Below, piece after piece: positions 1 to 64,000 of a stretch of DNA of 64,000 nt. The position numbers were made by a program, and so were the translations under genes. Source of the stretch: Bacilli bacterium (GTDB lineage: Bacteria > Bacillota_I > Bacilli_A > RFN20 > CAG-826); the NCBI GenBank assembly GCA_017447165.1, contig JAFSOD010000004.1:305267-369266 (forward strand). Reading direction: 5' to 3'. Position 1 is the first letter of the stretch. Each line of letters begins with the position of its first letter. The notes beneath the pieces were generated by a model. The model worked only from the letters and a program-made list of their open reading frames with translations, did no database searches and was not told the DNA's origin.

Positions 1-1
1 A

Positions 2-346
2 AAATTGAATAAAAGCAAACATGCGATAATAAGTGTTTTTGAATGGGATGAGAAAGCAAGTTTAAAATTAAAATTTAAAAAATTTAAAGATGCTGACTTA
101 GAATGGCTAGATATGATTATAAGTTGTAGAACAAACCCTTCTTTTAAACATGGTTTTGATATTGTTGAAGGAAAAATAGCAGATGATTCTGTGGGTGAAA
201 CTATTCTTTTTGTAATTGATGGTGTCATTAAAAAAGAAGATGCGATTGATAGACTTAAATTCCAAAAAATTAACGCACAAATAGCATTTTGTAGTGAGGA
301 ATCGCTAAAATGCTTAAAATTCGTTACAAGTTATGAGGTCAAATAA
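2..346 (+). CDS. DUF3990-like protein, 5' end outside the window
   Basis: The reading frame is open to the left edge, so the visible part is the C-terminal half of a longer protein. The visible residues contain an EWLDMIISCR segment, a DIVEGKIADD segment and a C-terminal QIAFCSEESLKCLKF stretch. This is the layout I associate with the C-terminal half of DUF3990, a family suspected of having an ADP-ribosyltransferase-like fold. The TTG at position 5 is unlikely to be the real start. The stop overlaps the next ATG by one base (TAATG), so the two genes are translationally coupled. DUF3990 genes often sit next to very small partner genes, as here. The family assignment is from memory of family patterns; the function is unknown. 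Confidence 0.6.
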   Translation, partial: KLNKSKHAIISVFEWDEKASLKLKFKKFKDADLEWLDMIISCRTNPSFKHGFDIVEGKIADDSVGETILFVIDGVIKKEDAIDRLKFQKINAQIAFCSEESLKCLKFVTSYEVK

Positions 347-552
347 TGAAACATGTTTTATCTAAAACAATTCTTATTACTCAAGTTGTTGAATTAATAG
401 CAAAAGAATATAAGCTCTCTATTGAAGAGGCTAGGGATCGTTTTTATAAGTCTGAAGTGATTGATCTTCTTGATGATGATGAAACCGGATTATATGGTGA
501 TTCAGCCTTATATATATTTTCGCTATTCAAAGCAAAAGAAAAGAAAAAATAA
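346..552 (+). CDS. Small partner protein of the DUF3990-like gene (DUF3791-like)
   Basis: This 68-residue acidic and helical protein has a C-terminal half reading DDDETGLYGDSALYIFSLF. I associate this D-E-T-G-L-Y-G signature with small genes encoded beside DUF3990 proteins, often annotated DUF3791. It starts inside the stop codon of the upstream gene (TAATG), so the two are probably made in a fixed ratio. That arrangement fits a two-component module such as toxin and antitoxin or effector and chaperone, but no activity can be read from the sequence. An inverted repeat lies 30 bases downstream. Confidence 0.55.
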   Translation: MKHVLSKTILITQVVELIAKEYKLSIEEARDRFYKSEVIDLLDDDETGLYGDSALYIFSLFKAKEKKK

Positions 553-582
553 TTGATTTCATCGCACATATATACACCTGTA

Positions 583-615
583 GAATGTCCACAAACAATT
601 TTTTTGTGGAAATTC
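583..615. repeat. Near-perfect inverted repeat upstream of ppdK
   Basis: The arms TCCACAAA (588-595) and TTTGTGGA (603-610) are perfect. With one mismatch the pairing extends to GAAT (583-586) and ATTC (612-615), giving 12 pairs around a 7-base loop. No T-run follows on the plus strand, so it does not look like a standard terminator. It lies about 90 bases before the ppdK start and may be an operator or mRNA structure. Confidence 0.5.
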
Positions 616-703
616 TTTCCTATACGGGCACATATGTAATAGAATAATAGCGCTGGTGAGCGAATACATATACGCTCTCTACGTGCCTTATAGGAGGAAA
701 AAT

Positions 704-3349
704 ATGGCTGAAAAGAAATATGTTTACCCCTTTGATGAAGCCTATGGATTAGGTAAAGAACTCTTAGGTGGTAAAGGTGCTGGTTTAGCAGAAATGACCC
801 ATATCGGCGTTCCTGTTCCAGAAGGATTTACAATCACTACTGAAGCTTGCACCCTTTATTATGACAGTGGAAAGAAAATCCCAGAATTTGTTAAAGAACA
901 AATCTTCGCGGCAATTAAAGATGTCGAAAAGAAAACCGGAAAAACATTCGGTGGAGAACATAATCCACTCTTAGTTTCTGTCAGATCTGGTGCTCGTGTC
1001 AGTATGCCAGGTATGATGGACACAATCTTAAACTTAGGTTTAAATGATGTTACTGCTGCTGCTCTTGCAAGAGAAACAGGCAACGAAAGATTTGCATTAG
1101 ACAGCTTCAGAAGATTCATCCTCATGTTCACAAACATCGCTAAAGGTCATCCAAGAACCGAAATGGATAAGATGCTTGATGATTTAAAAGAATCAAGAGG
1201 ATACAAATTAGACACAGAAGTCACTACAGAAGAATTAAAAGTTTTAGTGGCTAAATACAAGGAATACTACAAGAAAACATTCGGTGAAGAATTCCCAACT
1301 GATCCAAAAGATCAATTAATGGAAGCTGTTGCCGCGGTCTTTAGAAGCTGGGACAACCCAAGAGCGAATATTTACCGTATGCAATATTCCATTCCATATT
1401 CATGGGGAACTGCCGTTAACGTGCAATCCATGGCCTTTGGTAACAAGGGTGAGACTTCTGGTACAGGTGTTGCTTTCTCTAGAAACGCTGCAACTGGAGA
1501 AAAAGAAATCTCCGCTGAATATTTACCAAACGCTCAAGGTGAAGACGTTGTTGCTGGTATCCGTACCCCACTTCACATTGATGAATTAAAAAGAAGAATG
1601 CCTGAAGTCTATGAACAATTCGTCAAGACTATCAAAAACATGGAACTCCACTACCGCGATATGCAAGATATGGAATTCACTGTTGAAGAAGGCAAATTAT
1701 ACTTCTTACAAACTAGATCTGGAAAAAGAACACCTGCTGCAGCCTTAAAGATGGCGTGTGACATGGTTGATGAAGGATTAATTACCAAAGAAGAAGCTGT
1801 CTTAAGAATTGATCCAGTTTCATTTGATAAACTATTATTACCTAACTTCGATAAAGATGATTTAGCAAAAGCTAAAGACAGATTAGTCGCTAAAGGTAAC
1901 CCAGCTGGCCCAGGAGCAGGAACCGGTGCTATCGCCTTCACTGCTGAAGAAGCTGAAAGAAGACACGCTGCTGGAGAAAAGGTAGTTCTTGTTAGAGCAG
2001 AAACTTCCCCAGAAGACCTTGCTGGTATGATTGCTTGCGAAGGTATTCTCACTATGAGAGGTGGTATGACTTCTCACGCTGCCGTTGTTGCTCGTGGTAT
2101 GGGTAAATGCTGTATCACTGGTTGTGCTGCTGCCATCATTGATGAAGAAGCCAGAACCTTAAAGATTGGCGATAAAGTTTACACCGATAAAGATGTCTTA
2201 TCCTTAGACGGAAGCACAGGTTGTGTTTACGAAGGCGACATCAAGAAAGTTGCACCAGATCTATCCTCAGGTAACTTTGGTAGATTAATGGGTTGGGTTG
2301 ATGAAGCCCGTGACTTAGCAGTTAGAGCTAACGCTGATACACCTAGAGATGCACATCAAGCTAAAGTCTTTGGTGCTCAAGGTATCGGACTTTGTAGAAC
2401 AGAACATATGTTCTTCGATAAAGACAAAATCTTCTCCTTCAGAAAGATGATTCTTGCTGAAACTAAAGAAGAAAGAGTCGCTGCTTTAGCAGAAATCGAA
2501 CCATTACAACAAAAAGACTTCGAAGGTTTATACGAAGAGATGGGCAACCTCAACGTTAATGTCCGTTTACTCGATCCACCTCTACACGAATTCTTACCTC
2601 AAGAAGAAGATAAGATTGCCGAACTTGCTAGAGCAACCGGTCACTCTGTCGAATATATCCACAAGAGAATTGATGAATTACACGAATTCAACCCAATGAT
2701 GGGTCATAGAGGCTGCCGTTTAGACGTCTCCTATCCTGAAATTGGTGAAATGCAAACCCGCGCTATTATTAAAGCTGCTATCGCTGTTAATAAGAGATGT
2801 GGATTACATGTTGAACCAGAAATCATGGTCCCACTTACCTTAGACTTAAGAGAAATGAAATTCGTTAAGGCTATCGTTTGTAAGACTGCTGATGAAGTCA
2901 TCAAAGCTGCTGGAGTCAATCTCAAATACCATGTTGGTACTATGATTGAAATTCCACGTGCTGCATTACTCTCAGATGAAATCGCTCAAGAAGCAGAATT
3001 CTTCTCATTTGGTACAAATGACTTAACCCAAATGACATTCGGATTCTCTCGTGATGATGCATCTAAATTCTTGCCAGATTACTACAGCAATAAGATCTTA
3101 GAAGAAGATCCATTCAAGACCTTAGATCAACACGGTGTTGGTAAGTTAGTTGAACTCTCCGTCAAACAAGGTAGAGCTACTAGACCTGACTTACACATTG
3201 GTGTCTGTGGTGAAACTGGTGGTGAGGCAAACTCCATTGAGTTCTACCACAAAGTCGGATTAGATTACGTCTCTTGTTCTCCATTTAGAGTCCCAGTTGC
3301 TAGACTCGCTGCTGCACAAGCCGCAATCAAATTCCCAAGAAAGAAATAA
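704..3349 (+). CDS. ppdK: Pyruvate, phosphate dikinase
   Basis: The enzyme interconverts pyruvate + ATP + Pi and phosphoenolpyruvate + AMP + PPi in the cytosol. I chose the ATG at 704 because AGGAGG lies 6 bases before it and the protein then begins MAEKKYVYPF, the usual start of the family; 881 residues is normal. Visible signatures are the N-terminal nucleotide-binding GGKGAGLAEM, the phosphohistidine loop GGMTSHAAVVARG with His458, and the C-terminal PEP/pyruvate site CGETGGE with Cys835. A possible -10 TAGAAT lies at 640-645. In organisms with limited respiration the enzyme often works as a PPi-linked pyruvate kinase. It is a single-gene unit ending at the hairpin at 3375-3400. Confidence 0.95.
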   Translation: MAEKKYVYPFDEAYGLGKELLGGKGAGLAEMTHIGVPVPEGFTITTEACTLYYDSGKKIPEFVKEQIFAAIKDVEKKTGKTFGGEHNPLLVSVRSGARVSMPGMMDTILNLGLNDVTAAALARETGNERFALDSFRRFILMFTNIAKGHPRTEMDKMLDDLKESRGYKLDTEVTTEELKVLVAKYKEYYKKTFGEEFPTDPKDQLMEAVAAVFRSWDNPRANIYRMQYSIPYSWGTAVNVQSMAFGNKGETSGTGVAFSRNAATGEKEISAEYLPNAQGEDVVAGIRTPLHIDELKRRMPEVYEQFVKTIKNMELHYRDMQDMEFTVEEGKLYFLQTRSGKRTPAAALKMACDMVDEGLITKEEAVLRIDPVSFDKLLLPNFDKDDLAKAKDRLVAKGNPAGPGAGTGAIAFTAEEAERRHAAGEKVVLVRAETSPEDLAGMIACEGILTMRGGMTSHAAVVARGMGKCCITGCAAAIIDEEARTLKIGDKVYTDKDVLSLDGSTGCVYEGDIKKVAPDLSSGNFGRLMGWVDEARDLAVRANADTPRDAHQAKVFGAQGIGLCRTEHMFFDKDKIFSFRKMILAETKEERVAALAEIEPLQQKDFEGLYEEMGNLNVNVRLLDPPLHEFLPQEEDKIAELARATGHSVEYIHKRIDELHEFNPMMGHRGCRLDVSYPEIGEMQTRAIIKAAIAVNKRCGLHVEPEIMVPLTLDLREMKFVKAIVCKTADEVIKAAGVNLKYHVGTMIEIPRAALLSDEIAQEAEFFSFGTNDLTQMTFGFSRDDASKFLPDYYSNKILEEDPFKTLDQHGVGKLVELSVKQGRATRPDLHIGVCGETGGEANSIEFYHKVGLDYVSCSPFRVPVARLAAAQAAIKFPRKK

Positions 3350-3374
3350 TTCTTTCTCAGCCAATTAAATAAAT

Positions 3375-3400
3375 AAGGCGTCCATTCACTTGGGCGCCTT
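3375..3400. terminator. Bidirectional terminator between ppdK and the antitoxin gene
   Basis: The stem AAGGCGTCC (3375-3383) pairs with GGGCGCCTT (3392-3400) around an 8-base loop. It sits between convergent genes, with T-rich sequence on the plus strand and A-rich sequence on the other side, so it can serve both. Confidence 0.75.
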
Positions 3401-3411
3401 TACTTATATAA

Positions 3412-3660
3412 TTACCAATCAAGTTCGCTATATTCTGTTAACAAAGAAATATCTTCTTTACTGCCTTCTAAAATCGAGTCTATAAGGCCTTTTTGCGAAT
3501 ATAAATACAGAGTTTCTTTTATTCCTCTATATTCGCTTTCTGAAAGCATTATTAAATTGCCTTGTTCAGTCGTAATAAGAAACGACTTGTTTTCCTTTAC
3601 AACCTCTTTAATATACTTTTGAAAATTTTTTTCTAGTGTTTTGATATTAATTTTATTCAT
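3412..3660 (-). CDS. Phd/YefM-family antitoxin, orphan
   Basis: This 82-residue protein has an N-terminal DNA-binding half (NIKTLEKNFQKYIKEV, then SFLITTEQGNLIMLSESEYRGIKETLYL) and an acidic C-terminal tail of the kind that wraps a toxin. The line ETLYL-S-GLIDSILEG resembles YefM. A YoeB/Txe or Doc toxin normally follows, but here the next element downstream is the terminator shared with ppdK, so the toxin is missing. A 7-base inverted repeat lies just upstream of the ATG. It may be a relic, or it may act in trans on a toxin elsewhere. Confidence 0.8.
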   Translation of the reverse strand: MNKINIKTLEKNFQKYIKEVVKENKSFLITTEQGNLIMLSESEYRGIKETLYLYSQKGLIDSILEGSKEDISLLTEYSELDW

Positions 3661-3661
3661 A

Positions 3662-3684
3662 ATCTACAATTCAATTATGTAGAT
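3662..3684 (-). promoter_or_regulatory. Palindromic operator upstream of the antitoxin gene
   Basis: ATCTACA (3662-3668) and TGTAGAT (3678-3684) form a perfect 7-base inverted repeat with a 9-base spacer, starting one base before the antitoxin ATG. Phd/YefM proteins autorepress from such sites. There is no clear Shine-Dalgarno sequence before the ATG. Confidence 0.5.
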
Positions 3685-3843
3685 AAATCAAAAAGAATCA
3701 AGAAAAATAACTTATTTATTTGTGGAATAAAAATTGTGGAGAAATTCTATCCCAATATTTATATTAATATTTCTATTTAATTAATACTTATGTATATAAC
3801 TAAATATAAATATAGGGATAACTATGTGGAGAAAAAATAATCA

Positions 3844-3872
3844 TTGATTATTTAACTTTTATTAGATACCAT
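3844..3872 (+). promoter_or_regulatory. Sigma-70-type promoter of the structured RNA
   Basis: TTGATT (3844-3849) and TACCAT (3867-3872) are separated by exactly 17 bases. The predicted start at about 3879 lies just before the first hairpin of the RNA. Confidence 0.45.
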
Positions 3873-3878
3873 TAGCTA

Positions 3879-4120
3879 GCAACTCGACAAAGACAAGTCG
3901 TTAAAACTCGGAACGGATAACCTCCCAGACTATAGAAATATAGAAAGGAGGTACGCTACAACGAAAAACGAAAATATAGAGTTGATAAAGCTCCTTAGGA
4001 TCGCGCTTCTTTGCCTTCTAATTTGTTTGTTAGGAAATCTAATCGAATAAAAAAGAAGTCTCTGACTCACTAACCATAAAAGTGTCTAGGAGGCTTCCGT
4101 TCTTCTGGTTATATTATAAC
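3879..4120 (+). ncRNA. Structured RNA with a hairpin that hides a Shine-Dalgarno sequence
   Basis: A short 5' hairpin (CGAC 3885-3888 with GTCG 3897-3900) is followed by a longer one: ACCTCC (3920-3925) pairs with GGAGGT (3947-3952), and inside it CTATA (3930-3934) pairs with TATAG (3939-3943) capped by a GAAA tetraloop. The sequestered GGAGG is a strong ribosome-binding site placed 9 bases before the candidate peptide frame at 3961. A locked ribosome site before a tiny hydrophobic frame is typical of type I toxin mRNAs. The RNA end is not defined. I recognised no known RNA family. Confidence 0.45.
3961..4050 (+). CDS. Candidate small hydrophobic peptide (type I toxin-like)
   Basis: The frame ending with TAA at 4048-4050 encodes a Leu/Ile/Cys-rich membrane-spanning stretch (LLRIALLCLLICLLGNLIE) preceded by charged residues. 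Read from ACG at 3961, which is 9 bases after GGAGG, it has 29 residues; read from TTG at 3982 it has 22. No ATG is available, so the start is uncertain and translation is not proven. The size, hydrophobicity and sequestered ribosome site suggest a type I toxin or small membrane regulator. It could instead be chance coding within a non-coding RNA. Confidence 0.35.
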   Translation, partial: TKNENIELIKLLRIALLCLLICLLGNLIE

Positions 4121-4140
4121 ATACGATTTAGGTTTTTGAT

Positions 4141-4194
4141 ATAAAAAATAAAAGAGCCTCATAGCTACATAACCCAAGTGCTTGTGAGGACTCT
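4141..4194 (-). terminator. Strong minus-strand terminator, possible end of an antisense RNA
   Basis: On the minus strand a long hairpin (arms 4153-4165 and 4180-4194, about 13 pairs with small bulges) is followed by TTTTATTTTTT. It is separate from the terminator of the gene at 4271, so a short minus-strand RNA probably ends here, facing the toxin-like RNA. Confidence 0.6.
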
Positions 4195-4235
4195 GTTCTT
4201 ATGATTAAATCATAACAAATAATTCTCAAATGAAA

Positions 4236-4270
4236 ATAAAAAAATGAGGCATTCGTTAATTCGGGCGCCT
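4236..4270 (-). terminator. Terminator of the GH94-related gene
   Basis: AGGCATTCG (4247-4255) pairs with CGGGCGCCT (4262-4270) with one mismatch and a 6-base loop. On the minus strand a T-run follows (plus-strand A-run 4236-4244). It begins right at the stop codon of the gene at 4271. Confidence 0.7.
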
Positions 4271-7120
4271 TTATTTAATATAAACAATTAATTCAGTTAA
4301 TTCCTTGTTTCTGAGTTTATATGGTAGTTCATTAATATCAATCCCATCAGCAAAATACTCTAGTTCTGTTTGTCTATCAAAATCTTTGTTTTGTTCGTTA
4401 ACAAATGTGATTGAGGTGTTAAATAAAGTGACAGCTAGCTTTTTATCAACAAAAAGTTCTATTGGAATGTGAGGCGCAAAAGATAATTTTAATTTTCCAT
4501 CAACAACTTTATAAATGTGTTCCCCGAAGAATAATAGTTGATACATATTAATAATTTCAGTATTAGCCCCGGTTAATCTAGCATAATTACCACTTCCATG
4601 AAGATTGCTATTTGGATGATTAGTTGGAACAATAAAAGATACATTTTCAAATATTGGCCTTCCATAAATTTCAGGATCCATAAAACAAGGGATATTTGTT
4701 TTCGCATATTTAAAGAATTCTACATAGTGTCCACCTTTTAAGAGGCCTAATAAGTATTTGAATGTCATGTGCAAGAAATCTGATTCTCTTTCTAACCATC
4801 CTGGCGCAAATAATGTGGTTCTTCCAATTTCTTTGCTAACATTTTCTAATGATTCACTAGTTTTAAATATTTTAAGTGTTTTATCAAATAAATCACTTTT
4901 TTCAATTAACGATATTTCATTCTTTGAAAAATATTCTTTTCCTAATTTAGCTAATCTAGCTGGAGCTTCAAGGAAATTAGGTAAAAACTCGCTCTTAAAT
5001 GCAAGAACTTTAATTCCGTCTGTGTCATCATATTTATCAACATTATTTATGATATATGTAGGAATAATGCCGTCATTTAATATTTGACTTTCTTTTATCC
5101 CTTTTTCTAAAACGTTTTCATATTTATTTAAGAAATCAATAACATCGTCATGATTGATCTTTATTAGTGATGTAAACAAGCGATATTCATTCTCAAACTC
5201 TTCTATATAGTTATTAACTTTATCCCAATAATTAAATCCATCAATTTCTAAGTCTTTGACCTTATTGAAAAGCTTATTTGATGCTTCAATTAGGCTAATA
5301 GAGATATTTTCTTTTAACAAAGGTTTTAATAGTTTAATTAATCTTAATAACTCAATAGATTCGTTCATAGATGAGGCAATTAACCCAGGAAGTCCATTAC
5401 ATGAATCATTCCATCCAGGTTTATCAGCATACATCTCAATTCCTAATTGCCTATAATCTAAAGAGCAGACCTTTTTAAGTATTAAATCAAATAATTTACT
5501 AGCTAAATTAACTTTGATAACTTGCTCATTATGCATAAGCCAATTGTGTTTCGCATCAGTCTTTACTAAAGAATTATATTGTCTAATACCTTGTTCTGTT
5601 TTCACATAACGTTCTTTTCTAGGCTTGATATGTATTCCAGAATCATAAAAGCGATATATTTCTTTTGATAGCAATTCATCAACTTTATCAGGATAAACTG
5701 AAAGATAGTTTTCTAATAAATCAATATTATAAACCCAGTGATCAATCCAATATCCTTCTTTATACTCAGCGTTAATGTCGTAGATATCTTTATTTTTAAC
5801 GTAATTTAAAGCATCTTTAAAATTTGATAGTTCTTTATTTAAAACCATTGTATCCACTATTAAAGGATTAAATCCATTTTCCTCAATTAATGACATAAAT
5901 AAATAAAGATTATAATTATTAATTTCTGGTTCAATTAATAAATCATTTCTACGGTTTTGATTTATATCTCGGTAGTTACCTAATCCACTAGAAAAGTATG
6001 TCGACGGAATATAAAAAGCATTGTAGTCTCTTTCCATATCGCCATGCTTCCTAGAATATAAATAAATTGGTTTAGAATTTATAATGGTTGGAAAGCCACC
6101 CCGCACTCCGTTATCAAGGAAAGATTGTCTAATATAACTATCTAATTTTGGACTGCTTGTGTGTACTTTTGGAAGCAAAGAATCAATAAGCATTTCTGCA
6201 TCAAAAATCATCGAATTTAACGATTTAAAGCTTAAATTGCCGCTAATTTTGATAAATTCTTCTTTGTTTTGTGCTACTGTATAGACACTTATAAATTCAA
6301 TAGATTCATCTTTTTCTAACTCTTTTTCAGTATAAGAAAACGCTCCTAAAATCTTGTTTTGTCTAGCCTGGCTTTTAGCCCCATAAACGATCTTATCATA
6401 GCCTTTGAAATTGATAAAAGACGAGTCAGAAAATACAACATCTGGATCTATGATATAACCAAGTTTTTTATCTAATTTATCAACTGAGAAATATCCGCTT
6501 CCATCACTTTTGAAAACAGCCTTTGAGTCATCTCCGCCACGGTTATTATATTTGAACCATGGAGATGTTCTATCTAATTCTGCCTCGGTATAAGCAGCAA
6601 CCAATGTAGTGAGCTCATGGTACTCGTAATTAGAAACACCTTTTGGTAAGAAAATAGGAAGACCATCTACTACTTTAAAGGTATTTTTATCTCTTTTATT
6701 AACAATACAAATTTTTCTAATTAATCCAGGATAAGGTTTGTGAGATATTGTAGAATAGACAACTTCCATTCGATATAAATCATTATCCTCTACTAAAGTT
6801 ATTTTGCTTTTTTCAATTATTAGTTTCTGATTATTTGGAGTAACAAATGGTTGATATCTATTATTTCCGATTTCAATTAATGTTCTAAAAGATTTTAAAG
6901 GAATGTTTCTATAGGCAAGAAAGGCACTATCAAATGGGGTAAGGATTGAATCTTTATTATCTACTCCAAATCCACCCATGCATTGACCAACATTAGCATA
7001 AAAAGCCCAAAGAGGTTTTCCATCCATTCCAGCAATAGACGGCAAAAAAGATGAGAATTTTTTTGCACTAAGATAGTCCTGTATAACAAACCTTTCTCCG
7101 TCTACTGAATACTTAACCAT
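4271..7120 (-). CDS. GH94-related (cellobiose phosphorylase-like) protein
   Basis: This 949-residue cytosolic protein has no signal peptide. It shows the pattern of the phosphorylase-like (alpha/alpha)6-barrel proteins: an N-terminal beta-rich region, then GVRGGFPTI, WIDHWVYN, the motif KPGWNDSCNGLPGL with the Trp-Asn-Asp of the catalytic aspartate region, and near the C-terminus PGWLERESDFLHMTFKYLLG and ANTEIINMYQLLF. The closest families I know are annotated as cellobiose phosphorylases, but it differs clearly from the two GH94 genes at 11.0-16.0 kb, and the substrate is unknown. It has its own promoter overlapping an inverted repeat, and the promoter spacing predicts a leaderless mRNA. It diverges from the sugar ABC ATPase gene. 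Confidence 0.65.
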   Translation of the reverse strand: MVKYSVDGERFVIQDYLSAKKFSSFLPSIAGMDGKPLWAFYANVGQCMGGFGVDNKDSILTPFDSAFLAYRNIPLKSFRTLIEIGNNRYQPFVTPNNQKLIIEKSKITLVEDNDLYRMEVVYSTISHKPYPGLIRKICIVNKRDKNTFKVVDGLPIFLPKGVSNYEYHELTTLVAAYTEAELDRTSPWFKYNNRGGDDSKAVFKSDGSGYFSVDKLDKKLGYIIDPDVVFSDSSFINFKGYDKIVYGAKSQARQNKILGAFSYTEKELEKDESIEFISVYTVAQNKEEFIKISGNLSFKSLNSMIFDAEMLIDSLLPKVHTSSPKLDSYIRQSFLDNGVRGGFPTIINSKPIYLYSRKHGDMERDYNAFYIPSTYFSSGLGNYRDINQNRRNDLLIEPEINNYNLYLFMSLIEENGFNPLIVDTMVLNKELSNFKDALNYVKNKDIYDINAEYKEGYWIDHWVYNIDLLENYLSVYPDKVDELLSKEIYRFYDSGIHIKPRKERYVKTEQGIRQYNSLVKTDAKHNWLMHNEQVIKVNLASKLFDLILKKVCSLDYRQLGIEMYADKPGWNDSCNGLPGLIASSMNESIELLRLIKLLKPLLKENISISLIEASNKLFNKVKDLEIDGFNYWDKVNNYIEEFENEYRLFTSLIKINHDDVIDFLNKYENVLEKGIKESQILNDGIIPTYIINNVDKYDDTDGIKVLAFKSEFLPNFLEAPARLAKLGKEYFSKNEISLIEKSDLFDKTLKIFKTSESLENVSKEIGRTTLFAPGWLERESDFLHMTFKYLLGLLKGGHYVEFFKYAKTNIPCFMDPEIYGRPIFENVSFIVPTNHPNSNLHGSGNYARLTGANTEIINMYQLLFFGEHIYKVVDGKLKLSFAPHIPIELFVDKKLAVTLFNTSITFVNEQNKDFDRQTELEYFADGIDINELPYKLRNKELTELIVYIK

Positions 7121-7127
7121 ATAGTAT

Positions 7128-7156
7128 ATATTATTATTTTGCTATGGTTTTGTAAA
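7128..7156 (-). promoter_or_regulatory. Promoter of the GH94-related gene, leaderless
   Basis: On the minus strand TTTACA (7151-7156), a 17-base spacer and TAATAT (7128-7133) are followed by 7 bases and then the ATG at 7120. The predicted transcription start is therefore the start codon itself, and no Shine-Dalgarno sequence is present. Confidence 0.6.
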
Positions 7157-7166
7157 GAAACCATAG
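7142..7166. promoter_or_regulatory. Operator-like inverted repeat in the divergent promoter region
   Basis: CTATGGTTT (7142-7150) and AAACCATAG (7158-7166) form a perfect 9-base inverted repeat with a 7-base centre. The centre contains the -35 box of the minus-strand promoter, and the right arm lies just upstream of the plus-strand promoter, so one repressor could control both directions. The sequence differs from the LacI palindrome at 10949 and 27896. Confidence 0.6.
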
Positions 7167-7182
7167 AAACATTCTAAATATG

Positions 7183-7191
7183 TGATATAAT
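7183..7191 (+). promoter_or_regulatory. Extended -10 promoter of the ABC ATPase gene
   Basis: TGATATAAT (7183-7191) fits the extended -10 consensus TGnTATAAT. No good -35 box lies at 16-18 bases, as expected for this promoter class. AAGGAA lies before the ATG at 7218. Confidence 0.6.
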
Positions 7192-7217
7192 TTGTGTCAT
7201 AACAAGGAATTAATAAA

Positions 7218-8648
7218 ATGAAAATCTCTAAGGAAGAAAAATTAAAGAGAATTGCTTTAAACAAAAAAAGAGAGATCTATCATAAAGAGTTAATCCAAAA
7301 GCAGAATGAGAATATTGCTGCCTTACAGCCTTATGATGGTGACGCTTTTATTTCTCTACAAAACATTAACAAAATTTATCCAAATCATGTTCAAGCTGTA
7401 TATGATTTCAATTTAGACATTAAAGAAAAAGAATTTATTGTTTTTGTTGGACCATCCGGATGTGGCAAATCTACGACTTTAAGGATGATTGCAGGATTAG
7501 AAGACATTACGTATGGAAATCTTTTTATCAAAAAACAATTCGGAAATATTCTTCTTCCAAAAGAAAGAGATTGTGCAATGGTCTTCCAAAGTTATGCTTT
7601 ATATCCAAATATGACTGTTTATGACAATATGGCGTTTTCGTTAAGAACACGACATGTTGACAAACAAGAAATCAATAAAAGAGTTCTTGAGGCCGCTAAA
7701 ATACTTGAATTAACTGATTACTTAGGACGAAAACCAGCTCAATTATCGGGTGGGCAAAGGCAACGTGTCGCATTAGGTAGAGCAATAGTTAGAAATGCAC
7801 AAATATTTTTAATGGATGAACCATTATCTAATCTTGATGCTAAATTAAGAGTGCAGATGAGAAGCGAAATCGTTTCTTTACACAAAAAAATTGGAAGCAC
7901 CACTATTTATGTAACTCATGACCAAACCGAAGCTATGACAATGGCAGATCGAATTGTTGTTATGAAAGATGGATATATACAACAAATTGGTACTCCAAAA
8001 GAAATTTATAACAATCCAAGTAATGTCTTTGTGGCTACATTTATTGGCGCACCTGCCATGAATATCATCAAAGTTAAAGTTTCTAAAAATTTAATTACTC
8101 TTCCAAATGGTTTAGTTATTAAAGCCAATAAAGAACAAATGGAATTATTGAAAGATTCTTTACACGAAGAAATTAATTTATTGAATTCAGATATTGTACA
8201 ATTAGAAACTGATAACAAAAAAATATCTCTTCCTTTAGAAGAACAAACAGATAAAATCTATAAATCGCGTTCATTTAGAAAAAGAATTCCAGATATCATA
8301 AAAATCAATGGAGACAAGATTATTCAAGATAAAGAAAGAATAAAAGTGTTAGAAGGTTACCAATCTAATGGAGAATTTGAAGCTTTATTAGGTATTAGAC
8401 CAGAAGATATTGTCTCTAAAAAAGCAAGTCAAATTATTGAAAACGCTAGCGATCCATTCTCTTTATTAGTTAATCAAGCTGAATTGTTTGGAAACGAATA
8501 CTATATTTATTCTGAATTAGATGGGAAAAAGATCATTGCCAAAGTCAGTGCTAATGAAGAAGTTAATGTAAATGAAAACATGGAATTTTCCATTAACTTA
8601 AAGAACATCCACTTATTCGATAAAGATTCTGAGAAGAGATACTTCTAA
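7218..8648 (+). CDS. Sugar ABC transporter ATP-binding protein (MsmX/UgpC type)
   Basis: This cytosolic ATPase energises carbohydrate ABC importers. Visible motifs are Walker [10 protein letters not shown], the Q-loop region [16 protein letters not shown], the signature [14 protein letters not shown], Walker [15 protein letters not shown] and the switch [13 protein letters not shown], followed by a TOBE-like regulatory part with LGIRPEDI. At 476 residues it is about 100 longer than usual: there is a basic, coiled 45-residue N-terminal extension and a charged insertion of about 80 residues before LGIRPEDI. The importer at 18.8-22.1 kb has no ATPase gene, so this protein is the natural partner, as shared MsmX proteins are in Bacillus. 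Confidence 0.92.
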
Positions 8649-8663
8649 TAATCATTATTAAAC

Positions 8664-8686
8664 ACCATCCATTTGGATGGTTTTTT
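8664..8686 (+). terminator. Terminator of the ABC ATPase gene
   Basis: ACCATCC (8664-8670), loop ATTT, GGATGGT (8675-8681), then TTTTTT. Confidence 0.9.
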
Positions 8687-8722
8687 GATTCTAATTTGTA
8701 TTATTTTCTTTTAAGCCTATAC

Positions 8723-8746
8723 AAAAAGGCCACCACTAAGGTGACC
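8723..8746 (-). terminator. Terminator of the surface protein gene
   Basis: On the minus strand GGTCACC (8746-8740) pairs with GGTGGCC (8734-8728) around a 5-base loop, including one G-T pair, and is followed by TTTTT. Confidence 0.85.
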
Positions 8747-8768
8747 AGTTTTATTTATTTAATGTTAA

Positions 8769-10919
8769 TTATTTTTGCTTTCTCTTCTTAAAGACTATGA
8801 AGGTCGTGAATGCTAGAGCAGTAACAGCACCAATAGTGATTACAACAAACATTGTGTTATTATCCGAGAAGAAAAGTGTATTATTAAGTGATTGATATGG
8901 GATATGCATTGACTCAATTCTACCCATAAAGTCATAATCGGCACCATGTAAGAAGATGACTCTATCATATCTTTCTAACATTTCAACGATCTCAGCGTTT
9001 TCTCCATTATATGTAGATAGATATTCTTTTACATTATCGCTTAAATTATCAAATGCGGCTGCTTGTGCTTCCCATTTTGAAGTATTTAAACCATCTCCAG
9101 GATTTGTTCCACACACTTGTGCGTCATTGAATGTAGTAGCATAGTTAACTGCAACATTCTCGACTACTTCATCGACAAAACCTAAAATGATATATCTCAA
9201 ATCAACATAAATATGAGAATCTAAAACGCTAACAGTAACGCCTCTGACATCTTGTTCAGCAGTAAAACTTGCTTGAACACAATCTTCGTCAACATGGTTT
9301 GTTCCACCTGGCGCTAGGCAAGAACTTAAAATTTGATCTGTCCCTGTTTCTTTTAATGTAATGTTAAATGATGCATAACTTTGATAATTAATTCTATGGA
9401 ATTGGAATCTAACAAAAGATAAAACTTTTGTCTTGTCTGGCCAAGTAAGGTTTATAACAGAATTCTTTATAACAACATCATATTCAGATGTTCCTTCTCC
9501 ACCAGCCTTTCCTTTTTTTATTCCACTATTTTCATCAGCGCCTTGAACATCTAATAAAATTTGAGGTCTAGAAGTACTGTTATAATCAAATGTTTGTTTA
9601 GAATCCACGAGTCTACTGTGATATTCCAAGAATGAAGGTTCAGCAGAAGCATATTGTTCATCTGTTGGTTTATAATTTTTAACATTGTATAAAATTGTTC
9701 CGGCAGGAGCGTCTGCTATCGATTTTGTATATCTTCCGTATAATATCAAATTTTCTTCTACAGGTAGTTCTTCAAAATCAAAAACATTAGTTAACTCTTC
9801 GTCTGTACACCACCCATCAAAAGTATATACATATCTTGGATCTTCAGATGCTTTAGTTGGATCAATTGGTTTAGAGAAATATTCGCCTACTACAACAGTT
9901 TCAGGGTCAACAACAGTATCACCATTTGAAACATAATTTACAGTATAACTGCTTACTGCAATATCATTCCAATGTGCATATAAAGTTCCAGCTTCAGACA
10001 CTGTGTCGTTTTCAAAATCCCATTCATTTCCAGAAACAGGGTCATCAAACCAGCCAATAAATTCATATCTATGCCCATTGATTGGGGCTTTAACAGGAAC
10101 TGGTGGTTCGACTAAATAATCGCCAGGATTAACATTTTCTGATGAAGTAGCGGAACCATTTTGAGGATCAAAAGTGACTTTAATTGAACCCGCTTGTTCA
10201 TATCCGATGGACATTTGAGTTATGGTAACAGCTGCCCTTAGACTTTGATCGGCATTATTGCATTGGTGCACTCTTAAATATTTGACACCAGCAGGTAAAG
10301 ATAAATCAAACGATTTTGTGCTACTTGTATAAGTTAACTTATAAGTATCGGTTAAGTCTCCTGTCCATGATACTCCATCATCGCTTGTTTTATACCATAA
10401 ATTTTGGGCACTCGAACTATCTCTAGTTGTTATTTTTAAAGATTTAATAACTGTATTTGCGCTTCCTATAGGGGAGAATTCTACAAAGTTACCATAATCT
10501 CTCTCTGATCCATTATATTTGTTTCCGTAATTTAGGTATAAATAATATGTAGTACCACCGTTATTGTAGTTTCTAATTTGCACGCTTTTATATCCATCAT
10601 AAGGAGTTATTTGATAAATAGGACTTGGCGTATCATAGGTTGAATAAGTATCGTCATATAAATTAATAGCGGTACCTGCAGTACGGTTGCTTAATGCTAC
10701 ATCATTGCCTGAATTAGTAAAGTTTTTATAATAATTGCTATCAGCAGTAATTTCTGAATGACCATCCCAATCTAGTTTAAAATTTGTATGTAATTCAGAT
10801 AGTTCATCAGCCTTGACAACTTTTGTATCTTTGTTAAAAAGACTAGCTACTCCAATAGTAGCAACAGGCATAGCTAAAATAGCTAAAGCAATAGGAACTC
10901 GGATTTTAATGGATTTCAT
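8769..10919 (-). CDS. Secreted membrane-anchored protein with InlB-type repeats
   Basis: The 716-residue protein has an N-terminal signal (MKSIKIRVPIALAILAMPVA), two Listeria-Bacteroides/InlB B-type repeats at about residues 245-315 and 320-395 (each ending in a GW-x(n)-F/LY-x-HW/RY pattern), a beta-rich middle, and a C-terminal membrane helix followed by KKRKQK. There is no LPXTG, so it is held by the helix. The last 90 residues before the helix form an alpha-helical module that I have seen in other secreted proteins of gut Mollicutes relatives, with unknown function. A strong promoter with an overlapping LacI-type palindrome places it in the regulon of the adjacent glycan operon. It may bind glycan at the surface; no catalytic residues are seen. 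Confidence 0.75.
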   Translation of the reverse strand: MKSIKIRVPIALAILAMPVATIGVASLFNKDTKVVKADELSELHTNFKLDWDGHSEITADSNYYKNFTNSGNDVALSNRTAGTAINLYDDTYSTYDTPSPIYQITPYDGYKSVQIRNYNNGGTTYYLYLNYGNKYNGSERDYGNFVEFSPIGSANTVIKSLKITTRDSSSAQNLWYKTSDDGVSWTGDLTDTYKLTYTSSTKSFDLSLPAGVKYLRVHQCNNADQSLRAAVTITQMSIGYEQAGSIKVTFDPQNGSATSSENVNPGDYLVEPPVPVKAPINGHRYEFIGWFDDPVSGNEWDFENDTVSEAGTLYAHWNDIAVSSYTVNYVSNGDTVVDPETVVVGEYFSKPIDPTKASEDPRYVYTFDGWCTDEELTNVFDFEELPVEENLILYGRYTKSIADAPAGTILYNVKNYKPTDEQYASAEPSFLEYHSRLVDSKQTFDYNSTSRPQILLDVQGADENSGIKKGKAGGEGTSEYDVVIKNSVINLTWPDKTKVLSFVRFQFHRINYQSYASFNITLKETGTDQILSSCLAPGGTNHVDEDCVQASFTAEQDVRGVTVSVLDSHIYVDLRYIILGFVDEVVENVAVNYATTFNDAQVCGTNPGDGLNTSKWEAQAAAFDNLSDNVKEYLSTYNGENAEIVEMLERYDRVIFLHGADYDFMGRIESMHIPYQSLNNTLFFSDNNTMFVVITIGAVTALAFTTFIVFKKRKQK

Positions 10920-10948
10920 AAAAGTCTCCTTCTTTTAATTTTGTAAGT

Positions 10949-10964
10949 GGGTAAGCGCTTACCC
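10949..10964. promoter_or_regulatory. LacI-family operator (perfect 16-bp palindrome)
   Basis: GGGTAAGCGCTTACCC is fully symmetric. It starts about 7 bases downstream of the predicted transcription start of the surface protein gene, where a bound repressor blocks RNA polymerase. The same core occurs at 27896-27909 upstream of the glycan operon. Confidence 0.85.
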
Positions 10965-10977
10965 TATTTTCACAATT

Positions 10978-11006
10978 ATTATAATTCTTTGATAAATACT
11001 TGTCAA
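10978..11006 (-). promoter_or_regulatory. Consensus sigma-70 promoter of the surface protein gene
   Basis: On the minus strand TTGACA (11001-11006), 17 bases, TATAAT (10978-10983): a perfect match to both consensus boxes. Strong intrinsic activity implies that repression through the adjacent palindrome matters. Confidence 0.88.
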
Positions 11007-11019
11007 AAGAATAACTATG

Positions 11020-13647
11020 TTATTTATATTTTTCTAATAACGCTAATAAGAGCCAAGTCGAAGTGCCGCTGAGGATAGGACCAATATGTTCTTCAGTCAA
11101 AGAATTTACATATTGAGTGCAGAATCTTGGGTTACCTTTAAACTTATGAGGATTATTTAATACATTAAATGGATAAACGATATTAAGCATATATTCTGCA
11201 TCATCTTCTAATTGTTTTTTAAGTGATGGATCCTTAACTTTTTTACTAGCTTTTAGGCACGCGACTACAAACATCATAGTGGCGTGTTTAAAGACTCCAC
11301 CATTTTCTCGATCACCTAAGAAATATTGTTCAGTCGCTGCTTCTTTAGATCCACATAACTTTAAATTATGAGGCGTACAAAGTTTATATCCGGCTTTTGT
11401 TTTTAAATATTTATCCACTAGAGGAAGCATAGACTTTATTTCTTCTTCACTCGCTACTTCACTCAAAATAGACCATGAGAAAGAATTTAAATATAAGGAA
11501 CCATTAAAGTCATCTAGTAAAGATAATTCGTCATTAGGGGTTCCGACATATTTGTATTTAGAGTCACTTCTATTAATTAAAACTCTCGCGTAATATCCAT
11601 CAACGTAAGCGTTTTCTTTTAATGATTTCTCTAATCTAACTTTTAAGAAATTAAGTTTATCTAAATATTCTTTGTCTTCTCTATGTTTAGCAAAACTAAT
11701 CATATGCTTAATCGCGATATCAAGTAAGAAACCATTCATTACTGATTCTGATAAATCGCTTTCAAATCTACTTCCATAAGGAAGTTTATTCTTTTTGATA
11801 TAACTCAAATATAATTTCTCTTTAGTTGGCCCATCTAAACAATCATCATCAATTTTTAAACAATCATTCCAGTCTGCTTTATCTAATAGAGGAATAAAGT
11901 GTTTACCAACTGATATCTCTCCTGAATAAGTGATAATCGCTTTTAATGTTTCATATAAGGTTCTTTTATTTCTACTTCCCGCAACCGCAAATTTCTTATT
12001 TAAGAATTCATAGTCTTTAGTTAAATCAATATATCGAGATATCGCCTCTACTAGCCAAAGTTGGTCATCACTACACATCCCTGGTTCTTTTCCTATAAAG
12101 AAGAAGTTATGATTCGCGTAACCCATCTTATAAACATTACTAATCCATTTTTCTAACATCTTTTTTACTAAAGAAGCTTGTCCATTATGGATGAAGTAAT
12201 ACATCGAGGCATAGATATCTTGAATTTCTCTAAAGCCTATCTCACGATATCCCTTTTGAGTTTGAGCAAAAGCTCTAGAAACATAGGTTTGATATAAAAC
12301 TTGGAATGGAAGATTATGATTGACGTAATTATTAAATTGTTTAGAATCTGTGTTGACTTTAAAGAATGATGAGTATTTTTCAAAGTTATCAATTATTTCT
12401 TTGAGCTCTTTATTATGATTATCTTCCTTAATTAAATCGATAGATTTGATAAGGTCGTGCTTACTATCTACTAAGCCAGTAGAAGTTAATAATGTGATAG
12501 TTTTATTAGCAGGAACTGTAATATGTTTCTTAACAGCAAAGAAAGATGGTCCTTTATATTTATATTCATTTCCTAAAGAAGATAGGTGTTCAGGATGATC
12601 AATTGAACCACTACCAATAAAATTTGATACATCATATGAGAATTCATCGAAATCTTTCAAATAGAAAAATCTTTTATATTCTTTTGCGTACTCAGGATAA
12701 TAATTTGGAGAAATGGCCACCATCTTGTTATCCTTATAAATGATGTTAGTTTCGTTAATAACACTTTGATAAATAACATCCACCATCTGGCAGCCTGGGT
12801 TCGCGCTACCAAACATTCCTGTAAAAACAATATCTAAATCTCTATCGGCTGTACTTTTGTTAGTAATCTCCACTACTTGTCTTTCTAAAGCGATTGGCTC
12901 TTCTTCTTTATGTTGTCTTTTTAAGTAAATAATGCGCTTAATTTTTAAATTATCTAAAGTTTCATATTCAATCTCAGTTCTATTAACTTTATGTGTACAA
13001 ATTGCCTTTCTAACATTTTCTTGAACATTATGTGAGTAAAAAATTTGTTTATTGTTTTCTAATAAATAAAACTGCCTATTAAATGGATTACCATTTTCAC
13101 TAGGGTCCATATCCCATCTAGTCGCAAGAACTTGTTGACTAGCGGGTCCTCTAAAAGAACCACCTCCATACATATCAACAACTCCCTTAGGGGTGGTTAA
13201 TAACGGCTCACTTAATTTGCTTCTATCTCCTAAAAGTAAATTGACCGCATAATGTGGCCCGATAAAACTACTTTTCAAATCATAGACATGCTCACCAAAT
13301 TCATTTAAATATCCACCATAATTTGAAAACTTATCCAATACTTCCTTAATATCTTTTTTAAAATAAGCTTGCTCTTGATTGTTCATTAAGATTTTTTCAT
13401 TCTTTACATCAATTAATACGAAAGAATCATCTTTCAAAGATTTTAGATACATAGAAAATTCTTTCTTACTAATTAATTCTTGCAAAACTGGAAGTTCTTT
13501 TTCTAATCCTGTAATGGCTAAAACAATGTTTTTGTTTGGATAAACATTTATCACATCATTAAAAGTGATATTAGGATATCTCTTTGTTAATTCTTTTAAT
13601 TCAAAATGTTGGTTTTTTCTCGTAGTGACAGACTCATAATTCGACAT
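11020..13647 (-). CDS. GH94 family glycoside phosphorylase (laminaribiose/cellodextrin phosphorylase-like)
   Basis: This cytosolic enzyme of 875 residues has no signal peptide. GH94 enzymes cleave beta-glucosides with inorganic phosphate to give alpha-glucose 1-phosphate. It has the catalytic motif DKADWNDCLKI, a GGGSFRGPASQQV segment and the C-terminal GPILSGTSTWLLLALL. I chose the ATG at 13647, with AAGGTGA 7 bases upstream, over an in-frame GTG three codons earlier. It overlaps the end of the preceding gene by 14 bases, so it is translationally coupled. It is about 85 residues longer than its neighbour, nearer in size to laminaribiose phosphorylases such as the one described from Acholeplasma laidlawii; the substrate is inferred only. 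It is the last gene of the long operon. Confidence 0.82.
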   Translation of the reverse strand: MSNYESVTTRKNQHFELKELTKRYPNITFNDVINVYPNKNIVLAITGLEKELPVLQELISKKEFSMYLKSLKDDSFVLIDVKNEKILMNNQEQAYFKKDIKEVLDKFSNYGGYLNEFGEHVYDLKSSFIGPHYAVNLLLGDRSKLSEPLLTTPKGVVDMYGGGSFRGPASQQVLATRWDMDPSENGNPFNRQFYLLENNKQIFYSHNVQENVRKAICTHKVNRTEIEYETLDNLKIKRIIYLKRQHKEEEPIALERQVVEITNKSTADRDLDIVFTGMFGSANPGCQMVDVIYQSVINETNIIYKDNKMVAISPNYYPEYAKEYKRFFYLKDFDEFSYDVSNFIGSGSIDHPEHLSSLGNEYKYKGPSFFAVKKHITVPANKTITLLTSTGLVDSKHDLIKSIDLIKEDNHNKELKEIIDNFEKYSSFFKVNTDSKQFNNYVNHNLPFQVLYQTYVSRAFAQTQKGYREIGFREIQDIYASMYYFIHNGQASLVKKMLEKWISNVYKMGYANHNFFFIGKEPGMCSDDQLWLVEAISRYIDLTKDYEFLNKKFAVAGSRNKRTLYETLKAIITYSGEISVGKHFIPLLDKADWNDCLKIDDDCLDGPTKEKLYLSYIKKNKLPYGSRFESDLSESVMNGFLLDIAIKHMISFAKHREDKEYLDKLNFLKVRLEKSLKENAYVDGYYARVLINRSDSKYKYVGTPNDELSLLDDFNGSLYLNSFSWSILSEVASEEEIKSMLPLVDKYLKTKAGYKLCTPHNLKLCGSKEAATEQYFLGDRENGGVFKHATMMFVVACLKASKKVKDPSLKKQLEDDAEYMLNIVYPFNVLNNPHKFKGNPRFCTQYVNSLTEEHIGPILSGTSTWLLLALLEKYK

Positions 13648-16009
13648 ATATATCACCTTCGCTTTTACTTAACTGTTCATTGCTAATTAAAATTGATTTA
13701 TTTGTTACTCCATTTGTTTTTATATAAATAGTCTTACCTCTATATATTCTTTTAATTGTTACATCCATATTTAATTTAGGTTCAATTAATAAGCCATTAA
13801 GAGTTGGTCTAACCCCTAACAAATACATAGATACCGCCACGAATGCCCAAGCAGCAGTGCCTGTTAGCCATGAATTCTTCGCTTCACCAAAATTAGGAGC
13901 CTCAACGCCAGCAATCATTTGTGAATAAACATACGGCTCTGTACGATGAATATTAGAAATATCTTCAATATAAGCAGGAGTTATTTCCTTATAATATTCA
14001 AAAGCTTGTTGCCCATTATTGTTTAAACATTCGGCAATTATCACCCAAGGATTGTTATGGCAAAAAATCCCGCCATTTTCTTTGTAGCCAACTGGATAAG
14101 ATGATATTTCTCCTAATTCAATATGATAAGTCGTATAGCATGGTGATAATAGACAAATACCGTACTTAGTGTTTAATTTATCGTGCGTTGTTTTTAAGGC
14201 TTTAGATGCCATATCATTATCTAAACCTAAACCAGCCATTACACACATACCTTGAGGTTCGATATAGATTTGGCCTTCTTTATTTTCATATGATCCTACT
14301 TTATGACCAAAAGCATCATATGCTCTTAAGAAGTGATCAGTGTCATAGCCATATTTATAAATTGCGGCTTTCACTAGTTCAACTTCATTTAAAACATGCG
14401 AATTATCTTTATTCACTAGTTCTAATAGTTCTGCATATTCTTTGCCATATTTAACAAGCATCGCCCCAATAAAGACACTTTCTGCTACTCCAGTATCTTT
14501 TCCTTGGAAACATTGAAATGACTCTCCAGGATTAGAAGAGAAACAATTTAAATTTAAGCAATCGTTCCAATCAGCATGGCCAATTAAAGGTAAGCCATGT
14601 GGCCCCTTATGAGTAACGATATAGTTAAAAGCTTTTGATAAATGTTCTAATATTGTGCCTTTATCAGTGTCACTATTGTTATATGGAACAATTTCATCTA
14701 ATAGATTTTTATCTCCCGTTTCACTAATATATGCATAAGTTGCTGCGATTAGCCAAAGAGGATCATCGTTAAATCCTCCTCCGATATCAGCGTTACCTTT
14801 TTTATCTAACGGCTGATATTGATGCCAAGTAGAGCCATCATTCATCATAATAGAAGCAATATCAATAATTCTTTCTTTCGCAAGTTTAGGTAAAAGATGG
14901 ACAAATCCTAATAAATCTTGGCATGAATCTCTAAAGCCCATGCCTCGGCCTATACCAGATTCATAATAAGAAGCACTTCTAGATAGATAATAAGTCATCA
15001 TACATTGATATTGATGCCAAATATTAACTTCGGTATTTAGTTTTTCATCTTCACTATCAATGTGATATGTATTTAATAAATTATCCCAGTGCTTAGCTAA
15101 ATCATTAAATGCCTGTTCGACTTGTTCATCCCTAGAATATTTTTCAATTAACTTTATAGCATTCTTTTTGTTAATAATCCCAGGGGATTCAAATTTGTCA
15201 TCATCTTCATTTTCAACATATCCAAGTAGATATATAAAAGACTTAGATTCATGTGGTTTTAAAATGACTTTAATTTGAAAAAAACCTATAGGAGACCAGC
15301 CAGACGCAATTTTATTTGATAATTTTTTATTTTTAATTTCTTGAGGTAATTGATAATCACCGTATAGGCCGATAAATGAATCTCTATCGGTTTGAAATGA
15401 ATCCACTTTATGATTAACACAATAAAACGAATAATGATTTCTTCTCTCTTTGTATTCGGTTTTATGATAAATAACGCTTGGACATACTTCAACTTCACCA
15501 GTTGAAAAATTCCTCTGGAAATTAGTCATATCATCAAGAGCGTTCCATAAACAAAATTCCACACCTGAATATAGCAATATTTCTTTTGGTGAATCACTAT
15601 TATTGGTAAGCACTAATTTATTTATTTCCACATTGTCTTTTAATGGAATAAAACAAGTTAACTCCATCTCTAAATCATTTTTAGAAGATATAAAGCGCGT
15701 ATAATTTAATCCAACATGACATTCATAACTGTCTAATTCAGTTTTACTAGGATAAAAAGAAGGGGAAAAAATCTCTTTCCCATCATCGATATAGAACATT
15801 CTTCCATTGTTATCTCTATTAGGAGTGTTATAAGTGAAACGAGTTATTCTTCTTAACTTTGAATCTTTATAATAACTATATCCACCACCATAATTTGAAA
15901 TAAGAGAAAACATCTCCCCGTTAGTTAAATAATTAATCCATGGTAGAGGAGTGTTATAAGTTGTTATAACATATTCTTTTTTCTTATTATCAAAATAACC
16001 ATATTTCAT
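13634..16009 (-). CDS. GH94 cellobiose phosphorylase
   Basis: The protein converts cellobiose and phosphate to glucose 1-phosphate and glucose in the cytosol. The N-terminus (MKYGYFDNKKKEYVITTYNT, then PWINYL and GGGYSYYKDSKLRRITRF) is the standard cellobiose phosphorylase start, and 791 residues is close to the family length. GIGRGMGFRDSCQDLLGFVH and the catalytic GHADWNDCLNL are present, as is the late ENGGIFCHNNPWVI segment. The gene ends on TGA inside the ribosome-binding region of the following GH94 gene. With that gene it gives the operon two phosphorylases, suggesting that more than one kind of beta-glucosidic disaccharide is processed. Confidence 0.9.
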   Translation of the reverse strand: MKYGYFDNKKKEYVITTYNTPLPWINYLTNGEMFSLISNYGGGYSYYKDSKLRRITRFTYNTPNRDNNGRMFYIDDGKEIFSPSFYPSKTELDSYECHVGLNYTRFISSKNDLEMELTCFIPLKDNVEINKLVLTNNSDSPKEILLYSGVEFCLWNALDDMTNFQRNFSTGEVEVCPSVIYHKTEYKERRNHYSFYCVNHKVDSFQTDRDSFIGLYGDYQLPQEIKNKKLSNKIASGWSPIGFFQIKVILKPHESKSFIYLLGYVENEDDDKFESPGIINKKNAIKLIEKYSRDEQVEQAFNDLAKHWDNLLNTYHIDSEDEKLNTEVNIWHQYQCMMTYYLSRSASYYESGIGRGMGFRDSCQDLLGFVHLLPKLAKERIIDIASIMMNDGSTWHQYQPLDKKGNADIGGGFNDDPLWLIAATYAYISETGDKNLLDEIVPYNNSDTDKGTILEHLSKAFNYIVTHKGPHGLPLIGHADWNDCLNLNCFSSNPGESFQCFQGKDTGVAESVFIGAMLVKYGKEYAELLELVNKDNSHVLNEVELVKAAIYKYGYDTDHFLRAYDAFGHKVGSYENKEGQIYIEPQGMCVMAGLGLDNDMASKALKTTHDKLNTKYGICLLSPCYTTYHIELGEISSYPVGYKENGGIFCHNNPWVIIAECLNNNGQQAFEYYKEITPAYIEDISNIHRTEPYVYSQMIAGVEAPNFGEAKNSWLTGTAAWAFVAVSMYLLGVRPTLNGLLIEPKLNMDVTIKRIYRGKTIYIKTNGVTNKSILISNEQLSKSEGDIYVEL

Positions 16010-16012
16010 AAG

Positions 16013-17698
16013 TTATGCCTCAGGAAGATATTTTTCGACTGAAAGAACATCAATATCGCCAGTTCTTGACATCACAAAACCTTCTCGTTCTGCTATTTCT
16101 TCATCACTCCAGCAGTTATCCATTAAGAATTGAATAACTTCAATTTTATCAGTTTCTAACGCTCCTTCATAATCTACAAAGACATCAATTTCAAAACTAG
16201 AGTGAGCGTCAATGAAATAATTTTTGCCATCCGTATAATAACCATCAGCATTTTTCTCGCCATAACTCCATAGTGGGAAGAAATTATTGTTTTTAGCGTC
16301 ACTACGGTTGCCATCAATTATTCCTGCATGTACTCCTACTTTAACTTCATGATCACTATTGTTCATTAAAGTAATTCTATAATGATATTCTTGTTTACTA
16401 TTAAGCACCAATCGTTCAACTCGTGGCCAATATGTTTGAGCAGGCATATTTGTGAATGCAATATTCTTTTCAACGCCCTCTTTATCACTTAAAACATATT
16501 GATATTGACCGGCTCCTTGAGAATATAAATCAATTTCTTCTCCGCTATTAGAGAATCCCAATGATTTAAAGGACATATCTCCATCAGGATTAAATTGATA
16601 TTCTTTTATATAACCAGGGTCACTTTCAATCATCATTGAAAAATAGTAACCATCTTTATGCAAATCACCAATATAAATCAAAGCACTAGAAAATGGGATA
16701 TCAATAGTAACATAACCATCAGGTCCAACGTGACTATCATAATCATCTTTTGCGACATAATGATGCATGACATATTCTTGATAAATGTTATAGTCATATC
16801 CTTCTTCGGTTTTCCCTTCTCCGATTTTATCTCCTACTAATTTAAAGGTAATCGCAGAGATTGTTTTTCTATTTAATATGTCGACATTATCCTTGAAGAT
16901 AAATCTAAAGGAATCGTATTCACCATTAGTCAACCTAGCTTCTTCTTCCTCGCTTAATAGATGTTGAATATTGGCCCATTGTTCGGCCTTAACATATTTT
17001 AATCCAGTTTCATCTATTCCTAATGGGAAGATGTTATAGTTGGTCCAAGGGAATGTTTCCCAGCCATTAACAATAATGCTATCTCCACCACTATCAACTT
17101 TTTCATTAGACCAAATAGCCCCTTCTGGCAAAGTGGACGAGAACCATACTTTGTCAAAATAAAAATCACCAGCGGAGGCTTGCCCAATTTCTGGATAAAT
17201 CGCAACATCACATAACAAATCAAGCATTGTAATATATGATTTTTTAACTTTTAAAGAATAAACCTTATATTCACTGTCAATTGAAATATAAGCATCTGTA
17301 CCAAATACATTGCTATGAAAATCATCTTCGTTATTCCAAAATGCTCTTATAGAAATTGGTTGTCCTAAATTACCTTTAGCACGGATATTTAAATATGAAA
17401 AATCTGAAAATCTTCCAATTACAGTAGTATGGATATTCGCATAACTTGTAGCACTTGATTTATTGTAAGTGACATGATATTCGTCATCGTTAATGTCTAC
17501 GCTAATCACTCCGCCAGCATCACTAGGATAAAAGTTTTGTAAATAAAAATCTTTTTTATCGCCTTTATAGGTATTATCAACAGTTAATCCATCGACATAT
17601 CTATCAGCGTAAGGATCATAGACTTTACCTGGAACTTCTCCACAGCCTACTAATAATAACGAGGCTAAAGTTAATAATAAAAATCTTCTTTTTTTCAT
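16013..17698 (-). CDS. Secreted lipoprotein with carbohydrate-binding-like domains
   Basis: The 561-residue protein starts with a lipoprotein signal, MKKRRFLLLTLASLLLVGC, with Cys19 as the lipid site. The first 190 residues form a jelly-roll-like pattern (STTVIGRFSDFSYLNIRAKG-like and FDKVWFSS end) reminiscent of carbohydrate-binding modules; later parts are beta-rich, with no glycosidase catalytic motif that I can identify. The gene lies 2 bases from the GH10 xylanase gene and 3 bases from the cellobiose phosphorylase gene, inside the operon. Its likely job is to hold polysaccharide at the cell surface for the xylanase and importer. Family not recognised with certainty. Confidence 0.65.
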   Translation of the reverse strand: MKKRRFLLLTLASLLLVGCGEVPGKVYDPYADRYVDGLTVDNTYKGDKKDFYLQNFYPSDAGGVISVDINDDEYHVTYNKSSATSYANIHTTVIGRFSDFSYLNIRAKGNLGQPISIRAFWNNEDDFHSNVFGTDAYISIDSEYKVYSLKVKKSYITMLDLLCDVAIYPEIGQASAGDFYFDKVWFSSTLPEGAIWSNEKVDSGGDSIIVNGWETFPWTNYNIFPLGIDETGLKYVKAEQWANIQHLLSEEEEARLTNGEYDSFRFIFKDNVDILNRKTISAITFKLVGDKIGEGKTEEGYDYNIYQEYVMHHYVAKDDYDSHVGPDGYVTIDIPFSSALIYIGDLHKDGYYFSMMIESDPGYIKEYQFNPDGDMSFKSLGFSNSGEEIDLYSQGAGQYQYVLSDKEGVEKNIAFTNMPAQTYWPRVERLVLNSKQEYHYRITLMNNSDHEVKVGVHAGIIDGNRSDAKNNNFFPLWSYGEKNADGYYTDGKNYFIDAHSSFEIDVFVDYEGALETDKIEVIQFLMDNCWSDEEIAEREGFVMSRTGDIDVLSVEKYLPEA

Positions 17699-17700
17699 AA

Positions 17701-18843
17701 TTAGTCCTCGTAATCAGCTATCACATAGAACGCTGGTTTCTTTTCGCCAAAAATATCAAATATATATGGGAAATTAGGGCCTGCATGTCCAACAAATTCA
17801 GTAGGATCATTCATGTAGGTATTGTTATCTCTAATGCCCCAAAAAGTGACATTACTAATTTTATCTTTATGTTTTCTGAATATTTTAAATGCATGGTCAT
17901 AAATTGTAGCTTGCGCATCAAGTATCTTTTCAGGCGCCCCTAAAATATCGTATGATTCTTCGATTGCCATTGAAGGGGTCTCATCATAAATATCAACATC
18001 AAACTCAGTTATTTGCACTTCAAGTCCTAAACTAGAATAATCAACAATCGCGCTTTCAAGTTCATCTTTCACAAAGCTGCCCATGTTGTAGTGGCACTGT
18101 AAACCAATTCCATCGATTGGACAATTTGCTTCTAATAGCCAATTAAGCATATGCATGGTTTTAGCCTTTTTAACTGGCTTGGTGTTATCGTAATCATTAT
18201 AGAAAAGCTTCACTTTCTCTCTAATGCCTAGTTCTTTTAATTTAGCATCTGCGTATTCAAACGCTTTTAAGATGTATTCTTTTCCGCTTAATTCATACCA
18301 AAAATCATCCTGACGATATGCATTTTCGTCAGTAATTATTTCATCTTCACTATCAGAAATAACTTCATTAACAACATCCCAGCAATATACAGAATCGCCA
18401 AAGTGCTCAACAACATTATCAATATGTTCTTTTTCTTTTAAAAGTAATGTTTCTTTATCATGGATTTTACTTTTGTTCATATAGCCAGGTAAAGCACGAT
18501 ACCACACTAATGCATGGCCTCTAACACCCATATTGTGTGTTTTAGCAAATTCGACATATTTATCAGCTTTTTCATAATCATAAACATATTCTGAAGGATG
18601 AATCTTTTCCCATTTCATATCATTTTCACAAGTTAGAGAATTGAAATGGTTATATAATCCATCATCAACCACAGCCTCTTCATCATCCATCGGAACTGGA
18701 ATACTGCCATCATTAAAGGCTGCGCCGATAGAAAAATAATCTTTATAAACATCTCTTAAAAGCATGTCGCTTCTTCTAGTTGAATTGGAGCATGAAGTGC
18801 TTAATAAAGCGATAACAAGTAAAGAAAATAATTTATTTTTCAT
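17701..18843 (-). CDS. GH10 endo-beta-1,4-xylanase, lipoprotein
   Basis: The protein cuts internal beta-1,4 links of xylan (GH10 enzymes often also act on some beta-glucans). A lipoprotein signal ends at Cys18 (ALLSTSC), so the enzyme is tethered outside. GH10 hallmarks are LTCENDMKWEKIHP, GHALVWYRALP, the acid/base Glu160 in YCWDVVNEV, and the nucleophile Glu280 in LEVQITEFDVDIYD. At 380 residues it is a single-domain enzyme with no appended binding module; the adjacent lipoprotein may fill that role. It is tightly packed between the permease gene and the lipoprotein gene. Confidence 0.93.
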   Translation of the reverse strand: MKNKLFSLLVIALLSTSCSNSTRRSDMLLRDVYKDYFSIGAAFNDGSIPVPMDDEEAVVDDGLYNHFNSLTCENDMKWEKIHPSEYVYDYEKADKYVEFAKTHNMGVRGHALVWYRALPGYMNKSKIHDKETLLLKEKEHIDNVVEHFGDSVYCWDVVNEVISDSEDEIITDENAYRQDDFWYELSGKEYILKAFEYADAKLKELGIREKVKLFYNDYDNTKPVKKAKTMHMLNWLLEANCPIDGIGLQCHYNMGSFVKDELESAIVDYSSLGLEVQITEFDVDIYDETPSMAIEESYDILGAPEKILDAQATIYDHAFKIFRKHKDKISNVTFWGIRDNNTYMNDPTEFVGHAGPNFPYIFDIFGEKKPAFYVIADYED

Positions 18844-18845
18844 TA

Positions 18846-19739
18846 TTATTTAAGACCTCCAGCAGAGACACCTTTCATAATTACTCTGCTCAAGAAAAAA
18901 TATATTAAAAGCATTGGTAACGCAGTAATTAATATACCCATGTAATATGGTCCAGTTTGAATATAGGCATCGTTAGTCATATAGTTAACAATTTGAGGGA
19001 GAGTAAATAATTCAGGTTTGGATAAGAATGTCATTGGTCCCATAAAGTTGTTCCAACTAGAAATAACGCCGAATAACGCCATTGTGGCTAAAGCTGGTTT
19101 AATAAATGGAAGGCAAATTCTATTGAAAGTAATAAATTCGTTAGCGCCATCCATTCTCGCTGCGTCAACATATTCCCTAGAGAAATTTTGTTTCAAATAT
19201 TGCCTCATAAAGAAGACAGTGGAAGGAGAAGCGATAGCAGGTAATATAAATGGAATATAAGTGTCCATCCAATTTAGTTTTAATGCCATCGTGTAAAATC
19301 CTACTGCCCCTAATTGACCTGGAATAATGATTAAAAAGATAATGAATTTTTCAAAAAATGCCTTACCTTTGAAATCATAGACATGGCAAGCATAAGCGGT
19401 CATTGCGCTGAAATATATACATAAAGCAGTGCTAGATACGGAAATGATTACTGAGTTAAGAAATGCTCTAGCAATTGAATATCCACCTTCATATGGGTCA
19501 TGTAAGTGATCTATTAAACCAGTTAAGTTATCACCAAAATGAGTGCCAATTTGAAAACTAAATCCCGCATCAATTTCACTAGATTCTCTAGTTACAGAAA
19601 TGATTAAAGAGATAATAGGCAAAAGCACCATAAACGCTACTGCAATACAAATAACATATAAAATAATCTTCGAAATGAGTTGAATTGGAGTAAGTTTAGT
19701 TTTACGCAATTTGAATGAAACGGAGTTAGACTTGTTCAT
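18846..19739 (-). CDS. Sugar ABC transporter permease, MalG type
   Basis: This inner-membrane subunit of 297 residues has about six membrane segments and the EAA loop that contacts the ATPase (YVDAARMDGANEFITFNRICLP). It belongs to the CUT1 family, which imports oligosaccharides. GGAGG precedes the ATG, and the gene starts 14 bases inside the end of the MalF-type permease gene, so the two are coupled. Confidence 0.93.
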   Translation of the reverse strand: MNKSNSVSFKLRKTKLTPIQLISKIILYVICIAVAFMVLLPIISLIISVTRESSEIDAGFSFQIGTHFGDNLTGLIDHLHDPYEGGYSIARAFLNSVIISVSSTALCIYFSAMTAYACHVYDFKGKAFFEKFIIFLIIIPGQLGAVGFYTMALKLNWMDTYIPFILPAIASPSTVFFMRQYLKQNFSREYVDAARMDGANEFITFNRICLPFIKPALATMALFGVISSWNNFMGPMTFLSKPELFTLPQIVNYMTNDAYIQTGPYYMGILITALPMLLIYFFLSRVIMKGVSAGGLK

Positions 19740-20745
19740 ATTTCTTTATCCTCCTCCAAATCTTCTTTTCGTAATTCTTCTCTTTAAATAGAACAAAATA
19801 CATCGCTACTGAAAGTGATAAAGAGAAAATAAACAAAATAACAGATGCTGCTCCAGCAATGCCATAATCATGCGGAGCGATTTTCATCTTTTCGTAAATA
19901 TAAATTGTAATTGTATCAGTTGATGAAGTTCCGGCAAAAACAGGAACTGATGGATCAAGATTTTGCCCTCTAATTAGATAAGGAATATCAAACATTTGTA
20001 GACCACCAATAATCGAAGTTATTAATGAGTACAACATTATCGGTTTTAAGATTGGCAAGGTAATCTGAAAAAATACCCTCCATGGGGAAGCTCCATCTAC
20101 ATCAGCAGCTTCAAACACTTCATCAGATATACCATTAATTCCGGTGATAAAAACAATCATAGAATTGCCAAACCACATCCAGAATAAGATAAAAGCAATA
20201 ACAATCCTGACAGTCCAAGTATGGTATAAAGGATTAGTAAACATATCCATTCCAAGGAATCTAAGGACATGGTAGAATGGGCCACCCTCATAACCAATTA
20301 TCTGCATATTCTCATCATAAATCGCCGCTCCTCGCATAAACATCAATCTAAAGATAATAACTACAGTAGCGGCAGTTAGGACATTAGGAAGGAAATAAAC
20401 AAATTTAAAGAATCCTTTTCCTTTCATTCTAATTCTCTTATTTGTGAACAAAACTGCAAAAAACATTGCCGCGATAATTTGCGGAATGAAATTCATTGCG
20501 AAAATGATAAAAGTATTAATAAATGAATGCCAGAAATTAACATCCTCAAAAATGATTTTATAATTTGAAAAGGTTGTAAAGTTTTCATATACAGTTTCAT
20601 TTTCATTCGCAAATGAGTAGGCAATAGAGCTAATCATTGGATATAGAGAAAAGAATAAGAATGCAAGAATAAATGGGGCGATAAATAAATACGCCCACTT
20701 ATTTAATTTCTCATTTGGATTTCTAATTCTTTTACTCTTGAACAT
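19726..20745 (-). CDS. Sugar ABC transporter permease, MalF type
   Basis: This 339-residue CUT1 permease has six predicted membrane helices and the EAA motif VFEAADVDGASPWRVFFQITLP. It follows the binding protein gene with a 1-base gap and overlaps the second permease gene. The three transport genes have no ATPase gene beside them. Confidence 0.93.
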   Translation of the reverse strand: MFKSKRIRNPNEKLNKWAYLFIAPFILAFLFFSLYPMISSIAYSFANENETVYENFTTFSNYKIIFEDVNFWHSFINTFIIFAMNFIPQIIAAMFFAVLFTNKRIRMKGKGFFKFVYFLPNVLTAATVVIIFRLMFMRGAAIYDENMQIIGYEGGPFYHVLRFLGMDMFTNPLYHTWTVRIVIAFILFWMWFGNSMIVFITGINGISDEVFEAADVDGASPWRVFFQITLPILKPIMLYSLITSIIGGLQMFDIPYLIRGQNLDPSVPVFAGTSSTDTITIYIYEKMKIAPHDYGIAGAASVILFIFSLSLSVAMYFVLFKEKNYEKKIWRRIKKYEQV

Positions 20746-20746
20746 T

Positions 20747-22075
20747 TTATTCGTCTTTCGGTACTAAGTTTGGATAAGATTTTTTAACTTGTACAATAAA
20801 GTTAGATTTGAAACTATTTCTAGCCTGCTCTATTTCTTCGCTATTAAATGGATCAACACCAGAGCCATCATATCCAGCTAGCGCAAAGTCTGCACAAGCA
20901 GATTGGAAAGCACCATCAATAATCGCATCAGCAGGGGAAATAAGATTTCCGTTAATTGACTGAGCAACTTCATATAGCTTTTTAATATGATCTGATTGTC
21001 CGCCTAAGAAGATACCAAATTCTGATTTTGATAAGTCAGTGTCTTTCAACTCTCCCATCACAGTTAGGCTATTCATAAAGTCACCTGTTTCTAAACAACG
21101 ATTCTTTAAGAATTCTTTATCGGTGGTAACATATTTAATGAATTTTTTTGCTGCATCAGCATGTGGTGCGCCTTTAGGAACTGCAAGCCATGTGCCACCT
21201 TTAAAATAATTAGTTGGGGATTTGCACATTTTCCATTTACCTGCTGTAGAGCCAGCGTGAGGCATAAGATCGAAGTTCAAGCCCCAAGAAGACATAAAGA
21301 AGCCTAAAACTAAATCTTGTTTCATATCGTTCCAATATGAAGATTGACGTTCAGTTGTTTGGTTAGTGTAATTGCTTTGTTGAAGTTTTCTAACAACATC
21401 AAAACAATTGTAATCTTCCTCTCCACCGCCGAACATCACACTTTGCATATTTAAGATATTACCTTCTACCCACGGTTTTGTTCTATCAGACAAGAAAGCT
21501 TTAATAAGATCTGTAATGCTAGACAAAACCATTAATCTATTTGTTTTACATAAATCTGCAAGTTCTAAGAAGCTAGACCATGAGGATAAATATCCTTCCA
21601 TTTGATCAACGGTAGTAATACCAATTTTACTGGCAATATCACTACGATAAAAGAATCCACCTGGAGTCGCTTGCCATGACAAACCAATTAAATGATTATC
21701 CGGAGTTGTAACGACTTCTTTAGTGTAAGAATACATGTCGCTTAAATCTGCGATATCCTCTAGTGGCATAAGTGGATTATCTTTATCTTCCTTTTTTCGA
21801 TATTCTGCGACAACTGCAGCTTCTAAACATAGGACATCTGGCAATTCTTTTCCTGCTTTTAAATAAGCCTCAAAGTCTGTTTGTACTTGAGTAACACTGT
21901 TTTTAGGAACAACATTAACATTATGTCCAGCATAATATTTTTTAACCATTTTTGACATTTCGTTTGAGAAAGTCCAAACGGTAAATTCATAGTCCACTGA
22001 ACTACCACATCCGGTAAGTAAGCTAGCGCCTAATGAAACGACAGCGGGAATTAATAATAATCTTTTATATTTCAT
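20747..22075 (-). CDS. Extracellular sugar-binding lipoprotein (ABC importer)
   Basis: This 442-residue solute-binding protein of the CUT1 type has the lipobox LLTGC (Cys23), the early FTVWTFSNEM strand typical of this class, and a late GGTWLAVPKGAPHADAAKKF segment. It captures oligosaccharides outside the membrane and delivers them to the two permeases encoded directly downstream. Its gene neighbours predict xylo- or gluco-oligosaccharides as ligand; this is inferred from context only. Confidence 0.92.
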   Translation of the reverse strand: MKYKRLLLIPAVVSLGASLLTGCGSSVDYEFTVWTFSNEMSKMVKKYYAGHNVNVVPKNSVTQVQTDFEAYLKAGKELPDVLCLEAAVVAEYRKKEDKDNPLMPLEDIADLSDMYSYTKEVVTTPDNHLIGLSWQATPGGFFYRSDIASKIGITTVDQMEGYLSSWSSFLELADLCKTNRLMVLSSITDLIKAFLSDRTKPWVEGNILNMQSVMFGGGEEDYNCFDVVRKLQQSNYTNQTTERQSSYWNDMKQDLVLGFFMSSWGLNFDLMPHAGSTAGKWKMCKSPTNYFKGGTWLAVPKGAPHADAAKKFIKYVTTDKEFLKNRCLETGDFMNSLTVMGELKDTDLSKSEFGIFLGGQSDHIKKLYEVAQSINGNLISPADAIIDGAFQSACADFALAGYDGSGVDPFNSEEIEQARNSFKSNFIVQVKKSYPNLVPKDE

Positions 22076-22090
22076 GAATCGTTCGTCCTC

Positions 22091-23104
22091 CTAATTAATC
22101 TTCTTAACTGATTCACCTTTTAATATTTGAACAGGCACTATCACATGCCTTTTTTCTATTTCTTGTTTTTTAAGTTGTTTAAGAAGTAGCTTTGCACAAT
22201 TTTTGCCAATCTCTTTTGTGTCTTGCTTGACAGTAACAATACTCGGTCTCATTACTTGCGATAATTCCACTCCATCAAACCCAGTAATTGAAATATCATT
22301 TGGAACCTTAAGACCAATACTTCTTAAATATGGAATTGCACTTACTGCAGTGTAATCATCTGGATACATAATTACTGTTGGTTCAATTCCGCTATTTAAT
22401 GCTTTATCTGTAGCGATTTTTGCGGCACCTGTCGAATAATACGGAGCCTTAATAACCATCCTAGAATCAAAAGGAATATTGTTTTTTGCTAACCCTTCTA
22501 TAAATCCTTCTAATCTTTTTTTGGCTACTCCGCCTGTATCTGGATTAACATAACAAATTCTTGTATGTCCCATGCTAACTAAATAATCCACTAAACCAGC
22601 TACACCCTCTTTGTTCATTGATGTAACATAATATTCACTATTAAGTAAATCAAACGACACTTTAGGAATATCTGTATTCATTAGTTGGGTGAATTTTTTA
22701 CTTTCGGTTTCCATAGATAAGATAACAATTCCATCAATACCACGTGAATTAACAAGTTGAGTATATGTCAATTTATCATCGCTTTTTAAATTTCTTAAAA
22801 AGCAAATATCGTACCCCTCTTTTTCAACTTCAATTCTTAAAGAGTTAATAATTTCCGAGAATAATTCGTGGGTAATTGATTTTTCTTCACTGATATGGAG
22901 AACAACCCCAATTAAATGATTAGAACGACTTGAGCTCGCTAGAGAAATAGCGGAATGCGACCTAACATATCCCAATTCACTTGCTGCGTCTAATATTTCT
23001 TTTTTCTTTTCTTTAGAGATTTTGCCAACGTTGTTGAAAACCTTGCTTACTGTTGTAGTTGAGCAATTACACTTTTTTGCAATGTCATAAATTGTACAAG
23101 CCAT
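22091..23104 (-). CDS. LacI-family transcriptional regulator of the glycan operon
   Basis: This 337-residue repressor has an N-terminal helix-turn-helix (TIYDIAKKCNCSTTTVSKVF) and hinge (ELGYVRSHSAISLAS), followed by a periplasmic-binding-like sugar sensor domain (HLIGVVLH to ISITGFDGVELSQVM). It lies inside the operon with short gaps on both sides and has no promoter of its own that I can see, so it should be autoregulated. The symmetric GGTAAGCGCTTACC sites at 10949 and 27896 are the obvious targets, since this sequence type is bound by LacI/CcpA-type proteins. The inducer would be an imported oligosaccharide. Confidence 0.92.
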   Translation of the reverse strand: MACTIYDIAKKCNCSTTTVSKVFNNVGKISKEKKKEILDAASELGYVRSHSAISLASSSRSNHLIGVVLHISEEKSITHELFSEIINSLRIEVEKEGYDICFLRNLKSDDKLTYTQLVNSRGIDGIVILSMETESKKFTQLMNTDIPKVSFDLLNSEYYVTSMNKEGVAGLVDYLVSMGHTRICYVNPDTGGVAKKRLEGFIEGLAKNNIPFDSRMVIKAPYYSTGAAKIATDKALNSGIEPTVIMYPDDYTAVSAIPYLRSIGLKVPNDISITGFDGVELSQVMRPSIVTVKQDTKEIGKNCAKLLLKQLKKQEIEKRHVIVPVQILKGESVKKIN

Positions 23105-23124
23105 AAAATTCCCTTAATAAATAA

Positions 23125-26100
23125 TTATTTTGAATAGCCAAACGCCATAATGGTGCAAATACCACTAGCATCTTCCATTTTAATTGTAATTTCATAATTA
23201 CCGACAACACTCTTATCAAAGATAAGAATACCACATGGATTTTGCCAACCACTTCCGCTTACAACGACTTCTTCCATATGAGAATTATCATTTTGCTTAC
23301 AGGTTTTGGAAACATCCCAAGATAATGTTCCTGTATCAGCAGAATCTTCTTTATTTGTATAGGTAACTACGATGTTTCCAGTTGGATCACCATCTATAGA
23401 AGTGTTTCCCGCTTCATAGATAAGAATAAAGTTTTTAGCTTCAACATCGATTACCATTGGCTCATTTACTGTAGTGTCAGTTTTCTTCCAGCCTTGTTGG
23501 AAAGCAGTAACATCACTTTGTTTACTTGTTGAAGGAGTAGCGGTGTTAGTTGCAACAAAGCTACCTAATGATGTAATTTCTCCATTGACTGTTTTATTAT
23601 CAACAGCAATTAAAGAATCGTATTTATCATACCCAGTCATGCTTGGTGAACTTGGGTAAGCATTCTTTTCATCTTTTTCTTTTTCAATAACATTTCTTAA
23701 GAAGTAGCATAATGCCTTAGACATTAAGATATGTCCTTCTTGATTTGGATGAGTAGCATCTTCTGTAAACATATGGAAAATTGGATCTGTTCTTTCTTTA
23801 TCTAAAGTTCCAGTAATTGCTCTAAAACCTTTATCAAATGTAAACATTGGTAAATTATAGTGATCTCCAATCTTTTTCATATAGGACTCACTACTTCCGG
23901 AATAAGAAGTACAGGAGAAAACTAAAACAATTGCTGGATCATTTGGTAACGCCATCACTTTTCTAATCATTGATTCATATGATTGACGATAGAAATCTGT
24001 AGATCCATTGTTTGCAGCAAATTCGATAAAGACGATATCTGGATTGTGGTCAATGATATCTTTTTGAGTTCTAACAATGCCAATTTCACTGCCAGTACCA
24101 CTAATAGATGCATTGACAAAACTTAATTTATTTTGAGTATCGTAATTATTCTTTAACCACTCTTTTGTCCAGTAGGCGTAACCTTTTTGGTGGCCGTTTT
24201 CATCATATTCAGTATGATTTTCACCAACTGTAATTGAACCACCACAGAATAAAACAGTAGTATCTTCACCTTTTTGTAAGGCATCAATTTTTTCGACTAA
24301 TCTAGCATTATTGGCGCTTGACATATATTGGCATGAAGTTGTTAATAGTGTCGCCATTTTTTCTTCACCAATGAATTGTTCTAATTCTGTATTTAATCCT
24401 TCAATAAATGAATCATAAGTTGCGCCTTCAACTGGAGTACCAGTAACACTAACAGGATCGCTACTTCCAGAAGCGTTTTTTGCTACAACTTTAAATGTAT
24501 ATTCTTGCCCATTGATTAAATCTTTTATTTCCATAAATGTATTCTTTACATTACCAACTAATGTATCACCGTTATAAACATCATAACTTTGTGCAAATTG
24601 ACTGATGCCCCAAGTTAAAACCATACCACTATCGATTGGATGAGCTTGTAAGTTTTGAACTGGATCAGGTGAAGCAATATTATCTGTATACATCGTGATT
24701 GATTTAACTGTAATATCAGTCGCGCTTGACCACCAGCACTGGAATGTAATTTCTCCTTCTTTAGCAATATCTATATCACTGTCTAAATAAACTGTGATTT
24801 TACCTGTAACTGGGTCTGGATTGCTCTTTTCCATAATAGGAGCAATGTTTAAAACATTATTGTTTCCAGTGCCTGGGAAGATCGCAAATGGGAATCCTTG
24901 AATGTAGACTTGAGATTTACAATAAGATGCAGTGTTAACTGTTTCAAACTCAACTTCCATCTTGTTCACTCTTCCAACTTTTGTGAATGAAGAATATGGA
25001 ATTCTAGCAGTGTAATGATTGCCATCTCCATCTTTTCCTGATCCATCAATATAGATTTGAGTATTAACATCAACCTTTTCAGTTACAACTTCTTTCCATA
25101 GAGTGTAATAAAGAGTATAACTAATTACTTTAAAATCAATACCAGCAGCGGAATAAGAAACATCCATATAGATTTGATCGCCAGCAATAAGTTTTTTGTC
25201 TTGGCTAATTTCCATATCTACAATGTAGTATTCTTTTGTGTTCTTAACATCATCAACTGTATATTCTGTTTCTCTGGTATATCCGCCTGAATCGCTTGAG
25301 CTGATATGTTGTTTGTCTGTTCCACTACTATTTGCAGTACGTAAATGTAAGCCAAACCATCTTAAACTGCTCCCATTAGCGTGGAAATCAATTTCTAATA
25401 ACGCTCTTACTCTACCAACATAAAGTGGTAAATCTGATTCTGTTAAACTAACGTGTGTTTGTTCCCCAGCATCATCTAAAGTCATTGTTTTTTCAACATT
25501 AAATGTTTTTGGTTCAGGAATTTCTGTTTGTTCACGTTTTTCATAGTCTAATCTAGCTTCTAAAATAGTGACTTTACCGCTTCGATTATGTTCTTCACAA
25601 GAATCAACAAAGAAATAAGTACGATTAACATTTAAATCATAAGCAAGTCTAACTGTATATTCTTGGAATGCCTCTACTGAGAAAATGTGTGAATCAGCCT
25701 TATAACCTGAACTACTGTCAAGTAGTTGGAAGCAACATTTGATAGTGTTCTGACTATCATTTCTAAATTTTAAGACAAAAATGTTATTCTTTGAGACATC
25801 AGTTTCTAAATGATCTGTCCCAACTGAAACCCAGTGGCCAGGATATCCAGCATAAGAGATAGTTAAATTATTATCATCATCTCTATCTAACTCATAATTT
25901 GAGTCAGCGCTTTTACGGTCGAACCATGTTCCTTTAACAACGTCGGCAGCAGTTGGACAATTTGCTAGATAAGTAACAATAGTTTCTAATAACGACGCTA
26001 CTTCATCATTACTTTCTGCTTCAGAAATATCATTAACAGCTGCATTAAACTTCTCCACCATCTTATTCCATCTTGCCACTGTATAATCTTCGACATCCAA

Positions 26101-26487
26101 TTCATTGAAATAAGTTCTTAAATCTAATAAGGCAGCTTCAATAACTTGTTCATCTGCATGATGAGCTAAAACTGTTATTGTGTATGAATCAGTTTTACTA
26201 ATGTCACCTTCTTTATATGTAACAGTAACATCTTGTTCACCAATAGAAGTCATGTCAGGACTACTAACAGTGTAGTTATCAACTGCTTTACTGGTTCCAT
26301 CGCTATAATTAGCAGTAACAACTAAACCTTCATGATTAAAAACATCATTTTTATAAAACTCTGTTTGATAAGTACCTGATAATGAAATATTAGATAATGT
26401 AACTACTGGGGCAGGAGTACTTCCTCCACAACCCGCTAAAGTCATAGCTACAACCGGAAGAATTACATATTTATTTATTTTTTTCAT
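23125..26487 (-). CDS. Large multidomain lipoprotein with SGNH esterase domain
   Basis: At 1,120 residues this is the largest protein of the operon. Order: lipoprotein signal with Cys20 (MTLAGC); a bacterial Ig-like domain at about 32-107; a helical linker; two jelly-roll-like regions at about 185-320 and 325-600; a fibronectin type III domain at about 606-685; an SGNH hydrolase domain at about 740-935 with Ser751 in FCGGSITVGEN, the Gly block in NASISGTGSE, Asn826/827 in EFAANNG and Asp910/His913 in DATHPNQEGH; then a C-terminal beta domain. SGNH enzymes in xylan clusters are usually acetyl esterases, so deacetylation of xylan at the surface is the likely role, by inference from the GH10 partner. 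Confidence 0.82.
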   Translation of the reverse strand: MKKINKYVILPVVAMTLAGCGGSTPAPVVTLSNISLSGTYQTEFYKNDVFNHEGLVVTANYSDGTSKAVDNYTVSSPDMTSIGEQDVTVTYKEGDISKTDSYTITVLAHHADEQVIEAALLDLRTYFNELDVEDYTVARWNKMVEKFNAAVNDISEAESNDEVASLLETIVTYLANCPTAADVVKGTWFDRKSADSNYELDRDDDNNLTISYAGYPGHWVSVGTDHLETDVSKNNIFVLKFRNDSQNTIKCCFQLLDSSSGYKADSHIFSVEAFQEYTVRLAYDLNVNRTYFFVDSCEEHNRSGKVTILEARLDYEKREQTEIPEPKTFNVEKTMTLDDAGEQTHVSLTESDLPLYVGRVRALLEIDFHANGSSLRWFGLHLRTANSSGTDKQHISSSDSGGYTRETEYTVDDVKNTKEYYIVDMEISQDKKLIAGDQIYMDVSYSAAGIDFKVISYTLYYTLWKEVVTEKVDVNTQIYIDGSGKDGDGNHYTARIPYSSFTKVGRVNKMEVEFETVNTASYCKSQVYIQGFPFAIFPGTGNNNVLNIAPIMEKSNPDPVTGKITVYLDSDIDIAKEGEITFQCWWSSATDITVKSITMYTDNIASPDPVQNLQAHPIDSGMVLTWGISQFAQSYDVYNGDTLVGNVKNTFMEIKDLINGQEYTFKVVAKNASGSSDPVSVTGTPVEGATYDSFIEGLNTELEQFIGEEKMATLLTTSCQYMSSANNARLVEKIDALQKGEDTTVLFCGGSITVGENHTEYDENGHQKGYAYWTKEWLKNNYDTQNKLSFVNASISGTGSEIGIVRTQKDIIDHNPDIVFIEFAANNGSTDFYRQSYESMIRKVMALPNDPAIVLVFSCTSYSGSSESYMKKIGDHYNLPMFTFDKGFRAITGTLDKERTDPIFHMFTEDATHPNQEGHILMSKALCYFLRNVIEKEKDEKNAYPSSPSMTGYDKYDSLIAVDNKTVNGEITSLGSFVATNTATPSTSKQSDVTAFQQGWKKTDTTVNEPMVIDVEAKNFILIYEAGNTSIDGDPTGNIVVTYTNKEDSADTGTLSWDVSKTCKQNDNSHMEEVVVSGSGWQNPCGILIFDKSVVGNYEITIKMEDASGICTIMAFGYSK

Positions 26488-26501
26488 AACCTGTTATACT
26501 C

Positions 26502-27845
26502 CTAGTCTTCTAAAAGATTTGCTTTGATATCTAAGATATCTTGTTTAGATAATCCAACATAATCTACTAAAACTGTTTCAATCATTTCAGAAATTGTTTT
26601 ATCTGGACTATAAATTTGATTACCTTGTGCATCTTTACAATTGGTCATAATACGATTAATCATTGCTGGAAAACGGTAGACGTTTTTCGAATCATTAGCA
26701 GTATGCGGACGATAATTATTTGCAAAAGTTGTTAATTCATAATCAATAATTAAATCGGTATAGCTCATTCCTAATAAACCACCTAAAAGGAAACCGACTG
26801 TGCCAGTACGATCTGCTCCACCCCAACAGTGGAAATAGACATGCTTTTCATTAGCGTTTTTAAATGCTAAAAACATATCTTTAATTCTCGCAACATATTC
26901 ATAATTATTATGAGTGATTTTATCAAAGAAATAGTCATATGCTGGAATATTAGGAATTCTTTCATATTCGATATCTTGATAATCTTCATCATATAGAGGT
27001 GAATTAACAATATTATTTGCCTCTTCATCTCCCCTTAAATCAAACTCATATTTAATGCCCAATTCCTCGCGCATAACCTTTTTATTATATTCATTTAAAT
27101 TAGCGTGATGGGTTGATCCACTAGCTTGATAATCACTTTCAACCATTTCTCCACCACGGAAAATTAATCCTTGTTTAATGTGCTTGCCTCCAGCAACTGG
27201 TCTACCACCCATATCACGGATGTTTTGAATACCATCTGCAGTTATCATTCTAAATCCATCAGGAGTATTAAAAGATTCTATTGCGGACTCATATTCACCT
27301 GCAACAACTTTCCAATAATATGTTTTTCTTTCTAATAGATTAGAGATAGTTGCAAAGCCATTTTCTGCTCTAACTTCAACTCCGTCACTTAAATCATCTT
27401 TTAATCCATAAACGACATTGTATACCTGATTATCTCCAAATCCTTTGGTATCAAAGATTAATGACACTTTTTTGGATTTAGAACTCATTGTTCCACCATC
27501 CCAATAATCTCTTATATCAACTTTGTCTGTATCATTTTCATAAGTTTTGCCTTTATCACTACCACCAGTAATATAAAAATCATGGAGAGTGTAATCGTTT
27601 TTGGTTATTGATTTAGCTTGTTCTTTCATTGCAGCAATATATTTGACCACTGCAGGTTTTAAAATCTTTACTTCTTCACCTTTTATAGGAAAAGTTAATT
27701 TAATACTTTTTTGTTCTTCTTGTCTTAGAATAGTAGCGGCCATCGCGTCTACTAATTTTGTAGATTCTTTAGCAACAACAGGAACAATTGCAGAGCATGC
27801 TAAAAATGTTGATGCCAATAAAACAAAGTGTTTCTTGCTTTTCAT
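26502..27845 (-). CDS. Secreted tyrosine phosphatase-like protein
   Basis: The first gene of the glycan operon encodes a protein with signal peptide (MKSKKHFVLLASTFLACSA), a fibronectin-like beta domain at about residues 105-195, and a phosphatase domain with the complete P-loop HCWGGADRTG (Cys340 and Arg346 from the chosen start), plus NIRDMGG and EFDLRGDEE, typical of the Y_phosphatase3/dual-specificity group. The substrate could be phosphotyrosine, phosphoinositide or another phosphoester outside the cell. I chose the ATG at 27845 because the signal peptide then begins normally; an in-frame ATG at 27872 adds nine residues. Leading a xylan operon with a secreted phosphatase is unexpected. 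Confidence 0.8.
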   Translation of the reverse strand: MKSKKHFVLLASTFLACSAIVPVVAKESTKLVDAMAATILRQEEQKSIKLTFPIKGEEVKILKPAVVKYIAAMKEQAKSITKNDYTLHDFYITGGSDKGKTYENDTDKVDIRDYWDGGTMSSKSKKVSLIFDTKGFGDNQVYNVVYGLKDDLSDGVEVRAENGFATISNLLERKTYYWKVVAGEYESAIESFNTPDGFRMITADGIQNIRDMGGRPVAGGKHIKQGLIFRGGEMVESDYQASGSTHHANLNEYNKKVMREELGIKYEFDLRGDEEANNIVNSPLYDEDYQDIEYERIPNIPAYDYFFDKITHNNYEYVARIKDMFLAFKNANEKHVYFHCWGGADRTGTVGFLLGGLLGMSYTDLIIDYELTTFANNYRPHTANDSKNVYRFPAMINRIMTNCKDAQGNQIYSPDKTISEMIETVLVDYVGLSKQDILDIKANLLED

Positions 27846-27895
27846 ATTCGCTTCTTTCTTATGGGAACCCATATTTTATATATAAACGCTCTTAG

Positions 27896-27946
27896 GGTAA
27901 GCGCTTACCTTAATTTTATATTAGTATGTTATTTATGCACATACAA
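27896..27946 (-). promoter_or_regulatory. Promoter and LacI-type operator of the glycan operon
   Basis: On the minus strand TTGTAT (27941-27946), 17 bases, TAATAT (27918-27923), then the perfect 14-bp palindrome GGTAAGCGCTTACC (27896-27909) at about +2 to +15. The arrangement matches the site at 10949-10964. All genes from 27845 down to 11020 are on the same strand with gaps of at most 20 bases, so this promoter can drive the whole unit. Confidence 0.8.
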
Positions 27947-28020
27947 GAAAAAAGTTTCAATAAATCTAAATTTATAAGAAAAAACTTGTTCGTCCCATAC
28001 AATTTGGATTCGTTATTGAT

Positions 28021-28275
28021 TTATTTGTTAAATGCTAGTGACTTATAGAAGACAAAGTTATTGTCTCCATCTATATAGCCAACTTCTTTATCGTTAACGA
28101 TGATTGAACCATCGTCATCAACATAGCCAATTTTCTTTGGAGGGAAATAGATTTCTCCTTCATCGGTGATCTCTGCGAATTTATGTCCATTGATAAATAA
28201 AACATTCTCTCCGATATAGCCCACTAGTTGGTCATCGATATAGATGTTTCTACCAAAAGAATCGATAATTAACAC
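28021..28275 (-). CDS. Small beta-repeat protein of unknown function
   Basis: This 84-residue cytosolic protein consists of repeated short beta units: DDQLVGYIGENVLFI, KKIGYVDDDGSIIV and KEVGYIDGDNNFVF share the pattern (K)xxGYI/V-D-x-(D/N)-x-x-I/F. It starts with GTG, with AAGGGG 8 bases upstream. It follows the glmU-like gene by 12 bases and is probably cotranscribed with it. Such patterns can form a small beta-flower or propeller-like fold. Family not recognised; no function assigned. Confidence 0.6.
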   Translation of the reverse strand: MLIIDSFGRNIYIDDQLVGYIGENVLFINGHKFAEITDEGEIYFPPKKIGYVDDDGSIIVNDKEVGYIDGDNNFVFYKSLAFNK

Positions 28276-28287
28276 GCAGGAAACCCC

Positions 28288-29301
28288 TTATTTTCTATTT
28301 GTGTAATATGGTCCAATATGCTCTCCATCTTTCACAGTCATCTTTTCTAGATAACATAATTTGACGTGAGCGTCGTTACCAACTTTGACATCGATTAATG
28401 TGGTGTTTGGACCAATATAGCATCCTTCTCCCACCTTACATTTTCCTAACATTGTGGTGTTAGGCATAATCACTGTATCTCTTCCGATTTCTGTTTCAGG
28501 AGAGATATAGGCAGTATCAGGATCTTCAATAGAAACACCAGATAACATTAATTGTTTATTCACTCTTTTTCTAATGATTTTAGCAGCGTAGGCAAGTTGA
28601 GTTCGATCAGACACACAGAAGATATCTCTAGCGTCTTCTAAGACGTATGCCTCTACTGGTAAACCTTTTTCTCTAAAGAGTTTCACTAATTCAGATAAAT
28701 AATATTCATGTTTAGCGTTGTTAGTGCTTAACTTAGGAAGATATTCTTGTAATAACTTGTTATTAATGATGTAGATTCCAGCGTTAACTTCGTTAATCTC
28801 TGCTTCTTCTTCGTTGCAGTCTTTATCTTCTCTAATTTCAAGTAAGCGATAAGATCCTCTTTCTCTTAAGATACGACCATATCCAGTAGGATTTTCTAGT
28901 ACTGAAGTACAAATAGTTAAAACATTACCGTTTTTATGGTGTTTATGATAAACCTTGTTTAATGTTGCGGATGTAAGTAAAGGAGTGTCTCCTCCCACGA
29001 CAATAACATCGCCTTCTTTTTTAGCGAGTTCTTTAACTTGCATTAAAGCGTGGCCAGTACCAAGGATTTCTTTTTGCCACACTACTTTAGAATACTCTTT
29101 AACACATTCTTCAGTGGCTTTTCCTCCATAGCCCACGACTGTATATATTTCTTTTGGTTTGATTGCTTTACAGGCATCAATAACATAATTAATTAATGGT
29201 TTTCCTAAAATTGGATAGGCCACTTTGGAGTGGTCTGGATCTCTGCTTTCCATACGGGAGCCTCTACCTGCTCCTAAAATGACAACATATTTTTCTACCA
29301 T
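28288..29301 (-). CDS. glmU: GlmU-like UDP-GlcNAc pyrophosphorylase, short form
   Basis: The protein forms UDP-GlcNAc from UTP and GlcNAc 1-phosphate. The nucleotidyltransferase domain (residues 1-230) has GAGRGSRM, KVAYPILGKPL, ILGTGHAL, GGDTPLL, NPTGYGRILR and EVNAGIYI. A left-handed beta-helix follows from about 250 but ends after only four to five turns at 337 residues, whereas bifunctional GlmU has about 455. The acetyltransferase active-site part is absent, with no frameshift evident. The organism must acetylate glucosamine phosphate with another enzyme or take in GlcNAc. The gene lies 9 bases after ispE. Confidence 0.85.
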   Translation of the reverse strand: MVEKYVVILGAGRGSRMESRDPDHSKVAYPILGKPLINYVIDACKAIKPKEIYTVVGYGGKATEECVKEYSKVVWQKEILGTGHALMQVKELAKKEGDVIVVGGDTPLLTSATLNKVYHKHHKNGNVLTICTSVLENPTGYGRILRERGSYRLLEIREDKDCNEEEAEINEVNAGIYIINNKLLQEYLPKLSTNNAKHEYYLSELVKLFREKGLPVEAYVLEDARDIFCVSDRTQLAYAAKIIRKRVNKQLMLSGVSIEDPDTAYISPETEIGRDTVIMPNTTMLGKCKVGEGCYIGPNTTLIDVKVGNDAHVKLCYLEKMTVKDGEHIGPYYTNRK

Positions 29302-29310
29302 AACTTCTCC

Positions 29311-30168
29311 TTATTTCTTTATAACTTTAGTTACTTCGACTAAGTATTTATCTTCTAATGATTTTGCGACTTTCTTCACTAGTGAAGAGTCTGTGGATAA
29401 TGCGAAAACAGTGGAACCACTTCCAGACATAAGAACGATCTTAAATCCAGCAGCCTTAAGTGTTTCTTTGATTTGTAAGATTTCAGGGACTAATGTACTT
29501 GCGGCTTCTTCTAAAGAGTTACCAATAGACTCTGCAAGTAAATCATCATCGCCTTCTTTTAAGGCTTTTACTACTGTATCAATATCAACGTATTTATATT
29601 CTTTCTTATCAGCGATAGCGAATACTTCTTTAGTGGAACAACCACTTTGTGGTTTCACTATTAAAACTGAATAGTTGTTCTTAATTTCAATTGGCTCCAT
29701 AATTTCACCAATGCCGCGACATCTAGCTGGAACACATTTCACAAAGAATGGAATATCCGCTCCAAAGGTTTTAGCCATATCGATGATTTCTTCATCACTA
29801 GCGTTAAGTTTTAACATTTGGTTAACGGCTTTCATGGTAAAAGCAGCATTACTACTTCCTCCACCTAATCCCGCTTGCATTGGAATAACTTTATGGATAT
29901 AGACTCTAAACTTAGTGGAGAATCCATATTTATTCGCTAACGCATTAATTCCTTCGGTGGCGAGATTATAATGGACAAGTCCATTAGAGAAATCATCAAC
30001 AGTAACGAAATTATCACCACTATTCTTTAAAGTGGAAATAATAATAGAGTCATGTAATTCAATCGGCACCATCACTGAATCTAATTCGTGATAGCCATCT
30101 TCTCTTTTCTTCACTACACGTAAAGAAATATTGATTTTTGCGTAACTTTTAACACTTCTAGTACTCAT
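29311..30168 (-). CDS. ispE: 4-diphosphocytidyl-2-C-methyl-D-erythritol kinase
   Basis: This GHMP kinase phosphorylates CDP-methylerythritol in the MEP route to isoprenoids. The N-terminal AKINISLRVVKKREDGYHEL and the ATP loop PMQAGLGGGSSNAAF are clear, and the C-terminal MSGSGSTVFAL closes the fold. Length (285) is normal. It sits in the usual Bacillus-type position downstream of ksgA and shows that this organism uses the MEP pathway rather than mevalonate, at least for this step. Confidence 0.93.
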   Translation of the reverse strand: MSTRSVKSYAKINISLRVVKKREDGYHELDSVMVPIELHDSIIISTLKNSGDNFVTVDDFSNGLVHYNLATEGINALANKYGFSTKFRVYIHKVIPMQAGLGGGSSNAAFTMKAVNQMLKLNASDEEIIDMAKTFGADIPFFVKCVPARCRGIGEIMEPIEIKNNYSVLIVKPQSGCSTKEVFAIADKKEYKYVDIDTVVKALKEGDDDLLAESIGNSLEEAASTLVPEILQIKETLKAAGFKIVLMSGSGSTVFALSTDSSLVKKVAKSLEDKYLVEVTKVIKK

Positions 30169-30189
30169 ATTAGTTCACCTATATTATAT

Positions 30190-30993
30190 CTACTTTTGTA
30201 TCAATTGATACATTCTAAAATATATTTCTGGTTTGATGTTTTCTGGACGTAAATTAGGATCTAAATCTAATTTAGATAATAATTCACTGGCTTTATTAGC
30301 ATCTCCTAGATAATTCTTTAAATTGTTATAGATTGTCTTTCTTCTATTTAGAAATAAAGACTTAGCAAGTTTATATGTCCCGATAATACCTTCTTCGTTA
30401 TAGTTATGTTTTCTAGTTAATGTAAAAACCACTGATTTACATTTTGGAACAGGATGAAAAATTCCTGGTTTAACCACGAAATGTTTTTCTACATCACAGC
30501 ATAATCTAGTTAAAACAGATATTGCTCCATAATTCTCACCACTTAAATCATAGAATCGATTAAAAGCTTCTAATTGAATCATTAGCACCATCTTTTTAGC
30601 TTTTATGGCATTTAAAAGTAAATACTCCACCAATTCAGTGGTGATGTTATAAGGAAGATTACCAATAATTTTGTCATAACTAGAGACATTAACCTTGCGG
30701 ATATCATCATTGATATAGGCAATACGGTCTTTATAGAATATTTTTAAGAAATCAATCATTCGATAATCGATGTCACAAACACTGAAATGAGCATTTTTCA
30801 TATCAATAAAATGAGTTAAACTTCCTAAGCCAGGGCCAATTTCTAATACACGTTCAGATTCAAGGATGTCAGCGAGTTCAACAATCGAATTTGCTATCTC
30901 AGGTTCAAGCAAAAAATTCTGTCCATAATCCTTATCTGGACGAATATCAGTATTCCTTAAGATTTCAAAAACATTCGATCTATTTATTTCCAT
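30190..30993 (-). CDS. ksgA: 16S rRNA (adenine1518/1519-N6) dimethyltransferase
   Basis: The enzyme dimethylates two adenines near the 3' end of 16S rRNA with S-adenosylmethionine. Motifs: DYGQNFL, LEIGPGLGSLT (SAM site), NLPYNITTE (catalytic NxPY) and a C-terminal RRKTIYNNL. I chose the ATG at 30993; an in-frame TTG three codons earlier is less likely. It overlaps the end of rnmV by 14 bases, the classic pairing. Confidence 0.94.
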   Translation of the reverse strand: MEINRSNVFEILRNTDIRPDKDYGQNFLLEPEIANSIVELADILESERVLEIGPGLGSLTHFIDMKNAHFSVCDIDYRMIDFLKIFYKDRIAYINDDIRKVNVSSYDKIIGNLPYNITTELVEYLLLNAIKAKKMVLMIQLEAFNRFYDLSGENYGAISVLTRLCCDVEKHFVVKPGIFHPVPKCKSVVFTLTRKHNYNEEGIIGTYKLAKSLFLNRRKTIYNNLKNYLGDANKASELLSKLDLDPNLRPENIKPEIYFRMYQLIQK

Positions 30994-31519
30994 ATTTCTC
31001 AATAATTTCGTTAGGTTTTATTCCAAGCATTTTTAACTGATTTTCCAAATATTTGGTTGTTCCATAAATTAACCCATAATCGTTAATGATACGATTCTTC
31101 ATAATCTCAGGATTTTCGCTTAACGCGATAATAGAGTTAAGTTCATAAATCGGTTTCACATCAAGCTCTTTATTATAGTCAACTAGATGTTCTTTTAAAG
31201 CTTCAACAATGGCGGAGTACTCAGTTTCAGCAACACCACATTTTTTATATGATTTACGTGGAATTTTTGCACTTTTTACTTCAAATACCCTGTTAATTTT
31301 ATTTTTAATCTTGTTAGCAATGTCTTCTCCTGCTTTATCATTATCGGTCATCACAATCACTTTTCTTTTCTCAGACACTCTACTTAGGAACTCAAGTTTT
31401 TCCTCTGAGATATCATACCCATTAGTGATAAAATAATGAGTCTTTATAAAAGAAGATAAATAACTTACATCACTTTTACCTTCAACAACTAAAACGCCAT
31501 CTAAATAATACTTATTCAT
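30980..31519 (-). CDS. rnmV: Ribonuclease M5
   Basis: This Toprim-domain nuclease matures 5S rRNA precursors in low-GC Gram-positive bacteria. The Toprim signatures are VVEGKSD near the N-terminus and VMTDNDKAGE for metal binding. The length of 179 is normal. The ATG lies inside the stop region of tatD and the stop is inside ksgA, so tatD-rnmV-ksgA are coupled. Confidence 0.93.
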   Translation of the reverse strand: MNKYYLDGVLVVEGKSDVSYLSSFIKTHYFITNGYDISEEKLEFLSRVSEKRKVIVMTDNDKAGEDIANKIKNKINRVFEVKSAKIPRKSYKKCGVAETEYSAIVEALKEHLVDYNKELDVKPIYELNSIIALSENPEIMKNRIINDYGLIYGTTKYLENQLKMLGIKPNEIIEKYGNK

Positions 31520-32285
31520 CTATGTTAAATAATCTACATGTGTTCTCGTAAGTTACTTGATCTACATGCTTCTTAGAAATATCTTTTAAGCGTGCAATTT
31601 CTTCACTTACTAAGCAAATATATTTAGGTTCATTCTTTTCTCCTCTATGTGGATGAGGAGTTAAGTATGGACAGTCAGTTTCAATTAATAATTTTTCTAG
31701 TGGAACAGCCTCTGCAACCTCTTTTGGAGTCTTTGCGTTTGTGAATGTTACTGGCCCACCTAAAGAAATCATTAGTCCTAAGTCTAAAATGTCTTTAAGC
31801 ATTTCCACACTTCCAGAATAACAGTGCATTACTCCTCCATGTAAAGGCTTATGTTCTTTTAATATCTTTAAACAATCTTCATTAGACTCTCTATTATGAA
31901 TTGTAATTGGTAAATGATGTTCGTTAGCGAACTCAATTTGTCTAATAAAGTATTCTTTTTGTAAGTCTCTTCTAGCTTGTTCTTTTTCCCAGTGATAATC
32001 GAGTCCAATTTCTCCAATAGCGACGACTTTTTTGTGTGACGCTAGCTTTAATGTTTCTTGGAATTCTTCTTCAGAAATATCAAAGATATCGCATGGATGA
32101 AAACCAATTGCTGCATAGCATTCTTCATATTTTTCAGCGATCTTCACTGCCAATTCACTAGAAGCTTTGTTATAGCCCACAACTAAAAACTTAGCGACAC
32201 CAGTCTTTTTAGCGTCCACAATTACTTCATCTATTCTTGGGTAAAGTGCATCATCATTTAAATGACAATGGGAATCAAACATCAT
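31512..32285 (-). CDS. tatD: TatD family metal-dependent DNase
   Basis: This TIM-barrel hydrolase of 257 residues has the metal ligands DSHCHLN at the start, GEIGLDYHW, ITIHNR, HCYSG and ETDCPYLTPHPHRG. TatD proteins act as 3'-5' exonucleases or deoxyribonucleases and are used in DNA repair and quality control. It overlaps rnmV by 8 bases and follows mnmE by 2. Confidence 0.93.
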   Translation of the reverse strand: MMFDSHCHLNDDALYPRIDEVIVDAKKTGVAKFLVVGYNKASSELAVKIAEKYEECYAAIGFHPCDIFDISEEEFQETLKLASHKKVVAIGEIGLDYHWEKEQARRDLQKEYFIRQIEFANEHHLPITIHNRESNEDCLKILKEHKPLHGGVMHCYSGSVEMLKDILDLGLMISLGGPVTFTNAKTPKEVAEAVPLEKLLIETDCPYLTPHPHRGEKNEPKYICLVSEEIARLKDISKKHVDQVTYENTCRLFNIDE

Positions 32286-32287
32286 AT

Positions 32288-33613
32288 TTATTTACCAACA
32301 CAGAATCTAGAGAATATTTCTTTAGAAATGTCTGTTTGTTTATATTCTCCTAAGATTTCTAATATCGCATTATAAGCATCCATTAAGGAAACACTTACTA
32401 AATCTATAGATAAATCGTCACTAGCGTCTTCTTTAGCCTTTAATAAGGCTTCTTTAGCGACTTTTAATAGGCCTAGTTGTCTCACATTATTTAAGGAAGG
32501 AGTTCTAAAGGCTTCTTCTTTAATTCCTAAGACTTTATAGATTTCCTCTTTTAGAGGATTTACATCATTATTAAGCGCGGAGATATAGAGTTTATTATCA
32601 TCCTTAGTAACTGCTTTATCCGCTTTGTTATAGACCACTACATGAGGTACATCTTTAACTAACTCTAAGATGCCTTTATCTTCTTTATCTAATTCTTTAG
32701 AAGCATCTAAAAGGACAATCACTAAATCTGCTTTTGAGATTACTTCTTTAGATTTATTTACTCCAATAGATTCTACAGTGTCACTAGACTCTCTAATACC
32801 GGCAGTGTCTAATAAGTGGAGTATTACTCCATTTAAGTTTACTTCCCCTTCTACGACGTCTCTAGTGGTGCCTGCGATATCAGTAACAATCGCTTTAGAT
32901 TCTCCTAATAAAGCGTTTAACAAAGAAGACTTACCAACATTTGGTTTACCCACTAAAGCAACTTTAATACCTTCTTTAATGATTAAGCCTTTTTCTCCGG
33001 ATTCCACTAAAGAGTTGATTTGAGGAACTAGTTCATCTGCTAAAGAGATAATGTGATCCTTATTAGCGACTTCAATATCTTCGTATTCTGGATAATCGAT
33101 GTTAACTTCAATTAAAGATAAGACATCAGCAATTCTCTTTTTAATTGGTAAGATTAATTCGCTAGTCTTTCCTTTCAAAGAAAGGATTGATAATTCTTTA
33201 GCCTCTTTAGATGAAGCGTTAATTACATCATTAATCGCTTCTGCTTGGATTAAATCAATTCTTCCATTAAGGAACGCTCGAGAAGAATATTCTCCATTAG
33301 TAGCGTATCTAGCGCCTTTAGAGAGTAATAATTCAATAATCTCGTTAGCGATTAACATAGAACCATGACAAATAATCTCTACAAGATCTTCTCCTGTAAA
33401 TGATTTAGGGCCTTTATAAATCGCCACTACTACTTCATCGATAACTTTGTTATTATCAACTATATTACCAAAGAGCAATGTTCTTTCTTTGATTTCTCTT
33501 ATATCTTTAGAGAAACACTTAGAAACAATATCAAAAGCATCATCACCAGAAACTCTAATGATGGCAAGCGCACTTTTAAGTGGAGCGGTAGCTAATGCAA
33601 CAATTGTTTCCAT
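32288..33613 (-). CDS. mnmE: tRNA modification GTPase MnmE
   Basis: With MnmG this protein makes 5-carboxymethylaminomethyluridine-type modifications at the tRNA wobble position. I chose the ATG at 33613 so the protein starts METIVALATAPLKSALAIIR, as in the family; a frame extension of seven residues upstream runs into the hairpin after jag. The GTPase domain has ALVGKPNVGKSSLLN, DIAGTTRD, DTAGIRES and NKAD. The C-terminal IFSRFCVGK carries the catalytic Cys. Length is 441. Confidence 0.95.
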   Translation of the reverse strand: METIVALATAPLKSALAIIRVSGDDAFDIVSKCFSKDIREIKERTLLFGNIVDNNKVIDEVVVAIYKGPKSFTGEDLVEIICHGSMLIANEIIELLLSKGARYATNGEYSSRAFLNGRIDLIQAEAINDVINASSKEAKELSILSLKGKTSELILPIKKRIADVLSLIEVNIDYPEYEDIEVANKDHIISLADELVPQINSLVESGEKGLIIKEGIKVALVGKPNVGKSSLLNALLGESKAIVTDIAGTTRDVVEGEVNLNGVILHLLDTAGIRESSDTVESIGVNKSKEVISKADLVIVLLDASKELDKEDKGILELVKDVPHVVVYNKADKAVTKDDNKLYISALNNDVNPLKEEIYKVLGIKEEAFRTPSLNNVRQLGLLKVAKEALLKAKEDASDDLSIDLVSVSLMDAYNAILEILGEYKQTDISKEIFSRFCVGK

Positions 33614-33629
33614 ATTCTTTAATCTTAAA

Positions 33630-33646
33630 AGCACCCAAAGGGTGCT
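33630..33646 (-). terminator. Hairpin between jag and mnmE
   Basis: On the minus strand AGCACCC (33646-33640), loop TTT, GGGTGCT (33636-33630), then TTTTAAG. The T-run is short, so it may be a partial terminator or attenuator that lowers mnmE expression relative to jag and yidC. Confidence 0.55.
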
Positions 33647-33651
33647 AATAA

Positions 33652-34251
33652 TTATTCAACGTAGATAATTTGGACTTGACGATGTGTGCCTTCGCCTGTG
33701 GATTCGGTTTTAATATTACGCCATCCATTTAATGCGTTATGGATTGCTCTTCTTTCATCCGCCGGCATTGGATCAAAGGTATAAGTAGTCTTTGTCTTTT
33801 GCACATCTTTAGCGACTTTTCTAGCAAGTCTTTCTAAACGAGAATATTTATTGTCCTTATAGCCATTAATGTCTAATAAGATTCTAAATCTCTTATGGAA
33901 GTGATTACTTGTAGCAAGTTTCACTAATTCATTGAGAGCTTGTAAGGTGACACCATTCTTTCCAATTAGAATTGGATTATGTGTGCTATCAAGAGTGATG
34001 TGAATCACATCATCATCTAATTTTGTTTTAACAGAACTTTCAATTCCTAAAGCATCAGTCGCGTTTAATAAATAGTCTTCTGCATATCTTACGATATCAG
34101 CTAAATCATAAACTTCGATTTGAACTTTCTTAGAGAAAAGTCCTGATTTTTTACCTGTATCAATATAAATGATTTCTGAAACAGGTTTATTTAATTCTTC
34201 AGAAGCTTTTTGAAGTGCTTCTTCTATTGTTTTTCCAGTATAAATTTCCAT
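33652..34251 (-). CDS. jag: RNA-binding protein Jag/KhpB
   Basis: The 199-residue protein has an N-terminal Jag domain (GKTIEEALQKASEELN, KSGLFSKKVQIEV), a KH domain around IGKNGVTLQALNELV and a C-terminal R3H domain (ERLARKVAKDV, PMPADERRAIH). KhpB binds many RNAs with KhpA and affects cell elongation and division in Firmicutes. It is in its standard place after yidC. Confidence 0.93.
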   Translation of the reverse strand: MEIYTGKTIEEALQKASEELNKPVSEIIYIDTGKKSGLFSKKVQIEVYDLADIVRYAEDYLLNATDALGIESSVKTKLDDDVIHITLDSTHNPILIGKNGVTLQALNELVKLATSNHFHKRFRILLDINGYKDNKYSRLERLARKVAKDVQKTKTTYTFDPMPADERRAIHNALNGWRNIKTESTGEGTHRQVQIIYVE

Positions 34252-34266
34252 ATTAATAATCTCCGA

Positions 34267-35910
34267 TTATTTTCTAGCAGCTTTTCTCTCTGTAATAACT
34301 TGGATGACAACGGTTTGAATAATTGAGAAAATCGCACCAATAAGCCAGTAAACACCCATCGCACTAGCAAGTGAGAAACCCATAAAGATAATGAGGGCGA
34401 GCATGATGTATGTGAACCATTTCATACGGTTGTTTTGTTGTTTTTGAGCTGGGTTCTTACCAAGTTTAGCCACTTGTTTTGCTTTCTTCTTTTGAATCCA
34501 TTGTGGTAAGAGCATGCTGACAGTTTGTGCTCCTGCCATGAGTAAAAATAAGAATAAAGCTGTAACAGCAGCGTATCCTCCAGCAGCGGTCCAGTTCGCA
34601 CCAGTAAATAATGCATCTTTAATTGTCATAGACAAATTAAGACCTAAGAATGTACCACTACTGAGAAGCGAAGATCCACTTAACGCACCCCAAACACAAA
34701 TAAAGACAGGGAATTGAACAATTAACACAATAATTGTGATAAATGGATTAACGTGGTTTTTCTTATAAAGAGCCTGCATCTCTTGCCCCATACGAGCTTT
34801 TTCTGCTTTAGATGTATTGGAATTTGGATATTTGTTTTGAATCTTTTGAATTTCTGGTTGTAGTTCTGTCATCTTCGCGTTGGATTGAGTTTGTTTCCAA
34901 GTCGCAAGCAACATGAGTGTACGGATGATGAATGTAACAAACACAATGCCTAAAAGTGCGGCCAAGCCTGCGCTAACGCCTGTGCCACGGAATCCTAAAA
35001 CTATACTATCAACTAACCATCCAATTGGATAAACAAGTAAGCCTTCAAAGAAGCCTTTGCTCCAAGCATCACCCCATGTTTTTTCATTGATATAGATACC
35101 TTCGGTACTATATCCATAAGAACCATATTTATCGGTCTTTGTTGTTAAGCAGGTTCTAAATGTAGCAGCCCAAGAATTAAGTTGATTGTGATATCCCTTA
35201 ACAAAATCGCTACTTGGACAGACATCTGGAGATAAAACTCCAAATCCACTTCCGCTAACGCCGTAATTAACAATAAGGTTGGCAAGTGGAGAAGATGGGT
35301 CAACTTCATCTCTAGCAGCAACATCAAATTTATTCCAGTTGTCTAATGCATCAGCACCACCAGAATAGAATCTTAAATAGCTGTAATAAGATAAGTCACG
35401 ATCGACTGTTGCTCTACCTTGTTCTTCATAAGTATATTCAAGAGAATTTTGTGCAAGGTCAGCGACTTTACCAAAAATAGCGTTTAACGCTAAGAAATCA
35501 AATCTTTGCATATATTCTCTAGCGTTACCGTCGATGGTTTTAACACCAGAATCTCTAGCAGACTTGATTATGTTATTGATAAAAGTAAGTTCTTTTTCAA
35601 TTTGCTTCTCTTCTGCTGGGTCATAGTAATTAAATACATAGTTGCCAACATGAGTATCATTTCCTGAAGGAACCCATTCAGCTGTGACAAGTGTCGCACC
35701 TTTAATTGTGTAGTCATTGGTTTCACCATGGAACACAATTTCATCAGATGCATTTGCACTTTTAACAATACGAATAATGCCTGGTTCAAAGGCATATTTC
35801 ATTCTTGAAATATCGATGGCTGAACAGAAAGAAGCAGTACAGCTGCTAAGCGCAGCAACGCCAAAGCCAGTTGCGACCAAGGCGAGTCCTAATTTTGTTC
35901 TTCTTTTCAT
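34267..35910 (-). CDS. yidC: YidC/Oxa1 membrane insertase with large N-terminal extracytoplasmic region
   Basis: This membrane protein insertase starts with a lipoprotein-like signal (GVAALSSC, Cys24). The conserved insertase part lies in the C-terminal half: LAALLGIVFVTFIIRTLML, then the coiled loop with ELQPEIQKIQNKYPN, and further membrane helices to ITERKAARK. Between the signal and the first core helix there are about 260 residues of non-membrane sequence. Typical Gram-positive YidC proteins have about 260 residues in total, so this one is twice the usual size. The ATG overlaps the TGA of rnpA. Confidence 0.92.
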   Translation of the reverse strand: MKRRTKLGLALVATGFGVAALSSCTASFCSAIDISRMKYAFEPGIIRIVKSANASDEIVFHGETNDYTIKGATLVTAEWVPSGNDTHVGNYVFNYYDPAEEKQIEKELTFINNIIKSARDSGVKTIDGNAREYMQRFDFLALNAIFGKVADLAQNSLEYTYEEQGRATVDRDLSYYSYLRFYSGGADALDNWNKFDVAARDEVDPSSPLANLIVNYGVSGSGFGVLSPDVCPSSDFVKGYHNQLNSWAATFRTCLTTKTDKYGSYGYSTEGIYINEKTWGDAWSKGFFEGLLVYPIGWLVDSIVLGFRGTGVSAGLAALLGIVFVTFIIRTLMLLATWKQTQSNAKMTELQPEIQKIQNKYPNSNTSKAEKARMGQEMQALYKKNHVNPFITIIVLIVQFPVFICVWGALSGSSLLSSGTFLGLNLSMTIKDALFTGANWTAAGGYAAVTALFLFLLMAGAQTVSMLLPQWIQKKKAKQVAKLGKNPAQKQQNNRMKWFTYIMLALIIFMGFSLASAMGVYWLIGAIFSIIQTVVIQVITERKAARK

Positions 35911-36242
35911 TTAGTAATTCCAATCTTACTCAATAAATCATTGAGAATAACTCTGTTATCATCAAAAGAATTATTCAAAAATTCCGCCTTTATGATAATA
36001 ACAATATCGAATGTGTGAGAAGTATAGTTTACGAGCGAGTCACACATAGCTCGAGTTTGCCTTTTGACACGATTTCTTGTTACGGCATTGCCGATTTTCT
36101 TGTTAACACTGATCCCTATGCGGCAAACATTCTTATCATTATTTAGGTAATGAATTAAAAAGGGATTGTGTTTAAGGACGTTACCTTTTCTAACCGTAAA
36201 CACAAATTCTTGATTATCTTTGATACGGTTAATAACTTTCAT
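35907..36242 (-). CDS. rnpA: Ribonuclease P protein component
   Basis: This basic 111-residue subunit helps the RNase P RNA cut tRNA precursors. The characteristic RNR-type motif reads KKIGNAVTRNRVKRQTRAM. The stop TGA overlaps the ATG of yidC (ATGA), one of the cases showing that TGA is a stop in this genome. Confidence 0.95.
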   Translation of the reverse strand: MKVINRIKDNQEFVFTVRKGNVLKHNPFLIHYLNNDKNVCRIGISVNKKIGNAVTRNRVKRQTRAMCDSLVNYTSHTFDIVIIIKAEFLNNSFDDNRVILNDLLSKIGITK

Positions 36243-36260
36243 TTTTTCTCCAATAGAAAA

Positions 36261-36395
36261 TTAGGCAGTTAAATGTTTACGTCCTTTAGCTCTTCTTCTG
36301 GCTAAGACTTTACGTCCATTAGCGGATTTCATTCTTGCTCTGAATCCAGCCTTGTGAGAGTGTTTTACTTTACTTGGTTGATAAGTTCTTTTCAT
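36261..36395 (-). CDS. rpmH: Ribosomal protein L34
   Basis: The 44-residue basic protein starts [20 protein letters not shown] and ends [12 protein letters not shown], a full match to the L34 pattern. GGAGG lies upstream of the ATG at 36395. It is the first gene to the left of the origin and shares a promoter with rnpA and yidC. Confidence 0.97.
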
Positions 36396-36427
36396 AATAC
36401 GTTTCCTCCAAATTTTACGCAGTATAG

Positions 36428-36457
36428 ATTATAAATGTATTTATAAATTAAAGTCAA
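36428..36457 (-). promoter_or_regulatory. Promoter of rpmH-rnpA
   Basis: On the minus strand TTGACT (36452-36457), 18 bases, TATAAT (36428-36433). A leader of about 25 bases carries GGAGG before the rpmH ATG. Confidence 0.8.
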
Positions 36458-36515
36458 AGAAATATGGTTTTTTATTTTAAATTAAAAAACAGTTCACGGA
36501 ATCGGTGTGCCCACT

Positions 36516-36815
36516 TTTTCCACATAGTTATCCATTAGGCTTTTTAAGGGGAACTCAAAAAAATAATCCACAATTCCTCTTTTTGGTCTTTCCACAAAAA
36601 AATTAATGTTCAAATTCTTATTTGTAGTGTAATAAGAATAAGCTTTGCTTATTCATATAAATTATCTTAAACTACATAAAAATCAATCCACATTTATTCA
36701 CAATTTTCACCAAAAATCCACTTTTTATCCACATCAAAAAATTGTGGAAAACTCGAAAACTGGCTATTTTTCTTGATTTCACGTTGTCTATTTGATTTTT
36801 GTGGATTGTGGAAAA
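36516..36815. other. oriC, upstream DnaA-box cluster
   Basis: The AT-rich gap between rpmH and dnaA carries one perfect DnaA box, TTATCCACA at 36725-36733, and many near matches: TTTTCCACA 36516, TTATCCATT 36528, TAATCCACA 36564, CTTTCCACA 36588, CAATCCACA 36684, TTATTCACA 36694, and on the other strand sites at 36743, 36800 and 36807. Gene direction flips here, with leftward genes on the minus strand and rightward genes on the plus strand. DnaA binding here should also autoregulate dnaA. A TATAAT at 36860-36865 is its probable -10 box. Confidence 0.9.
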
Positions 36816-36894
36816 CTTTTTTTACTGATTTTATCATTAAAATCTACATTGATTTCATCTATAATTGAAAAACGAAAATTGAGGAAATAACTTT

Positions 36895-38286
36895 ATGGTT
36901 ACAACATTATCTGAGATGACAAAATTATGGGACAACGTCCTTAAAAGCATTAAATCAAAAATCGACAATAAATGGACATTCGATTACTTCTTTGCTAACT
37001 CCTACATTGATAGTAGAGATGGTGATACTTTGATCATTGTTGCTCAAAGTACAGTCGCTAAAGCTGAATTAAACAACAAACACATTGATTTAATCCTTGA
37101 TACAATCTCAGAATTCGAAGATGACATCTACACAATTCGTATCGTAACCGAAGATGAATTACAATCTGCGAAAAAGCGTGAGCCAGGTAAATCAATTCAA
37201 AAATCTCTTCCTCAAGATAACGATCAACCAGTATTTTTTAAAGATTCAATTCTTAAGCCAGAACTAACTTTTGACACTTTTGTGGTTGGAGATTGTAACA
37301 AAGAAGCTCATAAGGCTGCTTTATATGTTGCTAAAAATAGTGGCTCCTTATTTAATCCTTTATTTATATATTCACATTCCGGTTTAGGTAAAACTCACTT
37401 ACTCCATGCGATTGGTAATGAAATCAAAAAAGGGAGAATGCCAAACGCAAACATCCTTTATATCGATACAAATGATTTGGTTGAAGAATACATCAGATTT
37501 GTTAGAGGTGAGAAAGAATCTCAATCCATGAAACAGTTTTTTAAAAGTGTTGATGTCCTCCTTTTAGACGACGTTCAATTACTCGCTGGGAAGGTTAAAA
37601 CATCCGAGATGTTCTTCGCTATCTATCAAGACATGTTTAATCACGGAAAACGAATCATTATTACATCCGATAAAGAACCAAGCGAATTAAAAGGTATCGA
37701 AGAAAGATTGATCACCAGATTCTCACAAGGTTTAACTGTCAAAATCGACGAACCAGATCTAGATACCAGTGTGGAGATTTTAAAACGTAAAATCACCGCT
37801 AATGGAATGGATATTGAGAAATTCGATGCAAATGTCCTCTTATTTTTAGCAGAAAAATATTCAAGCAACGTTAGAGATTTAGAGGGTGCGGTTCAAAATC
37901 TATTCTTCTCTTGCCTTGATTTGTCTGATGAAGAAAGAATCACAATGGACGTCGCTATTAAGGCAGTTAGCTCCATTAAAGGTGGTAAAAATATCGCTGC
38001 ACAACTCAGCGAACAAAAGATCATTAACGTTGTTGCAGATTATTACAATATCTCTCCAAGTGATATAACTGGGAAGGTTAGAACAGGACAGATCGCTTTA
38101 GCTAGACATATATCCATGTATTTAATTAGAAAACACTTAGATGTGCCACTAAAGAAAATAGGCGATATGTTTGGCGGAAAAGACCATACAACCGTAATGT
38201 CAGGAATATCAAAAGTGGATAAAGAGTTGAAAACTAACAAGCAACTCCAAGAAGCTATTGAAGAGTTAGAAGCCAAATTGAAGTAA
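36895..38286 (+). CDS. dnaA: Chromosomal replication initiator DnaA
   Basis: This AAA+ protein binds DnaA boxes, opens oriC and loads the helicase. Domain I is about residues 1-85. The ATPase carries Walker A SHSGLGKTHL, Walker B VDVLLLDDVQLL, and domain IV has the DNA-binding signature KKIGDMFGGKDHTTVM near the C-terminus. At 463 residues it is normal. The linker domain II is short. GAGG lies 10 bases before the ATG. Confidence 0.97.
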   Translation: MVTTLSEMTKLWDNVLKSIKSKIDNKWTFDYFFANSYIDSRDGDTLIIVAQSTVAKAELNNKHIDLILDTISEFEDDIYTIRIVTEDELQSAKKREPGKSIQKSLPQDNDQPVFFKDSILKPELTFDTFVVGDCNKEAHKAALYVAKNSGSLFNPLFIYSHSGLGKTHLLHAIGNEIKKGRMPNANILYIDTNDLVEEYIRFVRGEKESQSMKQFFKSVDVLLLDDVQLLAGKVKTSEMFFAIYQDMFNHGKRIIITSDKEPSELKGIEERLITRFSQGLTVKIDEPDLDTSVEILKRKITANGMDIEKFDANVLLFLAEKYSSNVRDLEGAVQNLFFSCLDLSDEERITMDVAIKAVSSIKGGKNIAAQLSEQKIINVVADYYNISPSDITGKVRTGQIALARHISMYLIRKHLDVPLKKIGDMFGGKDHTTVMSGISKVDKELKTNKQLQEAIEELEAKLK

Positions 38287-38358
38287 AAGATTTATTAAAA
38301 ATAAATAGTTAGTAAAAACTGATGTGTGATAGAATTAATTTAATAAGGGTCTACAAAG

Positions 38359-38412
38359 TTATCCACATTATCCACACAGATAATAATTATTATTATAAAT
38401 AATATAAATAAA
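38359..38412. other. oriC, downstream tandem DnaA boxes and AT-rich unwinding tract
   Basis: Two perfect DnaA boxes, TTATCCACA, stand head to tail without a gap at 38359-38367 and 38368-38376. They are followed by about 35 bases of almost pure A/T with repeated three-base steps (GATAATAATTATTATTATAA). In Bacillus subtilis the unwinding element lies in this position after dnaA, beside boxes and a DnaA-trio element, so this is the probable melting site. Confidence 0.82.
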
Positions 38413-38430
38413 AAAAGAAGGTATTAAGTC

Positions 38431-39555
38431 ATGAGATTTGTAATCAAAAGAGATGAATTATTAAAAGCCTTGCTAATCGCAGGCAGAGCAGTAAATTCTA
38501 AATCATCTGCAGTTCCTGTTTTAGCTAATTTAAAACTCGAATTAGATGAAAAAGGTCTTTCTGTTACAGGAAGTAACTACGAATTAACTATTAAAACAAC
38601 AGTTCCATATGCACGTAATGATGTTGAGATTATTAGAAACGCTAAAGAAGGTGCTACCTTAGTTAATGCTAAAATCATTACTGATATGGCGAGAAAGATC
38701 GATGTTGAAGAAATCAATTTTGAAGTTGTGGATTCTACTATTGCAGTTATTACTGCTGGCAAGATTAAATATAATTTAAATTGCATTAAGGCTAATGAAT
38801 ATCCTGACATCGATTTAGAACCAAATGGTATTCAAATTAATCTCACTCATACAGAATTCTCATCTTTAGTATCTCAAACCGCTTTTGCAGCTTCTTTAAA
38901 AGAGCAGAGACCAATTTTAACTGCGATTAATTTAGAAGCCGCTGACGGGGTTTTAACTGCTACTACCACCGATAGTGCCAGATTAGCTAGAAAACAAATT
39001 TCTATTTCTACAGATTTAAGATTCTCCGCTAATGTTCCAGCGAAGATGATGGTGGAAGTTGATCATTTATTAGAAGGTGCAGAGGCAGTTAAGGTTGCTC
39101 TTTCTGATAAGAAAGCATTATTCGAATTTGAATCTACAGTGGTTGCTACTAGATTAATTGCTGGTGATTATCCAAACACAAAGAATATCGTTCCACGTAT
39201 TACTAACTATGCATTAGAAGTTAATGCTTCTGATTTCTTAAAGGCAATTGACAGAGTCAATATTCTTTCTATTGATAGAGAAAATGTTGTTGATTTATAT
39301 CTCTCTGAAGATGTTGTGGAAATCAGTGCGAAATCCACTCAAGTTGGTTCTGCTAGTGAGAAATTAGATGTGTTCAAGTTCTCTGGAAGTAACCTACAAA
39401 TCAGTTTTAACAGTGAGTTTGTTTCATCTGCAATTAAGGCCTTAAATAGCGAGGATGTGACCTTCTTATTCGTTGGTGAAATGAAGCCATTTGTGGTCAA
39501 GAACCCAGAAGATGAATCCGTCATTCAAATCGTCACTCCTGTGAGAACTTATTAA
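38431..39555 (+). CDS. dnaN: DNA polymerase III beta clamp
   Basis: The sliding clamp (374 residues) holds the replicative polymerase on DNA. It starts MRFVIKRDELLKAL and ends IQIVTPVRTY, the typical DnaN C-terminus. GAAGG precedes the ATG. It is separated from dnaA by the origin tract and ends at the terminator at 39575. Confidence 0.96.
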   Translation: MRFVIKRDELLKALLIAGRAVNSKSSAVPVLANLKLELDEKGLSVTGSNYELTIKTTVPYARNDVEIIRNAKEGATLVNAKIITDMARKIDVEEINFEVVDSTIAVITAGKIKYNLNCIKANEYPDIDLEPNGIQINLTHTEFSSLVSQTAFAASLKEQRPILTAINLEAADGVLTATTTDSARLARKQISISTDLRFSANVPAKMMVEVDHLLEGAEAVKVALSDKKALFEFESTVVATRLIAGDYPNTKNIVPRITNYALEVNASDFLKAIDRVNILSIDRENVVDLYLSEDVVEISAKSTQVGSASEKLDVFKFSGSNLQISFNSEFVSSAIKALNSEDVTFLFVGEMKPFVVKNPEDESVIQIVTPVRTY

Positions 39556-39574
39556 TTTTAAGAAAAATGTATAG

Positions 39575-39606
39575 AGGCGCTCCAAACGTTCGGCAGCGCC
39601 TTTTTT
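39575..39606 (+). terminator. Terminator after dnaN
   Basis: AGGCGCT (39575-39581) pairs with AGCGCCT (39595-39601) around a 13-base loop, followed by a T-run. Confidence 0.88.
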
Positions 39607-39704
39607 AACGCCTTTAAAACCCTATTTTTCATATATAATAATTTATGGAATATTATATTCCATTTTTCATTTATATCCTGTATAATACTTTTTAGGAACA
39701 ATTT

Positions 39705-39923
39705 ATGCCACAAAAGACAATTAAGATTCATGCTGAACAAGATTACATTGAGTTACAGAATTTACTCAAAGTGGCAGGTATTATCGATACTGGCGGATAC
39801 GCCAAAGTGTTCTTAATTGAAAACGAGGTTTACGTCAACGGAGAAAGAGAAACTCGAAGAGGCCGCAAGCTATATCGTAAAGATGTAGTGAAGGTGAACA
39901 AGACTGAGTTAGTAGTTGAATAA
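39705..39923 (+). CDS. yaaA: S4-domain RNA-binding protein YaaA
   Basis: A 72-residue S4-like protein with LQNLLKVAGIIDTGGYAK and NEVYVNGERETRRGRKL, the usual YaaA pattern. It stands between dnaN and recF as in Bacillus, where it is linked to ribosome assembly. It has a promoter, TATAAT at 39681-39686, and is 2 bases from recF. Confidence 0.9.
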   Translation: MPQKTIKIHAEQDYIELQNLLKVAGIIDTGGYAKVFLIENEVYVNGERETRRGRKLYRKDVVKVNKTELVVE

Positions 39924-39925
39924 CC

Positions 39926-43050
<3,125 letters not shown>

Positions 43051-43069
43051 TCAAAGGAGGAAATAAGTT

Positions 43070-45691
43070 ATGTTGTTCGAAGAAGAAAAATTAGAATCCG
43101 AAGCTGCAGAATCTGAAGAAGAAACTGAAGTTAACGAAGAAGAACTCCAAACAATTGAAGCTGGTATTGTCTCTGGCTTAAAAGATGTTAACACTGTTGA
43201 TATCGTCAAAGAATCCTTCCTTGATTACGCAATGAGTGTTATCGTCTCTCGTGCTATTCCAGACGCTAGAGATGGATTAAAACCTGTCCATAGAAGAATT
43301 ATCTACGGCATGGATGAATCTGGAATTACTCCTGATAAACCACACGTCAAATCTGCTCGTATCGTTGGTGATGTCATGGGTAAATATCACCCACATGGTG
43401 ACTCCGCAATTTATTTATCTTTAGCAAGATTTGCTCAAGATTGGAACATGAGACACTGTTTAGTCGATGGACATGGTAACTTTGGTAGTATCGATGGTGA
43501 TGAACCAGCGGCTATGCGTTATACCGAATCTAGAATGACCAAGATCGCTTTAGAGATGGTCAGAGATATCGACTGCGATGTTGTCGACTTTGTCGACAAT
43601 TATGATGGTAGCGAACAAGAACCAAGCGTTTTACCATCCAGATTCCCTAACTTATTAGTTAACGGATCTAGTGGTATCGCTGTTGGTATGGCCACTAATA
43701 TTCCACCACACAATTTAGGTGAAGTTATTGATGGTGTTGTCGCTATTGCTCATAACCCAGAAATCTCCACCATTGAATTAATGCAATATGTTAAAGGTCC
43801 AGATTTCCCAACCGGCGCCCTCATTTTAGGACGTGGAGGCATCAAGGATGCCTATGAAACTGGTACTGGTAGTATTGGTTTAAGAGCAAAATGCCATATT
43901 GAAGAAAGAGGCGAACACGGATTAAAACGTATTGTCGTTGATGAAATTCCTTATGGTTTAAACAAAGCTACTTTAGTAGAATCCATTGCTCAACTCGCTA
44001 GAGACAAAGTGGTGGACGGCATTACCGAAGTTAGAGATGAAACTAATAAAAAAGGTATTCGTATTGTTATTGAAGTTAGAAGAGACATCATTCCTGAAGT
44101 TTTACTCAACCAACTTTATAAAAATACATCCTTACAAACTAGCTACGGCATTATTATGCTCTGCTTAATTGATGGTGCTCCAAAAATTGCTCCTTTAAGA
44201 ACTCTTTTACAAACTTACCTTGATTTCCAAGTGGAAGTTATTGAAAGAAGAACAAAGTTCTTATTAAGAAAAGATGAAGAAAGACATCACATTGTTTCTG
44301 GTTTAATTAAATGTCACGATAATATCGATGAAATTGTTGATATTATTAAGGCTAGTAAAACTCCAGAAGACGCGACTGTTGTCTTAATGGAGAAATATCA
44401 ATTCTCTGAAGCACAAGTTCAAGCTATTTTGGCAATGACCTTAAGAAGATTAACTGGTATTGAAACCGATAAGTTAGAAGCTGAAAAAGCCCAACTTGAA
44501 GCTAACATCAAAGAATATAATCACATCTTATCTTCTAGAGAAAACGAAATTGAAGTTGTTGTTAGAGAATTATTAGAAATTAAAGAGAAATACGCAGATG
44601 CGCGTAGAACTGAAATCACTAATGATGCCGCCAACATCGATGATGAAGATTTAATCCCACAAGAAAATATCGTTGTTGCTATTACTCGTGGTGGCTATGT
44701 GAAGAGATTAACTTCTGATTCCTTTAAAGCTCAAAATAGAGGTGGTCGTGGTGTTAGAGGTATGTCCACTAATGAAAACGATATCGTGGACAATATGGTC
44801 TACACCAAAACCCATACTGACTTACTCTTCTTTACCGATTTCGGTAAAGTCTATAGAATTCGTGGTTATATGATTCCAGAATTCTCTAAGGCTAGTAAAG
44901 GTGTACCAATTATTAACTTAATTAACATCGAAAAAGGTGAAAATGTTAAAGCAATTATCGCTTGTGATGAATATCAAGAAGATCACTATTTAATGTTCTT
45001 CACTAAAAACGGTATTGTGAAGAAGACCCTTATTAGTGAATATGAATCTATCCGTCAAAACGGTAAAATCGCTATCTCTATGAGAGAAGGCGATACCCTA
45101 TTCGCAGTTAAAGAAGTCCACGAAGATACCATTATTGGTATTGCCGCAAGCAATTCCAAGATGGTGAACTTCAAAGGCGAAGAAGTGAGACCAATGGGTC
45201 GTACCGCTAGTGGTGTTAAAGGTATTGAACTCGCTGAAAATGAAGAAGTTGTTGGTGTTACCACATCATTAGAAGGTGAACACATCTTAGCGATGACATC
45301 TAAAGGATTTGGTAAACTCACTCCTGTCTTTGATGCTGATGGAGATACCACATATAGAATTACCAAACGTGGTGCAAAAGGTGTTACAACCTTAAAGGCC
45401 ACTGATAAAGTTGGTGATTTAATCGCTGTTAAGGCTGTCTCCTTAGAAGATGACTTAATGTGTATTACTTCCGCTGGTATTGTTATTAGAACCCCACTAT
45501 CTCAAATTAGAATTTGTGGCAGAAATACTTCTGGTGTGAAGATTATGAACTTAGAAGGTAGACAAAGAATCGTTTCTATCGCTATTGTTCCACATGAAGA
45601 GCCAGGTGAAGAAGGAGAGTTAGAGGCTGAAGAAGCCGCTTCTGAAGAAGCTCCAGCAAGTGAAGAATTTTCTGATACTTCATTAGAATAA
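43070..45691 (+). CDS. gyrA: DNA gyrase subunit A
   Basis: This is the DNA-cleaving subunit. It has [21 protein letters not shown], the quinolone-region line [19 protein letters not shown] and catalytic Tyr in AMRYTESRM; the C-terminal domain carries the gyrase box [11 protein letters not shown]. Acidic tails of about 40 residues at the N-terminus and 30 at the C-terminus are unusual. AAAGGAGG precedes the ATG, 19 bases after gyrB. Confidence 0.96.
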
Positions 45692-45730
45692 TTAACCTAA
45701 TTATTACTTAAATAAAAGGACATAAATATT

Positions 45731-47014
45731 ATGTTAGACATTAATTTAATTAGAGAAAAACCTGAATACGTAAAAGAGGCTCTTAAAAAGAAACTCTGGG
45801 ATACAGATTTTACTGAACTCCTAGAGTGGGATAAAGAAAAAAGAGAACTCTTAAAAGTTGTTGAAGATAACAAGGCAGAAATGAATAGACTTTCCGCTTC
45901 TGTCCCTGCCGCAAAAAAAGCAGGCGAAGACGTTTCTAAGATCTTCATGCAAGTCAAAGAAATTGCGAAGAAAAATGTTGAATTTGAAGCAAAATTAGAA
46001 CAAATTTCTGCTAAAATGACTGAATTCCTTGAAGCTTTACCAAACATTCCTGATGATGATTTAGTGGGTGGTGGTAAAGAGAATAATAAGGTTGTTCATG
46101 TTTATGGTAAAAAGCCAGAATTTAGCTTCAAAATGAAGGACCATGTTGAGCTCGCTACATCCTTAGGATTAGTCGATTATGACCGCGGTGCTAAAGTTGC
46201 TGGTAGAGGCAGCTGGGTCTATACAAATTTAGGTGCTCAACTTGAATGGGCATTACTCAATTTCTTCATTTCTGAGCACTTAAAAGATGGTTATGAATTT
46301 ATACTACCTCCACATTTATTAAATGAACAAAGTGGTTACGTTGCTGGTCAATTTCCAAAGTTTAGAGAAGATGTTTTTTGGCTTGAAGGACTTGAACCAC
46401 AAAGATTCTTACTTCCAACCGCTGAAACTGCTTTAGTTAATCTTCATAGAGATGAGATTATGAGTGAAGATGATCTTCCAAGAAAATACTTCGCTTATAC
46501 TCCTTGCTATAGAAGAGAAGCTGGAAGTTATCGTACTGAAGAAAGAGGTATGATTAGAGGCTATCAATTCGATAAAGTTGAAATGGTTCAATATACCAAA
46601 CCAGAAGATAGTGATGCCGCTTTTGAAGAGTTAGTAGGGAAAGCCGCTAGCTTAGTGGACAAACTTGGATTACATTTCCAAATCTCTAAATTAGCTGCTG
46701 GAGATATCTCCCACTCTATGGCGAGAACTTATGATATTGAAGTTTATATTCCATCTATCGGTATTTATAAGGAAGTTAGCTCTGCTAGTAACGCTAGAGA
46801 CTATCAAGCTAGACGTGGAAAAGTGAGATATAGAGACTCTGCTACTGGTAAAACCAGATTCGTTCATACATTAAACGCCTCTGGACTTGCTACTAGTCGT
46901 GTCTTCCCTGCTATCTTAGAACAATACCAACAAGAAGATGGATCAGTCGTCGTCCCAGAAGTCTTAAGACCATTCATGGGCGGACTTGAAGTCATTAGAC
47001 CTGTTAAGAAATAA
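45731..47014 (+). CDS. serS: Seryl-tRNA synthetase
   Basis: This class II synthetase charges tRNA-Ser. The N-terminal coiled coil that grips the tRNA long arm spans about residues 30-100; motif 2 is FAYTPCYRREAGS, and motif 3 lies in HTLNASGLATSRVFPAILE. The length of 427 is normal. No T-box leader is present; the gene follows gyrA by 39 bases and probably shares its transcript. It ends at the hairpin at 47035. Confidence 0.96.
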   Translation: MLDINLIREKPEYVKEALKKKLWDTDFTELLEWDKEKRELLKVVEDNKAEMNRLSASVPAAKKAGEDVSKIFMQVKEIAKKNVEFEAKLEQISAKMTEFLEALPNIPDDDLVGGGKENNKVVHVYGKKPEFSFKMKDHVELATSLGLVDYDRGAKVAGRGSWVYTNLGAQLEWALLNFFISEHLKDGYEFILPPHLLNEQSGYVAGQFPKFREDVFWLEGLEPQRFLLPTAETALVNLHRDEIMSEDDLPRKYFAYTPCYRREAGSYRTEERGMIRGYQFDKVEMVQYTKPEDSDAAFEELVGKAASLVDKLGLHFQISKLAAGDISHSMARTYDIEVYIPSIGIYKEVSSASNARDYQARRGKVRYRDSATGKTRFVHTLNASGLATSRVFPAILEQYQQEDGSVVVPEVLRPFMGGLEVIRPVKK

Positions 47015-47034
47015 TTATTAGAATTATGCAAATC

Positions 47035-47060
47035 ACCTTCTCTTAATGAGAAGGTTTTTT
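47035..47060 (+). terminator. Terminator after serS
   Basis: ACCTTCTC (47035-47042), 5-base loop, GAGAAGGT (47048-47055), then TTTTTT. The next gene's -10 box begins 3 bases after the T-run. Confidence 0.9.
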
Positions 47061-47068
47061 GTTATAAT
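47061..47068 (+). promoter_or_regulatory. Extended -10 promoter directly after the serS terminator
   Basis: TTGTTATAAT ending at 47068 fits TGnTATAAT. The start codon of the interrupted gene lies only 5 bases downstream, so its transcript would have practically no leader. Confidence 0.6.
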
Positions 47069-47073
47069 ATTCT

Positions 47074-47280
47074 ATGGCGTACAATAAAGAATTTTCCTGA
47101 AGAATCTATTTTGAGATTACTCCATACGGTATTAAGAAGTTTGGTGGATTAGAAGAATATAAAGTCGAGGATAATTACATCAAAGAGTACTCAGGTAAAA
47201 TCCTCTATAAAATATATGGTAATCTATCTAGAACTGAGTTAATGTTCGCTTTAACCTTATTGTTTGAATTAGAGTATTAA
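47074..47280 (+). pseudogene. Small gene interrupted by an in-frame TGA at codon 9
   Basis: From ATG at 47074 to TAA at 47278-47280 the frame has 68 codons plus the stop; codon 9 (47098-47100) is TGA. After it the frame encodes an acidic, ordered-looking peptide (RIYFEITPYGIKKFGGLEEY to LTLLFELEY). The gene has its own -10 box and its own terminator, so the unit seems intact apart from the TGA. Either TGG for Trp has mutated to TGA, or the TGA is read through. It is not proof of a variant code, because other genes here stop at TGA. Product family unknown. Confidence 0.6.
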
Positions 47281-47300
47281 GTGCAGGATTTGCACTTTTT
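47279..47300 (+). terminator. Terminator of the interrupted small gene
   Basis: AAGTGCA (47279-47285), loop GGATT, TGCACTT (47291-47297), then T's to 47300. The first arm overlaps the stop codon. Confidence 0.82.
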
Positions 47301-47320
47301 CTTTACTATATATCCATATT

Positions 47321-47334
47321 TATATTAATATAAT
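47321..47334 (+). promoter_or_regulatory. Promoter with overlapping palindrome upstream of the HTH-CapE gene
   Basis: TATAAT at 47329-47334 is the probable -10 box, and the perfect palindrome TATATTAATATA (47321-47332) overlaps it. The fused helix-turn-helix protein could bind here, but such AT-rich palindromes also arise by chance. Confidence 0.4.
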
Positions 47335-47349
47335 GCCGAGGTGAGCTTT

Positions 47350-48543
47350 ATGACACTTAAAGAAATACGCAAAAATTGCAAATTAACACAGAAGGAAGCT
47401 AGCGTTGTTGTTGGCATGCCTTTAAGAACCTATGTTGATTATGAAACTAAAGAAAAAGAAGTTGATCAAATCAAACTACAAGGTATTAAAGATCGTTTGT
47501 TAGAACACGCTAGTAAAGATACTTCCATCTTAAAAGATAAAGTCTTATTAATTACTGGTGGTACTGGTAGCTTTGGTCACGCAGTTGTAGATCGTTTCTT
47601 AGATTCTGAGATTAAAGAAATCAGAATTTTATCCCGTGATGAAAAGAAACAAGATGATATGCGTAAAGCATATAATAACTCCAAACTTAAATTCTATATT
47701 GGTGATGTGAGAAACCTTGATTCTATTATTGATGCCTTTAAAGGTGTTGATTATGTTTTCTCCGCTGCCGCTTTAAAACAAGTTCCATCTTGTGAATTCT
47801 ATCCAATGGAAGCAGTAAGAACCAATGTTATTGGTAGTGACAACGTCATTACTGCCTGTGTCCGTAATGGAGTTAAAAAGGCTATCTTCTTATCTACAGA
47901 TAAGGCAGCTTATCCAATTAACGCTATGGGTATCTCTAAAGCATTAATGGAAAAGAACGTTATTGCTAGAAGTAGACAACTTTTACCTGGTGATACAGTT
48001 TTATGTTTAACTAGATATGGTAATGTTATGGCTTCTAGAGGTTCGGTTATTCCTCTATTCTTAAATCAAATCCATGAAGGAAAACCGATTACCGTCACTA
48101 ATCCAGATATGACTAGATTCATGATGACTCTAGATGATGCGGTTGATTTAGTGCTGTATGCATTTGAAAATGGTGAACAGGGTGATTTATTTGTTCAAAA
48201 AGCACCAGCGGCCACTATTGATACATTAGCAAAAGCGGTTATTGAATTAACGAATTCTAAAACTGGTATTTCCTATATTGGTACTAGACACGGTGAAAAA
48301 TTATACGAGACTCTTGTTACTCAAGAGGAGATGCTCAAATCTATTGATATGGGTAACTTCTTCTGTGTGAAAGCAGATAACCGTGATCTTAACTATGAAA
48401 AATATTTTTCTAAAGGAAATAAAAAACTTAATTTAGGAGAAAGCTATACCTCCCACAACACTGGTAGATTAGATGTTGAAGGTATGAAACAACTCTTAAA
48501 GAAATTAGAATTATTTGGTGGACCTGTTAGACAACATGAATAA
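47350..48543 (+). CDS. HTH domain fused to CapE-type UDP-GlcNAc 4,6-dehydratase
   Basis: Residues 1-55 form an XRE-like helix-turn-helix (TLKEIRKNCKLTQKEASVVV, then LRTYVDYETKEKEVDQIKL). From residue 65 an SDR enzyme follows: LLITGGTGSFGHAVV, AALKQVPSCEFYPMEAVRTN, STDKAAYPINAMGISKA and DMTRFMMTLDDAVDLV, the pattern of CapE, which makes the first intermediate of UDP-N-acetyl-L-fucosamine from UDP-GlcNAc. I chose the ATG at 47350 after GAGGTGA; a GTG three codons earlier is possible. CapE alone is about 340 residues; the extra N-terminal domain is unusual and could give autoregulation. capF and capG homologues follow without gaps. Confidence 0.88.
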   Translation: MTLKEIRKNCKLTQKEASVVVGMPLRTYVDYETKEKEVDQIKLQGIKDRLLEHASKDTSILKDKVLLITGGTGSFGHAVVDRFLDSEIKEIRILSRDEKKQDDMRKAYNNSKLKFYIGDVRNLDSIIDAFKGVDYVFSAAALKQVPSCEFYPMEAVRTNVIGSDNVITACVRNGVKKAIFLSTDKAAYPINAMGISKALMEKNVIARSRQLLPGDTVLCLTRYGNVMASRGSVIPLFLNQIHEGKPITVTNPDMTRFMMTLDDAVDLVLYAFENGEQGDLFVQKAPAATIDTLAKAVIELTNSKTGISYIGTRHGEKLYETLVTQEEMLKSIDMGNFFCVKADNRDLNYEKYFSKGNKKLNLGESYTSHNTGRLDVEGMKQLLKKLELFGGPVRQHE

Positions 48544-49639
48544 GATTTTAGTTACTGGCGCAAAAGGATTTATTGGTAAGCACCTCTGTCTTAAGTTAGA
48601 AAGACTTGGTTACACTGTTTTTAAGTATGACCTCGATTCTAATAAAGAAGACTTAGATAAATATGTTTCTGAATGTGACTTTGTTGTCCATTTAGCGGGT
48701 ATCAATAGACCATTAACATCGGAAGAATTTTATGAAGGAAACACAAACTTTACAAAGTACTTAATTGACCTTATAAAAGCTAAAAGAGACGCGGAGCTAC
48801 AAGTTATTATGTCTAGTTCCACTCAAGCAGCGTTAGAAAATGACTATGGTAAAAGTAAGAAAATGGGAGAGGATTATCTCTTTGATTCTGGCTTAAGAGT
48901 TTATGTCTATCGACTCGCTAATGTTTTTGGTAAATGGTGTCGTCCAAATTATAATTCTGCCGCAGCAACATTCTGCTATAACATCGCTCATAACTTAGAT
49001 ATCACTATTAGAGATAGAGAATACGTAGTTCACTATAACTATGTAGATGATATTGTTGATGAATTCATTAGAGTAATTAAGTCTGAATCTAAAGGATCTA
49101 AAAAAATCTTATCAGTTAAACCTGTTTATGATTGCTCTTTAGGAAGACTCGCGGATTTACTTTATTACTTTAAAGGTGAAATTGAATCAGATCGACACCT
49201 ACCACTTATCCATGATGAGTTTGAACTAAAGTTATTTAAAACTTTCTGTGACTACTTATCTGATGAAGGATATTCCTTCAACTATGCGGAAGACGCGCGT
49301 GGAAGCTTTGAGGAATTATATAAATCAAAGAAGTGGGGTCAAATCTCTGATAATGTAGCCTTCCCAGGAATCACTAAAGGTGGACATTATCACTCATATA
49401 AAAAAGAAATCTTTTATACTGTGATTGGGGAAAGTGAAATTAAACAAAGAAACATCAAGACTAACAAAATGATTGTGAATAGAGTTAGTGGAGATAAACC
49501 TGAACCAATTGAAATTAAAGTTGGGTACACTCACCAAATTACCAATATTGGTAAAGTTGATACACACACAATAATGTGGATTAGTGAAATCTATAATCCA
49601 GACACCCATGATACATTTAGGGAAGAGGTAGAAAAATGA
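48536..49639 (+). CDS. capF: CapF-like NAD-dependent reductase with cupin domain
   Basis: This two-domain enzyme reduces the CapE product. The N-terminal SDR part has LVTGAKGFIGKHL and the YGKSK catalytic pair; from about residue 250 a cupin domain follows, with GITKGGHYHSYKKEIF as metal site, and the ending EIYNPDTHDTF. The ATG at 48536 lies inside the end of the capE gene (ATGAATAA), and the gene stops on TGA overlapping the next ATG. Second step toward UDP-FucNAc. Confidence 0.9.
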   Translation: MNKILVTGAKGFIGKHLCLKLERLGYTVFKYDLDSNKEDLDKYVSECDFVVHLAGINRPLTSEEFYEGNTNFTKYLIDLIKAKRDAELQVIMSSSTQAALENDYGKSKKMGEDYLFDSGLRVYVYRLANVFGKWCRPNYNSAAATFCYNIAHNLDITIRDREYVVHYNYVDDIVDEFIRVIKSESKGSKKILSVKPVYDCSLGRLADLLYYFKGEIESDRHLPLIHDEFELKLFKTFCDYLSDEGYSFNYAEDARGSFEELYKSKKWGQISDNVAFPGITKGGHYHSYKKEIFYTVIGESEIKQRNIKTNKMIVNRVSGDKPEPIEIKVGYTHQITNIGKVDTHTIMWISEIYNPDTHDTFREEVEK

Positions 49640-50760
49640 AAAAGAAAATCAAAGTAGTAACAATTATTGGCACTCGTCCAGAGATTATTCGTCTATCTGA
49701 AGTTATTAAAGCTTTAGATAAAGATGAAGAGATTGAACATATCTTAGTCCATACTGGACAAAACTATGACTATGAACTCAATCAAATCTTTTTTGAAGAA
49801 TTAGATTTAAGAGCGCCTGATTATTATTTAAACTGCGCTGGTAAAAACTTAGGCGAAACCATTGGTAATGCGATTGCGAAATCATATGATTTACTTAAAG
49901 AATTAAATCCAGATGCTGTTTTAATCTTAGGAGACACTAATTCTGCTTTATGTGCTATCTCTGCAAAACGACTTAAACTCCCTATCTTCCATATGGAAGC
50001 TGGTAATAGATGTGGTGATTGGAATGTTCCAGAGACTATCAATAGAAAGATTGTTGATCATATCTCTGATATTAATCTCCCATACACTAATCACGCTTAT
50101 GCTAATTTAATGAAAGAAGGCATTGAACCAGAATATACATTTGTTACTGGTTCCCCAATGCTTGAAGTCTTAAATGCCCAAAATCATAAAATTGAAGCTA
50201 GTAAAGTCTTAGAAGAATTAGGTTTAGAAAAAGGTAAATATATTGTGGTCTCTTCTCATAGAGAAGAAAACATTGATATTGAAAAGAATTTCAATCAATT
50301 AATGCCTGCGATTAATGATATCGCTGAGAAGTATCAAATGCCTGTTATCTTCTCTACTCACCCTCGTACAAAAAAGAGATTAGAGGCTAATAACTTCAAG
50401 ATGCATCCACTTGTGAGAAACTTAAAACCATTAGGTTTCTTAGAATATGTAAAACTACAAGAAAATGCCTTTATTGTTCTAAGCGATAGCGGCACTCTTA
50501 CAGAAGAAAGTGCAATGAGACATTTCCCAGCAGTTCTTATTAGAACTTCTACAGAAAGACCTGAAGGAGTGGAAGCTGGTAGCATTGTTGTTTCAGGAAT
50601 CGATAGACAAGGTATTATGCTTGCGATTGATACTGAATTAATGAGATATAAATTCGCTAAAACACCTGAAAATTATGACGTTACCGACGTCTCAGCTAGA
50701 GTCTTAAATCACATCAAAACAAAAATTGATGTAGTTAATAAAGAAATCTGGAAGAAGTAA
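49636..50760 (+). CDS. UDP-N-acetylglucosamine 2-epimerase family (CapG/WecB)
   Basis: The 374-residue enzyme has GTRPEIIRLSEVI, HTGQNYDYELNQIFFEEL, GDTNSALCA, HMEAGNRCGDWNVPETINRK and SDSGTLTEESA, the standard epimerase pattern. In the CapE-CapF-CapG order it should convert the UDP-2-acetamido-trideoxytalose intermediate to UDP-N-acetyl-L-fucosamine for a surface polysaccharide. It overlaps capF by 4 bases. Its stop abuts the stop of the convergent gene within a 22-base perfect palindrome. Confidence 0.9.
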   Translation: MKKKIKVVTIIGTRPEIIRLSEVIKALDKDEEIEHILVHTGQNYDYELNQIFFEELDLRAPDYYLNCAGKNLGETIGNAIAKSYDLLKELNPDAVLILGDTNSALCAISAKRLKLPIFHMEAGNRCGDWNVPETINRKIVDHISDINLPYTNHAYANLMKEGIEPEYTFVTGSPMLEVLNAQNHKIEASKVLEELGLEKGKYIVVSSHREENIDIEKNFNQLMPAINDIAEKYQMPVIFSTHPRTKKRLEANNFKMHPLVRNLKPLGFLEYVKLQENAFIVLSDSGTLTEESAMRHFPAVLIRTSTERPEGVEAGSIVVSGIDRQGIMLAIDTELMRYKFAKTPENYDVTDVSARVLNHIKTKIDVVNKEIWKK

Positions 50761-50771
50761 TTACTTCTTCC
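50750..50771. terminator. Perfect 22-bp palindrome spanning two convergent stop codons
   Basis: GGAAGAAGTAA (50750-50760) is followed directly by its reverse complement TTACTTCTTCC (50761-50771). The two TAA stops meet at the centre, so both coding ends form the stem. TTTCTTTT follows on the plus strand. It likely ends both transcripts. Confidence 0.65.
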
Positions 50772-51714
50772 TTTCTTTTATATAGAGAACTAATAGCGGT
50801 AATGACATCGATAAAGCAAATACCAAAATCATTAAACCAATAATCATTAATACATGAGGCTGAACTGCAGGAGCGTCTCTTGTTATAGCCTTGAATGCCA
50901 TATAGACTCCAAATCCCGCTGCAAAACCAATCACAGAGAAAATAATGGTGATAAGATTAAACAAAGTTTTAAATCCACCTTGTTTATATGTGTCTTTATA
51001 AATCATAAAGTTGAGGAATGATCCTGCTAAAGAACAGATAAAGAAGAATATACAAATCATCTTTCCGGCATAGGCGTCAAAGATGCCAATACCTAAAGTA
51101 ACACTTAATAAAAACGTCGCAACAAAGGAGAACAAGAAATGATATTTTTCTTTTTTGATGATTCTAAAAATGTTTGAAAACGTTTCCTTGAAATTTAATT
51201 TATCTTTTTCCTTGTGAGAAGTGGATTTGTCTTTTGGCAAAGAAACGGTTCCTTCTTCTACATCGTTATCTTGCTTAATGTCACTAACATATAAAGTCTT
51301 AATGTTTCCGATGATTGTTTTATAACAGTCTTCATAGATGCGGTATTTTCCATTAGGGACATAGATTACAAATAACGGATTAAATGATTCGGTTACCGCA
51401 TATAACGCTTTCATTTTGGAAAGAACGTCATAGAAAGAATTAATTTGCATTTCCTTTAATTTAGAAACTTCATTAATGAAAGATTCTTTATGAAATAATG
51501 CGGTTTGGAAAACGAAAATCATCACTCCAACGTCAATCACATTAACTTGGATTTGCACTAAATCTTTAAAAGAAATTGTGGTCTCATCAGCATAATAAAA
51601 TTCCGAGAGGTCTTTTCTAGCGATAATTTCTTTAATTGGAGAAGTATCTTTATTGACTAAAGAAAAGCAATCTTGGAATGATATTACAGAGCCATCTTTT
51701 CTAATGAATTTCAT
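50761..51714 (-). CDS. Membrane protein of unknown function
   Basis: This 317-residue protein has a soluble N-terminal region of about 195 residues (MKFIRKDGSVISFQDCFSLV start, hydrophilic KDKSTSHKEKDK linker) and then four predicted membrane helices up to the C-terminal YIKERKK. I recognise no family. It is alone on the minus strand between the CapEFG genes and the superoxide reductase gene, and its stop shares the palindrome with the capG gene. It could be a small sensor or channel-like protein; nothing decides this. Confidence 0.6.
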   Translation of the reverse strand: MKFIRKDGSVISFQDCFSLVNKDTSPIKEIIARKDLSEFYYADETTISFKDLVQIQVNVIDVGVMIFVFQTALFHKESFINEVSKLKEMQINSFYDVLSKMKALYAVTESFNPLFVIYVPNGKYRIYEDCYKTIIGNIKTLYVSDIKQDNDVEEGTVSLPKDKSTSHKEKDKLNFKETFSNIFRIIKKEKYHFLFSFVATFLLSVTLGIGIFDAYAGKMICIFFFICSLAGSFLNFMIYKDTYKQGGFKTLFNLITIIFSVIGFAAGFGVYMAFKAITRDAPAVQPHVLMIIGLMILVFALSMSLPLLVLYIKERKK

Positions 51715-51755
51715 AGTAAGTATTCTATATTATAGGCGGTAATAAATAAATATAC

Positions 51756-51784
51756 TTATTTAAAATCACATATATAAGTATAAT
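51756..51784 (+). promoter_or_regulatory. Promoter of the superoxide reductase gene
   Basis: TTATTT (51756-51761), 17 bases, TATAAT (51779-51784). AAGAGGA lies before the ATG at 51804. Confidence 0.65.
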
Positions 51785-51803
51785 AGTTGTAAGAGGATTC
51801 TTT

Positions 51804-52175
51804 ATGAAATTTTTAAAATGTAAAATCTGTGGCAAGATTGTCGCAGTCGTCAACGAACGTCAAGTTCCAACAATTTGTTGTGGTCAACCAATGGAAGAAA
51901 TGGTTCCTAATACTTCTGATGGTGCTGTTGAAAAACACGTCCCAGTTTTTGAAGTTGAAGGGAATATCGTCCACGTTAAAGTTGGTAGTGTTGAACACCC
52001 AATGTTAGACAACCACTATATTGAATGGATCGCTATTAAGACCAACCTTGGTAATCAAAGAAAAGTTTTAAAACCAGGTGAAAAACCAGAAGCTAAATTT
52101 GCTTTATTACCAGGAGAAAAAGTTTTGGAAGTTTTAGAACACTGTAATTTACACGGTTTATACTCAGCTAAATAG
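51804..52175 (+). CDS. dfx: Desulfoferrodoxin (superoxide reductase)
   Basis: The protein reduces superoxide to hydrogen peroxide without making oxygen, a protection typical of anaerobes. The N-terminal desulforedoxin domain has its four ligands Cys6, Cys9, Cys25 and Cys26. The catalytic iron site is complete: Glu43-Lys44-His45, His65, His71, Cys114 and His117. At 123 residues it is a normal two-iron enzyme. The glycosyltransferase gene follows after 6 bases and may be cotranscribed. It supports an anaerobic life style. Confidence 0.95.
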   Translation: MKFLKCKICGKIVAVVNERQVPTICCGQPMEEMVPNTSDGAVEKHVPVFEVEGNIVHVKVGSVEHPMLDNHYIEWIAIKTNLGNQRKVLKPGEKPEAKFALLPGEKVLEVLEHCNLHGLYSAK

Positions 52176-52181
52176 ATTTAA

Positions 52182-53504
52182 ATGCGAATATTATTTGTTT
52201 TAGAGTGCGCTAATCAATCCACTAACGGCACGACAGCGACTTGTTTAAGATTTGCTAAAGAGCTCGAAAAGAAGGGCCACGAAATCACCATTATCGGTTG
52301 TGACCGTATCATTGGAGAAAGGTGGCACCGCTACTATGGGCTCCCTAAATATAAATATCCATTTACCGATAACCTCATCGTTAAAGATGGTTTTATATTG
52401 TGTAAGTTAGTCTATGAAACTATGTTTGAGGCTTTAAAAGGACAAGATTTAGTTCATCTTTTCTTACCTTTTAAACTCGCAAATGTATTTAGACTTTTAG
52501 CCCAAGAACAAGGCATCGCTTGTACTACCGCTTTTCATATCGTTCCACAAAACATTACAGGCTGTATGCATCTAGCGAAATCTAAACTTATTAATGGAAT
52601 AATTCTTTATTCCTTTAAACGTTATATTTATAACCAAGTGAGATATGTTCACTGCCCAAGTCAAATGGCCGCGGACTTAATGATGAAGCATCACTTTAAA
52701 AACAATGTTCCAAAAGTTATTTCTAATGGAGTTATTCCTTTCTTCCATAAGATTGAAGGAGTAGAAAAGCCAGAGGAATATAAAGATAAGTTTGTCATCT
52801 GTATGTCTGGTAGATTAACAGATGAAAAACGACAAGATTTATTAATCAAAGCCACAGCGAGATCTAAATATAATCAAAAAATCCAAGTCATATTATGTGG
52901 ACAAGGTCCTAACTATGACCGATTAATGAAATTAACTAAGAAAAAAGGTCTCGCTAATCCAATTCAAATTAAGTTCTGTAAACCAGAAGAGTTAAGAAAT
53001 ATTCTTAACTATATCGATTTATATATCCACGCTTCCGATTATGAGATTGAAGGTATCTCTTGTATTGAAGCGATTACCTGTGGAGCGGTACCACTTATTT
53101 CAAATCATAAGTTCTGCGCCACTAAAGATTTCGCTTTAGATAAAGAGAAATGTTTATTTAAACACGGTTCATCCAAAGACTTATGTAGAAAAATCGAATG
53201 GTACATCGAACATCCTGGCGAAGTGGAAAAACTTAAAAAGTTATACGCTGAAGAATCTAAGAAATACGCTTTATCCTATCAAGTTGATGCTTTAGAACAA
53301 ATGTTTATCGATGCTTATAACGAGCAAAAAGAAGGAAAAGATTTACATTCGACTAAACCAAGAAGAAAAGATAAACGCTTATTAAAAAGAGCGTACCGCG
53401 CCGCGGAAAAGCAAAGAAAACATCCAGAAATCCTAGCGAAATATTATAAGACTCCATCTAATAGATGGAGCTTTCTTTTATTGGTAATAAAAAACCTCGA
53501 TTAA
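52182..53504 (+). CDS. Glycosyltransferase, GT4 family
   Basis: This GT-B glycosyltransferase of about 440 residues has SGRLTDEKRQDLLIKA, the nucleotide-sugar motif HASDYEIEGISCIEAI and a basic C-terminus. It resembles the transferases that make glucosyl or galactosyl diacylglycerol membrane lipids. No membrane helix is visible; the basic tail could dock to the membrane. A rho-independent terminator (53452-53478) lies inside the last 18 codons, so the true end may be affected by termination. Overlap with its neighbours is otherwise normal. Confidence 0.82.
   Translation: MRILFVLECANQSTNGTTATCLRFAKELEKKGHEITIIGCDRIIGERWHRYYGLPKYKYPFTDNLIVKDGFILCKLVYETMFEALKGQDLVHLFLPFKLANVFRLLAQEQGIACTTAFHIVPQNITGCMHLAKSKLINGIILYSFKRYIYNQVRYVHCPSQMAADLMMKHHFKNNVPKVISNGVIPFFHKIEGVEKPEEYKDKFVICMSGRLTDEKRQDLLIKATARSKYNQKIQVILCGQGPNYDRLMKLTKKKGLANPIQIKFCKPEELRNILNYIDLYIHASDYEIEGISCIEAITCGAVPLISNHKFCATKDFALDKEKCLFKHGSSKDLCRKIEWYIEHPGEVEKLKKLYAEESKKYALSYQVDALEQMFIDAYNEQKEGKDLHSTKPRRKDKRLLKRAYRAAEKQRKHPEILAKYYKTPSNRWSFLLLVIKNLD
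53452..53478 (+). terminator. Terminator inside the 3' end of the glycosyltransferase gene
   Basis: CTCCATCT (53452-53459), loop AAT, AGATGGAG (53463-53470), then CTTTCTTTT. The stop codon lies about 30 bases further on, so the hairpin is inside the reading frame. Confidence 0.75.
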
Positions 53505-53511
53505 CTCGAGG
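53488..53511 (-). terminator. Terminator of the tRNA pair
   Basis: On the minus strand CCTCGA (53511-53506), 5-base loop, TCGAGG (53500-53495), then TTTTTT. It overlaps the end of the convergent glycosyltransferase gene. Confidence 0.85.
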
Positions 53512-53522
53512 ATATTTATGTT

Positions 53523-53599
53523 TGGTAGCTGAGGACGGATTTGAACCGCCGACCTTGAAGGTATGAACTTCCTGCTCTAGCCAACTGAGCTACTCAGCC
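53523..53599 (-). tRNA. tRNA-Met (CAT), elongator type
   Basis: A 77-base cloverleaf with encoded CCA. The anticodon loop TTCATAC gives CAT. The acceptor GGCTGAG pairs with CTCAGCT, starting with a G-U pair as in the Bacillus elongator tRNA-Met; the D-arm is GCTCAGTTGGCTAGAGC. The first anticodon-stem pair is a mismatch. The initiator and lysidine-tRNA-Ile patterns fit less well. Confidence 0.88.
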
Positions 53600-53604
53600 A
53601 TATT

Positions 53605-53680
53605 TGGTGGATCTAAAGAGACTCGAACTCTCGACCCCCTGAATGCAAATCAGGTGCTCTCCCAACTGAGCTATAGACCC
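53605..53680 (-). tRNA. tRNA-Ala (TGC)
   Basis: A 76-base cloverleaf with encoded CCA. The anticodon stem CCTGA/TCAGG encloses TTTGCAT, giving TGC. The acceptor stem GGGTCTA/TAGATCC has the G3-U70 pair that identifies alanine tRNAs. It is transcribed ahead of tRNA-Met with a 5-base spacer. Confidence 0.95.
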
Positions 53681-53707
53681 ATGTGAGTTTTTCAACTCGC
53701 AAGAAAG

Positions 53708-53736
53708 ATTATACTTATTTTCTCTTGTTGTGACAA
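53708..53736 (-). promoter_or_regulatory. Promoter of the tRNA pair
   Basis: On the minus strand TTGTCA (53731-53736), 17 bases, TATAAT (53708-53713). Confidence 0.85.
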
Positions 53737-53796
53737 CAATTATTCTAATTATTATTAGAGGTATGTTTTTTCTAGTGAATTGTATATAATAATTAT

Positions 53797-53879
53797 GCCG
53801 TTGCGATGGTTAACTATGAACCAGGTCAGGACAGGAATGTAGCAGCCTTAAGTAACTTAGTCATGTGCGACGGTTTTTA
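53797..53879 (+). ncRNA. ffs: Signal recognition particle RNA (4.5S-like)
   Basis: The conserved domain IV core GGTCAGGACAGGAATGTAGC followed by AGCC is present. The ends GCCGTTGC and GCGACGG pair to close a single rod, and a T-run follows at 53874-53878. A TATAAT at 53785-53790 lies 7 bases before the predicted first base. At about 80 bases it is the short form without an Alu domain, unlike the long Bacillus scRNA. It pairs with Ffh for membrane targeting. Confidence 0.92.
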
Positions 53880-53883
53880 TAAG

Positions 53884-54354
53884 ATGAAAAATTTTAAAGA
53901 AAAATATATGCGTATGGCTCTAATTGAAGCCAAAAAGGCAGCGTTAATTGATGAGGTCCCAATTGGCTGTGTGATTGTTAAAGATAACAAAGTTATTTCA
54001 CGTGGATTTAATAAAAGAGAAACTAAAAAAGACGTTACTAGTCATGCGGAAATCGAGGCTATTAGAAAGGCTAGTAAAAAACTTGGTGACTGGCAGTTAA
54101 TCGACTGCGATTTATATGTCACTATTGAGCCTTGTATTATGTGTACTGGAGCAATCATCCAATCTCGAATCAGAAATGTTTATTATGGAAGCGAAGATCC
54201 TAAAGGTGGAGGACTAGTGAGTTCACTAAAAATTAGTGAAATTAAAAATCTTAATCACTATCCTAATATTGAAGGTGGCATCCTCAGGGATGAATGCTCA
54301 AATATTGTAAAAGAGTACTTCGCTAATAAAAGAAAAAATAAAACACTTGGTTAA
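53884..54354 (+). CDS. tadA: tRNA-specific adenosine deaminase
   Basis: The enzyme converts A34 of tRNA-Arg to inosine. It has zinc ligands in SHAEIEAI and EPCIMCTGAI, and VPIGCVIV near the start. I chose ATG 53884 (MKNFKEKYMRMALIEAKKAA), which fits the family; the frame is open upstream through the SRP RNA, but that part cannot be protein. Only six bases separate this ATG from the SRP RNA T-run and there is no clear ribosome site, so expression probably depends on readthrough of the SRP RNA transcript. Confidence 0.92.
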   Translation: MKNFKEKYMRMALIEAKKAALIDEVPIGCVIVKDNKVISRGFNKRETKKDVTSHAEIEAIRKASKKLGDWQLIDCDLYVTIEPCIMCTGAIIQSRIRNVYYGSEDPKGGGLVSSLKISEIKNLNHYPNIEGGILRDECSNIVKEYFANKRKNKTLG

Positions 54355-54367
54355 TTCCAAGTTTTTT
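54345..54367 (+). terminator. Terminator after tadA
   Basis: ACTTGG (54345-54350), loop TTAATT, CCAAGT (54357-54362), then TTTTTT. The tadA stop lies in the loop, and the next promoter starts 5 bases after the T-run. Confidence 0.82.
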
Positions 54368-54371
54368 ATTG

Positions 54372-54377
54372 TATAAT
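54372..54377 (+). promoter_or_regulatory. -10 box of the P-type ATPase operon, leaderless
   Basis: TATAAT (54372-54377) is followed by 7 bases and then the ATG at 54385, so transcription should start at the start codon. No Shine-Dalgarno sequence is present and the -35 region lies in the tadA terminator. Confidence 0.6.
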
Positions 54378-54384
54378 ATATTCT

Positions 54385-56901
54385 ATGTTTTCAAAGAAAA
54401 AAGAGAATGTTGAAGTGGAGAGAGTATCCACCGATATTAATACTGGTTTAAATAACGAACAAGTCGAAGCTAGAAAACTAGCGGGTTTAATTAATAAAAC
54501 CAAAATGATTGCTGGTAAGACGTATTGGGAAATTATTCGTACCGATGTTTTATCATTCTTTAACATCATGCTTTTTGTTATTGCAGGATTTATCATCTTC
54601 TCTAACTGCATGGATCCATCTGGAAAAACCCATTGGTATTCTGGCTTATTCTTCGTCTTAGTCCTTTTAACTAATATCATCATTGGCCTTTATCAAGACT
54701 TAAAAGCCAAACACTTGATGAGCAAATTAAAAGTTATCACCACTAGTAGCTGTAAAGTTATTAGAAATGGTGAGACTATTGAAATCCAACCAAGCGAGAT
54801 TGTGATTGATGATATTCTATTAATTTCTTCAGGAGAGCAAATTCCATCTGATTGCGTTCTTTTAGAAGGCAATGTCTTTGTTAACGAATCAATGTTAACT
54901 GGAGAAAGCTTAAATGTTGGCAAGTCAGTTGGTGACATTTTATATAGTGGTAGTTATTTAACTAGTGGCGCTTGCTTCGCAAGAGTGGATAAAGTTGGTA
55001 AAGATAACTACATTGAATCTTTAACTGAAAAGGCCAAGGCCTTTAAAAGAAATCCTTCTCAAATTTTAAGATCTTTAAAAATCTTATTTAGATACCTTGG
55101 CATCATCATTATCATCTTCGCAGTAATTATCTTCGCTACTTATGGGGCGTTAGGTTTATTTAATTCTGTAGAGAGCTTTGCTAGTATGATTAGACCAATC
55201 GCTGGTCAATTTGTGGGAATGATTCCTGCAGGATTATTCTTATTAACATCTTTAGCCTTAGCTAGTGGAGTGCTTTCTTTATATCGAAAAAGAGCGAACG
55301 TCCAAGATTTCTATTCTATAGAAATGCTCGCAAGAAGTGACGTTATTTGTGTTGATAAAACTGGGACAATCACTGATGGTAATTTAAATGTTACCCAAGT
55401 TGTTAATTTATCTAAATTAAGTGACGCGGAAATCGCTCAAATAATTCACTCAATTGAAGTGGCTACCGGAGACACTAATGCGACTGCAAAAGCGCTGCTT
55501 GATTACTCTAGTAATTCAGGAACCTTTGAATGTGAAAAAGTTTTACCATTTATGAGTGATAATAAATACTCTGGAGTATCTACTAGATTAGGTACCACCT
55601 ATTTATTAGGTGCTATGGAATTTTTAAATGTTAAAAATAAAGAAGCATTAATCAAACAAAGCGAAGAATATACTTCGAAAGGATTCCGTTTATTAGTCTT
55701 ATCTAAAGGCAAATCTCCTATTAACGGAGATAAATACACTGATGAAGTGGAAGCTTTAGCCTTTATCGTTCTTCAAGACCACGTTAAAGAAGATGCTGCC
55801 GCAACATTCAAATGGTTCCAAGAAAATAATGTTCAAGTAAAAGTTATCTCTGGAGATAACGCTTTAACTGTTAGTGAAATCGCTAGAGTCGCTGGTATTA
55901 ATGGAGCAGAGAAATATATTTCCTTAGAAGGTATGACTATTGAAGAAGTTAAAGCTATCGCTAACGACTATGTCGTTTTTGGTAGAGTTACCCCAGAACA
56001 AAAAGAAGCCTTAGTTATTGCTTTAAGAGAAGCAAAACACACTGTGGCCATGGTGGGTGATGGCGTTAACGATATGCTCGCTCTTAAAAGAGCGGACTGC
56101 TCTATCGCGATGAATTCTGGTTCACTAGGAGCTAGAAACGTATCTCACGTTGTTCTTCTTGATGATAATTTCTCTACTATGCCTTCAGTTGTGGGAGAAG
56201 GTAGAAGAGTGATTAATAATTTACAAAGAACTGGATCCTTATTTGTTACTAAGACATTATTTGTGGGTGCGCTTAGCTTCTTCTTCTTAATTGCTTCTTT
56301 AATTAATAAAGAAATCGTTTATCCGTTCTCCACAAATAACATGATGCTTTGGGAAGTCTTCGGCATTGGTTTAGTTGCCTTCTTTATTGCGTTAGAACCA
56401 GATAGTAAACCAATTAGACCTGGTTTCTTAAGAAACATTATGAGAAATGCGATTCCTTATGCATCCTTGTTATTAGTCGCAGTCTTAGCAAGCTATATGT
56501 GTTTAATCTTAAATGAACATGGTGTTTATACTGGAGTTAGAGAATATGGTGTATCTATCTTAGATACAGGTGCTGGTAGATATGGGGCTACTTCAATAGC
56601 AATACTTTCAGTATCTATGTTATCAATGTTTGTTTTATATCTTACTTGCCAGCCTTTAAATCTCTATCGAGGCATTGTTGTGGGAAGCTTTGCCGCTATT
56701 CAATTAGGAACAATACTTGCCTTTAATTTTGCTGGTGGAGAAATAAATATTTTAAATATTAATTTTGCTCGTTTAACTGGCGAAAACTGGGTAGCAATAG
56801 TAGTTATTGTTGCTGTTTTAGGATTCTTAGCGGTAGCGGCGAATAGTATTCATATGAGTTTATTAAATATAAAAAAGAAGGAAATAGAAAATGAAAATTA
56901 A
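54385..56901 (+). CDS. Cation-transporting P-type ATPase
   Basis: This membrane pump of 838 residues has the phosphorylation motif DKTGT with Asp324, the actuator MLTGES, the hinge MVGDGVNDMLALKRADCSIAM and about ten membrane helices. It lacks the heavy-metal-binding N-terminal domain. The overall layout resembles the CtpE-like group of putative calcium exporters, but the ion is not certain. It is the first gene of a five-gene plus-strand operon, and the next gene overlaps its end by 11 bases. Confidence 0.88.
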   Translation: MFSKKKENVEVERVSTDINTGLNNEQVEARKLAGLINKTKMIAGKTYWEIIRTDVLSFFNIMLFVIAGFIIFSNCMDPSGKTHWYSGLFFVLVLLTNIIIGLYQDLKAKHLMSKLKVITTSSCKVIRNGETIEIQPSEIVIDDILLISSGEQIPSDCVLLEGNVFVNESMLTGESLNVGKSVGDILYSGSYLTSGACFARVDKVGKDNYIESLTEKAKAFKRNPSQILRSLKILFRYLGIIIIIFAVIIFATYGALGLFNSVESFASMIRPIAGQFVGMIPAGLFLLTSLALASGVLSLYRKRANVQDFYSIEMLARSDVICVDKTGTITDGNLNVTQVVNLSKLSDAEIAQIIHSIEVATGDTNATAKALLDYSSNSGTFECEKVLPFMSDNKYSGVSTRLGTTYLLGAMEFLNVKNKEALIKQSEEYTSKGFRLLVLSKGKSPINGDKYTDEVEALAFIVLQDHVKEDAAATFKWFQENNVQVKVISGDNALTVSEIARVAGINGAEKYISLEGMTIEEVKAIANDYVVFGRVTPEQKEALVIALREAKHTVAMVGDGVNDMLALKRADCSIAMNSGSLGARNVSHVVLLDDNFSTMPSVVGEGRRVINNLQRTGSLFVTKTLFVGALSFFFLIASLINKEIVYPFSTNNMMLWEVFGIGLVAFFIALEPDSKPIRPGFLRNIMRNAIPYASLLLVAVLASYMCLILNEHGVYTGVREYGVSILDTGAGRYGATSIAILSVSMLSMFVLYLTCQPLNLYRGIVVGSFAAIQLGTILAFNFAGGEINILNINFARLTGENWVAIVVIVAVLGFLAVAANSIHMSLLNIKKKEIENEN

Positions 56902-57793
56902 TCCAGAAGTATTAAAAGCTTTAAAAGAAAATAGGCCAGTAGTGGCTCTTGAGAGCACAATTATTTCGCATGGCATGCCTTATCCTAAAAATGTCGAAAC
57001 AGCGTTGAAAGTTGAAGAGACTATTAGAAGTCACGGGGCAGTTCCTGCCACAATCGGAATTATTGATGGAGAACCAATTGTCGGTATGACTCCAGAGGAA
57101 ATCGAAGAATTTGGTAAAAGAAAAGGTGTTCTTAAAGTCTCTAGAAGAGATTTACCAGTGGTGTACGCTAAAAAGTTATGGGGTGCTACTACAGTAGCAA
57201 CTACGATGATTATTGCCGCTCAAGCTGGTATCGAAGTATTCGTTACTGGTGGTATTGGTGGAGTCCATAGAGGGGCTACAGAAACCATGGATATTTCTGC
57301 GGACTTACAAGAACTTGCTAAGACTAACGTTACAGTCGTCTGCGCGGGTGCAAAAGCCATCTTAGATCTCCCACTGACTTTAGAATATTTAGAGACTATG
57401 GGTGTTCCTGTTTTAGGATTCAAAACTGAAGAACTTCCAGCATTCTATAATTCTCATTCTGGATTAAAAGTCGATTATAAAGTTGAAGATGCTTATGAAA
57501 TGGCAAAGATTATCAAATCAAAACGTGAAAATGGTTTAGTAGGTGGTATTTTACTTACTAATCCAATTCAAGAACAATATGAAATGCCTAAAGAAGTTAT
57601 CGATAAGGCCATTGATACAGCCTTAAAAGAAATGGATAAACAAGGTATCAAAGGAAAAGAATGTACCCCATTCTTACTTAAGACTATTACAGACTTAACT
57701 GGTGGCGACTCTTTAGAGAGTAACATCAAATTAGTTTTAAATAATGCGGCGGTCGGTAGTGAAGTCGCTAAGGAATATTGCAAGATTAAATAA
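56891..57793 (+). CDS. psuG: Pseudouridine-5'-phosphate glycosidase
   Basis: The enzyme splits pseudouridine 5'-phosphate to uracil and ribose 5-phosphate. The N-terminal ALESTIISHGMPYPKN and central GGIGGVHRGATETMDISADL are diagnostic; 300 residues is normal. The kinase PsuK that usually accompanies it is not in this window. It may recycle RNA-derived nucleosides. It overlaps the ATPase gene by 11 bases and is 3 bases from the regulator gene. Confidence 0.95.
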   Translation: MKINPEVLKALKENRPVVALESTIISHGMPYPKNVETALKVEETIRSHGAVPATIGIIDGEPIVGMTPEEIEEFGKRKGVLKVSRRDLPVVYAKKLWGATTVATTMIIAAQAGIEVFVTGGIGGVHRGATETMDISADLQELAKTNVTVVCAGAKAILDLPLTLEYLETMGVPVLGFKTEELPAFYNSHSGLKVDYKVEDAYEMAKIIKSKRENGLVGGILLTNPIQEQYEMPKEVIDKAIDTALKEMDKQGIKGKECTPFLLKTITDLTGGDSLESNIKLVLNNAAVGSEVAKEYCKIK

Positions 57794-57796
57794 GTT

Positions 57797-58351
57797 ATGA
57801 AAACTGGACATGCTTTAGCAATAACTTTAAAAGACATGATGGCCCATCAACCACTTGAGACCATTTCTGTTTTAGAGTTGTCTAAAAAGTGTGGAATCAG
57901 TAGAAAAACATTCTATTATCACTATCACGATACATATGATTTACTCGCTCAAGTGTTTTTAGAAGAAAAGATCCCTGGAGTGAATAACGCGACCACCTTC
58001 CAAGAACTCATTGTATTTGTCTTTGAATACTATAAAGATAACCAAGCTTTTGTAGATGCGACACTTCAAAGTGCAGGAAGTGATTTATTCTCAGAGTTCG
58101 TTTATAACGTCTTCTACACAACAGCGTTGAAGTTCATTAAAAAGATCGATGAAGATAACATTCTTCACCCTAACACAAAGAAATCAATTGCCAGATTCTA
58201 CGCTTACGGATATGGCAATTCCACAGTCTATTATTTGACTAACTATAAAAACAAAACCCTTATTGGTTTGATGAACTCATTTAACTTCATTGATAAGGAA
58301 AATTTTAAGAAAAACGTGCAAAAAGCGATTAATTTGGAGAAAAAACAATGA
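57797..58351 (+). CDS. TetR-family regulator (DhaS-like)
   Basis: The N-terminal helix-turn-helix (ETISVLELSKKCGISRKTFYYHYHDTYDLL) is clear, and the ligand-binding C-terminal part has the short all-helical pattern of the TetR_C group. It is 184 residues, as expected. It overlaps the alcohol dehydrogenase gene by 4 bases (ATGA), so it probably controls that gene or the whole operon. The effector is unknown. Confidence 0.85.
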   Translation: MKTGHALAITLKDMMAHQPLETISVLELSKKCGISRKTFYYHYHDTYDLLAQVFLEEKIPGVNNATTFQELIVFVFEYYKDNQAFVDATLQSAGSDLFSEFVYNVFYTTALKFIKKIDEDNILHPNTKKSIARFYAYGYGNSTVYYLTNYKNKTLIGLMNSFNFIDKENFKKNVQKAINLEKKQ

Positions 58352-59520
58352 AAAACTTCAATTTTGTGTCTCCTACTAAAATATACTTCGGACCTGGCAA
58401 AGAGAACGATGTTGGTGCTATTTTAAAAGAGCATGGCGCGAGCAAAGTTTTGGTTGTGATTGGCAAAAACTCAGTTATTAAAAGTGGCTTATTAGAAAGA
58501 GTTGTTGTCTCTTTAAGTAAAGCTGTTATTCCTTTTGAATTACTAAGAGGAGTAAGAGCAAATCCGACTTTTGATTTAGTAGAAGAAGGATTAAAAATGG
58601 TTCGAGAGAACAAGATTGATTTCATTCTAGCTATTGGTGGTGGTAGTGTTATTGACACTGCTAAATGTATTGCTGTTAATTACTATCATAACGGCGGAGT
58701 TAAAGAGATCAATCTTCATCAAGCTGAGCCAACTAAAGCGTTACCTCTTGGAGTCATCTTAACAATCTCTGCAGCGGGTAGTGAGTTATCTAATTCTTGT
58801 GTTATTCAAGACGATAATACAGGGATGAAGGTTGGCTTTAATTCAGATTTGGTAAGACCAGTATTCGCGATTGAGAACCCTGAACTCACTTATTCTTTGC
58901 CAAAAGAACAAATTGCTTATGGGGTAGTGGATATCTTAATGCATACATTAGAAAGATATTTCTCTCCAAGCGAAAAACATGAATTAGCGGATGAATTTGC
59001 GTTAGGCCTAATTAAGAATGTTTTAGAAATTGGTTTACAAGTATATCAATATCCTGAGAATTATGATTATCAAGCCACACTTATGCTTGCTTCCTCTTTA
59101 TCACATAATGGAATTACTAGTGTTGGTAAAAAATACTATATGCCAATACATCAATTAGAGCATCCACTTAGTGGAACCTTCCCTAATATTGCTCATGGTT
59201 TGGGTTTAGCAGTTTTATTCCCTGCTTGGTGTAGATATTATTATAAGTACGACATTGAGAAATTCACCACCCTAGGTGAAAGAATCTTCGATATTTATTC
59301 AGGAGATAAAGAAGCTGATGCTTTAGCCACGATTGAGGCATTTGAAGAATACTTTGGTAGAATGAATCTCCCTCATAAGTTATCTGATTTAGGTGTAAAA
59401 AAAGAGGATATAGATGTATTAGTTAACAAAGTTACTAACAACAATACTCGCACAGTATTTCACCACACTAAACCGATAAATGATGAAGTAGCACGTAAAA
59501 TATATTATTCTTGTTTATAA
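58348..59520 (+). CDS. Iron-containing alcohol dehydrogenase
   Basis: This NAD(P)H-dependent group III dehydrogenase of 390 residues is of the butanol/lactaldehyde type. It has FVSPTKIYFGPGKEND, the nucleotide-binding AIGGGSVIDTAKCIA, and metal ligands around DILMHTLERYFS and PIHQLEHPLSG...HGLGLAVLFPAW. It probably reduces aldehydes in fermentation to regenerate NAD. The close relatives are BdhA/YugJ. Linked by overlap to the TetR-like regulator. Confidence 0.92.
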   Translation: MKNFNFVSPTKIYFGPGKENDVGAILKEHGASKVLVVIGKNSVIKSGLLERVVVSLSKAVIPFELLRGVRANPTFDLVEEGLKMVRENKIDFILAIGGGSVIDTAKCIAVNYYHNGGVKEINLHQAEPTKALPLGVILTISAAGSELSNSCVIQDDNTGMKVGFNSDLVRPVFAIENPELTYSLPKEQIAYGVVDILMHTLERYFSPSEKHELADEFALGLIKNVLEIGLQVYQYPENYDYQATLMLASSLSHNGITSVGKKYYMPIHQLEHPLSGTFPNIAHGLGLAVLFPAWCRYYYKYDIEKFTTLGERIFDIYSGDKEADALATIEAFEEYFGRMNLPHKLSDLGVKKEDIDVLVNKVTNNNTRTVFHHTKPINDEVARKIYYSCL

Positions 59521-59525
59521 CAATT

Positions 59526-60683
59526 ATGAAAAAAGAGAGCATTTTTGGAATTGTAATGTACCTTCTCATCTTCGCATTTGCGATCGTGTATGGTTTTACT
59601 GTTCTTCAAACACATTTTAAATTCTCAGCGATGACTGCTGTTTGGCAATATGCCTTGTATATTATTGGATGTATTGTTGCAGGTATTCTAATTAGTGCGA
59701 TTCTTTTTGAATTTGGCCATGCGCTTGGAGCAAAAGTTGGTGGTTACAAAATAGTGAAGTTTACAGTTTTATACTTCTCCATCTATTCAGATAATGGAAA
59801 ACGTAAGTTTGGTTTTAGAAAATTCGATGGTTTAACTGGAGAAACATTAATTGTTCCTAATTATGAAAAGAAAGAAAAACCAAGCCCTATTCCATATTTG
59901 ATATATGGACCGATATTTAATCTAGCTTGGTTTTTAGGATCTCTATTTTCTTTCTTCTATTTTAGAAAAGGAACAGCGTTTGATGGAGATGTTGCATATG
60001 CCTTTTTAACTGTTGGATTAATTTCATTAATTTTATTTATTTATGATATTGTTCCAATTAAAACAGATGTCACTACGAATGGATATTGGCTTTTCTCTTT
60101 ACTAAAGAGCAAGGACTATCAAGGATACAACGAATTGTTATTTGCGAGAAATGACCCTAATAATGTTACTACAGTTCCTAGTGAATCTACAAAAGTAGAT
60201 AAGCCAGTTAAACAAGTTAATCTTAGTCGTGTAGAAGGCAAATTATTAAGTGTCGCTAATTTAATTGATGAAAAGAAATATGATGAAGCTTCCAAGTTAT
60301 TAGAAGAGATTTTAGCAAAGCCAGAAGAGTTAACCGCTAAACCATTTTTAGAGGCTAACGAACAAAAAATCTATATCAAGATTATGACTGTTTCTCATGA
60401 AGAGATGAGTGAATATTATAATAACGAAATAGCGTTATCTTTAAAAAGAGATATTTCTAGTGATCGCACTTTAATTGGTATAAGAACTTATATCTTAATG
60501 GCAGGATTATTTGATAAATCTAGAAGTGAATGTGCGTTAGCGTTATCTAAAGTTGCTAAGGCATATAAAAACACTATCCCAAGCCGTAAACATCCAGAAC
60601 TAGTGTTATTTAATGATGCATTAGAAAAGGTGTGCCAGGCACACCCTAAATGGGAATTAGATATTTATAAACTCTACGAGTAA
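59526..60683 (+). CDS. M50-like membrane protein with degenerate active site
   Basis: The 385-residue protein begins with two or three membrane helices around residue 61-75, where the site-2-protease motif HExxH is replaced by FEFGH (Phe61, Glu62, His65) followed by ALGAKVGGYK, as in M50 peptidases. LIYGPIFNLAWFLG and YDIVPIKTDVTTNGYWL match the remaining M50 elements. From residue 235 a soluble helical region follows (KLLSVANLIDEKKYDEASKLLEEIL), like tetratricopeptide repeats. Without the first His it is probably not a protease. I chose the ATG at 59526; its stop abuts that of mgtE. Confidence 0.7.
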   Translation: MKKESIFGIVMYLLIFAFAIVYGFTVLQTHFKFSAMTAVWQYALYIIGCIVAGILISAILFEFGHALGAKVGGYKIVKFTVLYFSIYSDNGKRKFGFRKFDGLTGETLIVPNYEKKEKPSPIPYLIYGPIFNLAWFLGSLFSFFYFRKGTAFDGDVAYAFLTVGLISLILFIYDIVPIKTDVTTNGYWLFSLLKSKDYQGYNELLFARNDPNNVTTVPSESTKVDKPVKQVNLSRVEGKLLSVANLIDEKKYDEASKLLEEILAKPEELTAKPFLEANEQKIYIKIMTVSHEEMSEYYNNEIALSLKRDISSDRTLIGIRTYILMAGLFDKSRSECALALSKVAKAYKNTIPSRKHPELVLFNDALEKVCQAHPKWELDIYKLYE

Positions 60684-62114
60684 TTATAATCCAAAGAACG
60701 CTGGATTAATTAACTGTGTCCAAATTAAGAAATAAGTAATTAATGACACAATATCAACTATAGTTGTAGTAAAAGGCCCACAGACCACTGCTGGGTCTAA
60801 TTTTATTAATTTGGCTAAGAATGGAAGTGAACAGCCAACCATTCTAGAAATAATCATAGTGACAAATAATGTGCCTGCCACTAAAGCAGCAATCAGTAAT
60901 TCACCTTTAACTACCAATGGAGTAACATCAGAAATTGACTTGGTATCTACAATACCAACGCTCATTTCAAACATTAACCAACCAAAGGCGAATAAGGATA
61001 CAATTCCACCAATAACTGCGGCAACACGTAGTTCTTTCCAGGCTACTTTCCAGTAGTCCTTTTTATCAAATTCGTCTAGAGATAACGATCTAACAATCAT
61101 AGTAGTGGTTTGTCCACCAGAGTTTCCTCCAGCATCCATAATAAGTGGAGTAAAGACCGCTAAAATAGCGAATTTACCAATCTCTGCTTCGAATCCTGAA
61201 AGGATTAAAGTAGAGAAAACTTGTAAGACCATTAATGCAATAATCCACGGAACGCACTTTAAAACTAACTTATAGACTGGTGTCTTTAAGTATGGATCAG
61301 ACATATCAGAGATAGCCGCCATACGAGCGATATCTTCTGTGACTTCTTCTTCAATAATATCGACGACGTCATCGATGGTGATGATACCGACAATTTTGTT
61401 TTCATCGTTAGTGACTGCCATTGCGGTTAAGTCGTAACGTTTGAACATTTTAGCGACATCTTCTTGGTCATTATTAACATTACAAGAGACAAAGTCTCTA
61501 TTCATAATGTCAGACAAAATTTCATCTTCTTTAGCAAAGATTAAATCATCTAAATCGACTGTACCTGTTAATGTTCTTTTTGTGTCTCTGACAAAGATTG
61601 TATAAACAGTTTCTGCGTCACGGCCCTTTTCTCTAATGATTTTGATAGCATCTTTAACAGATGTATCTTCTTTCATCTCGATGTACTCTGTGGTCATGAC
61701 ACTTCCAGCGGTGTCTTCTTTGTAATTTAACAATTTGTTAACATCGTTTCTCATTTCTTTAGGACATACTTTTAAAACTCTGTTAACGATGTTGGCAGGT
61801 AATTGTTGAATAGCATCAGTAATATCGTCAGCGTAGGACTCATTAATAAGTTCAACGAGCTCTTTATCTGAGAATGCGTTAATAATCAATTCTTGTTGGT
61901 CACTAGATAATTCCGCAAAGAACTCAGCAGCGTATTCATTATCGACAACTTTAAAGATGTAAAGCAAAGCTTTAACATCATCAACATCTTCAATCGCTTC
62001 CGCGATATCAATATTTGGAACAGTATCAAAAATCTCGATGACTTTTTGTCGATCGCGTTTTTGTATCGCTGTTAAAAGCTGTTCTCTAAGTTCTTCAATC
62101 TCGATTTCTTCCAT
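60684..62114 (-). CDS. mgtE: Magnesium transporter MgtE
   Basis: This is a magnesium channel of 476 residues with a helical N-domain (to about 120), two CBS domains (VMTTEYIEMKEDTSVKDAI and RDFVSC to TIDDVVDIIEEE), a plug helix and five membrane helices with AGGNSGGQ and the C-terminal PAVVCGPFTTTIVD. I chose the ATG at 62114, since the protein then starts MEEIEIEELREQL; the upstream extension would cross the promoter. No magnesium riboswitch is seen and the mRNA appears leaderless. Confidence 0.94.
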   Translation of the reverse strand: MEEIEIEELREQLLTAIQKRDRQKVIEIFDTVPNIDIAEAIEDVDDVKALLYIFKVVDNEYAAEFFAELSSDQQELIINAFSDKELVELINESYADDITDAIQQLPANIVNRVLKVCPKEMRNDVNKLLNYKEDTAGSVMTTEYIEMKEDTSVKDAIKIIREKGRDAETVYTIFVRDTKRTLTGTVDLDDLIFAKEDEILSDIMNRDFVSCNVNNDQEDVAKMFKRYDLTAMAVTNDENKIVGIITIDDVVDIIEEEVTEDIARMAAISDMSDPYLKTPVYKLVLKCVPWIIALMVLQVFSTLILSGFEAEIGKFAILAVFTPLIMDAGGNSGGQTTTMIVRSLSLDEFDKKDYWKVAWKELRVAAVIGGIVSLFAFGWLMFEMSVGIVDTKSISDVTPLVVKGELLIAALVAGTLFVTMIISRMVGCSLPFLAKLIKLDPAVVCGPFTTTIVDIVSLITYFLIWTQLINPAFFGL

Positions 62115-62121
62115 ACAAAAA

Positions 62122-62150
62122 ATTATAAGTATAAAAAAAGTTGATATCAA
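62122..62150 (-). promoter_or_regulatory. Promoter of mgtE, leaderless
   Basis: On the minus strand TTGATA (62145-62150), 17 bases, TATAAT (62122-62127), then 7 bases to the ATG. The predicted transcription start coincides with the start codon. Confidence 0.7.
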
Positions 62151-62183
62151 ACTTTTTTGTTTGGCTACCAACTTCTATTAATA

Positions 62184-63506
62184 TTATTTTCCAGAAACTA
62201 CAAGTTTCTTCACTATTACTGATGGACAACTAGTTCCTGATATAAATTCTTTAGAATCATTACCAACACTAGAAATGGAACTAAACAAAGAAACAAGGTT
62301 GCCTGACACTGTAATAATATCTAGCGGATGATCAATCTTTCCGCCCTTAATTAAGAATCCAGTTGATTGAAGAGAGAAGTTACCTGTTCTAGAGTTTAAT
62401 CCGGCGTGTAATCCTGATACTTCTGTAATATAGACTCCATCTCCAATTTCTTTGAAGAGTTCTTCTTGGCTCTTTCTCCCTGGTTTCATCTTTAAATAAG
62501 TTGGAGCTGTATAGACTTTACTACCAGAAGTAACTCCGTTACCTGTTGACTCAACTCCATCTTTAGCTGCAGTGGTCAAATTATATAGATAAGTTTCTAA
62601 ATTTCCGTTTTTGATGATGGCTTTATTATAAGTAGCAACACCTTCATCATCGAAAGATTTTGAAAAAACAGTTTTATTGATAGGTAAATCTTCAATAGTT
62701 ACTTTGCTAGAAGCAACTTTTTGACCAAGCTTGCCAACAAATAACGATGAATTCTTTTGAACATCTTCTGCAATAGCACTCGAAACATAAGCATTCATTA
62801 AAGCGCTAACAACCGCAGGACCTAAAACTGCTTTGTAGGTTGATGAATCACATGGATGTCCGCCTAATTGAGAAACCGTTTCCTTTACAACTTCGGCTAC
62901 TAGTTCGTTTGGGACAAATTTGTCAAAATCATTATCTAAGAACATTTCAGAACCAGTTTTTGTTTGCTCATTTTCTTTAGCAACTGCAGCTGCATAATAT
63001 ACAAAATAGTTTGATCTTTGTGAAAGCTTTAATCCGTGTGTATTAATAATTGTTAATGATGAACTACTTTCGTCATAAGCGACTGTAGCGACTTCAATAA
63101 TTCTTGGGTCTGCCACTCTTAGCTTTGACTCAACTTCTCTTGCAAGATCAATTTTCTTTTCTACAGGAATAGTCGCTAATTGACGATTAAAAGTATTAAT
63201 TTTTCTATAATTTTTACTTCCTTTAAAGATAAAAACAGGATCATCATTTTCGACAACAGATGCGTTTTCAATAATTTTATCAACAAAGAATTGTGCCATC
63301 TTATTGTTATAGACATCACTACTAATTGAACCCATTTTTCCTTTATAGATTCCGCGAGCGTAAAATCCAAAAGAATTACTTGTGGAATATGAATCTATCT
63401 CTCCGTGGAATAAAGAGAATGATAAAGAATATGAATTGGAGAAACTGACTTCAGCTTCTTCGATGCCAGCTTTTTTAGCTAGCTCAAAAAACTTATCGAA
63501 TTTCAT
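62184..63506 (-). CDS. tldE: TldE/PmbA family metalloprotease subunit
   Basis: This 440-residue partner of TldD forms the TldD/E protease, which degrades unfolded peptides and processes some modified peptides. It has a GGHPCDSSTYKAVLGPAVVS segment, KVASSKVTIEDLP, FDDEGVATYNKAIIKNGNLETYLYN and the late SGLHAGLNSRTGNFSLQSTGF, all typical of PmbA. It has no zinc-binding HExxxH, as expected for the E subunit. It overlaps tldD by one base (TAATG). Confidence 0.9.
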   Translation of the reverse strand: MKFDKFFELAKKAGIEEAEVSFSNSYSLSFSLFHGEIDSYSTSNSFGFYARGIYKGKMGSISSDVYNNKMAQFFVDKIIENASVVENDDPVFIFKGSKNYRKINTFNRQLATIPVEKKIDLAREVESKLRVADPRIIEVATVAYDESSSSLTIINTHGLKLSQRSNYFVYYAAAVAKENEQTKTGSEMFLDNDFDKFVPNELVAEVVKETVSQLGGHPCDSSTYKAVLGPAVVSALMNAYVSSAIAEDVQKNSSLFVGKLGQKVASSKVTIEDLPINKTVFSKSFDDEGVATYNKAIIKNGNLETYLYNLTTAAKDGVESTGNGVTSGSKVYTAPTYLKMKPGRKSQEELFKEIGDGVYITEVSGLHAGLNSRTGNFSLQSTGFLIKGGKIDHPLDIITVSGNLVSLFSSISSVGNDSKEFISGTSCPSVIVKKLVVSGK

Positions 63507-64000
63507 TATTTCAATTCTCCTCCTCTACCACCAACGAGTATTTCACTAATTCTAATAGTAGGTTGTCCAACATTTGTTCTTATACTGCCGCTTGCAGCAC
63601 CACACATACCTTGGGCTAAGGCCAAATCGTTTCCAACCATATCGATTTTCTTTAGAATTTCTTCACCTTTACCAATTAATGTCGCTCCTTTAACTGGTTC
63701 TGTTATTTTTCCGTCTCTAATAATGTATGCTTCAGAGCATCCGAAATTAAATTCACCGGTTGTTGGATCGACAGAGCCACCATTAAATGATACTGCATAT
63801 AATCCTAGCTTGGTGGCTTTGATAATATCTTCAGGATTTGTTTTCCCGTTATCAATGTAAGTATTGCTCATTCTGCTTGTTGGGCAATATTTGTAATTTT
63901 GTCTTCTACAAGAACCATTTCCTTCTTTGCCCATTCTTCTTCCGTTGAAATCATCAATCATGAAGTTAACGAGTTTTCCATCTTTAATTAAAACGCGTTT
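63506..64000 (-). CDS. tldD: TldD metalloprotease subunit, 5' part outside the window
   Basis: The frame is open to the right edge. The visible C-terminal 164 residues include NGSCRRQNYKYCPTSRMSNTY, SFNGGSVDPTTGEFNFGCSE, the GATLIGKGEEILKKIDMVGN segment and GMCGAASGSIRTNVGQPTIR, the conserved end of TldD. The zinc-binding HExxxH lies in the missing part. It is the catalytic subunit, cotranscribed with tldE. Confidence 0.92.
   Translation of the reverse strand, partial: KRVLIKDGKLVNFMIDDFNGRRMGKEGNGSCRRQNYKYCPTSRMSNTYIDNGKTNPEDIIKATKLGLYAVSFNGGSVDPTTGEFNFGCSEAYIIRDGKITEPVKGATLIGKGEEILKKIDMVGNDLALAQGMCGAASGSIRTNVGQPTIRISEILVGGRGGELK

Follow-up and report, generated by a model that had tools for sequence, protein, structure and literature searches.

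Between a pyruvate phosphate dikinase gene (656-3349, + strand) and a large gene on the opposite strand (4271-7120), the window, by which we mean the whole 64,000-nucleotide stretch of a Bacilli genome analyzed here, carries a short locus that an initial annotation read as a type I toxin-like transcript with a sequestered ribosome site and a non-AUG start. The locus raises three questions: whether this arrangement belongs to a real gene family, how its translation would be controlled, and whether this copy still makes its peptide. The reading we favor, with a probability of roughly 70%, is that the locus belongs to a new type I toxin-antitoxin-like family and that translation of the toxin from this copy is probably lost or much reduced, whereas its antisense gene is kept.

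Parts of the locus

The promoter-like pair, the 5' hairpin, the GAAA-capped hairpin that joins ACCTCC to GGAGGT, and the peptide frame are all present where the initial annotation placed them (Table 1). Three features had escaped it: the antisense gene, the pairing between the 5' and 3' ends, and the replacement of an ATG by the ACG. The proposed promoter stood in part; the pair exists and is kept in a syntenic relative, but it is weak and was not listed by an automatic scan for consensus promoters. No TATAAT-like box was found in the window copy at the position where other members carry the sense -10. Since a clear sense -10 is missing from many other family members as well, its absence here is a weak point when taken alone. 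A regulatory leader of the neighboring gene was ruled out, as the downstream gene lies on the opposite strand and the unit stands alone.

Table 1. Features of the unit and the adjacent antisense gene in the window; percentages of paired cells, double changes and unit counts refer to 115 distinct units
Feature	Position	Strand	Support or remark
Candidate sense promoter, weak, TTGATT-17-TACCAT (TTGATT 3844-3849, spacer 17 nt, TACCAT 3867-3872)	3844-3872	+	Pair also kept in syntenic G018 copy (L045)
H1, 5' terminal hairpin CGAC(8 nt)GTCG	3885-3900	+	96% of cells paired
Leader: 5' arm GAACGGAT (3911-3918) and anti-SD ACCTCC (3920-3925)	3911-3925	+	Covaries with 3' arm and with SD
H2, anti-SD:SD hairpin; ACCTCC (3920-3925) pairs with GGAGGT (3947-3952) as CTATAGAAATATAG stem under GAAA cap	3920-3952	+	96-97% of cells paired; double changes
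Shine-Dalgarno (SD) GGAGGT	3947-3952	+	8 nt to 3961; spacing matches relatives
Hydrophobic peptide frame, 29 codons, (ACG)KNENIELIKLLRIALLCLLICLLGNLIE; ACG 3961, in-frame TTG 3982, TAA stop 4048-4050, ATG absent	3961-4050	+	Family pN/pS 0.33; ACG at relatives' ATG position
3' untranslated region, probably bidirectional terminator	4055-4108	+	Scan flags 4086-4108 on +; antisense fold
3' arm: SD-like GGAGG (4089-4093) and TTCCGTTC (4095-4102), leader complement	4085-4102	+	H3 covariation: 98% of cells paired, double changes in 7 of 8 pairs
Convergent antisense RNA gene, about 58 nt, complement of sense 3' end	4049-4106	-	Model R2 (antisense) match 4042-4115, E 7.5e-11 for the window's genome
Antisense extended -10 promoter TGTTATAAT	4113-4121	-	TATAAT at antisense start in 102/115 units, TGnTATAAT in 83/115
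Orphan antisense RNA gene, with promoter and terminator	4140-4217	-	R2 match 4140-4211, E 1.6e-8 for the genome

Distribution of the family

By sequence comparison, positions 3885-4118 are one unit of a conserved family. A DNA search of the genus gave matches in 7 of 19 genomes, and a 21-base pattern taken from the 5' end (GACAAAGNNNNGTCNNNAAAACTCGGA) hit 36 stretches in 84,980 species genomes. All matches except one were in metagenome-assembled genomes (MAGs) labelled Bacilli, Bacillales or Erysipelotrichaceae, and the sample names of many of these MAGs refer to the rumen or forestomach. The exception, a Bacteroidales hit (L028), was discarded as a chance match, with no unit following it. The covariance search of related genomes that the initial annotation had proposed was productive: within one Bacilli family, model R1 detected units in 52 of 224 genomes, spread over 11 of 35 genera. 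We collected 115 distinct units from these genomes, mostly rumen MAGs. The units often stand in tandem arrays, with five in G014, six in G075 and, in G154, four in succession on a single contig; the genome of the window contains a single sense unit but two antisense genes. Extending the R1 search to the whole order added no genome, and in a sample of the class it gave weak matches only, with no clear member found outside the Bacilli family. One of these weak matches, L110, was ruled out as a member and assigned to a different family of similar anatomy.

Rfam gave no match to the unit at gathering or lax thresholds, and no Pfam or NCBIfam model matched the peptide, in line with the earlier statement that the locus fits no recognized family. 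Searches of plasmids (tblastn) and phages (blastn) gave no match, and the GACAAAGNNNNGTCNNNAAAACTCGGA pattern was not found in the viral contigs searched; nothing therefore points to known mobile elements as carriers. On these comparisons, a previously uncatalogued family of RNA-controlled small-peptide modules is well supported.

Helices and covariation

Besides H1 and H2, the units share a long-distance helix, H3, in which leader GAACGGAG pairs with 3' CUCCGUUC, and RNAalifold recovers all three helices unaided. In a 40-row alignment made up of the three helix words, double changes occurred in 6 of 8 H3 pairs (20 sequences) and in 2 of 7 H2 pairs (13 sequences), the H2 words having been picked by script partly for best complementarity. 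Cleaner support therefore comes from H3 and from the fold that RNAalifold gave unaided. For H3 and H2 alike, complementarity within a sequence's own unit exceeded that in all 10,000 of 10,000 permutations. Across the 115 distinct units, 94.8% of cells were paired and double changes were found in 20 of 22 pairs, counts that lean towards the model because the alignment was fitted to R1; many of the units were outside model building. One H1 pair, for example, is AU in 57 units, UA in 42 and GC in 11. The covariation score was 0.339, versus 0.185 in shuffles, none of which (0 of 500) reached the observed score, and sliding the alignment reduced it to 0.09 or less.

Arm sequence differs between units, some having GAACGGAG arms and others GAGTGGAG. 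Among 77 readable units, the leader base that follows CCTC fits the SD in all 77 and the 3' arm in 58, and in both cases the agreement is far above permutation. Leader, SD and 3' arm have thus evolved in concert. Direct pairing of the antisense with the SD would also account for the X-Z covariation.

The same comparisons decide whether the locus could be a chance arrangement of hairpins next to a random hydrophobic frame. The RNA from 3876 to 4112 folds at -59.7 kcal/mol, and none of 200 dinucleotide shuffles did as well; the z score of this single-sequence fold is only -3.2, which is what such a reading has in its favor. It is refuted by conservation, covariation and coding selection in more than 100 units, and we consider it vanishingly improbable. 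The existence of the family and of its helices is firm on comparative grounds.

The peptide

The family peptide is 25 to 29 amino acids long and cationic, with a consensus of approximately MKDDxKExLKLLKIALICLLLxLLALLLK: a cationic start, a single hydrophobic helix and a near-invariant Cys, followed by a C-terminal Lys or Arg (K/R29) in 47 of 53 relatives. Over 112 pairs, pN/pS was 0.33 and differences were distributed 662/503/1207 over the three codon positions, an excess at the third position; by this measure the peptide is under purifying selection. The conserved peptide and the compensatory stem changes that the initial annotation had named as things to look for were therefore both found. 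The frame starts with ATG in 80 of the 115 units, TTG in 14, GTG in 4, CTG in 1 and ACG in 2 (the window copy and L131), one further copy (L096) is frameshifted, and 13 of the 115 model matches have no intact frame. In L147, L096, L129, L150, L164, L127 and L144, the toxin frame is deleted, frameshifted, stopped or replaced, and the antisense end is still recognizable.

By sequence and folding, the units combine a conserved small hydrophobic peptide, an antisense gene and a ribosome site closed by structure, and a type I toxin-antitoxin plan is supported on this basis, with toxicity putative. The initial annotation's proposal of a type I toxin-like transcript with a sequestered ribosome site has gained strong support from conservation, covariation, coding selection and the convergent antisense. 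A different role, that of a small regulatory membrane peptide under antisense control, would agree with the lack of a match to known toxin models in Pfam and NCBIfam. An addiction module better fits the tandem arrays, the patchy distribution, the broken frames that retain an antisense and the orphan antisense genes, and we regard a purely regulatory peptide as distinctly unlikely.

The antisense RNA and orphan antisense genes

Judged by sequence, nearly every unit ends in a convergent antisense gene. Its product is a short predicted RNA with a terminator-like hairpin and a T-run. Leader and 3' arm form an inverted repeat, and the 5' part of the antisense therefore repeats the mRNA leader (in the window, leader GAACGGATAACCTCCCAGAC and antisense GAACGGAAGCCTCCTAGAC). 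The second antisense gene of the window is an orphan: no sense leader was found within 200 nt of 4140-4211 on the minus strand, and no toxin partner in the genome. The orphan at 4140-4217 is conserved in G001 (L002), and solo antisense genes occur in G001 and about fifteen other genomes, including G039, G042, G141, G143 and the g31 genomes. These orphans may be leftovers of former units or guards against related ones.

A predicted strand-displacement switch

Predicted folds suggest how the helices could control translation. Without the 3' arm, anti-SD and SD pair with a probability of 0.95; at full length, the anti-SD instead pairs with the 3' region, with a median probability of 0.85. The average cost of opening the SD is 5.2 kcal/mol at full length, 9.7 kcal/mol after truncation, 9.7 kcal/mol with the arm occupied and 9.2 kcal/mol with the arm shuffled, these energies being equilibrium estimates for related sequences. 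The 3' arm is thus predicted to make the SD about 4.5 kcal/mol easier to open, and the advantage of the full-length form exceeds 1 kcal/mol in 64 of 69 units. Even at full length, the SD is mostly engaged in pairing with some partner (median unpaired 0.22).

The simplest reading of these models is a strand-displacement switch in which the nascent RNA is closed, the complete RNA can open, and antisense bound at the arm closes it again. In the nascent mRNA, the leader anti-SD would form the pairing with the SD that covariation shows, and translation would be shut. Once made, the 3' arm would pair with the leader from a GAACGGAG toehold and could displace the anti-SD; here, covariation shows the pairing, and folding energies argue for the displacement. 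The antisense, which has the stronger promoter, the leader's sequence and an exact complement of the arm, would capture the arm so that the leader recloses the SD. It may also pair with the SD directly, and the duplex would presumably be a target of RNase III. When the antisense is exhausted, a short cationic membrane peptide would be made that, by its resemblance to known toxins, might harm or slow the cell. That the switch works in this direction is predicted from equilibrium energies.

Such a switch runs opposite to a familiar one. In aapA/IsoA of Helicobacter pylori and in hok/Sok, nascent hairpins close the SD, a long-distance interaction between the 5' and 3' ends closes it in the full-length mRNA, and 3' trimming activates translation (PMC6733600). 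Applied here, this classical logic would have an inert, end-paired mRNA, activation by trimming, and an antisense that acts on the trimmed form. The hallmarks of 5'-3' pairing and SD-closing hairpins in the nascent RNA (PMC6733600) have counterparts in H3 and H2, an antisense is present as well, and the SD is never wholly free in the predicted folds. In contrast, the 3' arm resembles the SD rather than the anti-SD, and its removal makes the SD harder to open, raising the cost from 5.2 to 9.7 kcal/mol with an anti-SD:SD probability of 0.95. By energy prediction, the sign is the opposite of the classical one in 64 of 69 units, with the 3' arm opening the SD. We consider the classical logic unlikely for this family. 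The initial annotation's expectation that the mRNA must be processed before translation is unsupported on the same ground, since loss of the 3' end is predicted by folding to close the SD and not to open it.

Among described systems, the nearest logic is that of bsrG/SR4 of Bacillus subtilis, where toxin mRNA and antisense overlap at the 3' end of the former and binding far from the start extends sequestration of the SD (PMC6562991; PMC4147584). The 3'-end overlap is found here too, whereas no sequence match was found, the peptide is 25 to 29 amino acids of other sequence, and here the leader itself repeats the antisense sequence and pairs with the 3' arm, so that the SD would be closed by a leader anti-SD set free from the arm. 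The par system (RNA I-RNA II, Enterococcus faecalis pAD1) has similarly convergent RNAs with a common terminator region, a small membrane peptide and a non-AUG start, which is GUG in fst (PMC6562991); repeats let its antisense reach the 5' region of the toxin RNA, and the convergent RNAs share the terminator region (PMC4147584). Those repeats (DRa/DRb) are direct, whereas here they are inverted, lying in leader and 3' arm, and the antisense copies the leader. We found no direct repeats within 3660-4270, no match to a Pfam, NCBIfam or Rfam model of the Fst/Ldr (par) family, and no fst-type family at threshold. The txpA/RatA pair of B. subtilis shares the convergent order and the antisense over the 3' end, with RatA reported to act through degradation (PMC6562991), and differs in that there is no match in Pfam or Rfam. 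Models of the TxpA/BsrG group gave no match in Rfam, Pfam or NCBIfam.

We put forward tentatively, as somewhat less than an even bet, a broader proposal of reversed wiring: the 3' end of the mRNA would be an SD mimic that pulls off the anti-SD, an antisense copying the leader would remove the arm and turn translation off, sequence-unrelated families in another Bacilli family would follow the same plan, and orphan antisenses would confer immunity to related units. Should the reversed 5'-3' logic hold, 3' processing would not be a general activator of type I toxin mRNAs. The family offers more than 100 natural variants in uncultured rumen Bacilli, with tandem arrays, broken copies and orphan antitoxins, and these lead to clear predictions on specificity and decay.

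Is the window copy silenced?

The ACG at 3961 stands exactly where 80 relatives have ATG. The initial annotation was right that the window frame has no ATG; its suggestion that a non-AUG codon works as the start is not supported. Given the ATG, TTG, GTG or CTG of relatives at this site, loss or strong attenuation of the start is likelier than special initiation, and since the syntenic G018 copy has ATG, the loss would be recent on this scale. The window peptide also departs from the family at conserved sites (K6 to I, L26 to N and K/R29 to E), with loss of conserved charges. AapA1 has been reported to need its C-terminal Lys-Arg for toxicity (PMC10537873); in that light, the E29 change is no more than suggestive. 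Opening the SD of this copy is predicted to cost 6.1 versus 7.9 kcal/mol, a weak switch. The antisense, in turn, has an intact promoter and terminator. The likeliest reading is that the window holds a dead or nearly dead toxin gene beside a living antisense, and the 13 of 115 frameless matches and the recurring orphan antisenses count towards it. The frame is open, with pairwise pN/pS against its nearest members of 0.36 to 0.53, only a little above the family value; hence, the loss could be very recent or incomplete.

Alternatively, the window copy could be a working toxin gene translated from ACG or from the in-frame TTG, the weak start being an extra safety brake. Nineteen members begin with TTG, GTG or CTG, an independent ACG copy exists, and the GUG starts of yonT and fst are thought to lower translation (PMC6562991). 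Against this, the other departures pile up in the window copy, and a start at TTG 3982 would forfeit the conserved charged N-terminus. ACG is, moreover, a far weaker start than GTG or TTG. We find a working start doubtful. The second, independent ACG start is in L131 (1842-1925, G075), where the array neighbors start with ATG; having arisen twice, ACG could be a tolerated weak start.

Associated genes and similar units

An Xre-type HTH gene (HTH_3) closes 12 clusters of units (L038, L044, L018, L088, L022, L087, L091, L096, L039, L046, L085 and L170), and in all 12 the first sense unit or promoter is preceded by a GTTGT-N7-ACAAC-like palindrome, L022 and L085 fitting only a variant, by eye. 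Gene and palindrome together are possibly a protein repressor layer over the type I array. The window copy has neither.

L110 (1470-1760) and L114 (G320, another Bacilli family) contain a sequence-unrelated unit of the same anatomy, with a 30-amino-acid peptide (MKTKTFIVKILKLIAIILFLLSLLVAVIKI), complementarity between leader and 3' arm, and a convergent antisense promoter. Units of this type occur in 30 of 41 sampled genomes, many of the matches being confined to the antisense end. Their switch energetics are mixed (8.8 versus 9.5 for L110, 4.8 versus 9.7 for L114).

Upstream of the unit, a Phd/YefM-type antitoxin frame lies at 3412-3660 on the minus strand, with no obvious adjacent toxin gene. 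Between 3740 and 3840, the window carries a long imperfect palindrome with TTATCCACA-like ends. It is kept beside the locus in G018, occurs in G008 and G009 with no toxin unit after it, and has more partial copies within the genus.

Follow-up and report, generated by a model that had tools for sequence, protein, structure and literature searches.

A small gene with an in-frame TGA beside serS in a Bacilli bacterium is probably a recently inactivated, half-deleted beta-flower pseudogene

Does an in-frame TGA near the beginning of an otherwise open small gene mark a damaged gene, or a genome in which UGA is read as an amino acid? The question is raised by positions 47074–47280 (+) of a 64,000-nucleotide stretch of contig JAFSOD010000004.1 (assembly GCA_017447165.1) of a Bacilli bacterium; this whole stretch is called the window below. 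The frame has 68 codons and translates as MAYNKEFS, a stop, and then RIYFEIT onwards to LFELEY and a terminal TAA. A preliminary description of the DNA had stated that only the TGA at codon 9 (47098–47100, +) breaks the frame, and the sequence confirms that this is the sole internal stop. The same description considered a fresh nonsense mutation, readthrough and a trace of the TGA reassignment of Mollicutes. We think it very likely that the locus is a recently inactivated beta-flower pseudogene that has lost half of its repeat units.

The window frame was searched against 59 genomes, the window's own (G000) and 58 relatives, and gave matches in 21 of them at E up to 10. Since homologues match at E values down to 6.8e-20 and lie in the same gene slot, the frame is not a chance one, and the conserved frame in relatives that the preliminary description proposed to look for does exist. 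The five best matches besides the window's own come from members of the same genus (G009, G013, G002, G010 and G017). Here an intact gene of 113–116 aa sits between serS and a polysaccharide-synthesis (dehydratase) gene, just as in the window, where the seryl-tRNA synthetase gene serS (45731–47014, +) is the left neighbour and a gene for an HTH plus NAD-dependent polysaccharide-biosynthesis dehydratase (47350–48543, +) the right one; both neighbours are common to the window and the relatives. The window frame amounts to about 59% (68/116 codons) of the gene in four of these five orthologues. A wider alignment was drawn from 15 of the 21 matching genomes and leaves out the window copy, a G033 fragment that lies at the end of a contig, two proteins of a 240-aa type (G001 and G012) and two weak matches (G030 and G031). 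All 15 aligned homologues consist of six 16-residue units.

The slot itself varies among the genus members that were read: it holds the beta-flower gene in five and the remnant in the window, and in three further members it is empty twice (G005 and G012) and occupied once by a different, 225-aa gene (G001). As measured by pS, G017 is nearest to the window for serS (0.315), the dehydratase gene (0.354) and a wecB-like gene (0.306), and G002 for gyrA (0.216); an epimerase-like gene hardly separates the relatives (0.452–0.480 to the window). Despite the proximity of its serS, dehydratase and wecB-like genes, the beta-flower copy of G017 shares just 50–53% identity with the window frame and the other four copies, which points to rapid change of this copy or to its replacement. 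Elsewhere in the genus and family there is another type of six-unit protein, in which the repeats are YCGPY-like and a Cys precedes the Gly of each unit (G003, G004, G005, G006, G008, G014, G015 and G022). The only other match to the family profile in the window's own genome, at E up to 10, is a beta-flower-like stretch (G000:C4:177987-178283, − strand; E 5.9e-6) at the C-terminus of a 240-aa protein with N-terminal segments that look hydrophobic by eye.

What the intact gene encodes is best seen in the relatives. The best AlphaFold2 model of the G013 orthologue has 12 strands and a C-terminal helix at residues 101–115 (pLDDT 86.5, pTM 0.82; the other four models have pLDDT 85.3, 79.5, 58.5 and 31.9), and the intact protein is made up of six 16-residue units followed by this helix. 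Repeated beta-hairpins, 12 strands and a C-terminal helix are beta-flower features that apply to the relatives rather than to the window copy. As described in the available part of PMC10584680, beta-flowers are built symmetrically from repeated beta-hairpins with 8, 10 or 12 strands and often carry a helix at the C-terminus; they comprise the families Bflower (PF21784), Bflower_2 (PF21785) and Bflower_3 (PF21786), which belong, like the Tubby C-terminal domain, to Pfam clan CL0395. One homologue, that of G042, passes the Pfam cut-offs (Bflower_2 with 46.8 over 38 bits, Bflower with 27.8 over 25), while Bflower_3 stays below its cut-off of 34 bits with G016 (31.0) and G017 (19.7). At E up to 0.01, three of the 15 homologues were matched by Bflower_3, two by Bflower_2 and one by Bflower; no Bflower match was obtained for G009 (E up to 1), for G013 (E up to 0.01) or for the window fragment. 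Foldseek found no match in the PDB at E up to 0.001. The best VIA-align match was 1zxu (Z 6.6, rmsd 4.7, 100 aligned), weak alone since a Z in this range may reflect a common arrangement only; the same entry is compared with beta-flowers in the available text of PMC10584680. Two other leads were discarded: SPATA2_PUB-like matched four of the 15 homologues (best 1e-7, E up to 0.01) and was taken as a repeat-driven match, and among solved structures a profile search turned up nothing sensible, its best match being an antibiotic-resistance protein at E 0.0082. We conclude that the locus formerly encoded a six-unit beta-flower, a shallow barrel of 12 strands with a C-terminal hydrophobic helix that belongs to the tubby-like fold class.

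In the five syntenic orthologues codon 9 is GGA (G013, G002 and G010), GGT (G009) or GGC (G017), and glycine is invariant at the equivalent place in all six units of all 15 aligned homologues. The TGA therefore replaces the conserved turn glycine of unit 1, and the simplest route would have been one G-to-T change from GGA. The earlier suggestion that a tryptophan would fit at this position does not agree with these data, and the TGG that it led one to look for in close relatives was never encountered, all five having a glycine codon. Its option of a fresh nonsense mutation is instead supported, both by the glycine codons (three of the five being a single G-to-T change away from TGA) and by further damage to the gene in the form of a deletion.

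Compared with G013, G002, G010 and G009, the gene of the window is shorter by 48 in-frame codons, the equivalent of three units. The best place for a single deletion is after codons 24–26 when G013, G002 or G010 is compared; with G009, placements after codons 22–27 score equally. The deletion joins unit 2 to unit 5 and, since these two units are alike, the exact point of the junction (47140–47154, +) is ambiguous. The two unit borders resemble each other in the relatives as well (25–35 of 48 nt identical, about 52–73%), as expected for a deletion between repeats. The divergent copy of G017, which ends three codons earlier, gives a different and flat optimum after codons 47–54. The complete flower has accordingly not been kept: the remnant at 47074–47280 (+) retains three of the six units, with the TGA in unit 1, and a C-terminal segment followed by the TAA. 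Two further conserved sites are altered only in the window copy: codon 4, where an Ile or Leu has become Asn, and codon 48, where Tyr stands in place of an acidic residue. When the 68-residue read-through product with a Trp at codon 9 was modelled with AlphaFold (five-row alignment, single chain), the model was poor, with a best pLDDT of 47.9 and a pTM of 0.31.

The promoter and the terminator had been described as intact, and this was largely but not entirely upheld. The serS intrinsic terminator (47035–47060, +; hairpin 47035–47055) has a T-run that adjoins the promoter of the small gene, and the region 47030–47062 folds with an MFE of −12.1 kcal/mol and a z-score of −4.28. The small gene has its own intrinsic terminator (47279–47303, +; hairpin 47279–47297), for which the fold of 47278–47305 has an MFE of −7.6 kcal/mol and a z-score of −2.86. 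Two terminator hairpins thus flank the gene where the shuffle mean is 0.2, and all five syntenic relatives have similar sequences at both positions, as judged by sequence, with folds computed for the window only. The extended −10 element TGTTATAAT (47060–47068, +) is likewise present in all five. On the other hand, no −35 was found for it, and a simple promoter scanner did not include it among its six promoter-like sites (shuffle mean 2.5). The start region also seems to be nearly rather than exactly preserved, because the 5 nt between the TATAAT and the ATG of the window compare with 10 nt in G009 and 6 nt in the four other orthologues.

A distance of only 5 nt (6–10 nt in the relatives) would make the small-gene transcript leaderless or near-leaderless. 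In 449 kb of the window's own genome, a TATAAT most often ends 6 nt before the ATG when the ORF has 60 codons or more (9 cases). There are 13 cases at 6–7 nt and 7 at 9 nt; the remaining spacings have between 0 and 5 cases each, 5 nt having none. The peak at 6 nt suggests that this lineage has many leaderless genes. An ORF elsewhere in the window, at 54385, has a spacing of 7. A literature search on leaderless genes with a TATAAT found no paper.

How long ago was the gene lost? Both lesions are absent from all five relatives, and for this reason they will have arisen on the branch that leads to the window alone. Compared with G013, G002, G010 and G009 the window copy has a pN/pS of 0.25–0.28, and with G017 one of 0.45; the intact G009 copy, used as a control at similar synonymous divergence, gives 0.23–0.27 to G013, G002 and G010. 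Being like an intact gene by this measure, the window sequence is not visibly decayed. Of the changes found in the window alone, 14 are non-synonymous and 9 synonymous, compared with 10 and 9 for G009 and a simulated neutral share of 0.711 to 0.230. The ratio on the window branch gives p 0.087 against neutrality and p 0.76 against G009, so that relaxed and purifying selection are not separated and the counts do not date the loss. A second 'stop' in the window at codon 66 in this count arises only because a two-base change was scored base by base, and G009 shows a similar artefact at codon 8. The survival of the promoter core, the terminator and the rest of the frame, together with the presence of a single stop, leads us to infer that the loss is recent.

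The genome as a whole treats UGA as a normal stop. It has prfB, encoding RF2 (484.3 bits against a cut-off of 370), and the beginning of this gene reads GSSL followed by an in-frame CTT TGA, with FDLAKLETE continuing in the +1 frame, which we take to be the known layout of the RF2 programmed frameshift. Forty-four tRNA hits exceeded the cut-off. ARAGORN named 43 of them (42 distinct sequences), and the last has a CAU anticodon when read from the alignment. No tRNA with a UCA anticodon was among the 44 in a genome rated 96.21% complete, the set being slightly incomplete with tRNA-His uncalled; the only anticodon of tRNA-Trp is CCA, and those of tRNA-Gly are CCC, GCC and TCC only. Other genes do stop at TGA, as had been stated: this is true for four of the 45 non-overlapping window ORFs of at least 100 aa, and for 34 of 350 such ORFs in 449 kb of the genome. 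Run-on of at least 20 codons follows 7/34 TGA stops versus 73/316 TAA or TAG stops (Fisher p 0.83). The idea of a trace of the Mollicutes reassignment is not supported by these results, as both of the checks that had been proposed for it, a tRNA-Trp(UCA) and a loss of release factor 2, came out negative.

A genome-wide reassignment of UGA has accordingly a negligible probability in our view, whether to tryptophan as in Mollicutes (code 4) or to glycine as in Gracilibacteria (code 25), where UGA encodes glycine. It is true that UGA is the least used stop (34/350), that the lineage is AT-rich (34% GC) and near Mollicutes (relatives are named Erysipelotrichaceae or Bacillales), and that glycine in the relatives formally fits code 25. 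Nevertheless, RF2 is present with its UGA frameshift site, none of the 44 tRNAs has a UCA anticodon, TGA ends long ORFs with no excess of run-on, and for the tryptophan version the conserved residue at codon 9 is glycine in 15/15 homologues. It is just as hard to credit that the codon is selenocysteine or otherwise recoded: nothing beyond the in-frame UGA speaks for it, the relatives have Gly and not Cys, and the region 46900–47500 gave no match to an Rfam family at E up to 0.1. A further alternative is an error at the TGA base or, less likely, a collapsed repeat that mimics a deletion, and a single assembly of the species stands behind that base. We nevertheless consider this quite improbable, as the window belongs to a contig of 718,710 bases and the copy has other changes of its own at conserved sites (codons 4 and 48); a repeat collapse is in turn unlikely because the unit borders are only about 52–73% identical in the relatives.

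Another explanation, although an unlikely one, is a leaky gene: the near-cognate tRNA-Trp(CCA) would read the UGA as Trp at a low level, and small amounts of a half-flower carrying this Trp at codon 9 would still be produced. The sole tRNA-Trp(CCA) found in the genome (G000:C4:19340-19413, − strand; 74 nt) has C27 facing U43 unpaired, and therefore an anticodon stem of four pairs, as well as C9 and A24; a non-standard 27:43 pair with a CCA anticodon places it among tRNAs with a 4-bp stem. In the available text of PMC13092985, an engineered 4-bp-stem tRNA-Trp(CCA) is reported to read through UGA in E. coli, with G43U and C27A variants said to mediate it. The part of the frame downstream of the TGA is also still open. 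However, C27A by itself failed to produce readthrough when assayed in vitro, and for 2677 standard-code genomes with only such a tRNA-Trp(CCA) it is suggested that RF2 competes well enough (PMC13092985, available text). The 27:43 position could be compared in 30 of 46 tRNA-Trp matches (from 43 of the 59 genomes searched) and is C.U in 11, G.U in 9, A.C in 3 and A-U in 7. Among the matches listed, at least six genus members (G002, G007, G010, G011, G013 and G017) have the identical 74-nt tRNA. Four of these (G002, G010, G013 and G017) keep Gly at codon 9, and for this reason the tRNA-Trp did not by itself bring about the TGA, though it may let a trace of product through. Further arguments against a leaky gene are the presence of RF2, the ability of A24 to pair with U11, which makes this tRNA no mispaired Hirsh mutant, and the poor model of a half barrel with Trp in place of the invariant glycine. 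TGA also stops without excess run-on, although RF2 competition would hide low leakage. No clear trend links the share of TGA stops to the tRNA-Trp type in ORF samples from five genomes: 34/350 in G000, 7/76 in G002 and 5/58 in G005 (all C.U), 3/85 in G009 (G.U) and 15/97 in G036 (A-U). A bolder version, in which the UGA is tolerated because the only tRNA-Trp of the clade (C27.U43, C9, A24) leaks, strikes us as highly improbable. In that case three-unit half-flowers carrying Trp at codon 9 would still be made in small amounts, perhaps pairing with themselves into a six-unit barrel; if true, a standard-code bacterium with RF2 would be in an early leaky state of the kind able to precede UGA reassignment.

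A recently inactivated, half-deleted beta-flower pseudogene thus remains the best account of the locus. Comparison with the relatives shows two lesions, which may have come in either order: three whole 16-residue units (48 codons, in frame) were lost between repeat borders that are similar to each other, and a TGA took the place of the invariant turn glycine in unit 1. Translation would begin at or next to the 5′ end of the mRNA and yield eight residues (MAYNKEFS) before RF2 stops it at the UGA. A useful restart is not to be expected, as the only in-frame ATG, GTG or TTG codons after codon 1 are codons 57 and 63, and restart downstream of the TGA was rejected as a candidate on these grounds. 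Several points speak against the pseudogene: nothing but the two lesions interrupts the frame, its pN/pS is like that of an intact gene, the changes on the window branch differ neither from neutrality nor from G009, and the comparison with G017 places the deletion differently and without a sharp optimum. Nor does the halved size alone prove that the gene is dead, because the beta-flowers in the available text of PMC10584680 include half-flowers. In itself, a nonsense mutation in such a small gene, whose role is unknown, is ordinary; read in this way, the locus ceases to be an apparent hint at an altered genetic code close to Mollicutes.

We finally compare the locus with two published systems. 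The sole tRNA-Trp of this genome resembles the 4-bp-stem tRNA-Trp(CCA) of PMC13092985 in its open top stem pair (C27.U43) but differs in having C9 and A24, outside the class called 'Blastocrithidia-like' in the available text, and the genome has kept the standard code. The occurrence of an open-stem tRNA-Trp beside RF2 in this clade offers a testable setting for how leaky UGA reading might precede reassignment. The intact relatives resemble beta-flowers, as far as these are described in the available part of PMC10584680, in their sixfold short beta-hairpin repeats and C-terminal helix, but the syntenic orthologues tested (G017, G009 and G013) score below the Pfam cut-offs and the window copy has only three units and a stop in the first. 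With about half of the units left after the deletion, this copy resembles the half-flower fragments of unknown status that are mentioned in that source. In contrast to these, however, its half size can be traced by comparison to an in-frame deletion, and it carries a nonsense codon in addition. The in-frame loss of half of the units of a beta-flower is therefore one possible origin for the half-flowers in print.
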